Source: Candidatus Saccharimonadota bacterium
GTDB lineage: Bacteria; Patescibacteriota; Saccharimonadia; Saccharimonadales; JACQNP01
DNA length: 42,076 nt
Reading direction: 5' to 3'
NCBI GenBank assembly: GCA_020428005.1
Contig: JAGQNP010000004.1
Coordinates: forward strand, 1-42,076
The position numbers and the translations under genes were made by a program. Under the pieces are notes generated by a model. It ran no database searches. It had not been told where the DNA came from and was given only the letters and a program-made list of their open reading frames with translations. Each line of letters opens with the position of its first letter. The stretch's first letter is position 1. Of the stretch, positions 1 to 42,076 are shown piece by piece.

Positions 1-503
1 AACTTATCCTTATCGATGCCGTTGAAACGCCTACTATATTCTTCAAGTGTTGGGTTGCGTATTTCAAGTATTTGAGTTCGTGATATAACAGTTGGCAAAA
101 GTTTGTGTTTGTTATTCACTGACAATATAAAAAATGTTCTGGGTGGTGTCTCTTCTAAAATCTTTAACAGAGCATTCTGAGATTCTTGTGTCATTCTATG
201 ACAATCGTGTATTACTACTATACGTAATTTGTCTTCACTGGAAATCTTATGCTTCAGTCTTTTCTTAATATCTCTTATATCTTCAATTGATATACTACTA
301 CTTTCGGGATCTACTAGGTTTAGATATGTATTTCTGCTAACGCCTTTAGGCATCCCCGATTCTATCTGTTTAATGATTGAATCAATTACGTATCGCTTTC
401 CTGAACCATTTTTGCCACATATCAAAATAACTGGCCACATACCTTTGAGGTACTCACTTATATTATTTTGAGTTTTTGTCGATATTAAGTTTGTATTATC
501 CAT
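1..503 (-). CDS. holB: DNA polymerase III delta' subunit (clamp-loader AAA+ protein), N-terminal part, cut by window edge
   Basis: About 167 codons are visible from ATG at 503 and the frame is open to base 1. The N-terminus has a P-loop-like GKNGSGKR followed by a long basic helix. Further on come the sensor-1-like stretch RIVVIHDCHRMTQESQNALL, then KILEETPP and a downstream SRTQ, the typical order of DnaX/HolB clamp-loader proteins. The last P-loop position is Arg instead of Ser/Thr, which fits the non-hydrolysing delta' subunit better than gamma/tau. The start overlaps the end of the NUDIX-RluA gene by 8 nt (ATGGATAA), so translation is probably coupled. It is the last visible gene of the trpS operon. 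A dnaX-related paralogue is the main alternative; the missing C-terminus would decide. Confidence 0.8.
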   Translation of the reverse strand, partial: MDNTNLISTKTQNNISEYLKGMWPVILICGKNGSGKRYVIDSIIKQIESGMPKGVSRNTYLNLVDPESSSISIEDIRDIKKRLKHKISSEDKLRIVVIHDCHRMTQESQNALLKILEETPPRTFFILSVNNKHKLLPTVISRTQILEIRNPTLEEYSRRFNGIDKDK

Positions 504-1791
504 TAAATCCCTTCGGCAATGCAGATTTAAATACTGTACGTTTCCTATTTGGTAATGTTATCTCTAGCTCCTTTGCATGCAAATACAGTCTGTCGGCACT
601 TTCTCCTCCATATAAACTATCACCAACTATAGGGCAACCTATATGTGATAAATGGACCCTAAGCTGATGTGTGCGTCCAGTTTTTGGCCTAAGTTCAACC
701 AACGCTCTATCATCATTTGAATTTAATAACTTGTATTCAGTAACTGCTTGTTTACCGTTTGTTCCTACCCGAAAAGTTTGCGGTCTTTTTGGGTTTCTTT
801 CTATAGGCATATCAATAACAGCTTGATCATGTTTTGGTGTTCTGCTCGTTACTGCAACATAGGTTTTTTTGACTCTTCTTGTAGAGAATTGCTTTTGCAA
901 CCAAGATAAGGCGTTGGAATTTTTTGCGCAAATAATAACACCACTAGTTCCTCTGTCCAATCGATGAACAATACCCCTTCTATTGCCATCACTTGGAAAG
1001 TTAATCTTATCGGCTATAAAACTTGCGACAGTTGCTTCGCTATTAAATACACCCTTGCTATGCGTTAATACTCCCGCGGGCTTGTCTATAACAATACAGT
1101 CACTATCCTCGTATATAATTGGCAGACTAATCTCTGGTGTCTCACTTAGATATTCTGCATCAAAGTCAACACTGATGACATCATTTTTACTAACGCGATA
1201 TTTCGCCTTTTCTTGTTTCCCATTTACTTGTACATATCCTAATTTAATTAATTTTTTGACCATACTACGATTCATCACTTCAAACTTCTGTGGCAAAAAA
1301 ACATCCAACCGTTTATCATGATCAATTTGATCAACTGTAAGCCAATTTAAACTATCCTTATACGCAATTTTTTTATAGTCCAAATATAGCATTAACATGT
1401 CAGAAAGATGCGTTTTTTTTGCAAGGTCTTCCAATTTCATATAGCCAAACTCAAGATGTTTATCATGCTCAAGATTCTTGACTTTACCTGTATAGCTAGT
1501 AACTTCGTATAGAACTAGACGAACCTTCACGAGTCTTTTCTCTCTGATATAGTCATGCGGGATGTCATAAATTTTCTCAAGTTTTGTTGTATTTATACCA
1601 AGTTCTTCGCGCATCTCACGTACTGTTGCTTCCTCAGCTGTTTCGCCATCCTCAGCTTTTCCAACAGGAAATGTCCAAAAATCCCACTTGACATGTTTAA
1701 AACACAAAATCTCATCATTACTATTTCTTAGAACCACACCAATTGCAATATGATCTTCGAGTTCACTTTTGTTATATGACTGAGTGCGCAT
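496..1791 (-). CDS. NUDIX hydrolase fused to RluA-family 23S rRNA/tRNA pseudouridine synthase
   Basis: This 431-residue protein has three parts. Residues about 13-140 are a NUDIX domain with a complete NUDIX box (G44, E50, R58-E59, E62-E63-L64-G65). Residues about 160-210 are an S4 RNA-binding domain. Residues about 225-425 are an RluA-type pseudouridine synthase with the catalytic motif HRLDRGTSG (Asp279) and the late motif KTGRTHQLRVHL. RluA enzymes convert uridine to pseudouridine in rRNA or tRNA, while NUDIX domains hydrolyse nucleoside diphosphate derivatives. Both halves keep their catalytic residues. No stop or frameshift separates them, so the fusion appears real. It starts one base inside the trpS stop (TAATG) and ends 8 nt inside holB. 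The RNA target and the NUDIX substrate cannot be read from the sequence. Confidence 0.9.
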   Translation of the reverse strand: MRTQSYNKSELEDHIAIGVVLRNSNDEILCFKHVKWDFWTFPVGKAEDGETAEEATVREMREELGINTTKLEKIYDIPHDYIREKRLVKVRLVLYEVTSYTGKVKNLEHDKHLEFGYMKLEDLAKKTHLSDMLMLYLDYKKIAYKDSLNWLTVDQIDHDKRLDVFLPQKFEVMNRSMVKKLIKLGYVQVNGKQEKAKYRVSKNDVISVDFDAEYLSETPEISLPIIYEDSDCIVIDKPAGVLTHSKGVFNSEATVASFIADKINFPSDGNRRGIVHRLDRGTSGVIICAKNSNALSWLQKQFSTRRVKKTYVAVTSRTPKHDQAVIDMPIERNPKRPQTFRVGTNGKQAVTEYKLLNSNDDRALVELRPKTGRTHQLRVHLSHIGCPIVGDSLYGGESADRLYLHAKELEITLPNRKRTVFKSALPKGFNG

Positions 1792-2822
1792 TAGCCCCTC
1801 AGGCCTACCGCTTTTTGTACCTTCGCAAGCGTAGTGTTCGCAACTTCATTCATGGCATTTTCAGAAGTTTCCAGTTTGGCCATCAACGCTGATTCGTCAA
1901 CATTTTTCAGCTTTGTTTGAAAATCGGCTAGGAACGCTTCAACTTCTTCGGCCACTTCTTTCTTTAGATCACCGTAACTTGCTTTATTCTTGTGGTGCTT
2001 TGCGACAGTTTCGAGACTTTCACCAGAAAATAAGGCATGAATTTGTAACAAATTGCTGATTCCGGGTTGCTTTTTGTAGTCCAAGTTAACACTGCTTAAA
2101 CTGTCTGTGGTTGCACTCATGATTTTCTTAGCGGCTGCTTTGGGATCATCGCCAAGGAATACAATGCCCCTCCCAGACTCATCAGATTTGCTCATTTTTT
2201 TTGTTGGGTCAACTAAGTCCTTAATGCGAAGCCCTTGATCCTTACCAAAGAATTTGTGCTGTTCTTTAACTGTCCTTGGCAACGTAAATAGTTCGCCAAA
2301 TTGATTATTGATCCTCATTCCCAGATCTCTAGTAATTTCAATGTGTTGCGACTGATCATCGCCTACTGGGACATATTCCGCACTATAGAGCAAAATATCT
2401 GCAGCCATTAGCACTGGATAGTCAAATAATCCAACGCTTACTCTATCGTCTCCAAGGGTTGCTGACTTATCTTTAAACTGCGTCATCCGGCTCATCTCAC
2501 CAAAACCCGTAAAACAATTGAGAATGAGTGTCAGTTCACTATGCGCAGATATAAAGCTTTGCCGGTATAAGTGCACGTCTGGATTATCCAGCGGCAAGCC
2601 AGCAGCTACAAACAGTTTCAGGTTATGCATTGTTTGTTCGTAAAGCTTGCTATGGTCAACTGGTGTGGTGAAACTATGTAAATCCGGCACAAACAAATTG
2701 ATCTGATATTTACCAGCATGTTTCTTTGCCATATCTATCAGGGGCAATAACGCACCAAAGTAGTTGCCGATATGCAAATCGTTATTCGCTCTTAATCCAG
2801 TTAAAATGACAGGTTTACTCAT
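1791..2822 (-). CDS. trpS: Tryptophanyl-tRNA synthetase
   Basis: Charges tRNA-Trp with tryptophan. At 343 residues it matches the usual class Ic TrpRS length. The HIGH-type signature is HIGN (near residue 17) and the KMSKS loop is intact (KMSKSDESGRG). The conserved GDDQSQHIEITRDL stretch is present as well. A GGAG Shine-Dalgarno lies 7 nt before the ATG. It follows the racemase gene with a 19-nt gap and overlaps the next gene by 1 nt. It lies downstream of a leader peptide with two Trp codons and a terminator (3553-3717), so its expression is probably tuned to Trp-tRNA charging. No T-box sequence was found. Confidence 0.96.
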   Translation of the reverse strand: MSKPVILTGLRANNDLHIGNYFGALLPLIDMAKKHAGKYQINLFVPDLHSFTTPVDHSKLYEQTMHNLKLFVAAGLPLDNPDVHLYRQSFISAHSELTLILNCFTGFGEMSRMTQFKDKSATLGDDRVSVGLFDYPVLMAADILLYSAEYVPVGDDQSQHIEITRDLGMRINNQFGELFTLPRTVKEQHKFFGKDQGLRIKDLVDPTKKMSKSDESGRGIVFLGDDPKAAAKKIMSATTDSLSSVNLDYKKQPGISNLLQIHALFSGESLETVAKHHKNKASYGDLKKEVAEEVEAFLADFQTKLKNVDESALMAKLETSENAMNEVANTTLAKVQKAVGLRG

Positions 2823-2841
2823 TTATTATCTCCATTATAAC

Positions 2842-3531
2842 TTAATTCTTGTTGTGTTCATCAAGCATTGTCTCGCAAAGCACCTGTATACTATCCAGAA
2901 TGCGTGGATCCTTAATTTCTCCGAATGCGACAGGCAACTCAGTACAGCCAAGCAAAACAGCATCACAGCCATCTGCTAGCAGCTTTTGCACTATCTCATG
3001 CAACATTTGTTTATGGCTAATCGTCAAGTTGTCGGCAATAGTACTTCTTATGATTCTTTCCAATTTCGATAAATCATTGGTTTCTGGCAATACGCAAATA
3101 ACATCTGCTTGTTCGAAGCTATTCTGATACAACTTAGTTTTAATAGTTGTTGGACTTGCAAGCAGACCAATCTTTTTAATATTTCTATGTATGACTTGTG
3201 ACACTACTGCATCAATTAGTGAACGCATCCTAAGGTTTGGCAGTTTTTGATTAATCTCGTCGAACAATATATGGGCTGTATTGCATGCCATCATTGTTAT
3301 TGATGGGTTAAATACCGTTGCTTTATGGCCCTCATTTATAATTACTTCGAGAGCTACTTTTATATTGTTTGTGTTACTTATGAAATCCGGTATTGGCAGT
3401 GATAGTACAATTATCTCTGGAAATGAGACATCTGAACTGCTCATAGCCATGCGGACTAATCGTCTGTGAACTTCTGCCGAAGCCTGTGGTCCCATACCGC
3501 CAATCACAACTAGTGGATTGTTCTCTTTCAT
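2842..3531 (-). CDS. Aspartate/glutamate racemase family protein
   Basis: Cofactor-independent amino-acid racemase of the Asp/Glu family, 229 residues from the chosen start. Two catalytic cysteines sit in the expected motifs, MACNTAH in the first half and LLGCTELP in the second. The N-terminus VVIGGMGPQASAE is typical of the RacX/YgeA branch. The frame is open further up (to 3585), but an AAGGAG at 3541-3546, 9 nt before ATG 3531, picks this start. The longer version would also run through the terminator stem. It is the first structural gene of the Trp-attenuated operon ahead of trpS. The likely product is D-Asp or D-Glu, but specificity is not visible. Confidence 0.85.
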   Translation of the reverse strand: MKENNPLVVIGGMGPQASAEVHRRLVRMAMSSSDVSFPEIIVLSLPIPDFISNTNNIKVALEVIINEGHKATVFNPSITMMACNTAHILFDEINQKLPNLRMRSLIDAVVSQVIHRNIKKIGLLASPTTIKTKLYQNSFEQADVICVLPETNDLSKLERIIRSTIADNLTISHKQMLHEIVQKLLADGCDAVLLGCTELPVAFGEIKDPRILDSIQVLCETMLDEHNKN

Positions 3532-3552
3532 ATATTCGTACTCCTTATATTT

Positions 3553-3578
3553 AAAATAACCGCCCTTGTGGCGGTTAT
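3553..3578 (-). terminator. Attenuator terminator hairpin of the racemase-trpS operon
   Basis: Minus-strand stem ATAACCGCC / GGCGGTTAT (9 bp) with loop ACAAG, followed by a short T-rich tract (TTTT then AAA). The CGCCAC segment in its 5' arm and loop (3568-3573) is complementary to GTGGCG in the leader peptide (3623-3628), giving a mutually exclusive antiterminator. The T tract is weaker than in the copy at 4846. Confidence 0.75.
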
Positions 3579-3603
3579 AATTCATTACATTTATATAAAT
3601 ATT

Positions 3604-3681
3604 TCACATACACTTAACAAAACGCCACGTAAATACGTTTCGCAGCCAATATAGAGATTTGCTTTCGTGAGTATTTTTCAT
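3604..3681 (-). CDS. Trp attenuator leader peptide (25 aa)
   Basis: A short ORF between the promoter at 3688 and the terminator at 3556. With the second of two tandem ATGs as start (3681) it has 25 codons and a TGA stop. Trp codons are at 12 and 19, with a Tyr before the first (SLYW) and Arg after the second (TWRF). There is no Shine-Dalgarno. The ATG lies at the predicted +1, so the transcript would be leaderless. Codons 18-20 contain GTGGCG, the proposed antiterminator strand. With Trp12 in the ribosomal A site, GTGGCG begins about 20 nt downstream and would be exposed. Positions W12, N15, W19 and R20 are identical in the leader at 4891. Classical attenuation is known for trp operons; its application here is inferred. 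Confidence 0.72.
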   Translation of the reverse strand: MKNTHESKSLYWLRNVFTWRFVKCM

Positions 3682-3687
3682 CATATT

Positions 3688-3717
3688 ATTATATCATACT
3701 TCTTATGCTTATGTCAA
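3688..3717 (-). promoter_or_regulatory. Promoter of racemase-trpS operon
   Basis: TTGACA (3712-3717), 18-bp spacer, TATAAT (3688-3693): both hexamers match the sigma-70 consensus. The -35 box is formed by the last codons of the DAHP synthase gene. The predicted start (7 nt after the -10) falls on the A of the leader-peptide ATG at 3681. Confidence 0.82.
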
Positions 3718-4827
3718 TAATCTGAGTGTTGCTCTAATTAATTTTCTTAGCTGATTACTATTCTCTATGTTTAATATAAGATTTGGGTCTGTCCTACCTG
3801 TTTCTGTGCCAACTTCACCCATTATTCCACGGATTTGCTCAGGATTCATTATTTCGCCTTTTCTAATTGCAACATGAAACTTTTTAAGAACGTGTAAAAA
3901 TCTCTGGGAACCCTTTTTATCAATATCAAACATTGGTGGCACGCTGTGGGTACCATCAATAAGTACTGCACATCCGACCTTACTCCCAAGCATACATATA
4001 TCAGAAAGATGTTTGATGGCTGCTTTTCTTTTTTCTTTCTTGCTAATGTCTCCTGGTAATTCGTAACCTCTCGCGATGATTCCGACTTGACTATTACCTT
4101 CTGAGACCAAAACAGGCTTCGTTGCGACACCCGGCGAATCAGGCTGCATAGCAAGTTGACCCAAAATTACACGAGAATTATCGTTCTTTTTTGAGTTAGC
4201 CCTAACTGTCTCAACGGCTTTCTCAACAATATTAACATCTCCCGTTCGCCCATTTTTAATCGCAACAGGTAGATGGTAAGCACTAAATTTGCCACGCAAG
4301 GCAGTTGACTCAACGTCACGTGCTCCAACCCATACACCACTCAAAAATGGCGCAAGTGCGCCAAGCTGTTCTGCTTCTGTAATTTCAGTTAGAATTGGGA
4401 TACCTCGTTCCGCAGCCTGTGTGTAAATATCAAAAAGCATCTTTACATCCTGCTCGCTGCCATAGAATAGTCCCGTCCAGCCAGTACCTGTCCTTGGCTT
4501 TGCGCCGTTACCTCTAAAAGCAATGACCGCATCTGGATGATCTGACTGAAGCTCCTGTATGTAATCAAACAACCCTGTGTAATCTGCGTCTGTATCTAAT
4601 GAACATGGCCCAAGCACAATCAGCTTCTTACTGGAAGCACCTGTAAAAATGTCACCAATCTCCTGGCGATTGTGATCACGAGCCGAAATTGCATTCTGAC
4701 TTAGTTCTGCTGTAACATTCTGTATTTTCAAAACTTCATCATCTGACAGTTGGGTTGCAACTGACCCTGCAGCAAGTGAGTCAAGCATCCAGTGATGTTC
4801 GAGTTGTGATTGTATTGATTCCTTCAT
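3709..4827 (-). CDS. aroG: 3-deoxy-7-phosphoheptulonate (DAHP) synthase, class I AroF/G/H type
   Basis: Condenses phosphoenolpyruvate and erythrose-4-phosphate, the committed step of the shikimate pathway. The 372-residue protein has LIVLGPCSLD (metal-ligand Cys), AKPRTGTGWTGLFYG (substrate Arg/Lys), AIKNGRTGDV (active-site Lys), IIARGYE, LIDGTHS (metal His) and a late GEVGTETGRTDPN segment in the AroG order. It is divergent but no expected active-site motif is missing. AGGAG lies 7 nt before ATG 4827. It is a single-gene unit between two promoters. An aromatic-rich leader peptide and a terminator lie directly upstream (4846-5009), so expression should rise when aromatic aminoacyl-tRNAs are scarce. 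No other shikimate or trp gene is in the window. The allele name (aroF/G/H) cannot be decided. Confidence 0.88.
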   Translation of the reverse strand: MKESIQSQLEHHWMLDSLAAGSVATQLSDDEVLKIQNVTAELSQNAISARDHNRQEIGDIFTGASSKKLIVLGPCSLDTDADYTGLFDYIQELQSDHPDAVIAFRGNGAKPRTGTGWTGLFYGSEQDVKMLFDIYTQAAERGIPILTEITEAEQLGALAPFLSGVWVGARDVESTALRGKFSAYHLPVAIKNGRTGDVNIVEKAVETVRANSKKNDNSRVILGQLAMQPDSPGVATKPVLVSEGNSQVGIIARGYELPGDISKKEKRKAAIKHLSDICMLGSKVGCAVLIDGTHSVPPMFDIDKKGSQRFLHVLKKFHVAIRKGEIMNPEQIRGIMGEVGTETGRTDPNLILNIENSNQLRKLIRATLRLLT

Positions 4828-4845
4828 TGTGATTCTCCTAGAATT

Positions 4846-4868
4846 AAAAAACCGCCCTTGTGGCGGTT
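4846..4868 (-). terminator. Attenuator terminator hairpin before DAHP synthase
   Basis: Minus strand: stem AACCGCC / GGCGGTT (7 bp), loop ACAAG, then six Ts. It is a good intrinsic terminator only about 20 nt before the DAHP synthase ATG. It would also stop read-through from the ribosomal-protein operon ending at rpsI. The core of stem and loop is identical to the hairpin at 3558-3576. CGCCAC (4860-4865) can instead pair with GTGGCG at 4913-4918. Confidence 0.85.
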
Positions 4869-4890
4869 ATTTGCTGATTTTATGAATTAT

Positions 4891-4971
4891 TTATTGATAA
4901 TTATAAGCAATGCGCCACTTTAGTGGGTTTGTAAACCAGAAATAAAAGTAATTCTGCGCTTTGACTTTCAT
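4891..4971 (-). CDS. Aromatic amino acid attenuator leader peptide (26 aa)
   Basis: A 26-codon ORF with nine aromatic codons: NYFYFWF at residues 7-13, Trp19 and YNY at 23-25. It lies between the promoter at 4981 and the terminator at 4868 and ends with TAA. The predicted transcription start is about 4 nt upstream of the ATG, with no ribosome binding site. Codons 18-20 (AAG TGG CGC) contain GTGGCG, which can pair with CGCCAC of the terminator. An upstream CCAC can pair with GTGG through a TAAA loop, giving the competing 1:2 hairpin. W12, N15, W19 and R20 match the Trp leader at 3604. The frame stays open upstream into rpsI, but that part is a shadow of rpsI. Confidence 0.78.
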   Translation of the reverse strand: MKVKAQNYFYFWFTNPLKWRIAYNYQ

Positions 4972-4980
4972 AACTCGATT

Positions 4981-5009
4981 AGAATACTTCCTTAGGTTGA
5001 TCTTGTCAA
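4981..5009 (-). promoter_or_regulatory. Promoter of DAHP synthase attenuator unit
   Basis: TTGACA (5004-5009), 17-bp spacer, TATTCT (4981-4986), beginning 5 nt after the rpsI stop. The predicted start is near 4974-4975, 3-4 nt before the leader-peptide ATG. Confidence 0.72.
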
Positions 5010-5014
5010 TAGTG

Positions 5015-5413
5015 TTAACGTTTCGTAAATTGGCGTTGTTTTCGGGCACCTTTGAGACCGAACTTCTTACGTTCTTTTTCACGCGGATCGCGACCAAGTA
5101 ATTCGGCTCGTCGTAATGTACCTTTATAGTCAACATTCAAGGCGGCAAGTGCCTTGGAAATACCGAGAGCTATAGCATCAACTTGACCAGCATGACCACC
5201 ACCACTAACAACGACAGAGACATCAAATTTATTCTCGATCTCTAAAACACGAAATGGTCTGTTAAGAGCGTTTGTCAGGTGACGACTTTTTTCAAGATAC
5301 TCTTCAGCTGGTTTGCCATTAATTGTAATATTTCCTTTTCCTGTCGAAAGCCGGACACGTGCTGTCGCACTTTTTCTTCGGCCAAGAGCATAGAAGTAGT
5401 TTTTATCAGCCAT
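5015..5413 (-). CDS. rpsI: 30S ribosomal protein S9
   Basis: 132 residues, full length. The N-terminus YFYALGRRKSATARVRL is the S9 signature. The basic C-terminus GARKQRQFTKR ends in the conserved Lys-Arg that reaches toward P-site tRNA. The start overlaps the rplM stop by 1 nt, the usual L13-S9 pair. It is the last gene of the long ribosomal-protein transcription unit; the next promoter starts directly after its stop. Confidence 0.97.
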   Translation of the reverse strand: MADKNYFYALGRRKSATARVRLSTGKGNITINGKPAEEYLEKSRHLTNALNRPFRVLEIENKFDVSVVVSGGGHAGQVDAIALGISKALAALNVDYKGTLRRAELLGRDPREKERKKFGLKGARKQRQFTKR

Positions 5414-5850
5414 TATTTACTCTCCTTGAGGGTAATTTTAATAGGTTTTTGTGCAGTGTGATTGTGCTCAGCGCCGGAATATACCTTAAGTCGTGATAGG
5501 CGATCGTCTCGGAGCTTATTAGCGGGCAACATTCCTCGAACGGATGAAACTATGGCTTTTGTTGAATCCTGATTAATCACGTCTTTTAGTTTGGTTTCTT
5601 TGATGCCACCAGGAAATCCGGTATAACGAAAATATGACTTTTTATCCTTTTTCTCACCACTAACAACTAGGCTATCTGCGTTAATAATAATCACATAATC
5701 CCCACAATCAATGTGCTTCGTAAACATTGGTTTTTCTTTGCCCATTAGCATTGCAGCAACTTTTGTCGATAGTCGACCAAGTGTTAGCTCTGAGGCATCG
5801 ACAAGATACCATTTACGAACAATATCTTTTGGTTTAGCACTATAAGTCAT
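5413..5850 (-). CDS. rplM: 50S ribosomal protein L13
   Basis: 145 residues, the normal L13 length. Family features are WYLVDASELTLGRLSTKVA at the N-terminus, the GKEKP loop, and VRGMLPANKLRDDRLSRLKVY in the C-terminal half. It assembles early on 23S rRNA. It overlaps both neighbours, rplQ upstream and rpsI downstream, by 1 nt, suggesting translational coupling. Confidence 0.97.
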   Translation of the reverse strand: MTYSAKPKDIVRKWYLVDASELTLGRLSTKVAAMLMGKEKPMFTKHIDCGDYVIIINADSLVVSGEKKDKKSYFRYTGFPGGIKETKLKDVINQDSTKAIVSSVRGMLPANKLRDDRLSRLKVYSGAEHNHTAQKPIKITLKESK

Positions 5851-6335
5851 TACTTTGTCTCCTTGACTTTGGCTTTTGTCTTTGCTGGTGATGCAAGTTT
5901 ATTATCACTGGCTTTCTGATCTTCTTTGTCGCTATTTGCTTCATTTTTTGCAGGTTTAGAAACAGGTTTTTCAGCTAAATCGTCGACAAAACTTATTCTA
6001 GCCATCTGAGTATTGTCGCCACGTCTTAGAGTTGTTTTTTCAATTCTGAGATACCCACTGTCACGTACACTAAGTTTTGGTGCAATTTCATCAACAAGCT
6101 TATGAGCCGTTGATGTAGTTTGTAAACTCGAAATTACTTGACGCCTTGAGTGAAGATCTGACTTTTTGGCTTTCGTTACTAATTTTTCAACATATGGCCT
6201 CAGCTCTTTGGCCTTGGTAACTGTAGTTTCTATAGACTCGTTAATAATCAAGGCTTCAGCTAAACTCTTTATTAGAGCCTTTCTTTGATCACTCTCACGG
6301 TGAAACTTTCTACCTTGATAACTATGACGATGCAT
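5850..6335 (-). CDS. rplQ: 50S ribosomal protein L17 with basic C-terminal tail
   Basis: The first about 117 residues are a normal L17 (MHRHSYQGRKFHRESDQRKA at the start, then TKAKELRPYVEKLVT and a closing RRGDNTQMARISFV). It then carries an extra tail of about 40 residues rich in Lys, Ala, Glu and Ser, probably disordered, giving 161 residues. It starts directly after the rpoA stop, the usual alpha-operon order, and overlaps rplM by 1 nt. Confidence 0.95.
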   Translation of the reverse strand: MHRHSYQGRKFHRESDQRKALIKSLAEALIINESIETTVTKAKELRPYVEKLVTKAKKSDLHSRRQVISSLQTTSTAHKLVDEIAPKLSVRDSGYLRIEKTTLRRGDNTQMARISFVDDLAEKPVSKPAKNEANSDKEDQKASDNKLASPAKTKAKVKETK

Positions 6336-7274
6336 TTATAGCTCCATCTCCGCCATTTTTTCTTTCACCTCATCAAGCGCCTTACTTCCAAAACCTTTTA
6401 ACTCTCTTAGCTCACCATCACTTAACGTAAATAAATCTCTTAGGGTATGTATGTCATTGTTTATAAGAGCGTTCGTTGTTCTAGCCGATAGATTAAGATC
6501 CTCGATTGGTGTCATCAATTCTGCTGAATCATCCTGACTATCGTCGCTATTCTCATCGTCGTGTGTCAATGGAGCTGTTGCTTCTACAGTAGTCTGTCCA
6601 GCAAGAGCATTGTATTGATTGACTAGTATAGCAGCAGATTCTTCAAATGCCTCTCTTGGAGTTATGGATCCATCAGTATCAATAGTTATGATCAGTTTGT
6701 CGAGGTCGGTAATCTGTCCTACACGAGTGTTCTCTACTTTATATCTAACACGTTGAACTGGACTAAATACTGCATCAAGAGCAATCATGTCACTATTCTT
6801 CTTTGCACTAACTTCTTCAATTGTCCTATATCCTCTGCCAGTCTCAATAACAATATCCATTGTAAGCGTTGCTTTGTCATCGTCTATCACAGCAATAACG
6901 TGGTCAGGATTAACGACTTCTACATCTGCATTAACCTGAATATCTTTAGCAGTAACCTTACCCTTACCCTTTTTTACTATACGTAAAGTTTGCTGTTCTC
7001 CACCAAAAACTCGAAAACGAACACCTTTTAGATTTAGCATTATATCTACTACATCTTCTTTTACGCCTTTGACAGTAGTAAATTCGTGGGTAACACCCTC
7101 AATCTTAAACGAAGTAATTGCTGCTCCAGCTATGCTAGACAGCAGGACTCTTCTTAAGGAGTTTCCCAACGTCATCCCATAACCAGTATGCAATGGTTCA
7201 ACAGCAAATGTAGCGCTAGTAGAGCTATGCTCATCTACATTTACGATTCCTGGTGTGTGCATTGATTTTGACAT
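6336..7274 (-). CDS. rpoA: RNA polymerase alpha subunit
   Basis: 312 residues. The N-terminal dimerisation domain shows EPLHTGYGMTLGNSLRRVLL and the C-terminal domain shows ARTTNALINNDIHTLRDL and LKGFGSKALDEV, joined by an acidic linker (about 228-245, rich in Asp and Ser). Both domains are present, so UP-element and activator contacts should be possible. GGGAGG lies about 10 nt before the ATG. It sits between rpsD and rplQ as in most bacteria. Confidence 0.97.
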   Translation of the reverse strand: MSKSMHTPGIVNVDEHSSTSATFAVEPLHTGYGMTLGNSLRRVLLSSIAGAAITSFKIEGVTHEFTTVKGVKEDVVDIMLNLKGVRFRVFGGEQQTLRIVKKGKGKVTAKDIQVNADVEVVNPDHVIAVIDDDKATLTMDIVIETGRGYRTIEEVSAKKNSDMIALDAVFSPVQRVRYKVENTRVGQITDLDKLIITIDTDGSITPREAFEESAAILVNQYNALAGQTTVEATAPLTHDDENSDDSQDDSAELMTPIEDLNLSARTTNALINNDIHTLRDLFTLSDGELRELKGFGSKALDEVKEKMAEMEL

Positions 7275-7295
7275 AATTTTTAGGCCTCCCTTTAC

Positions 7296-7913
7296 TTATC
7301 GTGAGTAGTACTCTACTATTAATTGCTCATTGATGTCTGGTTCTGCTTCATCTCGTGTAGGTAATCCAGTTATCGATACTGTAAACTTCTTTCTATCAAC
7401 CTTCATCCAGCCTGGAGTCTCGCTTGGAGCAGGGCTTACATCATCGATACGCTTGAAATAATCTGTACTTTTGCTCTTATCTCTAACTATCAAAATGTCA
7501 CCTTCCTGAAGTCGAATCGAGGGAATGTCAATGCGTCTATTGTTCAGCATAAAGTGACCATGCGAAACAAGCTGTCTAGCAGCACGTCTGCTTGGTGCTA
7601 GCCCAGACCTATATACCGCATTATCAGCACGCCTTTCTAAATATTGAAGAAGCATTTCTCCAGTCTGCCCTTGTCTTTTTGATGCTTCCTTCATAAGTTT
7701 ACTGAATTGCCTCTCAAGTAGACCGTATAATCTTTTAACTTTTTGCTTTTCGCGTAACTGAAGAGAATATTGGCTTGGTTTGTTTCGTCTTTGTGAATTT
7801 CCATGTTCTCCTGGAGGTGTTGAACGCTTAACAAGAGCTTTATGGGCCTTAGGATGAAGTGCATAGCCCTCACGTCGACTCATTTTTACAATTGATCTAG
7901 TGTCTCTCGCCAT
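7296..7913 (-). CDS. rpsD: 30S ribosomal protein S4
   Basis: 205 residues. It has the S4 RNA-binding domain (AARQLVSHGHFMLNNRRIDIPS at about 113-134) and the N-terminal MARDTR start. The N-terminal Cys cluster seen in zinc-type S4 is absent (the stretch reads KMSRREGYALHPKAH). It nucleates 16S rRNA 5'-domain assembly and often autoregulates the alpha operon. It starts 4 nt after the rpsK stop. Confidence 0.97.
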   Translation of the reverse strand: MARDTRSIVKMSRREGYALHPKAHKALVKRSTPPGEHGNSQRRNKPSQYSLQLREKQKVKRLYGLLERQFSKLMKEASKRQGQTGEMLLQYLERRADNAVYRSGLAPSRRAARQLVSHGHFMLNNRRIDIPSIRLQEGDILIVRDKSKSTDYFKRIDDVSPAPSETPGWMKVDRKKFTVSITGLPTRDEAEPDINEQLIVEYYSR

Positions 7914-7916
7914 TTC

Positions 7917-8333
7917 CTAAATTCTCCTCGCCTTTCTTGGCCTACATCCACCATGAGGAATACCAGTTACATCAGTTATGCTCTCAATACTGATATCAAA
8001 TCCTTGAAGCGATCTAATAGCAGCATCACGACCAAGACCGATACCTTTTACAAAAACATCAACTTTACTAGTACCATGTAATTGCTTTACAGCCTGAGCC
8101 GCTTTTTCGACTGCTACTTGTGCAGCATAAGCAGTACCTTTTTTAGAACCTCTAAAACCACACCCACCGGCACTCGCAGTTGTTAACGTGCCACCTGTTC
8201 TGTCGGTAAACGTAATTATCGTGTTGTTAAATGTGGCCAAGATATGAACTTGACCGTAAGGAATAGATCTCTTAGACTTCTTCCTTTTTTGAGTATTGGG
8301 TTTTACTGCTTCAGTTGTAGTGTTTTCTGTCAT
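7917..8333 (-). CDS. rpsK: 30S ribosomal protein S11
   Basis: 138 residues. The core contains HILATFNNTIITFTDRTG, SAGGCGFRGSKKGTAYAAQ and the C-terminal DVTGIPHGGCRPRKARRI, all characteristic of S11 on the 30S platform. The N-terminal about 20 residues are a polar, Lys-rich extension. It lies between rpsM and rpsD in the canonical alpha-operon order. Confidence 0.97.
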   Translation of the reverse strand: MTENTTTEAVKPNTQKRKKSKRSIPYGQVHILATFNNTIITFTDRTGGTLTTASAGGCGFRGSKKGTAYAAQVAVEKAAQAVKQLHGTSKVDVFVKGIGLGRDAAIRSLQGFDISIESITDVTGIPHGGCRPRKARRI

Positions 8334-8346
8334 CTATAGTTAACCT

Positions 8347-8733
8347 TTACGTCTTTGATGCCGATTTTGGTTGTGCACCGCCTACAGCTATTCTCTTACC
8401 TCTACGAGTACGACCATTCGTTCTGGTTCTTTGCCCTCGACTAGGCAAATTATTCTTATGTCGTAAACCACGATAGCTATTAATGTCCTTCAGTCGCTTT
8501 ATATTACCGACAACAATACGTTGAAGTTCACCTTCAACTGTATAATTTTCATTGATTGCTTCCTGAATTTTAGAGATCTCATTGTCTGTCAAATCTTTTG
8601 CTCTAACCGTTGGATCAACTTTTGCTAAAGAAAGTATGTCTAGGGAATGCTTAGGTCCAATTCCATATACATATGTCAAAGCGACTTGCACTTGCTTATT
8701 TTCGGGAATGGTGACACCTGATATTCGCGGCAT
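8347..8733 (-). CDS. rpsM: 30S ribosomal protein S13
   Basis: 128 residues. N-terminus MPRISGVTIP, helix-two-turn-helix with YVYGIGPKHS, and the basic C-terminal tail SYRGLRHKNNLPSRGQRTRT that contacts P-site tRNA. It follows rpmJ by only 6 nt, giving the canonical rpmJ-rpsM-rpsK-rpsD order. Confidence 0.97.
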   Translation of the reverse strand: MPRISGVTIPENKQVQVALTYVYGIGPKHSLDILSLAKVDPTVRAKDLTDNEISKIQEAINENYTVEGELQRIVVGNIKRLKDINSYRGLRHKNNLPSRGQRTRTNGRTRRGKRIAVGGAQPKSASKT

Positions 8734-8739
8734 AATTAT

Positions 8740-8856
8740 TTAACCCTGTCTCTGCTTATGCTTAGGCTTATATTTGTTAATAACATAGATACGTCCTTTT
8801 CTTCGGACTATCTTGTCATCTGGACTAATTTTTTTAACACTTGCACGCACTTTCAT
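8740..8856 (-). CDS. rpmJ: 50S ribosomal protein L36, cysteine-free form
   Basis: A 38-codon gene between infA and rpsM. The protein begins [20 protein letters not shown] and ends KPKHKQRQG, the L36 signature. In the zinc-binding form the sites here read Cys-x2-Cys and a further Cys; here they are Ser, Asp and Asn, so this is the C-minus, zinc-independent type. A GGAGG lies 11 nt before the ATG. Position and sequence make the call secure. Confidence 0.95.
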
Positions 8857-8909
8857 GCGGATCACTGCCTCCTATACAATGCAATGACACACTGCTTAAT
8901 TTTATATAG

Positions 8910-9131
8910 TTATGATTGTCGGTAAGTTATTCGACCCTTACTGAGATCGTAGGGAGTCAACTCTACCTTTACGCTGTCTCCAGGCACAAGGCGAATGTAG
9001 TTTTTTCGCATTCTACCCGCGACATGAGCTATAATTTGATGACCATTTTCGAGCTCTACACGGAACTGAGTGCCCGGGAGGGCTTCAGTAACTACTCCTG
9101 CTAGCTCAATTACTTCCTTATCTTTAGTCAT
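8910..9131 (-). CDS. infA: Translation initiation factor IF-1
   Basis: 73 residues, a full-length OB-fold protein: [21 protein letters not shown], then [18 protein letters not shown] and [10 protein letters not shown], all typical IF-1. It binds the 30S A site during initiation. There is no clear Shine-Dalgarno. A promoter-like element lies just upstream (9150-9179), giving a short 5' UTR of about 12 nt. secY is upstream and rpmJ downstream; adk and map, often found here, are missing. Confidence 0.96.
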
Positions 9132-9149
9132 AAATTATAACGTCATCAA

Positions 9150-9179
9150 ATTCTATCAAATTATACAGGGGTTTGTAAA
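9150..9179 (-). promoter_or_regulatory. Possible infA promoter
   Basis: TTTACA (9174-9179), 18-bp spacer, TAGAAT (9150-9155), in the 55-nt gap between secY and infA. The region is AT-rich, so chance matches are possible. Confidence 0.42.
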
Positions 9180-9186
9180 GGGTTTT

Positions 9187-10683
9187 TTATTTTTTATCTT
9201 TTCTTATCTTAGGAAACCTCAGCTTAAGACGCTTGGCTCCAGTGGCCGCATCTAGTGGCTCGCTCATGTCATAAAAGAAGTCAGGCTCTTCATACTGGTC
9301 ATAAGTTACCATAAGTGCTCGTGATTCGATGGCTCGTAAAGTTTCTAATGCAACCGATACTAAAATCAGTATACTCGTACCTCCTAATGCAATATTTGCA
9401 CTAACGAACACTTGGCCTATTATAGGAACTAGAGCCAAAAGACCAAGACTCAATGCACCAAATAGCGTTAATCGATTAATGATCTTTCCAAGATATTTTT
9501 CAGTTTGTGAGCCGGATCTGACACCCTCGATAAAACCACCCTGTTTTTGAAGATTCTCTGCAATTTCTTTTGAGTCAAAAGTTATTCCTGTATAGAAGAA
9601 TGTAAACACAAATACTAGTAGAAAATATGTGATTGGGTATATGTATGGCGTAAAACCTCCTGCAGCAAAAGTTTGTGGACTTGGATTCTGAAACCAAATT
9701 ACTAAATTACTACCAATTTCTTGTAATCGCTGACTTTGTGAGCTCGTTAAAAGCTGTCCTAAGAAGCTAGGAACACTAAGGAATGCAGTCGCAAATATAA
9801 TTGGCACCACACCTGCTGTAATCAACTTAACTGGTAAAATTGTGGTGACTCCACCATAAGTTCTATTTCCTTGTACGCGTTTAGCATAATGTATGGTTAT
9901 TTTTCTTGAAGCTTCGTTGAGTTTGACAACAAATACTGTCATTAAAAGTGTGGCTAGTGTGATTATAAGAGCATACGTGGCTTGTGCTTGGTTTATTGGA
10001 AGTTTAATACCTAGAAAAGCGAATTCAGAAGTCTTATCAATTACATTACTAACTACACTTGAGATTGTTCCAGGAAGTTGACTGACAATACCTACGGTAA
10101 TGATAAGCGAAATACCATTGCCGATGCTTTGTTCGGTAATTAGCTCACCAAGCCACATAAGTAGCATAGCACCGCCAGTAAGCGCAGATATCATCAGAAC
10201 CCACTGCATTATTGAAGTATTAGCGGTTATATCACCAATTCCACCGATGCGAGATGCCTGTTGACGAACTAAGTATATTGCCCCAATAGACTGAATTATT
10301 GCCAAAGGCAAAGTCAATATTCTTGTATATTGATTGATTTTTTTGCGACCGTATTCGCCCTCCTTATTCAGTGCCTCTAGTTGTGGTATGGCACGCGTCA
10401 ATAATTGCATAATAATCGATGCATTTATGTATGGACCAAGGCCGATTAGCATTATTGAGAAGTTTGCTAAAGCACCACCAGACAATACGTCAATAAAACT
10501 TAATAATTGGGGCGTTTGTGAGTTAAATAAATTCTCAAGAACCTGACGGAGCGTCTCTGGATTGCTTAACGGTATAGGAATGTGGGCCAATACTCGGAAT
10601 ATAAGAAGCATACCCAAAACAGCAAGTATGCGTTTTCTCATATCGGAATTCTTCAATGATTTCCAGATTATACCCCAACTCAT
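9187..10683 (-). CDS. secY: Preprotein translocase subunit SecY
   Basis: 498 residues, somewhat longer than the usual 430-450. About ten hydrophobic segments are visible. Family landmarks are RVLAHIPIPL near the N-terminus, GLGPYINASIIMQLL, the cytoplasmic QGNRTYGG loop, and the late FDSKEIAENLQKQGGFIEGVRSG with TEKYL. The extra length lies partly in an extended, charged cytoplasmic C-terminus (YDQYEEPDFFYDMSEP onward). It forms the protein-conducting channel with SecE/SecG. It follows rplO as in spc operons, with an 85-nt gap. Confidence 0.96.
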   Translation of the reverse strand: MSWGIIWKSLKNSDMRKRILAVLGMLLIFRVLAHIPIPLSNPETLRQVLENLFNSQTPQLLSFIDVLSGGALANFSIMLIGLGPYINASIIMQLLTRAIPQLEALNKEGEYGRKKINQYTRILTLPLAIIQSIGAIYLVRQQASRIGGIGDITANTSIMQWVLMISALTGGAMLLMWLGELITEQSIGNGISLIITVGIVSQLPGTISSVVSNVIDKTSEFAFLGIKLPINQAQATYALIITLATLLMTVFVVKLNEASRKITIHYAKRVQGNRTYGGVTTILPVKLITAGVVPIIFATAFLSVPSFLGQLLTSSQSQRLQEIGSNLVIWFQNPSPQTFAAGGFTPYIYPITYFLLVFVFTFFYTGITFDSKEIAENLQKQGGFIEGVRSGSQTEKYLGKIINRLTLFGALSLGLLALVPIIGQVFVSANIALGGTSILILVSVALETLRAIESRALMVTYDQYEEPDFFYDMSEPLDAATGAKRLKLRFPKIRKDKK

Positions 10684-10767
10684 TTTTTACTTAACCTACT
10701 CCTGTGTCTTGTTTACTTACGAAAGTATACAAGATATTATTGACGATACCTAGTTTTGCTGTAAATC

Positions 10768-11232
10768 TTACTTGGTATTAGACTTTGATTGACGTTTTGG
10801 CCTATCTGTGGGAGTGAACGACCCTCCAGCTTTCTTTACAAGCTGCTTTGCACTTTCGCTTGCAGCTTGTAGTTTTACGTCAGCTTTTTTTGTTACATCG
10901 CCCTTCGATATCAATTTTACCTTCACAAAAGGACTAGTGGTGATTCCAGCTTCATATAATGAAAAGTTGTCAACGGTTCCAGACAACGAATCGAGTTGTC
11001 CTGTGAAAACATTTTCTGCCTTAGGACGTATTGAGCGAAAACCAGGCAACTTTGGCAATCTCTGCATTAGTGGATTTTGACCACCTTCAAAACCTGGATT
11101 CCTTTTTTTTCCAGTTCTTGATTTTTGCCCCTTTGTTCCGCGACCAGCAGTTTTGCCCCGTCCCGCTGCAATGCCTCGACCAACACGATGAGTTCTCTTA
11201 TGTGAGTCTATATTTAACTCGTTGTACTTCAT
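10768..11232 (-). CDS. rplO: 50S ribosomal protein L15
   Basis: 154 residues. The Gly/Arg/Lys-rich N-terminus (RVGRGIAAGRGKTAGRGTKG, followed by FEGGQNPLMQRLPKLPGF) is the L15 signature. The C-terminal half is shorter and more divergent and ends in a polar tail. It overlaps the rpsE stop by 4 nt. In most bacteria rpmD (L30) sits between rpsE and rplO; here there is no room for it. Confidence 0.95.
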   Translation of the reverse strand: MKYNELNIDSHKRTHRVGRGIAAGRGKTAGRGTKGQKSRTGKKRNPGFEGGQNPLMQRLPKLPGFRSIRPKAENVFTGQLDSLSGTVDNFSLYEAGITTSPFVKVKLISKGDVTKKADVKLQAASESAKQLVKKAGGSFTPTDRPKRQSKSNTK

Positions 11233-11762
11233 TTTTCTACCTTTTTAGAGTTAGCGTTACTTTTCTGTGAAGTTAACCAGTCTTTCCGATCTTTGATTGA
11301 AGAAAGAGCGTCTACGGTTGCGTATGCACAATTAATTTTATTAGCTGAACCAAGAGACTTTGATAGTGCATTACTTATACCTGCAACTTCTAGGACCGTT
11401 CTGACAACTCCACCAGCTATCAATCCGGTACCAGGTGATGCAGGAAGTAATAATATACGAGCACCGGAAACCTTAGCTTCTGCCTCATGCGGAATTGTTC
11501 CTTTATATATTGGGATTGTAACCAAATTCTTCTTTGCAACATCAACAGCTTTTGCTACAGCAAGAGTAACATCTGAACCCTTGGAAATTCCTATACCGAT
11601 CTTTCCCTTATGATCACCAATAACTACTAAAGCCCTGAACCTAAATCGACGACCACCCTTTACAACTCTTGCGACACGATCGATATTAACGACACGTTCA
11701 TCGAATTGCTTTTCTTCGTTAGTAAAGTTTTGATTGCCTAGTGAGCGATTCTTTGTATCCAT
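11229..11762 (-). CDS. rpsE: 30S ribosomal protein S5
   Basis: 177 residues. It has the double-stranded-RNA-binding-like N-domain (ERVVNIDRVARVVKGGRRFRF) and GDHKGKIGIGISKG. The C-domain shows LLLPASPGTGLIAGGVVRTVLEVAG. It acts in decoding fidelity and in the mRNA entry helicase with S3 and S4. It follows rplR by 2 nt and overlaps rplO by 4 nt. Confidence 0.97.
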   Translation of the reverse strand: MDTKNRSLGNQNFTNEEKQFDERVVNIDRVARVVKGGRRFRFRALVVIGDHKGKIGIGISKGSDVTLAVAKAVDVAKKNLVTIPIYKGTIPHEAEAKVSGARILLLPASPGTGLIAGGVVRTVLEVAGISNALSKSLGSANKINCAYATVDALSSIKDRKDWLTSQKSNANSKKVEK

Positions 11763-11764
11763 AA

Positions 11765-12121
11765 TTAAAACCTTAGTCCTTCCTGTCGTGCCGCTTCCGC
11801 AAGCGCCTTCACTCTGCCATGATAAAGTTTGCCATTTCTATCAAATACTACCTGAGATATCTTGCGTGTCTTGGCCTTTTTGGCTATTTCTGTCCCCACG
11901 AATTTTGCTTTTTCTGTCAAGTTGCCAGAAAGCTTACCGTTACCAACGCTTGTTGCCGCAACAAGCGTTTCACCCAAACTATCGTCAATTATCTGTGCAG
12001 AAACATGTAAGTTACTGATATTTACTGTGAGCCTAGGTCTTTCAGTGTTGCCAGAAACAGTAGCCCGAATTCTGTGCTTTCGTTGCATTTTATTGAGGTT
12101 TTTTTGATCAATTCTATTCAT
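11765..12121 (-). CDS. rplR: 50S ribosomal protein L18
   Basis: 118 residues, the normal bacterial length. Motifs are KHRIRATVSGNTERPRLTV near the N-terminus and the C-terminal VVFDRNGKLYHGRVKALAEAAR with EGLRF at the end. It binds 5S rRNA with L5. Canonical spc-operon position between rplF and rpsE. Confidence 0.97.
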   Translation of the reverse strand: MNRIDQKNLNKMQRKHRIRATVSGNTERPRLTVNISNLHVSAQIIDDSLGETLVAATSVGNGKLSGNLTEKAKFVGTEIAKKAKTRKISQVVFDRNGKLYHGRVKALAEAARQEGLRF

Positions 12122-12129
12122 AATTTTTC

Positions 12130-12669
12130 CTACTTTTCTTTACCTGACTTTCCAGATTTACGAATAATTCGTTCATTAACGTACTTAATACCTTTGCCTT
12201 TATATGGCTCGGGTTTCTTGATTGATCTTATCTCAGCAGCAACCTGACCGACTTTTTGTTTGTCAATTCCAGATATTGTTATAACATTCTGCTCTATAGT
12301 TGCCACTACACCTTCAGGCAATTGATAATTCACTTCATGAGAAAATCCAACATTAAATTTAAGCACATTGCCTGCAAGAGACACTCTGTAGCCTACTCCA
12401 TTTATCTCAAGTTGTTTTGAAAAACCCTGATTCACACCAACAATCATATTATTTACAAGCGATCTCATGAGTCCGTGTTTAGCACGGTTTTCTTTCTCGT
12501 CATTTTCACGAACAACACTAACTACGTTGTTGTCTACTTTTACATAGATACCGTCTAGTGTGAATTGCGACAGAGTACCTTTTGGACCACTGACATTAAT
12601 GTTTGCATCATCGACAGTAATTGTCACACCGCTCGGTATCTCGATTGGTAGTTTTCCTACTCGACTCAT
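12130..12669 (-). CDS. rplF: 50S ribosomal protein L6
   Basis: 179 residues, two tandem L6 repeats. It begins MSRVGKLPIEIPSGV and closes with KPEPYKGKGIKYVNERIIRKSGK, the family signature. ATG at 12669 is chosen over the TTG one codon upstream because AAGGA lies 7 nt before this ATG. It binds near the sarcin-ricin loop. Spc-operon position between rpsH and rplR. Confidence 0.97.
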   Translation of the reverse strand: MSRVGKLPIEIPSGVTITVDDANINVSGPKGTLSQFTLDGIYVKVDNNVVSVVRENDEKENRAKHGLMRSLVNNMIVGVNQGFSKQLEINGVGYRVSLAGNVLKFNVGFSHEVNYQLPEGVVATIEQNVITISGIDKQKVGQVAAEIRSIKKPEPYKGKGIKYVNERIIRKSGKSGKEK

Positions 12670-12684
12670 CAAATATTCCTTTCT

Positions 12685-13086
12685 TTAATAAACTTTGCAG
12701 ATTAATTCGCCGCCAACTCGCTGCTTTTTTGCCTCAGCACCTGTCATCATGCCCCTGCTGGTTGACACAATTACAATTCCACGACCACGCTTTACAACTG
12801 GTATACTTTCAGACCCTGCATATACACGCCTTCCGGGTGTACTCATTCTCTTAATTTCAGTAATCCTCGGATTAGTGCCGTCAGTATTTATTGTCAAATT
12901 CAAAACCTTACCGACATTAGCATCTTCAATTTTTACATTATCAATGAAATTGTTTGATCTAAGTAATTCTGCGACGGCCTCTTTAACATTTGAGTGTGGC
13001 ATTGAAACTTGATTTTTTCTGACCGCAATTGCATTGCGGATTCTGGAAAGCATATCGGCGATTGGATCTGATGTGGTTTTTGTCAT
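12685..13086 (-). CDS. rpsH: 30S ribosomal protein S8
   Basis: 133 residues. N-terminal DPIADMLSRIRNA and C-terminal GRGIVIVSTSRGMMTGAEAKKQRVGGELICKVY are diagnostic of S8. It binds the 16S rRNA central domain and represses the spc operon in Escherichia coli; no copy of that target was identified here. Between rpsN and rplF. Confidence 0.97.
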   Translation of the reverse strand: MTKTTSDPIADMLSRIRNAIAVRKNQVSMPHSNVKEAVAELLRSNNFIDNVKIEDANVGKVLNLTINTDGTNPRITEIKRMSTPGRRVYAGSESIPVVKRGRGIVIVSTSRGMMTGAEAKKQRVGGELICKVY

Positions 13087-13099
13087 GTACTTCCTTCCT

Positions 13100-13369
13100 T
13101 TACCAGCTTGATTTGATTACACCGGGCACTTCACCCTTACTTGCATGTTCACGAAAACAAATTCTGCATATCCCAAACTGACGCATATACGCATGTGGTC
13201 TGCCCGATTCACTACATCTGTTTTTACGTCTTGTTGGTGATGAGTTTCTTGGCAGCTTATGTAGACCTTCTCTATCACCCATAGCTTTCAATTCTTTTCG
13301 CTTAACTGAGTACTTATCAATCATCATTTTTCGTTTAGCATCTCTTGCTATTATAGATTTTTTAGCCAT
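13100..13369 (-). CDS. rpsN: 30S ribosomal protein S14, long form with a partial Cys cluster
   Basis: 89 residues, the length of the non-zinc S14 class. The C-terminal half reads [20 protein letters not shown] followed by [13 protein letters not shown]. Zinc-type S14 has Cys-x2-Cys twice. Here the second pair (CRIC) is intact, but only one Cys of the first pair is left (CSES), an intermediate between the two classes. It follows rplE by 1-nt overlap. Confidence 0.95.
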
Positions 13370-13947
13370 TACTTATTCTCCTTTTCAAATGGCAGACCCA
13401 GCTTACTAAGAAGTGCTTTTGAGTGTTCTTTAGTTTCGCTGTCTAGTACAATTACCACTTGCAGTCCATGAGTTGTTGTTGTTTCGTCAAATGATAGTTC
13501 AGGGAATACAGATTGATCACTGAGACCAATACTATAGTTGCCGCTATTATCAAATGACCTGGCGCTTAAACCGTGAAAATCACGAAGTCTAGGTAGAACG
13601 ATGTTGAGTAAACGATCAAGGAATTCATACATTCGATCTCCGCGGAGTGTTAGCTTAAGTCCTATTTTATTGCCTTCACGTAATTTAAAACCTGCTATTG
13701 ATTTTTTTGCAATAGTATCAATAGGTTGCTGACCCGTAATTTTCCTAAGGGTGTTCTCTGCTGCCTCAATGACTTTCTTGTCATCTTTGGATTTACCAAG
13801 GCCAACATTCAAGACAATTTTTTGAATTCTCGGAACACGATTAATATTGTCCAACTCAAGTTCGTCCTTAAGCTCATTTTTAAGCTTTTTGTTGTATAGA
13901 GTTCTCAACCTAGGAGAGTAGTGTTGTTTTTGAGTCGCGGTAGTCAT
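13369..13947 (-). CDS. rplE: 50S ribosomal protein L5
   Basis: 192 residues. It contains [19 protein letters not shown], the [20 protein letters not shown] segment and GLQVVIV near the end, all typical L5. It binds 5S rRNA and contacts S13 across the subunit bridge. One-nucleotide overlaps with rplX and rpsN suggest coupled translation. Confidence 0.97.
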
Positions 13948-14279
13948 TATTTAATCTCCTTTCCGGTCTTTTTATATACGCGTTTCTTTGAACCATCTTT
14001 ATCGAAGATATAGCCGATTTTTGATGCCTTTTTCGACTGTTGTTCTACTAACGCAACCTTGCTAACCCATATTGGCTGGGTTAGCTCAATAATGCCACCC
14101 TGCGGATACTCTTTATTAGGTTTTTGATGTTTTTTTACAACATTTACACCTTCTATGGTAACTTTATTTAGCGTAGGGTGTAATTTTAGAACTTTGCCAG
14201 TTACACCTTTGTATTTTCCGGAAATGACAACAACAGCATCACCTTTTTTCAGTCGAATCTTATAGGTAGTTGATGTCAT
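13947..14279 (-). CDS. rplX: 50S ribosomal protein L24
   Basis: 110 residues. KOW motif near the N-terminus (KKGDAVVVISGKYKGVTGKV), then VTIEGVNVVKKHQKP, the L24 signature. It initiates 50S assembly at the 23S rRNA 5' end. The basic C-terminus continues to KRVYKKTGKEIK. It overlaps rplN and rplE by 1 nt each. Confidence 0.97.
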   Translation of the reverse strand: MTSTTYKIRLKKGDAVVVISGKYKGVTGKVLKLHPTLNKVTIEGVNVVKKHQKPNKEYPQGGIIELTQPIWVSKVALVEQQSKKASKIGYIFDKDGSKKRVYKKTGKEIK

Positions 14280-14647
14280 TAGAGTACCTCCGGCGCCAGT
14301 GATATTATTTTACTGTATCCCATATCACGTAACTCACGAGGTACAGGTCCAAAAATACGAGTTGCCCTTGGAGCTTTATCGTCACCAATAATTACAGCTG
14401 CATTGTCATCAAACTTTATAGTCGAACCATCTTTACGCATAATTGAATTCCGAGTTCTTACAACAACGGCTCTTACTACAGTCTTCTTTTTGACATTACC
14501 CGTTGGATTAGCGTCTTTAACTGTAGCAACAATAACGTCTCCAACTCGAGCGTAGCGTTTTTTGGTGCCTCCAAGAACCCTGATACATAGAATCTCCTTT
14601 GCACCAGAGTTATCGCAAACGTTAAGTCTAGATTCTTGTTGAACCAT
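14279..14647 (-). CDS. rplN: 50S ribosomal protein L14
   Basis: 122 residues, standard length. [20 protein letters not shown] near the N-terminus and [23 protein letters not shown] at the C-terminus are diagnostic. It forms an intersubunit bridge and binds L19 and RsfS. It follows rpsQ by 2 nt. Confidence 0.97.
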
Positions 14648-14649
14648 AT

Positions 14650-14919
14650 TTACGACTCCTCACCTTCCTCGTGACGTATCGAGGCATGCTCAAGTACCTT
14701 ATCGAGCTTAAATCTTTTACTTGCACTAACGGGCCTAACCTCAGATATGACTACTTTATCGCCTATCTTCGCCTGATTGGTTTCATCATGTGCCATAAAC
14801 TTCTTACTACTTATGTATCGTTTCTTATAAACTGGGTGAGTTTTATGAGAAGTAACAGTCACAACAATAGTTTTAGGGTTGGTGTTCGATGTAACGACAC
14901 CTATCATAGTCTTTGCCAT
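14650..14919 (-). CDS. rpsQ: 30S ribosomal protein S17
   Basis: 89 residues. OB-fold protein with [39 protein letters not shown] and [20 protein letters not shown], matching the S17 consensus, plus a short acidic tail. It overlaps the rpmC stop by 1 nt. Confidence 0.96.
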
Positions 14920-15128
14920 TATATATTCTCCTTCGCAAGCTGTTCACTCAGAACAGTGAGCATTCTAGCTAGATCTTTTCGCTTATTTCTTAAGAGTCTG
15001 ACGTTTTGAACTTCACCCATGTGAAGTCGTCTTTTTAACTCTGCTATTTCTTCACGCAATTTTGTACTTTCTGATGCTAATTCGTTGGTAGGTAATTTCC
15101 GTATGTCTGAAACTTTCATTTTAGGCAT
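14919..15128 (-). CDS. rpmC: 50S ribosomal protein L29
   Basis: 69 residues, two long helices: [20 protein letters not shown] then [20 protein letters not shown], typical of L29 at the polypeptide exit tunnel, where it contacts trigger factor and SRP. It overlaps the end of rplP by 8 nt. Confidence 0.95.
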
Positions 15129-15534
15129 CCTCCTTAACTAAAAATTTAGTCTTAACAGGCAGTTTATGAGCAGCGAGCCTCATGGCTTCTCTAGCTACTT
15201 CTTCACTAACACCCTGCATTTCAAACATGATTGTTCCAGGTCGAACTTTGGCAACAAAAAATTCAGGATTTCCTTTACCACTTCCCATTTTTGTACCAAG
15301 CGCCTTTCGCGAAACGGGTGTATGAGGAAAAATTCTTATCCAAATCTTTCCACCACGCTTTATATACCTAGTCATGGCCTGACGAGCAGATTCAATCTGT
15401 CTAGACGTTATTCTTTCCATACTTTGTGATTGAAGAGCATACGTACCAAATGCAATTGTGTTGCCACTAGTTGCAACACCCCGAATCCGACCTTTTCGAA
15501 CTTTCCGATGTTTTGTACGGTTTGGCATTAACAT
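15121..15534 (-). CDS. rplP: 50S ribosomal protein L16
   Basis: 137 residues. [14 protein letters not shown] and the central [20 protein letters not shown] with [17 protein letters not shown] are diagnostic. It organises the A-site tRNA region of the 50S. A GGGGGAGG lies 9 nt before ATG 15534, favouring that start over the ATG two codons later. It starts one base after the rpsC stop. Confidence 0.97.
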
Positions 15535-15535
15535 G

Positions 15536-16168
15536 CTAGCTAACCTCCCCCTTATAGATCCAAACTTTTATTCCAATTATTCCAGCTCCAGGATAATTCG
15601 CTCTTGCGTTATGAAAATCGATATCAGCACGGAGAGTATGAAGAGGCACACTACCTTCAACTATTTTTTCGCGACGCGACATTTCAGCACCACCAAGGCG
15701 ACCAGACACTTCTATGCGAATTCCTTTGGCACCACTTCTAATAGCAGCAGCCGCGGCTGATTTCATCGCCCTACGAAATGCTATACGACGTTCAAGCTGG
15801 TGAGCAATATTTTCTGCAACTAATTTCGCAAATAGCTCTGGCTTCTTAACTTCTTCTATATTAACTCTTGTTGGAGTAGCATATATTTTTTCAATGTTAG
15901 CCTTCAGTTCTTGAGCACCTGCACCACCTCGCCCAATAACGACACCAGCTTTTGCGGTAGTAATAGTCACAGACACTAGGTTAGGTGAACGTTCTATATC
16001 AACCTTGTTGATTGCAGCCCTAGATCCGAGCTTTTCGTCAATTAACTTTCGTACTTTAAGGTCTTGCGTTAGGAAAGTAGCGTAATCTCGCTTATTTGCG
16101 AACCATTTACTACGCCAATTCTTATTAACCTGTAGTCGCATGCTAATCGGATTTACTTTCTGTCCCAT
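15536..16168 (-). CDS. rpsC: 30S ribosomal protein S3
   Basis: 210 residues. [13 protein letters not shown] at the N-terminus, a KH domain with [14 protein letters not shown], and the C-domain [20 protein letters not shown] followed by [13 protein letters not shown]. It forms the mRNA entry tunnel with S4 and S5. It overlaps the rplV stop by 1 nt. Confidence 0.97.
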
Positions 16169-16560
16169 TACTTACTCTCCTTTGAAACTGATTTTATTCC
16201 AGTCGATTTACTTGGCTTTGCTGGACGCTTATCACCATCAACTATTACCGAAATGTGACTACTACGACGCTGAAAGGGTAATGCTCGTCCATGGGCAGCT
16301 GGACGGTATCGCTTATAGCTTGCTCCGGGAGTAACGGTAATAGAAATAATATTGAGTGTATCCGGCTTAAAATTATGGTTATTTTCAGCATTCGCACGTG
16401 CACTTTCAATAACCTTTTTTACTGGAAGCGCCGCCCTTCTGGACGTGTGATCCAATATAACCAAAGCATCTTTAACTGTGCGTCCACGTACAAGAGATGC
16501 AACCACACCAACTTTACGTGGGCTCATTCTGACACCTTTAGCTTTGGCTGTGACACTCAT
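16168..16560 (-). CDS. rplV: 50S ribosomal protein L22
   Basis: 130 residues. MSPRKVGVVASLVRG, KKVIESARANAENNH and the exit-tunnel hairpin RYRPAAHGRALPFQRRSSHI are typical L22. It overlaps rpsS and rpsC by 1 nt each. A short Lys/Ser tail ends the protein. Confidence 0.97.
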   Translation of the reverse strand: MSVTAKAKGVRMSPRKVGVVASLVRGRTVKDALVILDHTSRRAALPVKKVIESARANAENNHNFKPDTLNIISITVTPGASYKRYRPAAHGRALPFQRRSSHISVIVDGDKRPAKPSKSTGIKSVSKESK

Positions 16561-16835
16561 TATTTGCCACCTTTCGCAAGCTTGCCACCATGAGAACGGA
16601 ACTTCCTTGTTGGTGCAAATTCACCAAGTTTATGGCCAACCATATTTTCCGTTATAAAAACTGGAACATGAACCTTGCCGTTGTGTACAGCTATGGTTTT
16701 ACCAACAAATTCAGGTGATATAGTACATGCACGTGCCCATGTCTTAATTATTGTGCGATCTTCCGAGCTAAGTGCACTGACTTTCTTGGCAAGCTTTGGG
16801 TCTACAAACGGCCCCTTTTTCAAACTTCTACTCAT
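16560..16835 (-). CDS. rpsS: 30S ribosomal protein S19
   Basis: 91 residues. [35 protein letters not shown] and [15 protein letters not shown] are the S19 consensus. It sits on the 30S head and binds with S13. Between rplB (5-nt gap) and rplV (1-nt overlap). Confidence 0.97.
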
Positions 16836-16840
16836 TGAAA

Positions 16841-17677
16841 TTATCTCCTCTTGCTTTCATGGCGAGTACGCACAATGAATTTATTGCTTGTTTTACGTCT
16901 TCTAGTTTTATAACCAAGTGTCTTCTGCCCCCACGGAGTTCTCGGATCCTTACCCATTCCGTGACGACCTCCGTCACCACCACCATGAGGGTGATCTGCG
17001 GCATTCATAACAACACCTCGAACGGTTGGCCTTATGCCTTTATTGCGATTTCTTCCAGCCTTACCCACTTTGATGTTCTGGTGCTGTTCATTGCCAACAG
17101 ATCCAATGCTAGCAGTGCAATTGACATTAATCATTCTGACTTCACCGCTCGGCAATTTAACCTGGGCATATTCACCTTCTTTAGCAGTAAGTTGAGCTCC
17201 AGCACCGGCTGATCTTACCAATTGTGCACCCTTGCCAACACTCATCTCAATTGCATGTATAGTACTTCCTACTGGTATATTCTTTAGATATAATCTGTTT
17301 GAGGACTCAATTGGAACTTCTTCGCCGGACCGAACGGTTTGCCCAACTTTTAATTTATTAGAAGCTAAAATGTAGTGAAACTTTTCATTTTGATCTTTAA
17401 TCAGTGCAATTCTGGCGCTCCTATTCGGATCATATTCGATTGATTCAACAACAGCGATGGTTCCGGGCATAAGATTAAAGTTAACTAGACGGTAGTATTT
17501 GCGAGTGCCACCACCCCTGTGGCGTAATGTTATTCTTCCTTGGTTGTTACGGCCACTTTGCTTCTTCTTAATAACAACTAGTGACTTGAGTGGCTTTTTA
17601 GCGGTAATGGAACTCATGTCTTGCGTCGTCATACCGCGACGTCCAGGCGTAGTTGGCTTATATTGACTTATGGCCAT
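16841..17677 (-). CDS. rplB: 50S ribosomal protein L2
   Basis: 278 residues, full length. N-terminal [12 protein letters not shown], then [12 protein letters not shown], and the peptidyl-transferase-proximal loop [20 protein letters not shown] with the conserved His. The C-terminus is [17 protein letters not shown]. Canonical S10-operon position with a 1-nt overlap to rplW. Confidence 0.98.
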
Positions 17678-18015
17678 TATTTTTTGCCTCCAGACTTATT
17701 GTTTTTTTTATCATCATCTTCGCTAGCAAATACAGTTATTGAGTCACCTTCTTTCAGAGTTACATAAGCTTTTTTGAAATTAGGTCTACTACCTGTAACT
17801 GGCCGACCGCCCTTTCGATATGTGCGTTTTACTTTACCAACAACGTTTGCAATATTAACTGTATTAACGGTAACGTTAAATTGAGCACTAACAGCTTGAG
17901 CTACTTGTTGCTTATTTGCAGTTACTGGAACCTGAAACACATATGTATTAATTGATTCTGATAGTCCGTAAGCTTTTTCGCTGATTCTAGGCTTTAATGT
18001 TAATGTCTTCTCCAT
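17677..18015 (-). CDS. rplW: 50S ribosomal protein L23
   Basis: 112 residues. PRISEKAYGLSESINTYVFQ and the GKVKRTYRKGGRPVTGSRPN loop with KKAYVTLKEGD match L23 at the exit tunnel, the docking site for trigger factor and SRP. A Lys/Asn/Asp-rich tail follows. One-nt overlaps on both sides. Confidence 0.96.
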   Translation of the reverse strand: MEKTLTLKPRISEKAYGLSESINTYVFQVPVTANKQQVAQAVSAQFNVTVNTVNIANVVGKVKRTYRKGGRPVTGSRPNFKKAYVTLKEGDSITVFASEDDDKKNNKSGGKK

Positions 18016-18659
18016 TATTGAACACCTTTCTTAAGGCTAAGTCGCTCATTAATTAAATCCAGAGAATCTTTGTTGATCAATATTGTATCAGCATTAACCA
18101 CATCAAAAACATTTAGACTTTTAGCACCAACAATTTCAACGAAAGGAACGTTTCTGGCGGCATTTTCTTTAGAAAGATCTCTATGAGCTACAACAAGTAA
18201 AACCGAACCCTTGACATCAATTTTGTTCAGTAAAGCTACAAAATCTTTGGTTTTGCCATCAGTCTGAATTTGTTCAATAACTTTAACTTTATTCTCAGAA
18301 ACAGATAGAGACAATGCTTGTCGTAGTGCTTGTCTTCTTGAGTTTGTTCCTAATTTTATTGTGTAGTTTTCGTTTCCATTAGGACCAAAAACAATTCCAC
18401 CGCCACGCCAAATTGGATTTCGACTAGAACCAAATCGCGCCCTACCGGTGCCTTTTTGTTTCCAAGGCTTGCGTCCACCACCACTAACAAGTCCTCTGGT
18501 TTTTACAATTGCAGAAGCCTGACGTGCATTACCGATATATGAAAGATAGGCTTGTTTTAGTAATTCGTGGTTATCAACTTTTTGTTCAAAGACTGACTTA
18601 TCAAGTTTAGCTGGTGAAGCTGACTTCGTACCTGACTTGCTATATGTTATAACTGCCAT
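18015..18659 (-). CDS. rplD: 50S ribosomal protein L4
   Basis: 214 residues. It has the extended exit-tunnel loop GGGRKPWKQKGTGRARFGSS followed by PIWRGGGIVFGP, and RRQALRQALSL. In Escherichia coli L4 represses its own operon through the S10 leader. Here a candidate leader lies before rplC instead (19307-19355). It starts 1 nt after the rplC stop region. Confidence 0.97.
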   Translation of the reverse strand: MAVITYSKSGTKSASPAKLDKSVFEQKVDNHELLKQAYLSYIGNARQASAIVKTRGLVSGGGRKPWKQKGTGRARFGSSRNPIWRGGGIVFGPNGNENYTIKLGTNSRRQALRQALSLSVSENKVKVIEQIQTDGKTKDFVALLNKIDVKGSVLLVVAHRDLSKENAARNVPFVEIVGAKSLNVFDVVNADTILINKDSLDLINERLSLKKGVQ

Positions 18660-18660
18660 A

Positions 18661-19272
18661 CTATTCAGCCCCCCTTATGAGAACAACGCCTTTTCGAGGA
18701 CCAGGTACAGCCCCAGTGACTCCTATTAAGCCCATATCTAAATCAATAAGTGCTACTCTTAGGTTCTGAACAGTGACACGCTCGTTACCCATCTGACCAG
18801 CCATTTTTTTACCCTTGAATATTTTCTGCGGGTACATAGAGCCAATAGAACCAACTTTCCTAGTGTTACCTTTTCCACCATGAGTTTTCCTTTGACGGTG
18901 GAAATTATGTCTTTTAATAGTACCAGCCCAACCCTTACCCTTACTTGTTCCAGTAACAGTAATAACATCCCCGATATTAAAAACGTCGGCTGAATACGAT
19001 TCGCCGACTTTCATGTTTTCATCCAATTTGTTTACGCGAAATTCACGTACAATCTTTGGCATCACTTTTGATGGCTTGAAATGACCTGCCTGTGACTTAC
19101 CGAGTTTTGCTTCTCCGGAACCCAATTGAACGGCGATGTAACCATCTGCATCCATATCTTTGATTTGGGTAATTACACAGGGACTAGCGGAAAGCAAGGT
19201 AATAGCTTGAACAGTACCATCATCTGCAATAGTACTAGTCATGCCAACCTTCCGTGTAATGAGTGCTTTCAT
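18661..19272 (-). CDS. rplC: 50S ribosomal protein L3
   Basis: 203 residues from ATG 19272. The protein begins MKALITRKVGMTS and contains HNFHRQRKTHGGKGNTRKVG and AGQMGNERVTVQNLRV, diagnostic for L3. An in-frame ATG nine codons upstream (19299) lacks a ribosome binding site, whereas AAGGAG (19277-19282) precedes 19272. It is the first gene of the main ribosomal-protein run and has its own promoter and structured leader. Confidence 0.97.
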   Translation of the reverse strand: MKALITRKVGMTSTIADDGTVQAITLLSASPCVITQIKDMDADGYIAVQLGSGEAKLGKSQAGHFKPSKVMPKIVREFRVNKLDENMKVGESYSADVFNIGDVITVTGTSKGKGWAGTIKRHNFHRQRKTHGGKGNTRKVGSIGSMYPQKIFKGKKMAGQMGNERVTVQNLRVALIDLDMGLIGVTGAVPGPRKGVVLIRGAE

Positions 19273-19306
19273 AGTTCTCCTTACGTTAGATACAGACATT
19301 AAAATG

Positions 19307-19355
19307 CTTGGTATTCAGCGGTTTCTACCTCTGGTAGACCTACCAACTTACCAAG
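19307..19355 (-). promoter_or_regulatory. Structured 5' leader of the rplC ribosomal-protein operon
   Basis: Outer stem CTTGGTA (19349-19355 on the minus strand) with TACCAAG (19307-19313). Inside, GGTAG can pair either with one CTACC (19325-19329 / 19333-19337) or, as GGTA, with TACC at 19341-19344. The two inner pairings share bases and exclude each other. Position just before rplC-rplD suggests a ribosomal-protein autoregulation leader; the ligand is unknown. Confidence 0.45.
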
Positions 19356-19388
19356 TTATGCTGTATTCAAATTTTGATATACCGTAAC

Positions 19389-19418
19389 AGATTATCATAA
19401 CAATGTAACTTCTGTCAA
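19389..19418 (-). promoter_or_regulatory. Promoter of the rplC operon
   Basis: Consensus TTGACA (19413-19418) with TAATCT (19389-19394, 18-bp spacer) or GATAAT (19391-19396, 16-bp spacer). It gives a 5' UTR of about 110 nt that includes the hairpin leader. Confidence 0.65.
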
Positions 19419-19431
19419 TGTGTTGTTTATT

Positions 19432-19710
19432 CTACTGCAAAGCTGTTATATAAATTCCTGCTTGTATCCAGAAGCCAATAAACATTGCAATTGTCAATGT
19501 TGCATATTCAATTTTTCGATCTATTTTGAAATGATCGTGAGCGGCAAAGAACATACCTATTACAAAGCCTATTGGGATTGGTATTTGGGAAGTTAATTCA
19601 GGATTTACAAGTCTGATCCACTGCGAACCCAGGATTAAATACATAACTATCTTGAAGAAGTATGCACTGTCTGTCTCAGATGATGCTTTTCTTTTCTTTT
19701 TTACTGCCAT
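19432..19710 (-). CDS. Small predicted membrane protein, unknown function
   Basis: 92 residues. A basic N-terminus (MAVKKKRKASSE) is followed by hydrophobic stretches at about 17-30, 44-56 and 71-90, so two or three membrane segments, with a positively charged cytoplasmic start. I do not recognise the family. It lies between the NUDIX gene and the rplC promoter, on the same strand and 17 nt after the NUDIX stop, so it is probably the last gene of the rpsJ-HAD-NUDIX unit. Confidence 0.62.
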   Translation of the reverse strand: MAVKKKRKASSETDSAYFFKIVMYLILGSQWIRLVNPELTSQIPIPIGFVIGMFFAAHDHFKIDRKIEYATLTIAMFIGFWIQAGIYITALQ

Positions 19711-19727
19711 AAGCAGTATTATACATG

Positions 19728-20201
19728 CTACTTAACAATTCCGAGAGGAAGTATCTGGCTAAACGACTTATCGAATTGCGAATGTCGTGGCTCAGGAAGT
19801 GTGTCTTTAGTAAACCAACCTATTTCTGATATTTTGTGGGGTTCACCAATTCTTACCCTGCCAGGATCAACCTTGACTACATGGACTAAGGCAACCCAGT
19901 GGGTTTTATTACCGTCATGTTCGCGATGTGCATCATATGCTGTAACAAAATCTATCTCAATAGGTTTAGCACATAACTCCTCATGAACTTCGCGTTTTAC
20001 AGCTTCATCAATTGATTCTCCAAACTCTACAGCACCACCACAGATGTCCCAACAACCATTCTCATCACGCGCCTCTGGTCCTCGTTTCATTAATAAAATA
20101 CGTCCGTTACCATCATGGATAACTGAACATACTGAAACACCTATATGATCAATACCCCTTCTCAAGTCTGTTTTTTCATCTGCAATCTTTACTTTCGACA
20201 T
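19728..20201 (-). CDS. NUDIX hydrolase
   Basis: 157 residues from ATG 20201; a TTG start at 20225 is possible and neither has a clear Shine-Dalgarno. The NUDIX box is nearly perfect (GAVEFGESIDEAVKREVHEE followed by LCA), except that the Gly before the last hydrophobic residue is Cys. IGVSVCSVIHDGNGRILLMK before it is the usual first strand of the fold. Substrate unknown; a nucleoside diphosphate derivative is expected. It sits between the HAD phosphatase and a small membrane gene, inside the otherwise ribosomal S10 cluster. Confidence 0.85.
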   Translation of the reverse strand: MSKVKIADEKTDLRRGIDHIGVSVCSVIHDGNGRILLMKRGPEARDENGCWDICGGAVEFGESIDEAVKREVHEELCAKPIEIDFVTAYDAHREHDGNKTHWVALVHVVKVDPGRVRIGEPHKISEIGWFTKDTLPEPRHSQFDKSFSQILPLGIVK

Positions 20202-20259
20202 ATGTCTATTGTAAGGTGTTCTCAAGTTCTTGTATAGCTCTTACTACTTCGGGAAAATA

Positions 20260-20874
20260 TTAAATATAGGCATCTACTTGATGTCTAGCAAAATCCTCTC
20301 TAGTTCTAAGTCCGCTTTCTAGGCTACACACGAATGAAAGACCAGCTCCCAGTGCTGCATCGGCATCGCTTACTGAGTCACCGACATATACACATTCTTC
20401 TGGCAGCCAACCATGATTAGCTTCAATCTGAGCAAAAGCACGTGGATCAGGCTTATGATATTCCATATTATCTTTGTAATAGAACGCATCGATTCTTCCA
20501 TTTAGCGGATGGGCTGCATCAAGCATATGCTCAAACTCACCGTGCTCACGCGAGGTAAGTAACATGACTGATTTACCAAGTGCTACCAGCTGATCAATAG
20601 CTCTCAAGTTTTCTGGGGGTATAACATCGAGTCTGCCTTCGCTTATTGCACTTTTTATAAGTGGTTCATATGCAGCTCGAAATTCTCTGACATCAATACC
20701 TGGCGAACGTATTGGCATAATATCAAAAAGGGGTTTGCCCCAAGTTTTTAGGTGTAATTCTCGAGGCATTGGATCTCGACCCATTGCTGCAAGTGTCGCA
20801 TTCTCCAGTTCAAAACAGGCTGCCTCGGTCAAGCAAAGCGTATCATCAACGTCAAGGATTACGGCTTTTATCAC
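20260..20874 (-). CDS. HAD-superfamily hydrolase (phosphatase-like)
   Basis: 204 residues. Motif I is DVDDTL (nucleophile Asp8 or nearby), motif II is VMLLTSRE, the conserved Lys is in YHKPDPRAF, and motif IV is VYVGDSVSDADAA. All four HAD motifs are complete, so an active phosphatase is likely, in the phosphoglycolate phosphatase/beta-phosphoglucomutase-like group with a helical cap. Substrate cannot be told. It begins 12 nt after the rpsJ stop. Confidence 0.87.
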   Translation of the reverse strand: MIKAVILDVDDTLCLTEAACFELENATLAAMGRDPMPRELHLKTWGKPLFDIMPIRSPGIDVREFRAAYEPLIKSAISEGRLDVIPPENLRAIDQLVALGKSVMLLTSREHGEFEHMLDAAHPLNGRIDAFYYKDNMEYHKPDPRAFAQIEANHGWLPEECVYVGDSVSDADAALGAGLSFVCSLESGLRTREDFARHQVDAYI

Positions 20875-20886
20875 AATGAACTATTG

Positions 20887-21225
20887 CTACATTTTAATTT
20901 CTGCATCACAACCAGCAGGCAAGGACAAATTCATAAGACTATCGATTGTTTTTGGTGTTGGATCCAAAACATCAATAAGACGTTTGTGAACGCGCATCTC
21001 AAACTGTTCGCGTCCTTTTTTATATACGTGCGGGCTTTTTATCACTGTATATAGTGTCTTTTTTGTTGGTAACGGAATTGGTCCCGCAATTGTTGCGCCA
21101 GTTCTAAGTGCAGTATCAACAATCTGTTTTGCTGACTGATCAATTACCTTATGATCATAAGCTTTAAGGCGAATTCGTATTCTCTGCTTCGCTGGGGCAG
21201 TTGATTTTTTGGCTTCTGGTGCCAT
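20887..21225 (-). CDS. rpsJ: 30S ribosomal protein S10
   Basis: 112 residues. [40 protein letters not shown] and [18 protein letters not shown] are diagnostic. It is part of the 30S head and of transcription antitermination (NusE). It is detached from rplC by three non-ribosomal genes and from tuf by a terminator and an opposing gene. AAAGGAGAT precedes the ATG. It has its own structured leader. Confidence 0.97.
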
Positions 21226-21253
21226 ATGTTATCTCCTTTGTGATGTAACATCC

Positions 21254-21295
21254 TCTGAGATCCATGAGGGATAACTCAGATGACTTTTAGTCATC
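21254..21295 (-). promoter_or_regulatory. Structured 5' leader of rpsJ
   Basis: Two overlapping hairpins on the minus strand. One is GATGACT / AGTCATC with an AAA loop (21279-21295). The other is CTGAG / CTCAG outer stem with an ATCC / GGAT inner stem (21254-21279). They share base 21279. They lie between the likely promoter and the rpsJ ribosome binding site. Confidence 0.45.
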
Positions 21296-21314
21296 ACTAT
21301 TAATTATCTGAGGT

Positions 21315-21342
21315 ATTTTACAATAAAAGCTAGAATTAACAA
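21315..21342 (-). promoter_or_regulatory. Possible rpsJ promoter
   Basis: TTGTTA (21337-21342), 16-bp spacer, TAAAAT (21315-21320), in the AT-rich gap between the divergent rpsJ and the 88-codon gene. Confidence 0.4.
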
Positions 21343-21365
21343 AATAATAGTGCTAATTTATCAGT

Positions 21366-21632
21366 ATGAACGATCACAAAAAAACACCACAGGACATCAG
21401 ACAGGTTGAACAAAGAGTAGTAAAAGAGCTCGAAAAAAACCGCGATAGTGCCTATGAGAAGTTTCCATTACTTTTTACAATGCTTGGGGCTTTTGGAGTT
21501 GTTGCGACATTTTACGGATTTGAACACATAATTGATAATATTGATCTTTTCGCAGATAATCCGTTCATACTACTTGGAGTTGGGGTAAGTACGTTAGTGC
21601 TGACTGGGACTCTTTACAAGAAACTGGGCTAA
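21366..21632 (+). CDS. Small predicted membrane protein, unknown function
   Basis: 88 residues and the only convincing plus-strand gene. The N-terminal about 32 residues are charged and helical (KKTPQDIRQVEQRVVKELEK). Two hydrophobic segments follow, about 34-52 (FPLLFTMLGAFGVVATFYGF) and 66-84. No clear ribosome binding site. It ends 34 nt before a strong inverted repeat that can terminate it and tuf from opposite sides. I do not recognise the family. Confidence 0.65.
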   Translation: MNDHKKTPQDIRQVEQRVVKELEKNRDSAYEKFPLLFTMLGAFGVVATFYGFEHIIDNIDLFADNPFILLGVGVSTLVLTGTLYKKLG

Positions 21633-21665
21633 GTAGTTCTGTCAATTGGGTTTTTAATAAATAAT

Positions 21666-21690
21666 AGAAGAGGCCTTTATGGCCTCTTCT
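21666..21690. terminator. Bidirectional terminator between the 88-aa gene and tuf
   Basis: Perfect 10-bp stem AGAAGAGGCC / GGCCTCTTCT with a 5-nt loop, in the gap between two convergent genes. T-rich stretches on both exit sides are interrupted but present. Confidence 0.8.
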
Positions 21691-21711
21691 AAAATTAATC
21701 AATATGGTGTT

Positions 21712-22893
21712 CTATTTATTGATCTTAGTTACTACACCAGCACCAACAGTTCGGCCACCTTCACGGATAGCAAAACGTAGACCCTGCTCCATGGCAATCG
21801 GTGCCAGTAGTTTAACCTTGAAGGTTACAGTGTCACCAGGCATAACCATCTCTTTGTCTGCTGGAAGTTCAACCTCACCAGTTACATCCGTTGTTCGGAA
21901 GTAAAACTGAGGCTTATAGCCCTTAAAGAATGGGGTGTGTCGTCCACCCTCTTCTTTCGTAAGAACGTACACTTCTGCATCGAATTCAGTATGTGGTGTT
22001 ATTGAACCTGGCTTACATATAACCTGTCCGCGCTCAATATCATCCCGCTCAATACCTCGAAGAAGAATACCAGCGTTATCACCTGCTTGACCTTGATCCA
22101 GGTTCTTTTTGAACATTTCAATACCAGTTACAACTGATTTTTGAGTGTCACGAACACCAACAATTTCGACTTCGTCATTAATCTTTACCACACCCTGTTC
22201 AATTCGACCTGTAGCAACTGTACCACGTCCCTTAATTGAGAAGACGTCCTCGACTGCCATCAAAAATGGCTTATCTGTGTCTCGTTTTGGTTCTGGAATG
22301 TAATCATCCATAGATTTTACAAGTTCCATGATTGCATCTTCGTCTGATGCAGAACCTTCAAGAGCTTTAGTTGCAGAACCCTTGATAATAGGACAATTCT
22401 CATCAAATTCATATTTAGCAAGAAGTTCGCGGATATCCATCTCAACTAGCTCAACAAGCTCCGGATCTGCAAGATCCATCTTGTTCATAAATACAATGAT
22501 ACTTGGCACGCCAACTTGCTTAGCAAGCAAAACGTGTTCACGAGTCTGTGGCATAGGGCCATCTGCAGCCGATACGACCAATATAGCGCCATCAACTTGT
22601 GCAGCACCTGTAATCATATTCTTAACATAATCAGCGTGACCAGGCATATCAACGTGTGCATAGTGACGTTTTTCTGATTCATACTCTTGGTGTGAAGTTG
22701 CTATGGTTATTCCACGAGCTTTTTCTTCCGGTGCGTTATCAATCTGATCATAAGCGATTGGTTTGTTTACATCGCTTGGTAGTTTTTTTGCTAAAACAGC
22801 TGTGATTGCTGCAGTTAGAGTTGTCTTACCATGGTCAACATGTCCCATAGTTCCGACGTTCACATGTGGCTTACTTCGATCAAAATCTGCCAT
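21712..22893 (-). CDS. tuf: Translation elongation factor Tu
   Basis: 393 residues. P-loop GHVDHGKT, switch [30 protein letters not shown] and the domain II/III motifs are present. It delivers aminoacyl-tRNA to the ribosome. Some conserved positions differ slightly (HQEYES in place of the usual HVEYET). It has its own promoter and leader downstream of the kinase-like gene, and a terminator after its stop. Confidence 0.98.
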
Positions 22894-22929
22894 TTAGATT
22901 TATCTCCTAGTTATTTTAAGTTAATTTTA

Positions 22930-22969
22930 TCGCGGTCCATATTGCACAAATAGCAACGCCCTCCCGCGA
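22930..22969 (-). promoter_or_regulatory. Structured 5' leader of tuf
   Basis: Stem TCGCGG / CCGCGA (22964-22969 with 22930-22935), with an inner TTGC / GCAA hairpin (22942-22956). It lies between the promoter and the AGGAG ribosome binding site of tuf. Function unknown. Confidence 0.4.
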
Positions 22970-22980
22970 GTTACCAATAA

Positions 22981-23009
22981 ATCTTATCTGAAACGCTCGA
23001 GTTTGTAAA
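22981..23009 (-). promoter_or_regulatory. tuf promoter
   Basis: TTTACA (23004-23009), 17-bp spacer, TAAGAT (22981-22986), just after the stop of the kinase-like gene. Confidence 0.55.
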
Positions 23010-23014
23010 GAGTT

Positions 23015-23731
23015 TTATGCGGCTCTAGAATCAATTATATCTACTGTGTTACGTAGTAATTCCAGCTTTGCATTTGCAAGCTCTTTTTCTCGCAAGTCAA
23101 CAAATGTAGTAATGCCATGGTCAACAATGTGAATAGATCCAATCTCGTCAACAAGTACATTTCTATGACCAATTAAATCTGGAATATAACCGGTTTCTTC
23201 ATACATAGTGTTAGTTGCTGACCACAAACGTCTTACATCCAACTCGTTAGCAGCCTGTGGATTAGAGAAAAAGTCGGTACCATTTACTCTTGACTGAATT
23301 GCCCCTACTCTGGGCTTATTACGCGAATATTGGCTCTCATAAACAAATAGTAGTTGTGGCTCAAGTAAATCGCCTAAGTACCTGGTAAGAAGTTCAGATC
23401 TCCTTATATGATCATCAATGCTCCGTTCGCGATGAAATAATTTAACAATCTTGCCATTATCAGTACCACCGTACGCAAATACAATAGCCTCTGCACCATA
23501 GGCCATAACACGACTACTACTTCTACCCCCCTCTAGAGGCAAGGTGTCACTGTAGAGTTTACATATTAATCGTCTGAATACTGGTTGTGAAAGCTTTCTA
23601 GCAAGAGCGGTTATTTTTGATTTCTCACCAGGTCGTCGAATTTGTTCTGCAATAGAATACTGATGATATTCTGCTGTTGCCATCTCAACACAAGCAAACA
23701 TATTATCACGAATACTTGCTGATCTTAGCAT
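23015..23731 (-). CDS. Degenerate protein-kinase-like protein, unknown function
   Basis: 238 residues, starting 2 nt after the fusA stop, so co-transcribed with it. Several stretches look like the kinase/aminoglycoside-phosphotransferase fold: a Gly-loop-like VMAYGAEAIVFAYG (75-88), GKIVKLFH with Lys97 as candidate ATP-binding lysine, PDLIGHRNVLVDEIGSIHIV (184-203) resembling the catalytic loop D...N, and VDHG (203-206) in place of DFG. The spacing from Asp185 to Asn191 is one residue longer than usual, so activity is uncertain. The first 70 residues are basic with no recognised domain. The position between the two elongation factors is suggestive but does not prove a translation role. Confidence 0.55.
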   Translation of the reverse strand: MLRSASIRDNMFACVEMATAEYHQYSIAEQIRRPGEKSKITALARKLSQPVFRRLICKLYSDTLPLEGGRSSSRVMAYGAEAIVFAYGGTDNGKIVKLFHRERSIDDHIRRSELLTRYLGDLLEPQLLFVYESQYSRNKPRVGAIQSRVNGTDFFSNPQAANELDVRRLWSATNTMYEETGYIPDLIGHRNVLVDEIGSIHIVDHGITTFVDLREKELANAKLELLRNTVDIIDSRAA

Positions 23732-23733
23732 GA

Positions 23734-25821
23734 CTATTTTGTGTTCTTGGCAACGATAGCTTCTGCTACATTGTTTGGAACATCAGCATAGTGATCAAGC
23801 TCCATACTAGAGCTAGCTCTACCTTGAGTCATTGAACGCAAATTCGTCGTATAACCAAACATTTCGCCAAGAGGAACAAATCCGGTTATTTCTTTAACTC
23901 CAGCCGATAAGTCCTCCATGGATTCAATACGACCTCGTTTTGAGTTTAAATCACCTATAACATCGCCCATAAAGTCTTCTGGTGTAACAACTACGACTTT
24001 CATAACTGGTTCAAGTAGAACTGGTGCTGCGTTACGCATTGCTTCTTTAAAACCTATCGAGCCAGCAGCCTTAAAGGCCATTTCAGAGGAGTCAACATCG
24101 TGATAGCTTCCATCATATAGTTCAACTTTAATATCAACAACAGGGTAGCCGGCTACGACCCCGTTATTCATAGCTTCTTTGATACCTTCTTCTACGGGTT
24201 TAATGTATTCGCTGGGAACAACACCGCCCTTGATTAGGTTGATGAACTCAAAACCCTTACCAGCTTCATTCTGTGATATCCTAACCCAAACATGGCCATA
24301 TTGACCACGGCCACCAGACTGACGAATAAATTTTCCTTCAGCTTCGACAGCATCTTTACGAATAGTCTCACGATAGGCAACTTGTGGAGCACCCACATTG
24401 GCCTCAACATTGAACTCGCGCTTCATTCGATCAATTAGGATCTCTAGATGCAACTCGCCCATACCGCTAATGATTGTTTGCCCAGTCTCGTCATCAACAC
24501 TAACACGAAATGTTGGGTCTTCTTCAGCCAGACGTTGCAATGCAAGCGACATCTTCTCTTGATCGCTCTTAGTCTTTGGTTCAATTGCGATCGAAACTGG
24601 TGGCTCAGGAAATGTGATGCTTTCCAAAATTATTGGGTTATTTGGGTCACATAAGGTGTTTCCAGTTGTTGTACTCTTCAGTCCCACTATGGCAGCGATA
24701 TCACCCGCGCAAACTTCAGTTACTTCTTCGCGCTTATCTGCCTGCATGCGTACAATTCGACCAATTCGCTCTTTTTCTCCATTTGAACTATTTAGAACAT
24801 AAGAACCTGCCGTTAATTTACCTGAATAGACTCGATAGTATGCCAATTTACCGACAAATGGGTCAGTTGTAATTTTAAATGCCAAGCCAGATAACGGTTC
24901 GCTCTCACTCGCCTTTCGCTCAATTTCATCACCTGATTTTGGATGTGTACCCCAAGACGAACCTCTGTCTAAAGGGTTAGGCAAGTAATCAACCACCATA
25001 TCTAGTACTTTTTCGACTATTACACCACGGCCGTCACCGCCAGTAACAGCGAAGAAGTTGCCGGATAGAACAGCAGACCTAATTGCTTGCTTGATATCAT
25101 CCTCAGTTAATCCATCTTCGCCAACTTCAAAGTACTTCTCCAACATAGCCTCGTCTTCTGCAACCGCGTTTTCAATAAGTAGGCTTCGGTACTTCTTTAC
25201 CTGATCCATCATATCAGCCGGTATATCACCGACAATAAGTTCTTTATCAGTGAATTCCTTATATGTATAGGCTTTCATGGTAACTAGATCAACCACACCA
25301 TTAACTGATTGTTCAAAGCCAATAGGCAGATGAATAGGGAAAGCTCTTTTGCTAAGACGATTGTGAATCGAGTCTAGTGACTTATAAAAATCACCACCCG
25401 TTTGATTTATTTTGTTTATAAAACAAACGCGTGGAACATTGTATTTATCTGCTTGACGCCAAACGGTTTCAGACTGTGACTCTACGCCCATCTTACCATC
25501 AAATACTACGCACGCACCATCAAGCACACGGAGTGACCGTTCAACTTCCACTGTAAAATCAATATGCCCTGGAGTATCAATGATATTAATCTGATGATCT
25601 TTCCAGTAACAAGTAACTGCAGCGGATACGATAGTGATTCCACGTTCACGTTCCTGCGCCATCCAGTCAGTGGTTGTTTCTCCTTCATGAACAGCACCGA
25701 TTTTATGCTTCAACCCTGTTCTATACAAAATGCCTTCAGTAGTTGTTGTCTTGCCGGCATCGATGTGGGCAATAATACCCATGTTTCGAATCATTTTCAT
25801 TTCAGTTTTTTTAGCTGTCAT
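23734..25821 (-). CDS. fusA: Translation elongation factor G
   Basis: 695 residues, full length. P-loop AHIDAGKTTTTEGI, switch I ERGITIVSAAVTC, DTPGHIDFT, NKIN, and the domain IV loop FKAAGSIGFKEAMRNA. It catalyses translocation and ribosome recycling. The ribosome binding site is an unusual run of seven Gs (TTAGGGGGGG) very close to the ATG. Str-operon order rpsL-rpsG-fusA. Confidence 0.98.
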   Translation of the reverse strand: MTAKKTEMKMIRNMGIIAHIDAGKTTTTEGILYRTGLKHKIGAVHEGETTTDWMAQERERGITIVSAAVTCYWKDHQINIIDTPGHIDFTVEVERSLRVLDGACVVFDGKMGVESQSETVWRQADKYNVPRVCFINKINQTGGDFYKSLDSIHNRLSKRAFPIHLPIGFEQSVNGVVDLVTMKAYTYKEFTDKELIVGDIPADMMDQVKKYRSLLIENAVAEDEAMLEKYFEVGEDGLTEDDIKQAIRSAVLSGNFFAVTGGDGRGVIVEKVLDMVVDYLPNPLDRGSSWGTHPKSGDEIERKASESEPLSGLAFKITTDPFVGKLAYYRVYSGKLTAGSYVLNSSNGEKERIGRIVRMQADKREEVTEVCAGDIAAIVGLKSTTTGNTLCDPNNPIILESITFPEPPVSIAIEPKTKSDQEKMSLALQRLAEEDPTFRVSVDDETGQTIISGMGELHLEILIDRMKREFNVEANVGAPQVAYRETIRKDAVEAEGKFIRQSGGRGQYGHVWVRISQNEAGKGFEFINLIKGGVVPSEYIKPVEEGIKEAMNNGVVAGYPVVDIKVELYDGSYHDVDSSEMAFKAAGSIGFKEAMRNAAPVLLEPVMKVVVVTPEDFMGDVIGDLNSKRGRIESMEDLSAGVKEITGFVPLGEMFGYTTNLRSMTQGRASSSMELDHYADVPNNVAEAIVAKNTK

Positions 25822-25833
25822 TACCCCCCCTAA

Positions 25834-26310
25834 CTATCTTGCAAAGTGAGCAAATGCTCGGTTAGCTTCGGCCATCTTGTGAGTATCTTCCTTCTTCTTC
25901 ACAGCTGTACCGGTATTGTTATATGCATCAATGAGTTCCAACGCTATGCGATCTTCCATACTCATACCCTTACGAGCACGGGCAGCCTGAACAAACCACA
26001 TGGTAGTTAGGTGCTGCTGTCGTTGTCCACGAACTTCAAATGGGATTTGATAGTTCGCACCACCGACACGCCTAGAGCGAGTTTCGACTGAAGGTTTTAT
26101 GTTCCCAAAAGCCTGTTCGAACACTTCTAATGGATTTTGAACTTTTAATTTATCGGCAGCCTTTTGCATACCATGATATACAAGTCGCTCGGCCACTTGC
26201 TTTTTACCGTTTTGCATAACTCTGTTTATAACTTTGGTAATCTGAGTATTGTTATATATTCTATCTGGTTGGACAGGACGAACTAGTGATTTAGTAACTT
26301 TCCTCGGCAT
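25834..26310 (-). CDS. rpsG: 30S ribosomal protein S7
   Basis: 158 residues. PRKVTKSLVRPVQPDRIYNN, VEVRSRRVGGANYQIP-like (here VETRSRRVGGANYQIPFEV) and KKEDTHKMAEANRAFAH are the S7 signature. It nucleates assembly of the 30S head. It overlaps the rpsL stop by 1 nt. Confidence 0.97.
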   Translation of the reverse strand: MPRKVTKSLVRPVQPDRIYNNTQITKVINRVMQNGKKQVAERLVYHGMQKAADKLKVQNPLEVFEQAFGNIKPSVETRSRRVGGANYQIPFEVRGQRQQHLTTMWFVQAARARKGMSMEDRIALELIDAYNNTGTAVKKKEDTHKMAEANRAFAHFAR

Positions 26311-26723
26311 TAGTTACCCTCCTTCTTAGAACCATATTTCGATCTACCTTGTTTTCGGTTCTGAACCCCTTGCAAATCAAGAGACCCTCTAACAATGTGA
26401 TAGCGGACACCAGGAAGGTCTTTCACGCGACCCCCACGAACAAGCACAACGGCATGTTCCTGAAGGTTGTGACCTTCACCACCAATATAGGCCCAAACTT
26501 CGTAACCATTGCTTAAACGTACACGAGCAACCTTACGAAGCGCAGAGTTAGGCTTTTTAGGGGTCTTAGTGGTGACCTTAACACAAACACCTCGTTTAAA
26601 TGGTGCTGACTTTTCATAATTTTTGGTTTTTAGATTATTTACAACTCGCTGCATAGCCGGTGATTTGCTTTTTGTAGTCACCTTTGTGCGTGGTTTGCGC
26701 ACCAGCTGATTTATTGTTGGCAT
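26310..26723 (-). CDS. rpsL: 30S ribosomal protein S12
   Basis: 137 residues. It has the decoding-site loops [18 protein letters not shown] and [14 protein letters not shown], with the Lys and Asp positions associated with streptomycin response and methylthiolation. N-terminal [10 protein letters not shown]. It leads the str operon, 115 nt after rpoC, and carries a hairpin leader. Confidence 0.98.
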
Positions 26724-26742
26724 GTATTCTCCTTTTAGTACT

Positions 26743-26787
26743 GTAATCTACTGCAACAAGCACATGCCTACGCTCGGCTCAGATTAC
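26743..26787 (-). promoter_or_regulatory. Structured 5' leader of the rpsL-rpsG-fusA operon
   Basis: Perfect 7-bp outer stem GTAATCT / AGATTAC (26781-26787 with 26743-26749) enclosing about 31 nt with smaller GC-rich pairings (GCC/GGC and TGC/GCA). It sits directly before the rpsL ribosome binding site. It may be a protein-binding autoregulatory site. No convincing promoter was identified in the rest of the gap. Confidence 0.42.
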
Positions 26788-26837
26788 TTATTTAATACAA
26801 TGTGTAACTCTAACAGAATTTTTGCTTCTTAGCAATA

Positions 26838-29800
26838 CTAAACTAGTGCTTCCTCTTCAATTTCAGACAGTATTTCTTCGTCATCATTTTCTTCTTCTAT
26901 CGAATGGCCAGTACCAACTGGTATTCGCCTACCCAAGATAACATTTTCTTTCAAACCGTAAAGCTTATCAACCTTACCGCTAGTTGCGGCTGAAATAAGA
27001 ACACGTGTTGTGTCCTGGAAGCTAGCTGCACTTAAGAATGAGTCTGTTGAGAGACTTGCTTTAGTTATACCCAGCAACAACTGAACATATTTTGCAGGTT
27101 GCTTCTTTTCTGCAACTAGCTGTTCATTAGCTTCAACAACAGCAAGCTTACTAACAATATCACCAGTAACAAACTCCGTATCACCAGCATCTTCTATCTG
27201 TACGCGACTAAACATTTGACGAACAATGATTTCTAGATGTTTATCAGCAATATTTTGGCCTTGTGAAGCAAATATCTTAAGAATTTCGTTCATTATGTAC
27301 CGTTGGGTTGCTTCAACCCCTTGTAACAGCATAAGTTCATGCAGATTTATTGAACCATTTGTCAATCTTTGACCCGCAATCACTGATTCACCGTCTTTGA
27401 CCAATACTTGCTTATATCCGGGTATCTCGTAGCGGACGAAGCTTTTACCTGCTGGTACAATTGAAACCGACTTCTTGTTCACTTCAACTTTACCGGCAAT
27501 TGTAGCTATAAGGGGATTGGAACCCTTTTCATTTGCAGCAAGCACATCACCAATAGCAACTTCTGAGCCATTGGCAACTTGAACATCACGATCATCGAGA
27601 CTGTACTTAACTTTTTTCTTATCTTCAGCACCAACCTGAACTATATATTGGTCACCCTCCTCCCAAACAGTAGCTACTCCATCAATCTCAGAAAGATAGG
27701 CCTGACCTTTAGGCGTACGAACTTCAAATATTTCTTCAACGCGAGGCAAACCTTGGGTAATGTCTTCAGCAACAGCCGACCCACCTGAGTGGAACGTTCT
27801 AAGCGTCAACTGCGTACCTGGTTCACCGATACTTTGTGCAGCAATAACGCCAATTGGGTGGTAAGATTCCACTAGCTTACCAGTGGCTGGATCAAGACCG
27901 TATGACTTTTGCGAAACCCCTCTCTCGTTGGTACAGCTTAATGCGCTCATAATTCGTACACCATCGCAAGAATCATCAGACTCAATTGCATGAGCTATGT
28001 CGCTAGTTATATGTTCCCCTTTGCCAACATGCTTTCCGATTTTTTCTGCAGCAAACCTACCAACAAGTCGAGAAGCATAGCTAACACCGATCTCATCGGA
28101 ATCTGATCGATAAACCGGAAATCCTGGATCTTCACAATCCTCATCAATCGTAAATACATCCTGGCTCACGTCCACAAGTCGACGTGTAAGATAACCAGAG
28201 TCAGCTGTTTTGAGAGCTGTGTCGATCATTCCCTTACGTGCACCCCTTGTCGCAGTAAAGTATTCTAGTGGTCCAAGACCGCCTTTGTAGTTTGACCTAA
28301 TAGGTAGTTCAATAGCCCGTCCTGTTGCATCAGTCATAACACCGAGCATACCAACAGCAGTTTTTACTTGGCCAATATTACCCCTTGCGCCAGAGACAAC
28401 TGCAATCGACATTGAACTATCCTCACTAGCAAACTGCTCTGAAAGTTTTGTTTGTACTGTTGAGTCAGTCTGCATCCAGTTCTCAACTGTCAACCTATAT
28501 CTTTCCTCGTTAGTAATAAATCCTTGGTCATACTGGTTACTGATTTCCGTGGCTTTTTCCTCACCAGATTCCAATATTTTAGAAAGACCTTCGAAATCAC
28601 TGAAGTCTGTCATACCCATTGATAAACCAGATTTAGTTGCATAAAAGAATCCTATGTCCTTCATTGCATCGGCAATAGCAGCAGTTTTTTCTTGTCCATA
28701 CTGCTGGTATACCATTGAAAGAACGTTAGATAATTTCTTCTTAGTCATAGGTTCGTCTTGGTATGGAAAGTCTTCAGGGAATATCTCATTAAATAGCAAC
28801 CTTCCTACGGTGGTTTCACGAACTTCACCCTTAAATGTAGTTCTGACTTTGCTCTGCAGAATTACCTTTTTACTGTCAAGCGCCATTAAAACTTCGTCAA
28901 TATTAGCAAAGGGAAGGACTTGATCATTGGCTAGCTTTCTGTCATATGTCAGGTAGTAACAGCCCAACACAATGTCTTGTTCAACATGCAATATTGGTGA
29001 CCCATCAGCCGGTTTTAGTAAGTTTTTGTTGCTAGCCATTATGTTTCTAGCTTCAGTTTGCGCACTATCTGAAAGCGGTAGGTGAACAGCCATCTGATCG
29101 CCATCGAAATCAGCATTGAAACCTTTACATACAAGTGGGTGCAACTGGATGGCCTTACCCTCAATAAGTACTGGTTGAAAAGCCTGTATGCTTAGCCTAT
29201 GAAGACTAGGTGCACGGTTAAGTAACACGTACTTACCCCTAATTGCTTCGTCAAGAGCATCCCAAACGGCAGTTTCGCCAGTCTCAATCATTCGCGTAGC
29301 TGAACGGATGTTGTGTGCATAGTCATTTGCAATCAGAATACCAATTACGAATGGCTTGAATAGCTCAAGTGCCATCATCTTTGGAAGCCCACATTCATTA
29401 ATTGTAAGCTCTGGACCAGCTACAATAACTGAACGACCTGAGTAATCAACACGCTTTCCTAGCAAATTCTGTCGGAACCTTCCTTGTTTACCTTTTAGCA
29501 TGTCACTAAGACTCTTTAGACGACGTCTTTGACCAGTAGCTGCAACGGCTCGTCCTGACCTAGCGTTGTTATTATCAATTAGCGCATCAACCGCCTCCTG
29601 TAACATTCGTTGCTCATTTCGCCTAATTACCTCAGGGGCGTTCAATTCAATCAATTTCTTTAGTCGATTGTTTCTATTAATTACACGTCTATATAGATCA
29701 TTAAGATCGCTTGTGGCAAAGCGGCCACCTGTAAGTTGAACCATAGGTCGAAGATCTGGAGGTATAACAGGCAGTACAGTAAGACACATGCTCTTTGGCT

Positions 29801-30665
29801 TTATTCCCGCTCTTTGCATACTCTCAAGTAATCGAAGTCTCTTCATCAGTTTCTTCTTTCGTTGACCTTTAGCCTCTTCTGCCTCGTTGGTAAGATCAAG
29901 TATTAATTTCTCAAGATCAATATCATCCAGAAGCTCCTTTAGTGCTCCACCGCCCATTCCCACCTCAACAATTTCACTTAATTCGTCGGGTAAGTTTCTA
30001 TAATCAGCTTCCGAAATGAGGTTTAAGCGAACTAAAGAATCAACCTGAGATTTGTACTCTTCAAATTGGGCTGCAATTTCCTCAAGCTCTTTTGTCTGCA
30101 TTTCGGCAAGTGCCTTAATATTCGCATCATCTTTCTTTGATTCGGCTTCGTATCTGGACTTAATTGCATCTGTTGCCGCCTTGTATTCAGCCTCTTTATC
30201 GGACAACAACTGATTTCGCTTTTCTTCATCTACATTTTTTATGATGTAGCTTGCAAAATATGCTACCCTCTCAAGGTTCTTTACGGTAAGCCCTAGTAGC
30301 AATCCAACAGCAGATGGCGTTCCACGTAAAAACCATATGTGGGCAACTGGTGAAGCTAAGCTAATATGCCCCATTCTTTCGCGTCGAACAATTGACTTTG
30401 TGACAATTTCACCGTTTTTATCTATAGCTGCCTCGTGTGATCTAACACCCTTATATTTGGCATCATGAGGGTTAATGTCCTTAACAGGTCCGAATATTCT
30501 CTCGCAGAATAGCCCGTCGCGTTCTGGTTTTTGAGTCCTATAGTTTATGGTCTCTGGTTTTGTAATTTCACCATGACTCCAGTCTAGAATATCTTCAGCG
30601 CTAGCCACAGCTAGACGTACTGCATCAAAGTCTGCAATATTTGTACCTTGTGAATAACGTCTCAT
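26838..30665 (-). CDS. rpoC: RNA polymerase beta' subunit, zinc sites degenerate
   Basis: 1275 residues. The catalytic loop [16 protein letters not shown] is intact, as are the [20 protein letters not shown] segment and the N-terminal ERIFGPVKD. Two features are odd. The N-terminal zinc ribbon, normally four Cys, reads [20 protein letters not shown] (66-85) with no Cys. The second zinc site, normally ending GVCxKCYG, reads GVSQKSYG. It overlaps the rpoB stop by 1 nt. A long helical, charged insertion follows residue about 150. Confidence 0.97.
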
Positions 30666-33600
30666 TACGCTACCTCCTTTTCTTCTTGGTCTTCAGCCGG
30701 TAATTGAATATCCTCATCATCATTGTCATCAGATGATACAGAATTATCGTCAACCATAGTAACGGTTGCAGTTGAGTCGGCGAGATCAATCACATCAAAC
30801 TCATCAACAGCAGCATCTTCGGTAACATCTATCTCTGATACGGATGGCTCAGGAACATCAACATCTGCAAGATGTTCCGCTTCGTCTTTAATATTGTCAG
30901 CAAGAACCTCCTCTGCATCAACAACCTGATCACTTGTAACTAAGTCTACCTTTAACCCTAGACCCTGCAACTCTTTAACAAGAACATTGAAACTTTCTGG
31001 TACCTTTGGTCCAACAATTTCTGTTTGTTTAATAATAGCTTCATATGCTTTAGATCTACCGTATACATCGTCAGATTTTATGGTCAGCATCTCCTGAAGA
31101 GTATTTGCTGCTCCATAAGCCTCAAGTGCCCATACTTCCATTTCACCAAAGCGCTGACCACCATTTTGTGCCTTACCACCGAGCGGTTGCTGGGTAACCA
31201 TTGTGTACGGTCCAGTTGAACGTGCGTGAATTTTATCGGCAATCATATGATTTAGCTTGATCATATACATGCTGCCGACAGTTGTTCTCTCGGAAAATGG
31301 CTCACCTGTACGACCATCATAAAGTTGCTGTTTACCGTCTTCAGGTAATCCTGCGTCTTTTAGAAGTTCTTGGATTTTATCAGGAGAAACACCGTTAAAC
31401 GATGGACTTGCGACTTTCATTCCTAAAGATCGTGCCGCCATACCTAGATGAGTTTCAAATAGCTGTCCAATATTCATACGACTTGGTACACCAAGAGGGT
31501 TCAGTATTATGTCTACTGGCGTACCATCCTCAGTAAATGGCATGTCTTCAACCGGTAATACACGAGCTATAACACCCTTGTTACCATGACGGCCACCAAG
31601 CTTATCTCCAACAGATATCTTGCGCATTTGAGCAACAAATACCTGGATTTGCATTATGACACCAGCTTTCAATTCATGTCCGTTAGCTTTGGAGAAAACC
31701 TTAACCCCTACTACCTTCCCATGTTTACCGTTGGGCATTCTTTGTGAGGTATCTCTAACTTCTTTAGCTTTTTCTCCAAAAATAGCACGGAGTAAGCGTT
31801 CTTCACTGCTTAGCTCTTGTTCGCCTTTAGGCGTAATCTTACCGATTAGAATGTCGCCAGGGTGAACTTCAGCGCCTATTCTAACTATTCCCTCCTCATC
31901 TAGATGACGGAGTGAATCTTCAGCAACATTTGGTATGTCCCTCGTTACTAACTCAGGTCCAAGTTTTGTTTCACGAACTTCAACCATGAAATCAACAATG
32001 TGAACAGAAGTTAGGTCATCGTTTTCAACAAGTTTTCTTGAAATTATAATTGCGTCTTCAAAGTTGTAGCCATTCCAAGGCATAAATGCAACTACGAGAT
32101 CTCTACCCAAAGCTAACTCACCACTTGCAATCGACATACCTTCAATTATTGGATCACCTGGTTTTAGTTTATCTCCAGTGTTTACAACAACTTTCTGATT
32201 TATGGAACTACCTTCATTGCTTCTTATAAAGTGCTGTGGTTTATATGTAATTTTGCCACTTTTGTAAGATACTACGACTTCATCACCTGAAGCTTTTACT
32301 ACCTCACCAGCTTGATCAGCCACGATAAGCTGACCACTGTTATATGCAACCGCTTCTTCAAGTCCAGTACCCACAATTGGAGATTGTGGCCTAATTAGTG
32401 GCACAGCCTGCCTTTGTTGGTTACTACCCATGAGAGATCGATATACATAATTCTTCTCTACAAAGGGTATCAGTCCCGCACTTGAGCCAATGATTTGCTT
32501 TCTTGATGCATCTATGTGAGTCACATCATTAGCGTCAACTTCACTTGACTTTAAGTGACTTCTAGCTGAAACACGTTCACTAATAAAATAGCCTTTGTCA
32601 TCTACAGGCTCACTTGCGCTAGCAATAACTGCGGCCTCTTCCTCAGCTGCATCTAAATAAACAATATCATCTGTTGTAACAGCTTTTATCGGCCAAGTAA
32701 CTTGCTTTTTTATCGAGGCAAGCTTTTTTGCATTCGCAGCAGTGATTGTTGCTCCAGCCTTTACGATTACAACACCTTTTTCATCTTCGAGATTTACTGC
32801 AGCTATGTGCCCTTCGGAATCCTTCGCCGAAACAGAATTCATTACCTTGCGATAAGGAGTTTCTATGAAACCGTAATCATTGATCCTCGCGTATGCAGCC
32901 ATATTAAGAACTAGTCCAATGTTAGCTCCTTCGGGGGTTTCTACGGCACATATCCTTCCATAGTGAGTTGCATGAGCGTCGCGTACTTCGAAACCGGCCC
33001 TCTCACGACTTAAGCCACCAGGACCCATCGAGCTCAAGCGTCTTTTGTGAGCTAGTTCACTCAAAGGATTAATTTGGTCCATGAACTGTGACAGCTGCGA
33101 ACTAGCGAAAAATTCTCGAACAGCAGCTACCACTGGCCTAGCGTTTATAAGCTGAGCAGGAGTAACAGTTTCAATTTCGCTCATACTCATGCGATCCTTA
33201 GTGTTACGTTCCATTCTAAGAAGCCCGATCCTAAACTGCCTTTGCACAAGCTCTCCAACCAACTTAACCCTTCGATTAGCTAGAGAGTCAATATCATCTG
33301 CCGGTTCTTGAGTATTATTTAATCGGATAATCTCTGCAATGATTGCTATAAGATCCTCAAGTCGCATGACTCGGTTTTCAACTGTATTTGGAATATCTAA
33401 ATCAAGACGTTTGTTAAGCTTATAGCGTCCGACTCTACTAAAATCAAAACGCTTAAAGTTGTAAAACATGTTTTCTATTAGCCCACGAGCATTATCAACA
33501 GTTGCGAGGTCACCCGGTCTTAATCGACGATATACTTCAATTAGAGCTTCGTTGCTACCTTTTGTTGGATCTTTTTCCAATGTAGACTCGATGTAATTTA

Positions 33601-34273
33601 ATGAGCCTTGATCGACATGTTTAAAATGTTCTTTTATTTGAGCTTCACTTAGACCAAGAGCTTTCAAAAGAGTTGTGACAGCAATTTTTCGCTTTCTATC
33701 AATTTTTACAAAAAGTGCCCCCGATGCCGCAGTCTCAAACTCAAGCCATGCTCCCCGACCTGGGATAACCTTGGCGCCGTAAAGGTTCTTTGAACCATGA
33801 AGATCTGAAGTAAAAAACACACCCGCAGATCTAATCAACTGAGATACAACAACACGCTCAGCGCCATTTATCACAAAGGTTCCGCGGTTAGTCATCCAAG
33901 GATAATCACCTAGATATATCTCTTGATCTTTAACTTCACCAGTTACCTTGTTTGTAAGCTCAACAGTAGCCTTTAAAGGAGCTTCGTAACTAACATTGTT
34001 TTCTCTGGCCTCGTCTTCTGATAACTTTGGTGACTCAAATCTATAGTCTTTAAACCTTAGCGAGAGCTTACTTGCTGTGTAATCATCAATTGGACTTATT
34101 TCTGCTAAAAGCTCGCCAAGACCCTCCTCGACAAACCATTGAAAAGACCGATTTTGGTGGTCAACCAGATTGGGAAGATCGATAATTTCATCAGAATCAT
34201 TAAAATATACTCTACCATTTTTGTTTTGTTTAGTTTTTGTTGATGTAGTATCAGAATTACTACTCTTTGCCAT
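30665..34273 (-). CDS. rpoB: RNA polymerase beta subunit with acidic C-terminal tail
   Basis: 1202 residues from ATG 34273; a TTG two codons upstream is too close to the GGAG (4 nt versus 10 nt). Landmarks include the rifampicin-region SQLSQFMDQINPLSELAHKR, with LSSMGPGGLSRERAGFEVRD after it, and GRHGNKGVIARVLPVEDMP. After the normal end (GLGLKVDLV) there is an extra acidic tail of about 80 residues rich in Asp, Glu and Val, probably disordered. rplJ/rplL are not upstream; rpoB follows clpP here. Confidence 0.97.
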   Translation of the reverse strand: MAKSSNSDTTSTKTKQNKNGRVYFNDSDEIIDLPNLVDHQNRSFQWFVEEGLGELLAEISPIDDYTASKLSLRFKDYRFESPKLSEDEARENNVSYEAPLKATVELTNKVTGEVKDQEIYLGDYPWMTNRGTFVINGAERVVVSQLIRSAGVFFTSDLHGSKNLYGAKVIPGRGAWLEFETAASGALFVKIDRKRKIAVTTLLKALGLSEAQIKEHFKHVDQGSLNYIESTLEKDPTKGSNEALIEVYRRLRPGDLATVDNARGLIENMFYNFKRFDFSRVGRYKLNKRLDLDIPNTVENRVMRLEDLIAIIAEIIRLNNTQEPADDIDSLANRRVKLVGELVQRQFRIGLLRMERNTKDRMSMSEIETVTPAQLINARPVVAAVREFFASSQLSQFMDQINPLSELAHKRRLSSMGPGGLSRERAGFEVRDAHATHYGRICAVETPEGANIGLVLNMAAYARINDYGFIETPYRKVMNSVSAKDSEGHIAAVNLEDEKGVVIVKAGATITAANAKKLASIKKQVTWPIKAVTTDDIVYLDAAEEEAAVIASASEPVDDKGYFISERVSARSHLKSSEVDANDVTHIDASRKQIIGSSAGLIPFVEKNYVYRSLMGSNQQRQAVPLIRPQSPIVGTGLEEAVAYNSGQLIVADQAGEVVKASGDEVVVSYKSGKITYKPQHFIRSNEGSSINQKVVVNTGDKLKPGDPIIEGMSIASGELALGRDLVVAFMPWNGYNFEDAIIISRKLVENDDLTSVHIVDFMVEVRETKLGPELVTRDIPNVAEDSLRHLDEEGIVRIGAEVHPGDILIGKITPKGEQELSSEERLLRAIFGEKAKEVRDTSQRMPNGKHGKVVGVKVFSKANGHELKAGVIMQIQVFVAQMRKISVGDKLGGRHGNKGVIARVLPVEDMPFTEDGTPVDIILNPLGVPSRMNIGQLFETHLGMAARSLGMKVASPSFNGVSPDKIQELLKDAGLPEDGKQQLYDGRTGEPFSERTTVGSMYMIKLNHMIADKIHARSTGPYTMVTQQPLGGKAQNGGQRFGEMEVWALEAYGAANTLQEMLTIKSDDVYGRSKAYEAIIKQTEIVGPKVPESFNVLVKELQGLGLKVDLVTSDQVVDAEEVLADNIKDEAEHLADVDVPEPSVSEIDVTEDAAVDEFDVIDLADSTATVTMVDDNSVSSDDNDDEDIQLPAEDQEEKEVA

Positions 34274-34321
34274 AGACAACTAGCTCCATATTAATTAGTT
34301 TGATGTGATTTTTACGTTTTG

Positions 34322-34386
34322 GTTCGGCCGAAGAACACTAGCTGGGCATCTTGGCAAAATCTGTTACAAACCAATACTACCCGAAC
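34322..34386 (-). promoter_or_regulatory. Possible structured leader of rpoBC
   Basis: GTTCGG (34381-34386) can pair with CCGAAC (34322-34327) around an internal TTGG / CCAA helix and a TTCGGCCGAA palindrome. A weak promoter-like TTTACA (34427-34432) with TCTCAT lies upstream. Low confidence. Confidence 0.3.
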
Positions 34387-34444
34387 GTACACTACTTCTT
34401 AATATGAGAGTTTGAACTACCGAATTGTAAAAGTCAAGTAATAA

Positions 34445-35044
34445 TTATTGGTTTTTGATAACTCTATCGACTAACCCGTATTTTTTTGCACCATCTGCTG
34501 TCATCCAGTAATCGCGCTCCATATCTTCTTTAATTCGCTCTACTGTTTGTCCTGTATTTTGAGCCATAATCTCGTTTAGACGGCTTTTGATCCTCAATGA
34601 TTCTTTTAGATCTATTTCCATATCCGTGACCTTACCGCGTGTTCCGCTTGATGGTTGGTGAATCATGACTGTAGCATTTGGCAATATAAAGCGTTTACCC
34701 CTTGTACCGCTACTAAGTAAAAATGCAGCAGCTGACGCCTGTACGCCAATGCCAACGGTTTGTATATCACTACTTACATATTGCATAGTGTCATAAATCG
34801 CTAATGCGTCATAGACGCTTCCACCTGGACTATTTATGTATAGATATATGTCTTTTTTGTTATCCTCATTGTCTAGGAATAGTAGCTGAGCAACTATTAA
34901 ATTGGCAGTGTGTTCATTAACATCACTCCCTAGAAAAATTATTCTATCCTTTAGAAGCCTGGAGTATATGTCGAAAGCACGCTCCATACGCCCATCCGTT
35001 TCAATAACTGTTGGAACTAGAAACGAATTTTCTTTATTAATCAT
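34445..35044 (-). CDS. clpP: ATP-dependent Clp protease proteolytic subunit
   Basis: 199 residues. Catalytic Ser lies in [14 protein letters not shown] (aligned with the family GQAASMGAFLL), His in VMIHQP, and Asp in [27 protein letters not shown] is also typical. No propeptide is obvious. There is no ribosome binding site; the predicted transcription start coincides with the A of the ATG, so the mRNA is probably leaderless. A perfect CIRCE element overlaps the promoter, implying HrcA control. It works with ClpX or ClpC to degrade proteins. Confidence 0.97.
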
Positions 35045-35050
35045 GATGAC

Positions 35051-35079
35051 AGTATACCTACAACATTAGCACTCGTCAA
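35051..35079 (-). promoter_or_regulatory. clpP promoter (leaderless transcript)
   Basis: TTGACG (35074-35079), 17-bp spacer, TATACT (35051-35056). The seventh base after the -10 is the A of the clpP ATG. The -35 box lies inside the CIRCE element. Confidence 0.8.
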
Positions 35080-35092
35080 GTGTGAGTGCTAA
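35066..35092 (-). promoter_or_regulatory. CIRCE operator (HrcA binding site) of clpP
   Basis: Exact inverted repeat TTAGCACTC-N9-GAGTGCTAA, the CIRCE consensus bound by the heat-shock repressor HrcA. It covers the clpP -35 region. CIRCE normally controls groE and dnaK operons; control of clpP is seen in some bacteria. Confidence 0.95.
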
Positions 35093-35094
35093 TA

Positions 35095-36381
35095 TTATTT
35101 TTTTGTAGCGTACGAGACTAGCCTATCCAGTGTTTTTTCCGTCAAAATTCGAGAAGCAATTTCACTCTTGTTCTCTGGTTTGTCAAGTTCTGCTCTCATT
35201 TTGGGGTCAGTATATTGTTGCTTCAGCTGAGATATTCTTGCTTCAACTTCATCATTCGCAACCGTCAGACCCTCTTTTTCTGAGATTTCGGTTAAAACCA
35301 AGCCAACTTTAACACGTTCCTCAGCCTGATTGCGTATCTGAGATTTCTCAAATTCTTCTTGTGATATTCCTTCTGCTAACAAAAAATCCTCAAAATTTTG
35401 ACCACGATAGGACAAATTTTGCTTAAACTCTGCAAGCATTGACTCGGACTGTTGTGATATCAAAATCTTAGGGATTGTTACTTGGGATTTTTCTGCAATG
35501 TCTTTAATAAGTTCTGTTTCATAGTTTCGAATTAATTCGCGATCTTTTTCGACCTGTAACTGACGTTTTATGTCTTTCTTTAGTTCTTGAAGTGTTGAAA
35601 ATGGTCCCGACTTAGCCGCAAATGCATTATCCAGCTTTGGCAAAATAATCTCTTGGACTTTTTGCATAGTAGCAGTGAATTTGACATCTTTACCTGCCAA
35701 AGCCTTAAATCCATAATCTTTTGGAAACTTTAATTTGAATTCCTTGGTATCACCAGCTTTCATTCCAATTAAATTGTCTTCAAATCCAGGTATAAATGTA
35801 TTACTTCCAATAACAACCGGGTAATTTTCACCATCGGCACCCTTTATTGGCTCACCTTTAGAGTTAACACCCTTAAAATCAATCCATACCTGATCATTAT
35901 TTTTCGCCATACGATTGACATCTTTTTTTTCTGCGGTCCGTTGCCGTAGAGAACTAAGTACCTCATTTACTTCTTCAGAAGATATTTGCAACTTTGGAAC
36001 TGGTTTTTTTATTGACTTATAGTTTGGTAATTTTATTGGTCCAATAATAGTAACTTTAGCTTCAAATTCTAATGTCTCATACGGAACAAATTTTTTAACT
36101 GAAATCTCTGGGTTGCCAATCGGTCGAAGCTTCTCAGTTACTATTGCTTTTGGGTATGTATGATTTACGACTTCTTCTAAAAACGTTTGTTGAAGTTGAC
36201 CGGCATCAACATTCTTTTCAACAAGGTTTAGAGGTGCTTTTCCTTCCCTAAATCCTGCTAACTTAACTCTTTTTCCCATATTACTGAGAACGAGCTCTTT
36301 GACCTTTTGTAGCTCTTGAGTACTGGGAATGACTATAATTGTTACCTCGGTTTCTGAGACTTTGTCTTGTTTTATCTGCAT
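35095..36381 (-). CDS. tig: Trigger factor (ribosome-associated chaperone/PPIase)
   Basis: 428 residues. The N-terminal ribosome-binding domain contains GFREGKAPLNLVEKN (family signature GFRxGKxP). The FKBP-like middle domain contains GSNTFIPGFEDNLIGMKAGD. A long helical C-terminal domain completes it. It folds nascent chains at the L23/L29 exit site. It is followed by clpP, 50 nt away, a common tig-clpP pairing, with CIRCE in between. No strong Shine-Dalgarno is visible. Confidence 0.95.
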   Translation of the reverse strand: MQIKQDKVSETEVTIIVIPSTQELQKVKELVLSNMGKRVKLAGFREGKAPLNLVEKNVDAGQLQQTFLEEVVNHTYPKAIVTEKLRPIGNPEISVKKFVPYETLEFEAKVTIIGPIKLPNYKSIKKPVPKLQISSEEVNEVLSSLRQRTAEKKDVNRMAKNNDQVWIDFKGVNSKGEPIKGADGENYPVVIGSNTFIPGFEDNLIGMKAGDTKEFKLKFPKDYGFKALAGKDVKFTATMQKVQEIILPKLDNAFAAKSGPFSTLQELKKDIKRQLQVEKDRELIRNYETELIKDIAEKSQVTIPKILISQQSESMLAEFKQNLSYRGQNFEDFLLAEGISQEEFEKSQIRNQAEERVKVGLVLTEISEKEGLTVANDEVEARISQLKQQYTDPKMRAELDKPENKSEIASRILTEKTLDRLVSYATKK

Positions 36382-36421
36382 AAGCCACTACTCTAACAGA
36401 TGTAAAGGACTTTGGCTAGGT

Positions 36422-36877
36422 CTAAGTAAAGTTTAGATTGTTTGCTAAAACAAAAATCATTAAACAAAACCAAGCAACCTCGCTTGTTAATCCCCACCAA
36501 ATTTCACGCTCTGCCCACTGAACCTTTGAGTGAAAACGACGAACTGGTCCCATATTCTTTGGTTTGCGCCCTTTAAGCTCTACCAGCCATCTAGGTAACC
36601 ACATAAGATCAGGACTGGCACAAGAAACACCACAAGCAATTATTAATAGCCAATTCTGTGGTTGTAAGACAAAAATAACTACTATTAAGGCTAGTGCTAG
36701 TCCAGCATCTGCACTTAGGGTATAAAGAAACTTTTTGCTAGTATGATCACCAATTCCATAGTGCGGGAAGGCATCTAGTACAAAATGTGCACAAAATGCT
36801 ACTGGAATTGCGATAACAGGGTTAACTACCAATGATCCTATTACAGCTCCTGTGATTACGTGATTTGATGCAAACAT
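36422..36877 (-). CDS. Predicted membrane-bound metal-dependent hydrolase-like protein (YdjM/DUF457-like)
   Basis: 151 residues with about four hydrophobic segments. The N-terminus has HVITGAVIGS, then AFCAHFVLDAFPHYGIGDH: a His in the first helix and HxxxD with PH further on, the pattern of the YdjM/DUF457 membrane family. The central CASPDLMWLP and an HSKVQW segment may complete a metal site. Substrate unknown. It follows hisS by 6 nt. Confidence 0.6.
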   Translation of the reverse strand: MFASNHVITGAVIGSLVVNPVIAIPVAFCAHFVLDAFPHYGIGDHTSKKFLYTLSADAGLALALIVVIFVLQPQNWLLIIACGVSCASPDLMWLPRWLVELKGRKPKNMGPVRRFHSKVQWAEREIWWGLTSEVAWFCLMIFVLANNLNFT

Positions 36878-36883
36878 AAACTT

Positions 36884-38158
36884 TTACGAAAGCTCCCTCA
36901 TTATTTGTCTCGCAGATAGTTTTACAGTCTTGCCTGTATCTAAATTTTTCAATGTCAGTTTGCCGCTACTTATTTCATCATTACCAATAATTATTACATT
37001 CTTAACCTTTGACTTATCTGCACTTTTTAATTGCTTATCTAACTTGCGACCAGTGTTATCTACAGCGATATTAAGTCCACCGTTGCGTAATTCTCGAATT
37101 AGGGGCTCTGCATTAGCATATTCGTTACCCAAAATGATTGCGACAGCATTAACTGAAGTTGTAAGTTCGGGCAGCAATTTGTTGGTTTCAAGAAAGTTTT
37201 GTAATGTTACATCGCCCATAGCAAAACCAACTGTTGGTATTGGCTCAACCCCAAATAAACCGACCAAGCCGTCATAGCGGCCACCACCAAACATTGATCT
37301 GTTATTAGTAGGGTGTGTATCGAAAACCTCAAAAACAATGTCAGTATAGTAATCAAAACCCCTCATCAAACTAATATCAAAGGATACGTTTTGAACGCCT
37401 AACTTGTTGAGACTATTAATGGTATCTGTAAGTTCTTTCACGGACTGCAAGTCTTTCAGAGCTTCTGGCAAGTCTGTTAGCTTTTCAATCTGAAGCAGTT
37501 CTTTTACGCCCTTTAACTTGCTTCCTACAATTTCGGTCAATTCTTTTTCGAACTTTGTTGGCTCAAGTTTATTCATGCGATCGATTAACTTAACAAGGTC
37601 GTGTCCTGTTTGTTTATCAAGCTTTAAGTAATTTTCAATAATATAGTCGACGAGCTTTCGACTGTTAATCCTGATCTGATACATTGATTCAGTTGCACCG
37701 AACTCTTTGAGTACAGTATCCATGAGCTGTATCAATTCTAATTCTGCAGAAATATTATCGACACCAAATATGTCAACATCAAGCTGAAAGAACTCACGAT
37801 ACCTACCACGTTGTGGTCTTTCATAGCGCCAGCGGCCTCCGATATTAAATAATCGTGCTGGGTAGGCAAATTCCTGTCGCTTTAATGCAACCAATCTGCT
37901 TACTGTTGGCGTCATTTCTGGCCTAAGTGCAACCTTGCGACCACCACGATCTTCAAACGCATATGTTTGCTCATTCACAATCTCCTCGCCAGTTTTTGCA
38001 GAGTACAGTTCAAGCGGTTCTAGGATCGGAGCGTCATATTCTTGATAACCAAAGCGTTCACAAACACGACGCATTACACCAAACATATACTTTTGTATAA
38101 GTTTATCTTCAGGGTAAAAATCCCGGGCTCCTTTGTATGGTTGTGTTGATAGACTCAT
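36884..38158 (-). CDS. hisS: Histidyl-tRNA synthetase
   Basis: 424 residues from ATG 38158, chosen because GGAGG lies 4 nt upstream; a longer in-frame start (38245) would overlap the hisE part. Class II motif 2 is ERPQRGRYREFFQLDVDIFG, and histidine-specific MFGGGRYDGLVGLFG is intact. The C-terminal anticodon-binding domain is present, which favours HisRS over the HisZ paralogue. It lies downstream of the hisG-hisE gene and the His attenuator, so its level may follow His-tRNA charging. Confidence 0.95.
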   Translation of the reverse strand: MSLSTQPYKGARDFYPEDKLIQKYMFGVMRRVCERFGYQEYDAPILEPLELYSAKTGEEIVNEQTYAFEDRGGRKVALRPEMTPTVSRLVALKRQEFAYPARLFNIGGRWRYERPQRGRYREFFQLDVDIFGVDNISAELELIQLMDTVLKEFGATESMYQIRINSRKLVDYIIENYLKLDKQTGHDLVKLIDRMNKLEPTKFEKELTEIVGSKLKGVKELLQIEKLTDLPEALKDLQSVKELTDTINSLNKLGVQNVSFDISLMRGFDYYTDIVFEVFDTHPTNNRSMFGGGRYDGLVGLFGVEPIPTVGFAMGDVTLQNFLETNKLLPELTTSVNAVAIILGNEYANAEPLIRELRNGGLNIAVDNTGRKLDKQLKSADKSKVKNVIIIGNDEISSGKLTLKNLDTGKTVKLSARQIMRELS

Positions 38159-38175
38159 ATTTCCTCCATTATATC

Positions 38176-38958
38176 TTATGCTTTGCTTCTGCGGATATCT
38201 TCTTTTATGACATCTATTAGCGATACCCCCTTTAATGTCATCCATACTTGTATGGCATACAGTAAATCAGCAGCTTCAGAAATAACCTCTTGCTTATTAG
38301 TGTCAGACCTTAGCAGTGCCTGTAATAGTTCGCCAAATTCTTCGCTCAGCTTTTTTACTAAGGCGTTCTGGGATCGCATTAAACCTAATGTATATGATGT
38401 TGCATCCATGCTCTCGATGTCATTGCGCCTCATTGACAAGACGCTTGCTACATCTAGCAAGCCATCGTATAACTTGTCTCCGGCTGATCTTTGATCATAC
38501 TCACAATAGTCAAGAACTTTTAGATCAAGCTTCCGACTCTCCAGATATATTTTAAGTCCATTCGCAGCAATTGTATCTCCGGTTGCCTTTATATCAAATA
38601 GCAGATCACACAGGCCCGAACTCACATATCCTTCACAGCCACCACTGACAAAAGTAGGCTGCAAGTCAACAAAGCTGCTACTTACCATTTTATTCATCAA
38701 AAACGGATAGCTTGTTGCAACCTTCATCGGCTTACCAAGCTTCATTTGTACTTGTGAAATACCTTCATCATCTGGTCCAGCAAGAATCATTGAACAATCT
38801 ATTGGTACACTGTCAATGACATTCGCACTTTTTATAGTGCCGCTTAGTGACAACTCAGCAAATTTATCTGAGCCTATAAATGCCAAGTCTCTTTGACCGT
38901 CGTTTAAAAGCCTCAGTCCTTCCTCATCCCTCACATATTGAAGCGCAACGTTACCCAC
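38176..38958 (-). CDS. hisG-hisE: ATP phosphoribosyltransferase (HisG, short form, catalytic C-terminal part) fused to phosphoribosyl-ATP pyrophosphatase (HisE)
   Basis: 260 residues in this frame, starting at a GTG. Residues about 1-150 match short-form HisG: YVRDEEGLRLLNDGQRDLAF followed by IGSDKFAE, then ATSYPFLMNKM, and the PRPP loop FDIKATGDTIAANGLK. Residues about 155-260 match HisE: ATSYTLGLM, KKLSEEFGELLQAL and SEAADLLYAIQVW, then GVSLIDVIKEDIRR. The HisG N-terminus lies in another frame just upstream (38951-39088). HisG-HisE fusion is unusual; HisI-HisE is the common arrangement. The first two histidine-biosynthesis steps would thus be on one chain. hisS follows 17 nt later. Confidence 0.8.
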   Translation of the reverse strand: MGNVALQYVRDEEGLRLLNDGQRDLAFIGSDKFAELSLSGTIKSANVIDSVPIDCSMILAGPDDEGISQVQMKLGKPMKVATSYPFLMNKMVSSSFVDLQPTFVSGGCEGYVSSGLCDLLFDIKATGDTIAANGLKIYLESRKLDLKVLDYCEYDQRSAGDKLYDGLLDVASVLSMRRNDIESMDATSYTLGLMRSQNALVKKLSEEFGELLQALLRSDTNKQEVISEAADLLYAIQVWMTLKGVSLIDVIKEDIRRSKA

Positions 38959-39088
38959 CTGCGAGGTGAAGACACCTCGCAGGCATCTCTGGCAACTCTA
39001 GGCCATTATCAATCATCCATGCTTCGGCAGCAGCACGGTTTTCACCCTTTGGCACAGCTATTGATTCTACGTTTTCAAAATAATTCAT
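38951..39088 (-). pseudogene. hisG: N-terminal fragment of hisG in a different frame
   Basis: A 45-codon ORF starting at ATG 39088. It contains ESIAVPKGENRAAAEAWMI and DNGLELPE, matching the HisG N-terminal strand-helix (IAVPKG...). It ends at TAA 38951 and overlaps the next frame by 8 nt. A single-base deletion, or a +1 shift near GGTGGGTAA, would join it to 38176-38958 with about the right length. It may be a mutation, a sequencing error at the adjacent palindrome, or programmed frameshifting. Confidence 0.68.
38958..38983. repeat. Perfect 11-bp inverted repeat at the hisG frameshift
   Basis: CCTGCGAGGTG, loop AAGA, CACCTCGCAGG. It is GC-rich in an AT-rich region and sits directly upstream of the point where hisG changes frame. 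It would form a very stable mRNA hairpin. Confidence 0.9.
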
Positions 39089-39123
39089 TATTCTCTCTTA
39101 AAGTTAAAAATTAGTTACATAAC

Positions 39124-39149
39124 AAAAACGCCGGGGTGATCCGGCGTTT
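39124..39149 (-). terminator. His attenuator terminator
   Basis: Minus-strand stem AAACGCCGG / CCGGCGTTT (9 bp, 6-nt loop) with five Ts at the end. The 5' arm and loop (CCGGATCA, 39137-39144) are complementary to TGATCGGT at the end of the leader peptide gene. Confidence 0.9.
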
Positions 39150-39171
39150 GAAGTTTCAAGACAAAACTAAA

Positions 39172-39228
39172 CTAACCGATCAGCTCCGGCAATATATGGA
39201 TATGATGTTGGTTAGTTAAATAAATCAT
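39172..39228 (-). CDS. hisL: His attenuator leader peptide (18 aa)
   Basis: ORF encoding MIYLTNQHHIHILPELIG, three His codons in four (HHIH). ATG 39228 lies exactly 7 nt after the -10 box, so the transcript would be leaderless. No ribosome binding site. The last codons (CTG ATC GGT) carry TGATCGGT, which pairs with the 5' side of the terminator over 7 bp plus a one-base bulge. A ribosome stalled at the His codons would leave this free and prevent termination. Classical enterobacterial hisL has seven consecutive His; this is a shorter variant. hisL is used by analogy. Confidence 0.78.
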   Translation of the reverse strand: MIYLTNQHHIHILPELIG

Positions 39229-39234
39229 ATTTAT

Positions 39235-39263
39235 ATTTTAATACACCATCTTGCTTATGTCAA
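39235..39263 (-). promoter_or_regulatory. Promoter of the His attenuator unit
   Basis: TTGACA (39258-39263), 17-bp spacer, TAAAAT (39235-39240). The -35 box starts immediately after the CCA of the tRNA-Leu gene. Confidence 0.85.
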
Positions 39264-39348
39264 TGGTGCGCGAGAAAGGACTTGAACCTTCACGCCTTGC
39301 GGCACATGCTCCTAAGGCATGCGTGTCTACCAATTCCACCACTCGCGC
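39264..39348 (-). tRNA. tRNA-Leu (anticodon UAG)
   Basis: 85 nt including an encoded CCA. The 7-bp acceptor stem is GCGCGAG / CTCGCGC. D-loop GGTGGAATTGGTAGACA, anticodon stem CATGC / GCATG with loop CTTAGGA and anticodon TAG. It has a class II variable arm (GTGCCGCAAGGCGT) and a T-loop containing GGTTCAAGTCC. It reads CUN leucine codons. It is 23 nt downstream of rsmD on the same strand. Confidence 0.95.
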
Positions 39349-39371
39349 AGACTAATGACAACTGCGATATT

Positions 39372-39908
39372 TTACCTAATCTTTCTATAAAATGCTAGTT
39401 GGGCATCCTCATACTTTTTTGACTTGATAAGCTTAAGATTGTCTATACTCGGCAGAGCAAGTTTGCCTGGCCAATCTAATATAAATACTCCACTATCCTC
39501 AAGATGTCTAGTTAGACTCTTTATTTTATCCACTTGCAAGTCGTCATAAGGTGGAGCTGCAATTACTATATTAAATTTTGTGTCGCTATTCTTTTGGCTC
39601 CAACTAGCACAATTTGAGCGAATAACTTTTATCTTTTCGCTAGTGATACCCAAATCCTTGACATTACGTTGAACCGCATCAAAAGCATTTTTGTCAATAT
39701 CAATGGCAACAACAAACATAGCACCTCGACTAATAGCTTCGAACGCTAGAGCGCCACTACCCGTAAACGCATCTAAAATAGTTAATCCATCGATATCTCC
39801 GAGTACACTAAATAGCGCACCCCGTACCTTATCAGCCATTGGATGTGTTCTGTGATTTTTAGGAGCAATAAATACCCTGCCACCCAACTTTCCCGATATT
39901 ATTCTCAT
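39372..39908 (-). CDS. rsmD: 16S rRNA (guanine966-N2)-methyltransferase, RsmD-like
   Basis: 178 residues. N-terminal MRIISGKLGGRVF and HPMADKVRGALFSVL are RsmD-like. SAM-binding motif I is LDAFTGSGALAFEAISRGA. Motif IV, usually (D/N)PPY, reads AAPPYDDL, so the catalytic acidic or amide residue is Ala. It may have altered activity. It overlaps the upstream gene by 4 nt (ATGA). Confidence 0.85.
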   Translation of the reverse strand: MRIISGKLGGRVFIAPKNHRTHPMADKVRGALFSVLGDIDGLTILDAFTGSGALAFEAISRGAMFVVAIDIDKNAFDAVQRNVKDLGITSEKIKVIRSNCASWSQKNSDTKFNIVIAAPPYDDLQVDKIKSLTRHLEDSGVFILDWPGKLALPSIDNLKLIKSKKYEDAQLAFYRKIR

Positions 39909-40726
39909 AGCTTTGGTTGTAATCCAGCCTCAACAAGTGCTAAATACCAACTTAATGTTACCGTTTGAACGATAATCGGTCCAAGTTTATGTCTAACTTG
40001 CCACGCAAGCTTTGGTGTCCAGCCTTTTTTGTAATATGCCTCATACATATTTAAAACAGCAATTTCTCGCGCGGAACGTCTAAACAATTCACCTATTCCA
40101 ATGTTTTGAGCTTGTTTTATTTGACTTTTTGTTGGGACGGCCTCATTGAACGTAAGTGGCTTTATAATTGCCGCTACGCCAAATTCAAAAAACCCATGAG
40201 TTGTGATCAATCCCTTGGGTCCCCACATCTTCCAATTTTTTTTCATCATGTCTCTTTTAGTATCACCAGGAATAATTATCTTGTCCTTGACTGTCGTTCG
40301 TGTATCGTTTGGGGCACCACCTCTAAGTTCACTCAACTTTTCTTCGTATGGATAGTGATGAGCCGGGGTTAGACCATCGACTATAGCGTGCGCTAACCAA
40401 GCTGCTTCAAAACTGCTCTTCTCAACGCTATCTTGCTGGAGATGATGCACTAATTCTTTGAAATGATGTTCAATCTGAGTAATTAGTTCTGAATCTTTAT
40501 CGTCAAATGGATTAAAGTAATGCCATGGTTCATCTTTGGCTGGGCTTTTTCGTTTGATCCCATCTGGGCCATTCTTGCCCTCAAATGAAAGAATCCGCCT
40601 AATTTTGGGGAAGGCAGTTTTATTATCTATTATTTTATTAAGATGTCGCCTTGATACACTATCAAATTTCTGATGTGCACCGACAAATCTGCCAGATAAT
40701 TTAGTTAGTGTTGTTCCTGAGTACAT
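39905..40726 (-). CDS. Zinc-dependent phospholipase C / S1-P1 nuclease-like protein
   Basis: 273 residues. The His/Asp pattern resembles the zinc phospholipase C fold: GAHQKFD near residue 16-22, PWHYFNPFD, and WLAHAIVDGLTPAHHYPYEE with several possible metal ligands. No signal peptide is obvious. The substrate is unknown and the family call rests on motif spacing only. It lies between recG and rsmD, 6 nt after the recG stop. Confidence 0.42.
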   Translation of the reverse strand: MYSGTTLTKLSGRFVGAHQKFDSVSRRHLNKIIDNKTAFPKIRRILSFEGKNGPDGIKRKSPAKDEPWHYFNPFDDKDSELITQIEHHFKELVHHLQQDSVEKSSFEAAWLAHAIVDGLTPAHHYPYEEKLSELRGGAPNDTRTTVKDKIIIPGDTKRDMMKKNWKMWGPKGLITTHGFFEFGVAAIIKPLTFNEAVPTKSQIKQAQNIGIGELFRRSAREIAVLNMYEAYYKKGWTPKLAWQVRHKLGPIIVQTVTLSWYLALVEAGLQPKL

Positions 40727-40732
40727 TGTTTT

Positions 40733-42076
40733 TTAATTCAAGTTTGTGATCTTGCGAAGATAATTTACTCTATTATGTAACTCTTTATATTGTATCAACT
40801 TTTCCTTTCTTGCAATAAACTCTTCTGCTGCTTTTTTTGCAGCACTGATCATCTTTGTATCTGATAACTTTGCCATCCTTAGATCTAAATGTCCGTGTTG
40901 AGTAATTCCATAAATCTCACCCGGCCCCCTCAACTCTAGATCAAGCTCAGCAAGTTCGAAACCACTATGCTTTGACTCTAAAGCATGCAATCTCTGACTG
41001 GGCTTGTTGTTGTTAGATAGTGATAAGAAGCAGTAGCTATCATGATCAGCTCTTCCAACTCTGCCTCTTAACTGATGTATCTGTGCTAGACCAAATCTTT
41101 CGGGGTCCTGAATAACTATTACTGTGGCATTCGGTATATCAACACCGACTTCTATAACAGTTGTAGTAACTAGAATTGCAATCTCGTTTTTTTGAAACTT
41201 TTGCATAGTTCTCTCTTTCTCTTCTTTTGAAAGTTTTCCATGCAATAGTCCAATACTGACACCTGAGAATAATTGCTGAACTTTATTGAAGGTTTGCTTT
41301 GCAGAGCTAGATGTTGCTGATTCGCCTTCTTCAATTATCGGTGACACTATGTAAGCCTGTCTGCCATTATTAACTTCTTGCTTTATAACATCATGGATTT
41401 TTTGCTCATCCCTCTTTAACACTATGCAAGTCTTCACAGGTTTTCTGTTTTCGGGCTTGTCATTAACAATTGTTATGTCCAGATCACCATACAATACAAG
41501 CGCTAAGCTTCTTGGAATTGGTGTGGCAGTCATTGATAGCACATGTGGCATTCTTCCAGCTTTTCGTTGAAGTTTTTTTCTTTGATCAACCCCAAATCTA
41601 TGTTGCTCGTCAATAATTACTAAAGCAAGGTTTTTCATAGTTACCTTCTCCTGTATAAGTGTGGACGTGCCGATTACCACTTTAGCTCTACCGTCTTCGA
41701 TACTCTTGTACGCCAAATGCTTTTGTTTAACATTCATGCTCCCTATCAAGAGAACCACCCCATCACCATATCCAAGTGGTTTCAGTAATTTTCTAAAGGT
41801 TTCTGCGTGTTGCCTAGCCAATATTTCAGTTGGAGCCATAATAGCAACCTGATAACCACTTTCAATTACCATTAGCGTAACCATGCATGCAACTACTGTT
41901 TTACCAGAGCCAACGTCACCTTCAAGTAATCGATTCATAGGAGTACTTCCAGCAAGATCTTGATATATTTGCCAAACAGCTTTCCTTTGTGCGTTAGTTA
42001 GTGAAAATGGAAGAGATTTCACGAACTTATTAGCAATATCCTTTTTAAATTCTATTAATAGTGAGCCTACTACTCT
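40733..42076 (-). CDS. recG: ATP-dependent DNA helicase RecG, 5' end cut by window edge
   Basis: 447 codons are visible and the frame is open to base 42076, so the N-terminal wedge/OB region is missing (typical RecG about 680-700). Helicase motifs are GDVGSGKT (Walker A), IIDEQHRFG, SMTATPIPR, VGVDIPNATVIVI and QLRGRVGRA. LELRGPGEIYGITQHG is typical of RecG. It remodels stalled forks and Holliday junctions. It is the first visible gene of a run with the phospholipase-like gene and rsmD. Confidence 0.96.
   Translation of the reverse strand, partial: RVVGSLLIEFKKDIANKFVKSLPFSLTNAQRKAVWQIYQDLAGSTPMNRLLEGDVGSGKTVVACMVTLMVIESGYQVAIMAPTEILARQHAETFRKLLKPLGYGDGVVLLIGSMNVKQKHLAYKSIEDGRAKVVIGTSTLIQEKVTMKNLALVIIDEQHRFGVDQRKKLQRKAGRMPHVLSMTATPIPRSLALVLYGDLDITIVNDKPENRKPVKTCIVLKRDEQKIHDVIKQEVNNGRQAYIVSPIIEEGESATSSSAKQTFNKVQQLFSGVSIGLLHGKLSKEEKERTMQKFQKNEIAILVTTTVIEVGVDIPNATVIVIQDPERFGLAQIHQLRGRVGRADHDSYCFLSLSNNNKPSQRLHALESKHSGFELAELDLELRGPGEIYGITQHGHLDLRMAKLSDTKMISAAKKAAEEFIARKEKLIQYKELHNRVNYLRKITNLN

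Follow-up and report, generated by a model that had tools for sequence, protein, structure and literature searches.

A predicted aromatic leader-peptide attenuator before a DAHP synthase gene, and its recurrence at trpS operons across Saccharibacteria

Does the DAHP synthase gene that follows rpsI in a small Saccharibacteria genome lie under an attenuator that reads aromatic amino acids, and is DAHP synthase the gene to which such control belongs? Saccharibacteria are ultrasmall bacteria, many of them known parasites of other bacteria, and to our knowledge little of the gene regulation of Patescibacteria has been charted. The window analysed here is a stretch of 42,076 nt from a 1.05 Mb genome (100 contigs, 95.7 % complete); no other member of the genus or family of the source species was present among the 149 relatives searched. 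All window features below lie on the minus strand, where the gene order is rpsI, attenuator 1, aroG, attenuator 2, an Asp/Glu racemase gene, trpS and a pseudouridine synthase gene. The aroG gene (3709..4827) encodes a class I DAHP synthase of the AroG type (PF00793, 83.2 bits against a cut-off of 25.5) whose closest named relatives are from Candidatus Saccharibacteria MAGs. It is followed by the racemase family gene (2842..3531; PF01177) and by trpS, encoding tryptophanyl-tRNA synthetase (1791..2822), the gene that an attenuator accompanies across Saccharibacteria. The original prediction called DAHP synthase the committed aromatic step; to treat it as that step of a complete pathway here proved unsupported because chorismate synthase was undetected in the source genome; a chorismate-binding enzyme was likewise undetected in the same check of the pathway by three family searches. 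The source genome, G000 (C6:2586-3125, L161), keeps DAHP synthase and prephenate dehydratase and thus a gapped aromatic pathway, and no attenuator was visible at its prephenate dehydratase gene.

Attenuator 1 occupies the interval between rpsI and aroG. Its promoter comprises a -35 box TTGACA (5004..5009), which recurs at most homologous sites, and a -10 box TATTCT (4981..4986) located 9 nt ahead of the leader ATG, with a 17-nt spacer and 10 of 12 consensus matches. The leader ORF (4891..4971) encodes MKVKAQNYFYFWFTNPLKWRIAYNYQ followed by a stop codon, and nine of its 26 codons are aromatic, in the order Y F Y F W F W Y Y, with the conserved Trp codon at 4938-4936. As had been anticipated, the frame runs upstream into the rpsI shadow as an 81-aa ORF (4891-5136), the true leader start being 4971, past the rpsI stop (5015). 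Strand 1 (CCAC, 4923..4926), the putative anti-antiterminator, can pair with GTGG at 4918-4915 of strand 2 (GTGGCG, 4913..4918), which is the 5' strand of the antiterminator and begins 20 nt downstream of the first nucleotide of the Trp codon. Strand 3 (AACCGCCAC, 4860..4868) serves both as the 5' arm of the terminator and as the 3' strand of the antiterminator, its CGCCAC (4865-4860) being complementary to strand 2 (4918-4913). The intrinsic terminator (strands 3:4; 4846..4868) lies between leader and aroG and consists of the hairpin AACCGCC-ACAAG-GGCGGTT at 4868-4850 with a T6 tract at 4851-4846. Computed energies were about -11.5, -3.7 and -10.7 kcal/mol for the 2:3, 1:2 and 3:4 pairings, respectively. 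Promoter, aromatic leader, six-T terminator and both competing pairings named in the original prediction were thus all located. A covariance model (R2) was trained on ten attenuators whose loci do not have aroG or a DAHP synthase as first gene, one of its rows coming from a genome with a DAHP synthase operon elsewhere (L014). Attenuator 1 was its top match within the 42 kb of the window (28.1 bits, E 3e-5).

A second attenuator, absent from the original prediction, precedes the racemase and trpS genes. Its promoter, read from the sequence, is TTGACA, 18 nt, TATAAT (3688..3717), and its leader ORF (3604..3681) encodes MKNTHESKSLYWLRNVFTWRFVKCM and a stop codon. The distance from the Trp codon to GTGGCG of strand 2 is identical in the two attenuators, at 20 nt, and the second terminator (3553..3578) is a 25-nt near-copy of the first (96 %). 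Given the placement of this leader and terminator, the racemase likely starts at the ATG at 3531, which is equipped with AAGGAG, rather than at 3585.

An AroG of this type was found in only three further genomes among approximately 400 sampled from the order; a scan of genome contigs for AroG returned the same three relatives and no others, and none was found among viral contigs. In two of the three genomes (L002 and L003) the attenuator sits directly ahead of aroG. The L002 leader is MQQQNNPTYWFTQPRSVA, with the motif YWFT and an alternative start at an earlier ATG (MKYRTAMQQQ...), whilst the L003 leader is MKQLRSIQNWFFFTDTFIGGKFAVN, with the motif NWFFFT; strand 2 and terminator match in both. 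The leader frame, whose conservation had been put forward as the point on which the prediction should stand or fall, therefore recurs before aroG together with these elements. The third genome (L004), where aroG directly follows rpsI, might be taken as attenuator-free, a reading rejected because the model found an attenuator between aroG and trpS. As trpS lay downstream of aroG in all four genomes, the regions upstream of trpS were read in genomes lacking aroG. The same device was present there, in dozens of genomes, and it also precedes DAHP synthase genes of other types, such that conservation of the leader extends well beyond aroG.

A further covariance model (R1) was built from 17 sites, partly from loci found via trpS or DAHP synthase; normalising the loops beforehand tuned it to CCGCC/GGCGG terminators. 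At E≤0.1 it matched in 158 of 393 Saccharimonadales genomes, chance terminators included, and most of these order-wide matches fell outside the training set. We examined 82 sites, namely 64 picked by score from this search and 18 read earlier; those of the comparison genomes that carry names are metagenome-assembled. The downstream sequence contained trpS at 69 sites, other aromatic genes at four and nothing relevant at two, and was too short at the remaining seven. For the score-picked matches alone, 59 had enough downstream sequence, giving trpS at 53, other aromatic genes at four and neither at two. By our own estimate the chance of finding trpS within the right 4.5 kb and orientation is approximately 0.25 %; the association is nonetheless partly tied to the R1 training set and not wholly independent of it. 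The four other aromatic contexts were DAHPS-TyrA-PheA, DAHPS II-TrpE and, twice, PheA, and the two matches without a relevant gene look like chance. Three types of DAHP synthase occur behind the attenuator (AroG type, other PF00793 and class II PF01474), and attenuated operons also include TrpE, PheA, TyrA-like and aminotransferase genes, of which TrpE was confirmed by Pfam and the others were identified by reading their sequences. This pattern ties the device to the trpS operon across Saccharibacteria and suggests that this operon has received three DAHP synthase types, pheA, tyrA, trpE or small ORFs. Of the original proposal, an attenuator sensing aromatic amino acids for DAHP synthase, the attenuator is upheld, but its conserved partner is trpS, with DAHP synthase one of several insertions.

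Several accessory features of these operons were also observed. In L132 (G028; PF01474) and in L089 (G184), which looks alike, the place of the class I enzyme in the operon is taken by a short class II DAHP synthase, which amounts to gene displacement under one attenuator. Diverse small ORFs (approximately 66-155 aa) lie between terminator and trpS in many genomes (L123, L126, L128, L028 and others), and none of the four tested had a Pfam match. At L122 (1529-1627; G119), the gene for a 212-aa protein with no Pfam match lies behind a Phe-only leader (HHFFFT) and is followed by a YWF attenuator ahead of DAHP synthase; this protein may have a role in Phe metabolism. Outside the order, R1 matches were almost all ordinary terminators. 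The exception was L149 (1474-1586), from G653, which belongs to a different class of the phylum. Its leader, MQISFNWWTTSLWR, contains WW and is accompanied by a matching strand 2 and terminator; downstream come a gene resembling tryptophan synthase beta and a trpS-like ORF.

Alignment of the leaders on Trp gave the consensus [Y/F]-W-F-T-D-T. At the conserved position W was present in 76 of 79 leaders, followed by F/Y in 74 and preceded by Y/F in 69, and the Trp was codon 10-12 in most leaders. In 15 of 17 training sites, strand 2 began 17-21 nt past the first nucleotide of the Trp codon. A promoter scoring at least 9/12 stood ahead of the leader ATG at 56 of 79 homologous sites, compared with approximately 1.4 % of random positions, a count that used the best-scoring in-frame ATG per site and so somewhat favours high scores. 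The distance from -10 box to ATG was 6-9 nt at 53 of these 56 sites, and the ATG usually had no Shine-Dalgarno sequence; given the short distance, the leader mRNAs are probably leaderless. Several sites lacking a promoter of this kind were internal second attenuators (e.g. in G005 and G083), and by eye a few internal second attenuators show a purine-rich ribosome-binding site instead.

The pairing of the strands was assessed by script on anchored strands, using permutations that take no account of phylogeny. Pairing of strand 2 was stronger with the strand 3 of its own site (-15.5 kcal/mol) than when partners were swapped (-13.5 kcal/mol), a difference reached in 0 of 5000 permutations. Two positions lie in the loop of the terminator and have a partner in the antiterminator only; they were paired at 45 and 54 of 62 sites against expectations of 27 and 44; for each, 0 of 20,000 shuffles, again ignoring phylogeny, reached the observed pairing. 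Pair types at these covarying positions included G-C, T-A, C-G and others, and in G097 all three strands were altered jointly (GACGG/CCGTC/GACGG). Covariation, in a test blind to phylogeny, and energies thus support an antiterminator (2:3) that excludes the terminator (3:4), the latter being placed between leader and first structural gene in the window and at homologous sites alike. The 1:2 hairpin (CCAC/GTGG in the window) is readable in the ACCGACAC/GTGGCGGT consensus sites and weak or unclear at some others, e.g. L002. In computed folds with the ribosome at W12 and strand 4 not yet made, the free RNA formed the antiterminator (-12.5 kcal/mol). The same held for stalls from Y7 to F13 before strand 4, whilst the terminator resulted when the ribosome stood at W19 or at the stop codon. 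Stalls up to F10 left strand 1 unmasked, making W12 and F13 the masking stalls, which fits the conserved position of Trp. Even for a ribosome at W12, the terminator had greater stability than the antiterminator in the complete free RNA; antitermination therefore has to be kinetic, like that of other attenuators.

The sequence elements, their conservation and covariation and the association with particular genes make it very probable that attenuator 1 works by classical ribosome-mediated transcription attenuation, using an aromatic leader peptide; from them we infer transcription start, stalling, termination and derepression as follows. Transcription would start at, or a few nucleotides before, the leader ATG, and the leader ORF would be translated, probably from a leaderless mRNA, by a ribosome trailing RNA polymerase in putative coupling. 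When charged tRNA-Trp is scarce, or by extension tRNA-Phe or tRNA-Tyr, the ribosome would stall within Y-F-Y-F-W-F and cover strand 1, leaving GTGGCG of strand 2 to pair with CGCCAC of strand 3; the terminator would not form and aroG would be transcribed. With the tRNAs charged, the ribosome would advance over strand 2, the 3:4 terminator would form and transcription would end before aroG. The second copy of the device would place the racemase gene and trpS under the same control.

Which amino acids are sensed is less clear-cut. The original prediction spoke of aromatic sensor codons in general; the leader is indeed aromatic, but the conserved stall codon appears to be specifically Trp, with Tyr and Phe flanking it. 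The attenuator might then work by sensing Trp alone, nearby Tyr and Phe codons being incidental or serving the nascent peptide, a possibility that we regard as serious but somewhat improbable. The near-invariance of Trp (76/79) at a fixed distance to strand 2, the identity of the partner gene as trpS, a leader with only Trp codons directly before trpS (SWQKQKSW, in G024) and the WW leader before trpB-trpS in another Patescibacteria class all speak for it. Against it, the residues at -1 (Y/F, 69/79) and +1 (F/Y, 74/79) are nearly as conserved, and aromatic codons are more numerous in leaders whose operons include aromatic biosynthesis genes (4.4 versus 3.7, P 0.012). Moreover, Phe-only leaders occur before pheA, as in two attenuators with pheA as first gene (NFFAFT and FCFFFT); one genome (G286) combines the pheA leader NFFAFT with a DAHPS-trpS leader NYWFTDS. 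Trp-less leaders were associated with pheA (Fisher P 0.009), on small numbers: five W-less leaders, among which G022 counts solely because its Trp lies outside the counted residues.

Control by a trans-acting agent, such as a TRAP-like factor, a T-box tRNA or a riboswitch ligand, in place of a translating ribosome would also suit mutually exclusive leader hairpins, yet we consider it very unlikely. Rfam contained no matching family for the window element and gave weak, chance-level matches only: all families, including T-boxes and riboswitches, were below threshold, and Trp_leader (RF00513) and Phe_leader (RF01859) reached 15.2 and 17.4 bits against gathering thresholds of 41 and 55. In addition, what is conserved is an ORF in which the Trp codon holds a fixed place, and its codon identity follows the downstream gene; identity as a T-box or riboswitch was rejected for these reasons. 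Still less probable is that the hairpin merely terminates the upstream rpsI operon, with the aromatic ORF a product of chance or of the shadow frame. This reading could draw on the position of the element, between rpsI and aroG, on the frame continuing into rpsI and on CCGCC/GGCGG terminators being common, such terminators making up most model matches outside the order. A chance terminator is rejected, however, by the promoter between rpsI and the leader, by retention of leader, Trp position and strand 2 in dozens of genomes, some without rpsI upstream, and by covariation of the terminator-loop positions with the leader.

Leader-peptide attenuation by the ribosome, the reading preferred here, is a classical mechanism, and in E. 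coli trpL the Trp residues are at codons 10-11. Attenuator 1 resembles trpL and pheL of E. coli in its regulatory Trp or Phe codons, predicted mutually exclusive pairing of strands 1-4 and terminator before a biosynthetic gene, but differs in that Tyr, Trp and Phe codons adjoin, start sites appear leaderless and trpS or DAHP synthase is the partner. Attenuated aminoacyl-tRNA synthetase genes are also known in E. coli (pheST). In Corynebacterium glutamicum a Phe-Tyr-Phe leader, aroR, attenuates the DAHP synthase gene aroF (Neshat et al. 2014 via PMC11802643; PMC4046766). That system shares an aromatic-codon leader attenuating a DAHP synthase gene with ours, but belongs to another phylum; the quoted motif has no Trp and trpS is not described as belonging to the element. 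Attenuators of trpS have been predicted in some Streptomyces (PMC1262725). The device described here is like these and pheST in the classical attenuation of a synthetase gene; in contrast to its presence in only some Streptomyces, it occurs in many Saccharimonadales families and with aromatic biosynthesis genes in the same operon. We found no paper on attenuation in Patescibacteria in the open-access literature, most subscription journals lying outside it.

Conservation of the attenuator would imply coupling of transcription to translation in these reduced cells and a supply of aromatic amino acids that fluctuates enough to be worth sensing, with trpS as a main response. A wider reading, which we slightly favour, is that Saccharibacteria, and perhaps Patescibacteria, possess a family of leaderless-mRNA attenuators (YWF before trpS or DAHP synthase, Phe before pheA, WW before trpB-trpS in another class and His before hisG) that monitor host-derived amino acids via coupled transcription and translation, their stall codons retuned to the next gene. 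The near one-codon-each Tyr-Trp-Phe design, leaderless start and gene-tracking codons offer a test set for attenuator evolution. The motif also flags small ORFs and divergent DAHP synthases as aromatic metabolism, and the attenuator model is a ready annotation aid for many MAGs.

A third leader-type attenuator was observed in the window (39172-39263 and 39127-39148), upstream of a hisG-hisE fusion. The hisG frame opens at the ATG at 39088 and ends after 45 codons; from 38958 onwards HisG homology resumes in a different frame, so that the interval 38958-39088 seems to contain a frameshift or an assembly error. The promoter reads TTGACA-17-TAAAAT and is followed after 6 nt by the ATG of a leader, MIYLTNQHHIHILPELIG, with three His codons (HHIH). 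The terminator is formed by AACGCCGG-ATCACC-CCGGCGTT, and a TGATCGG strand is able to pair with CCGGATCA.
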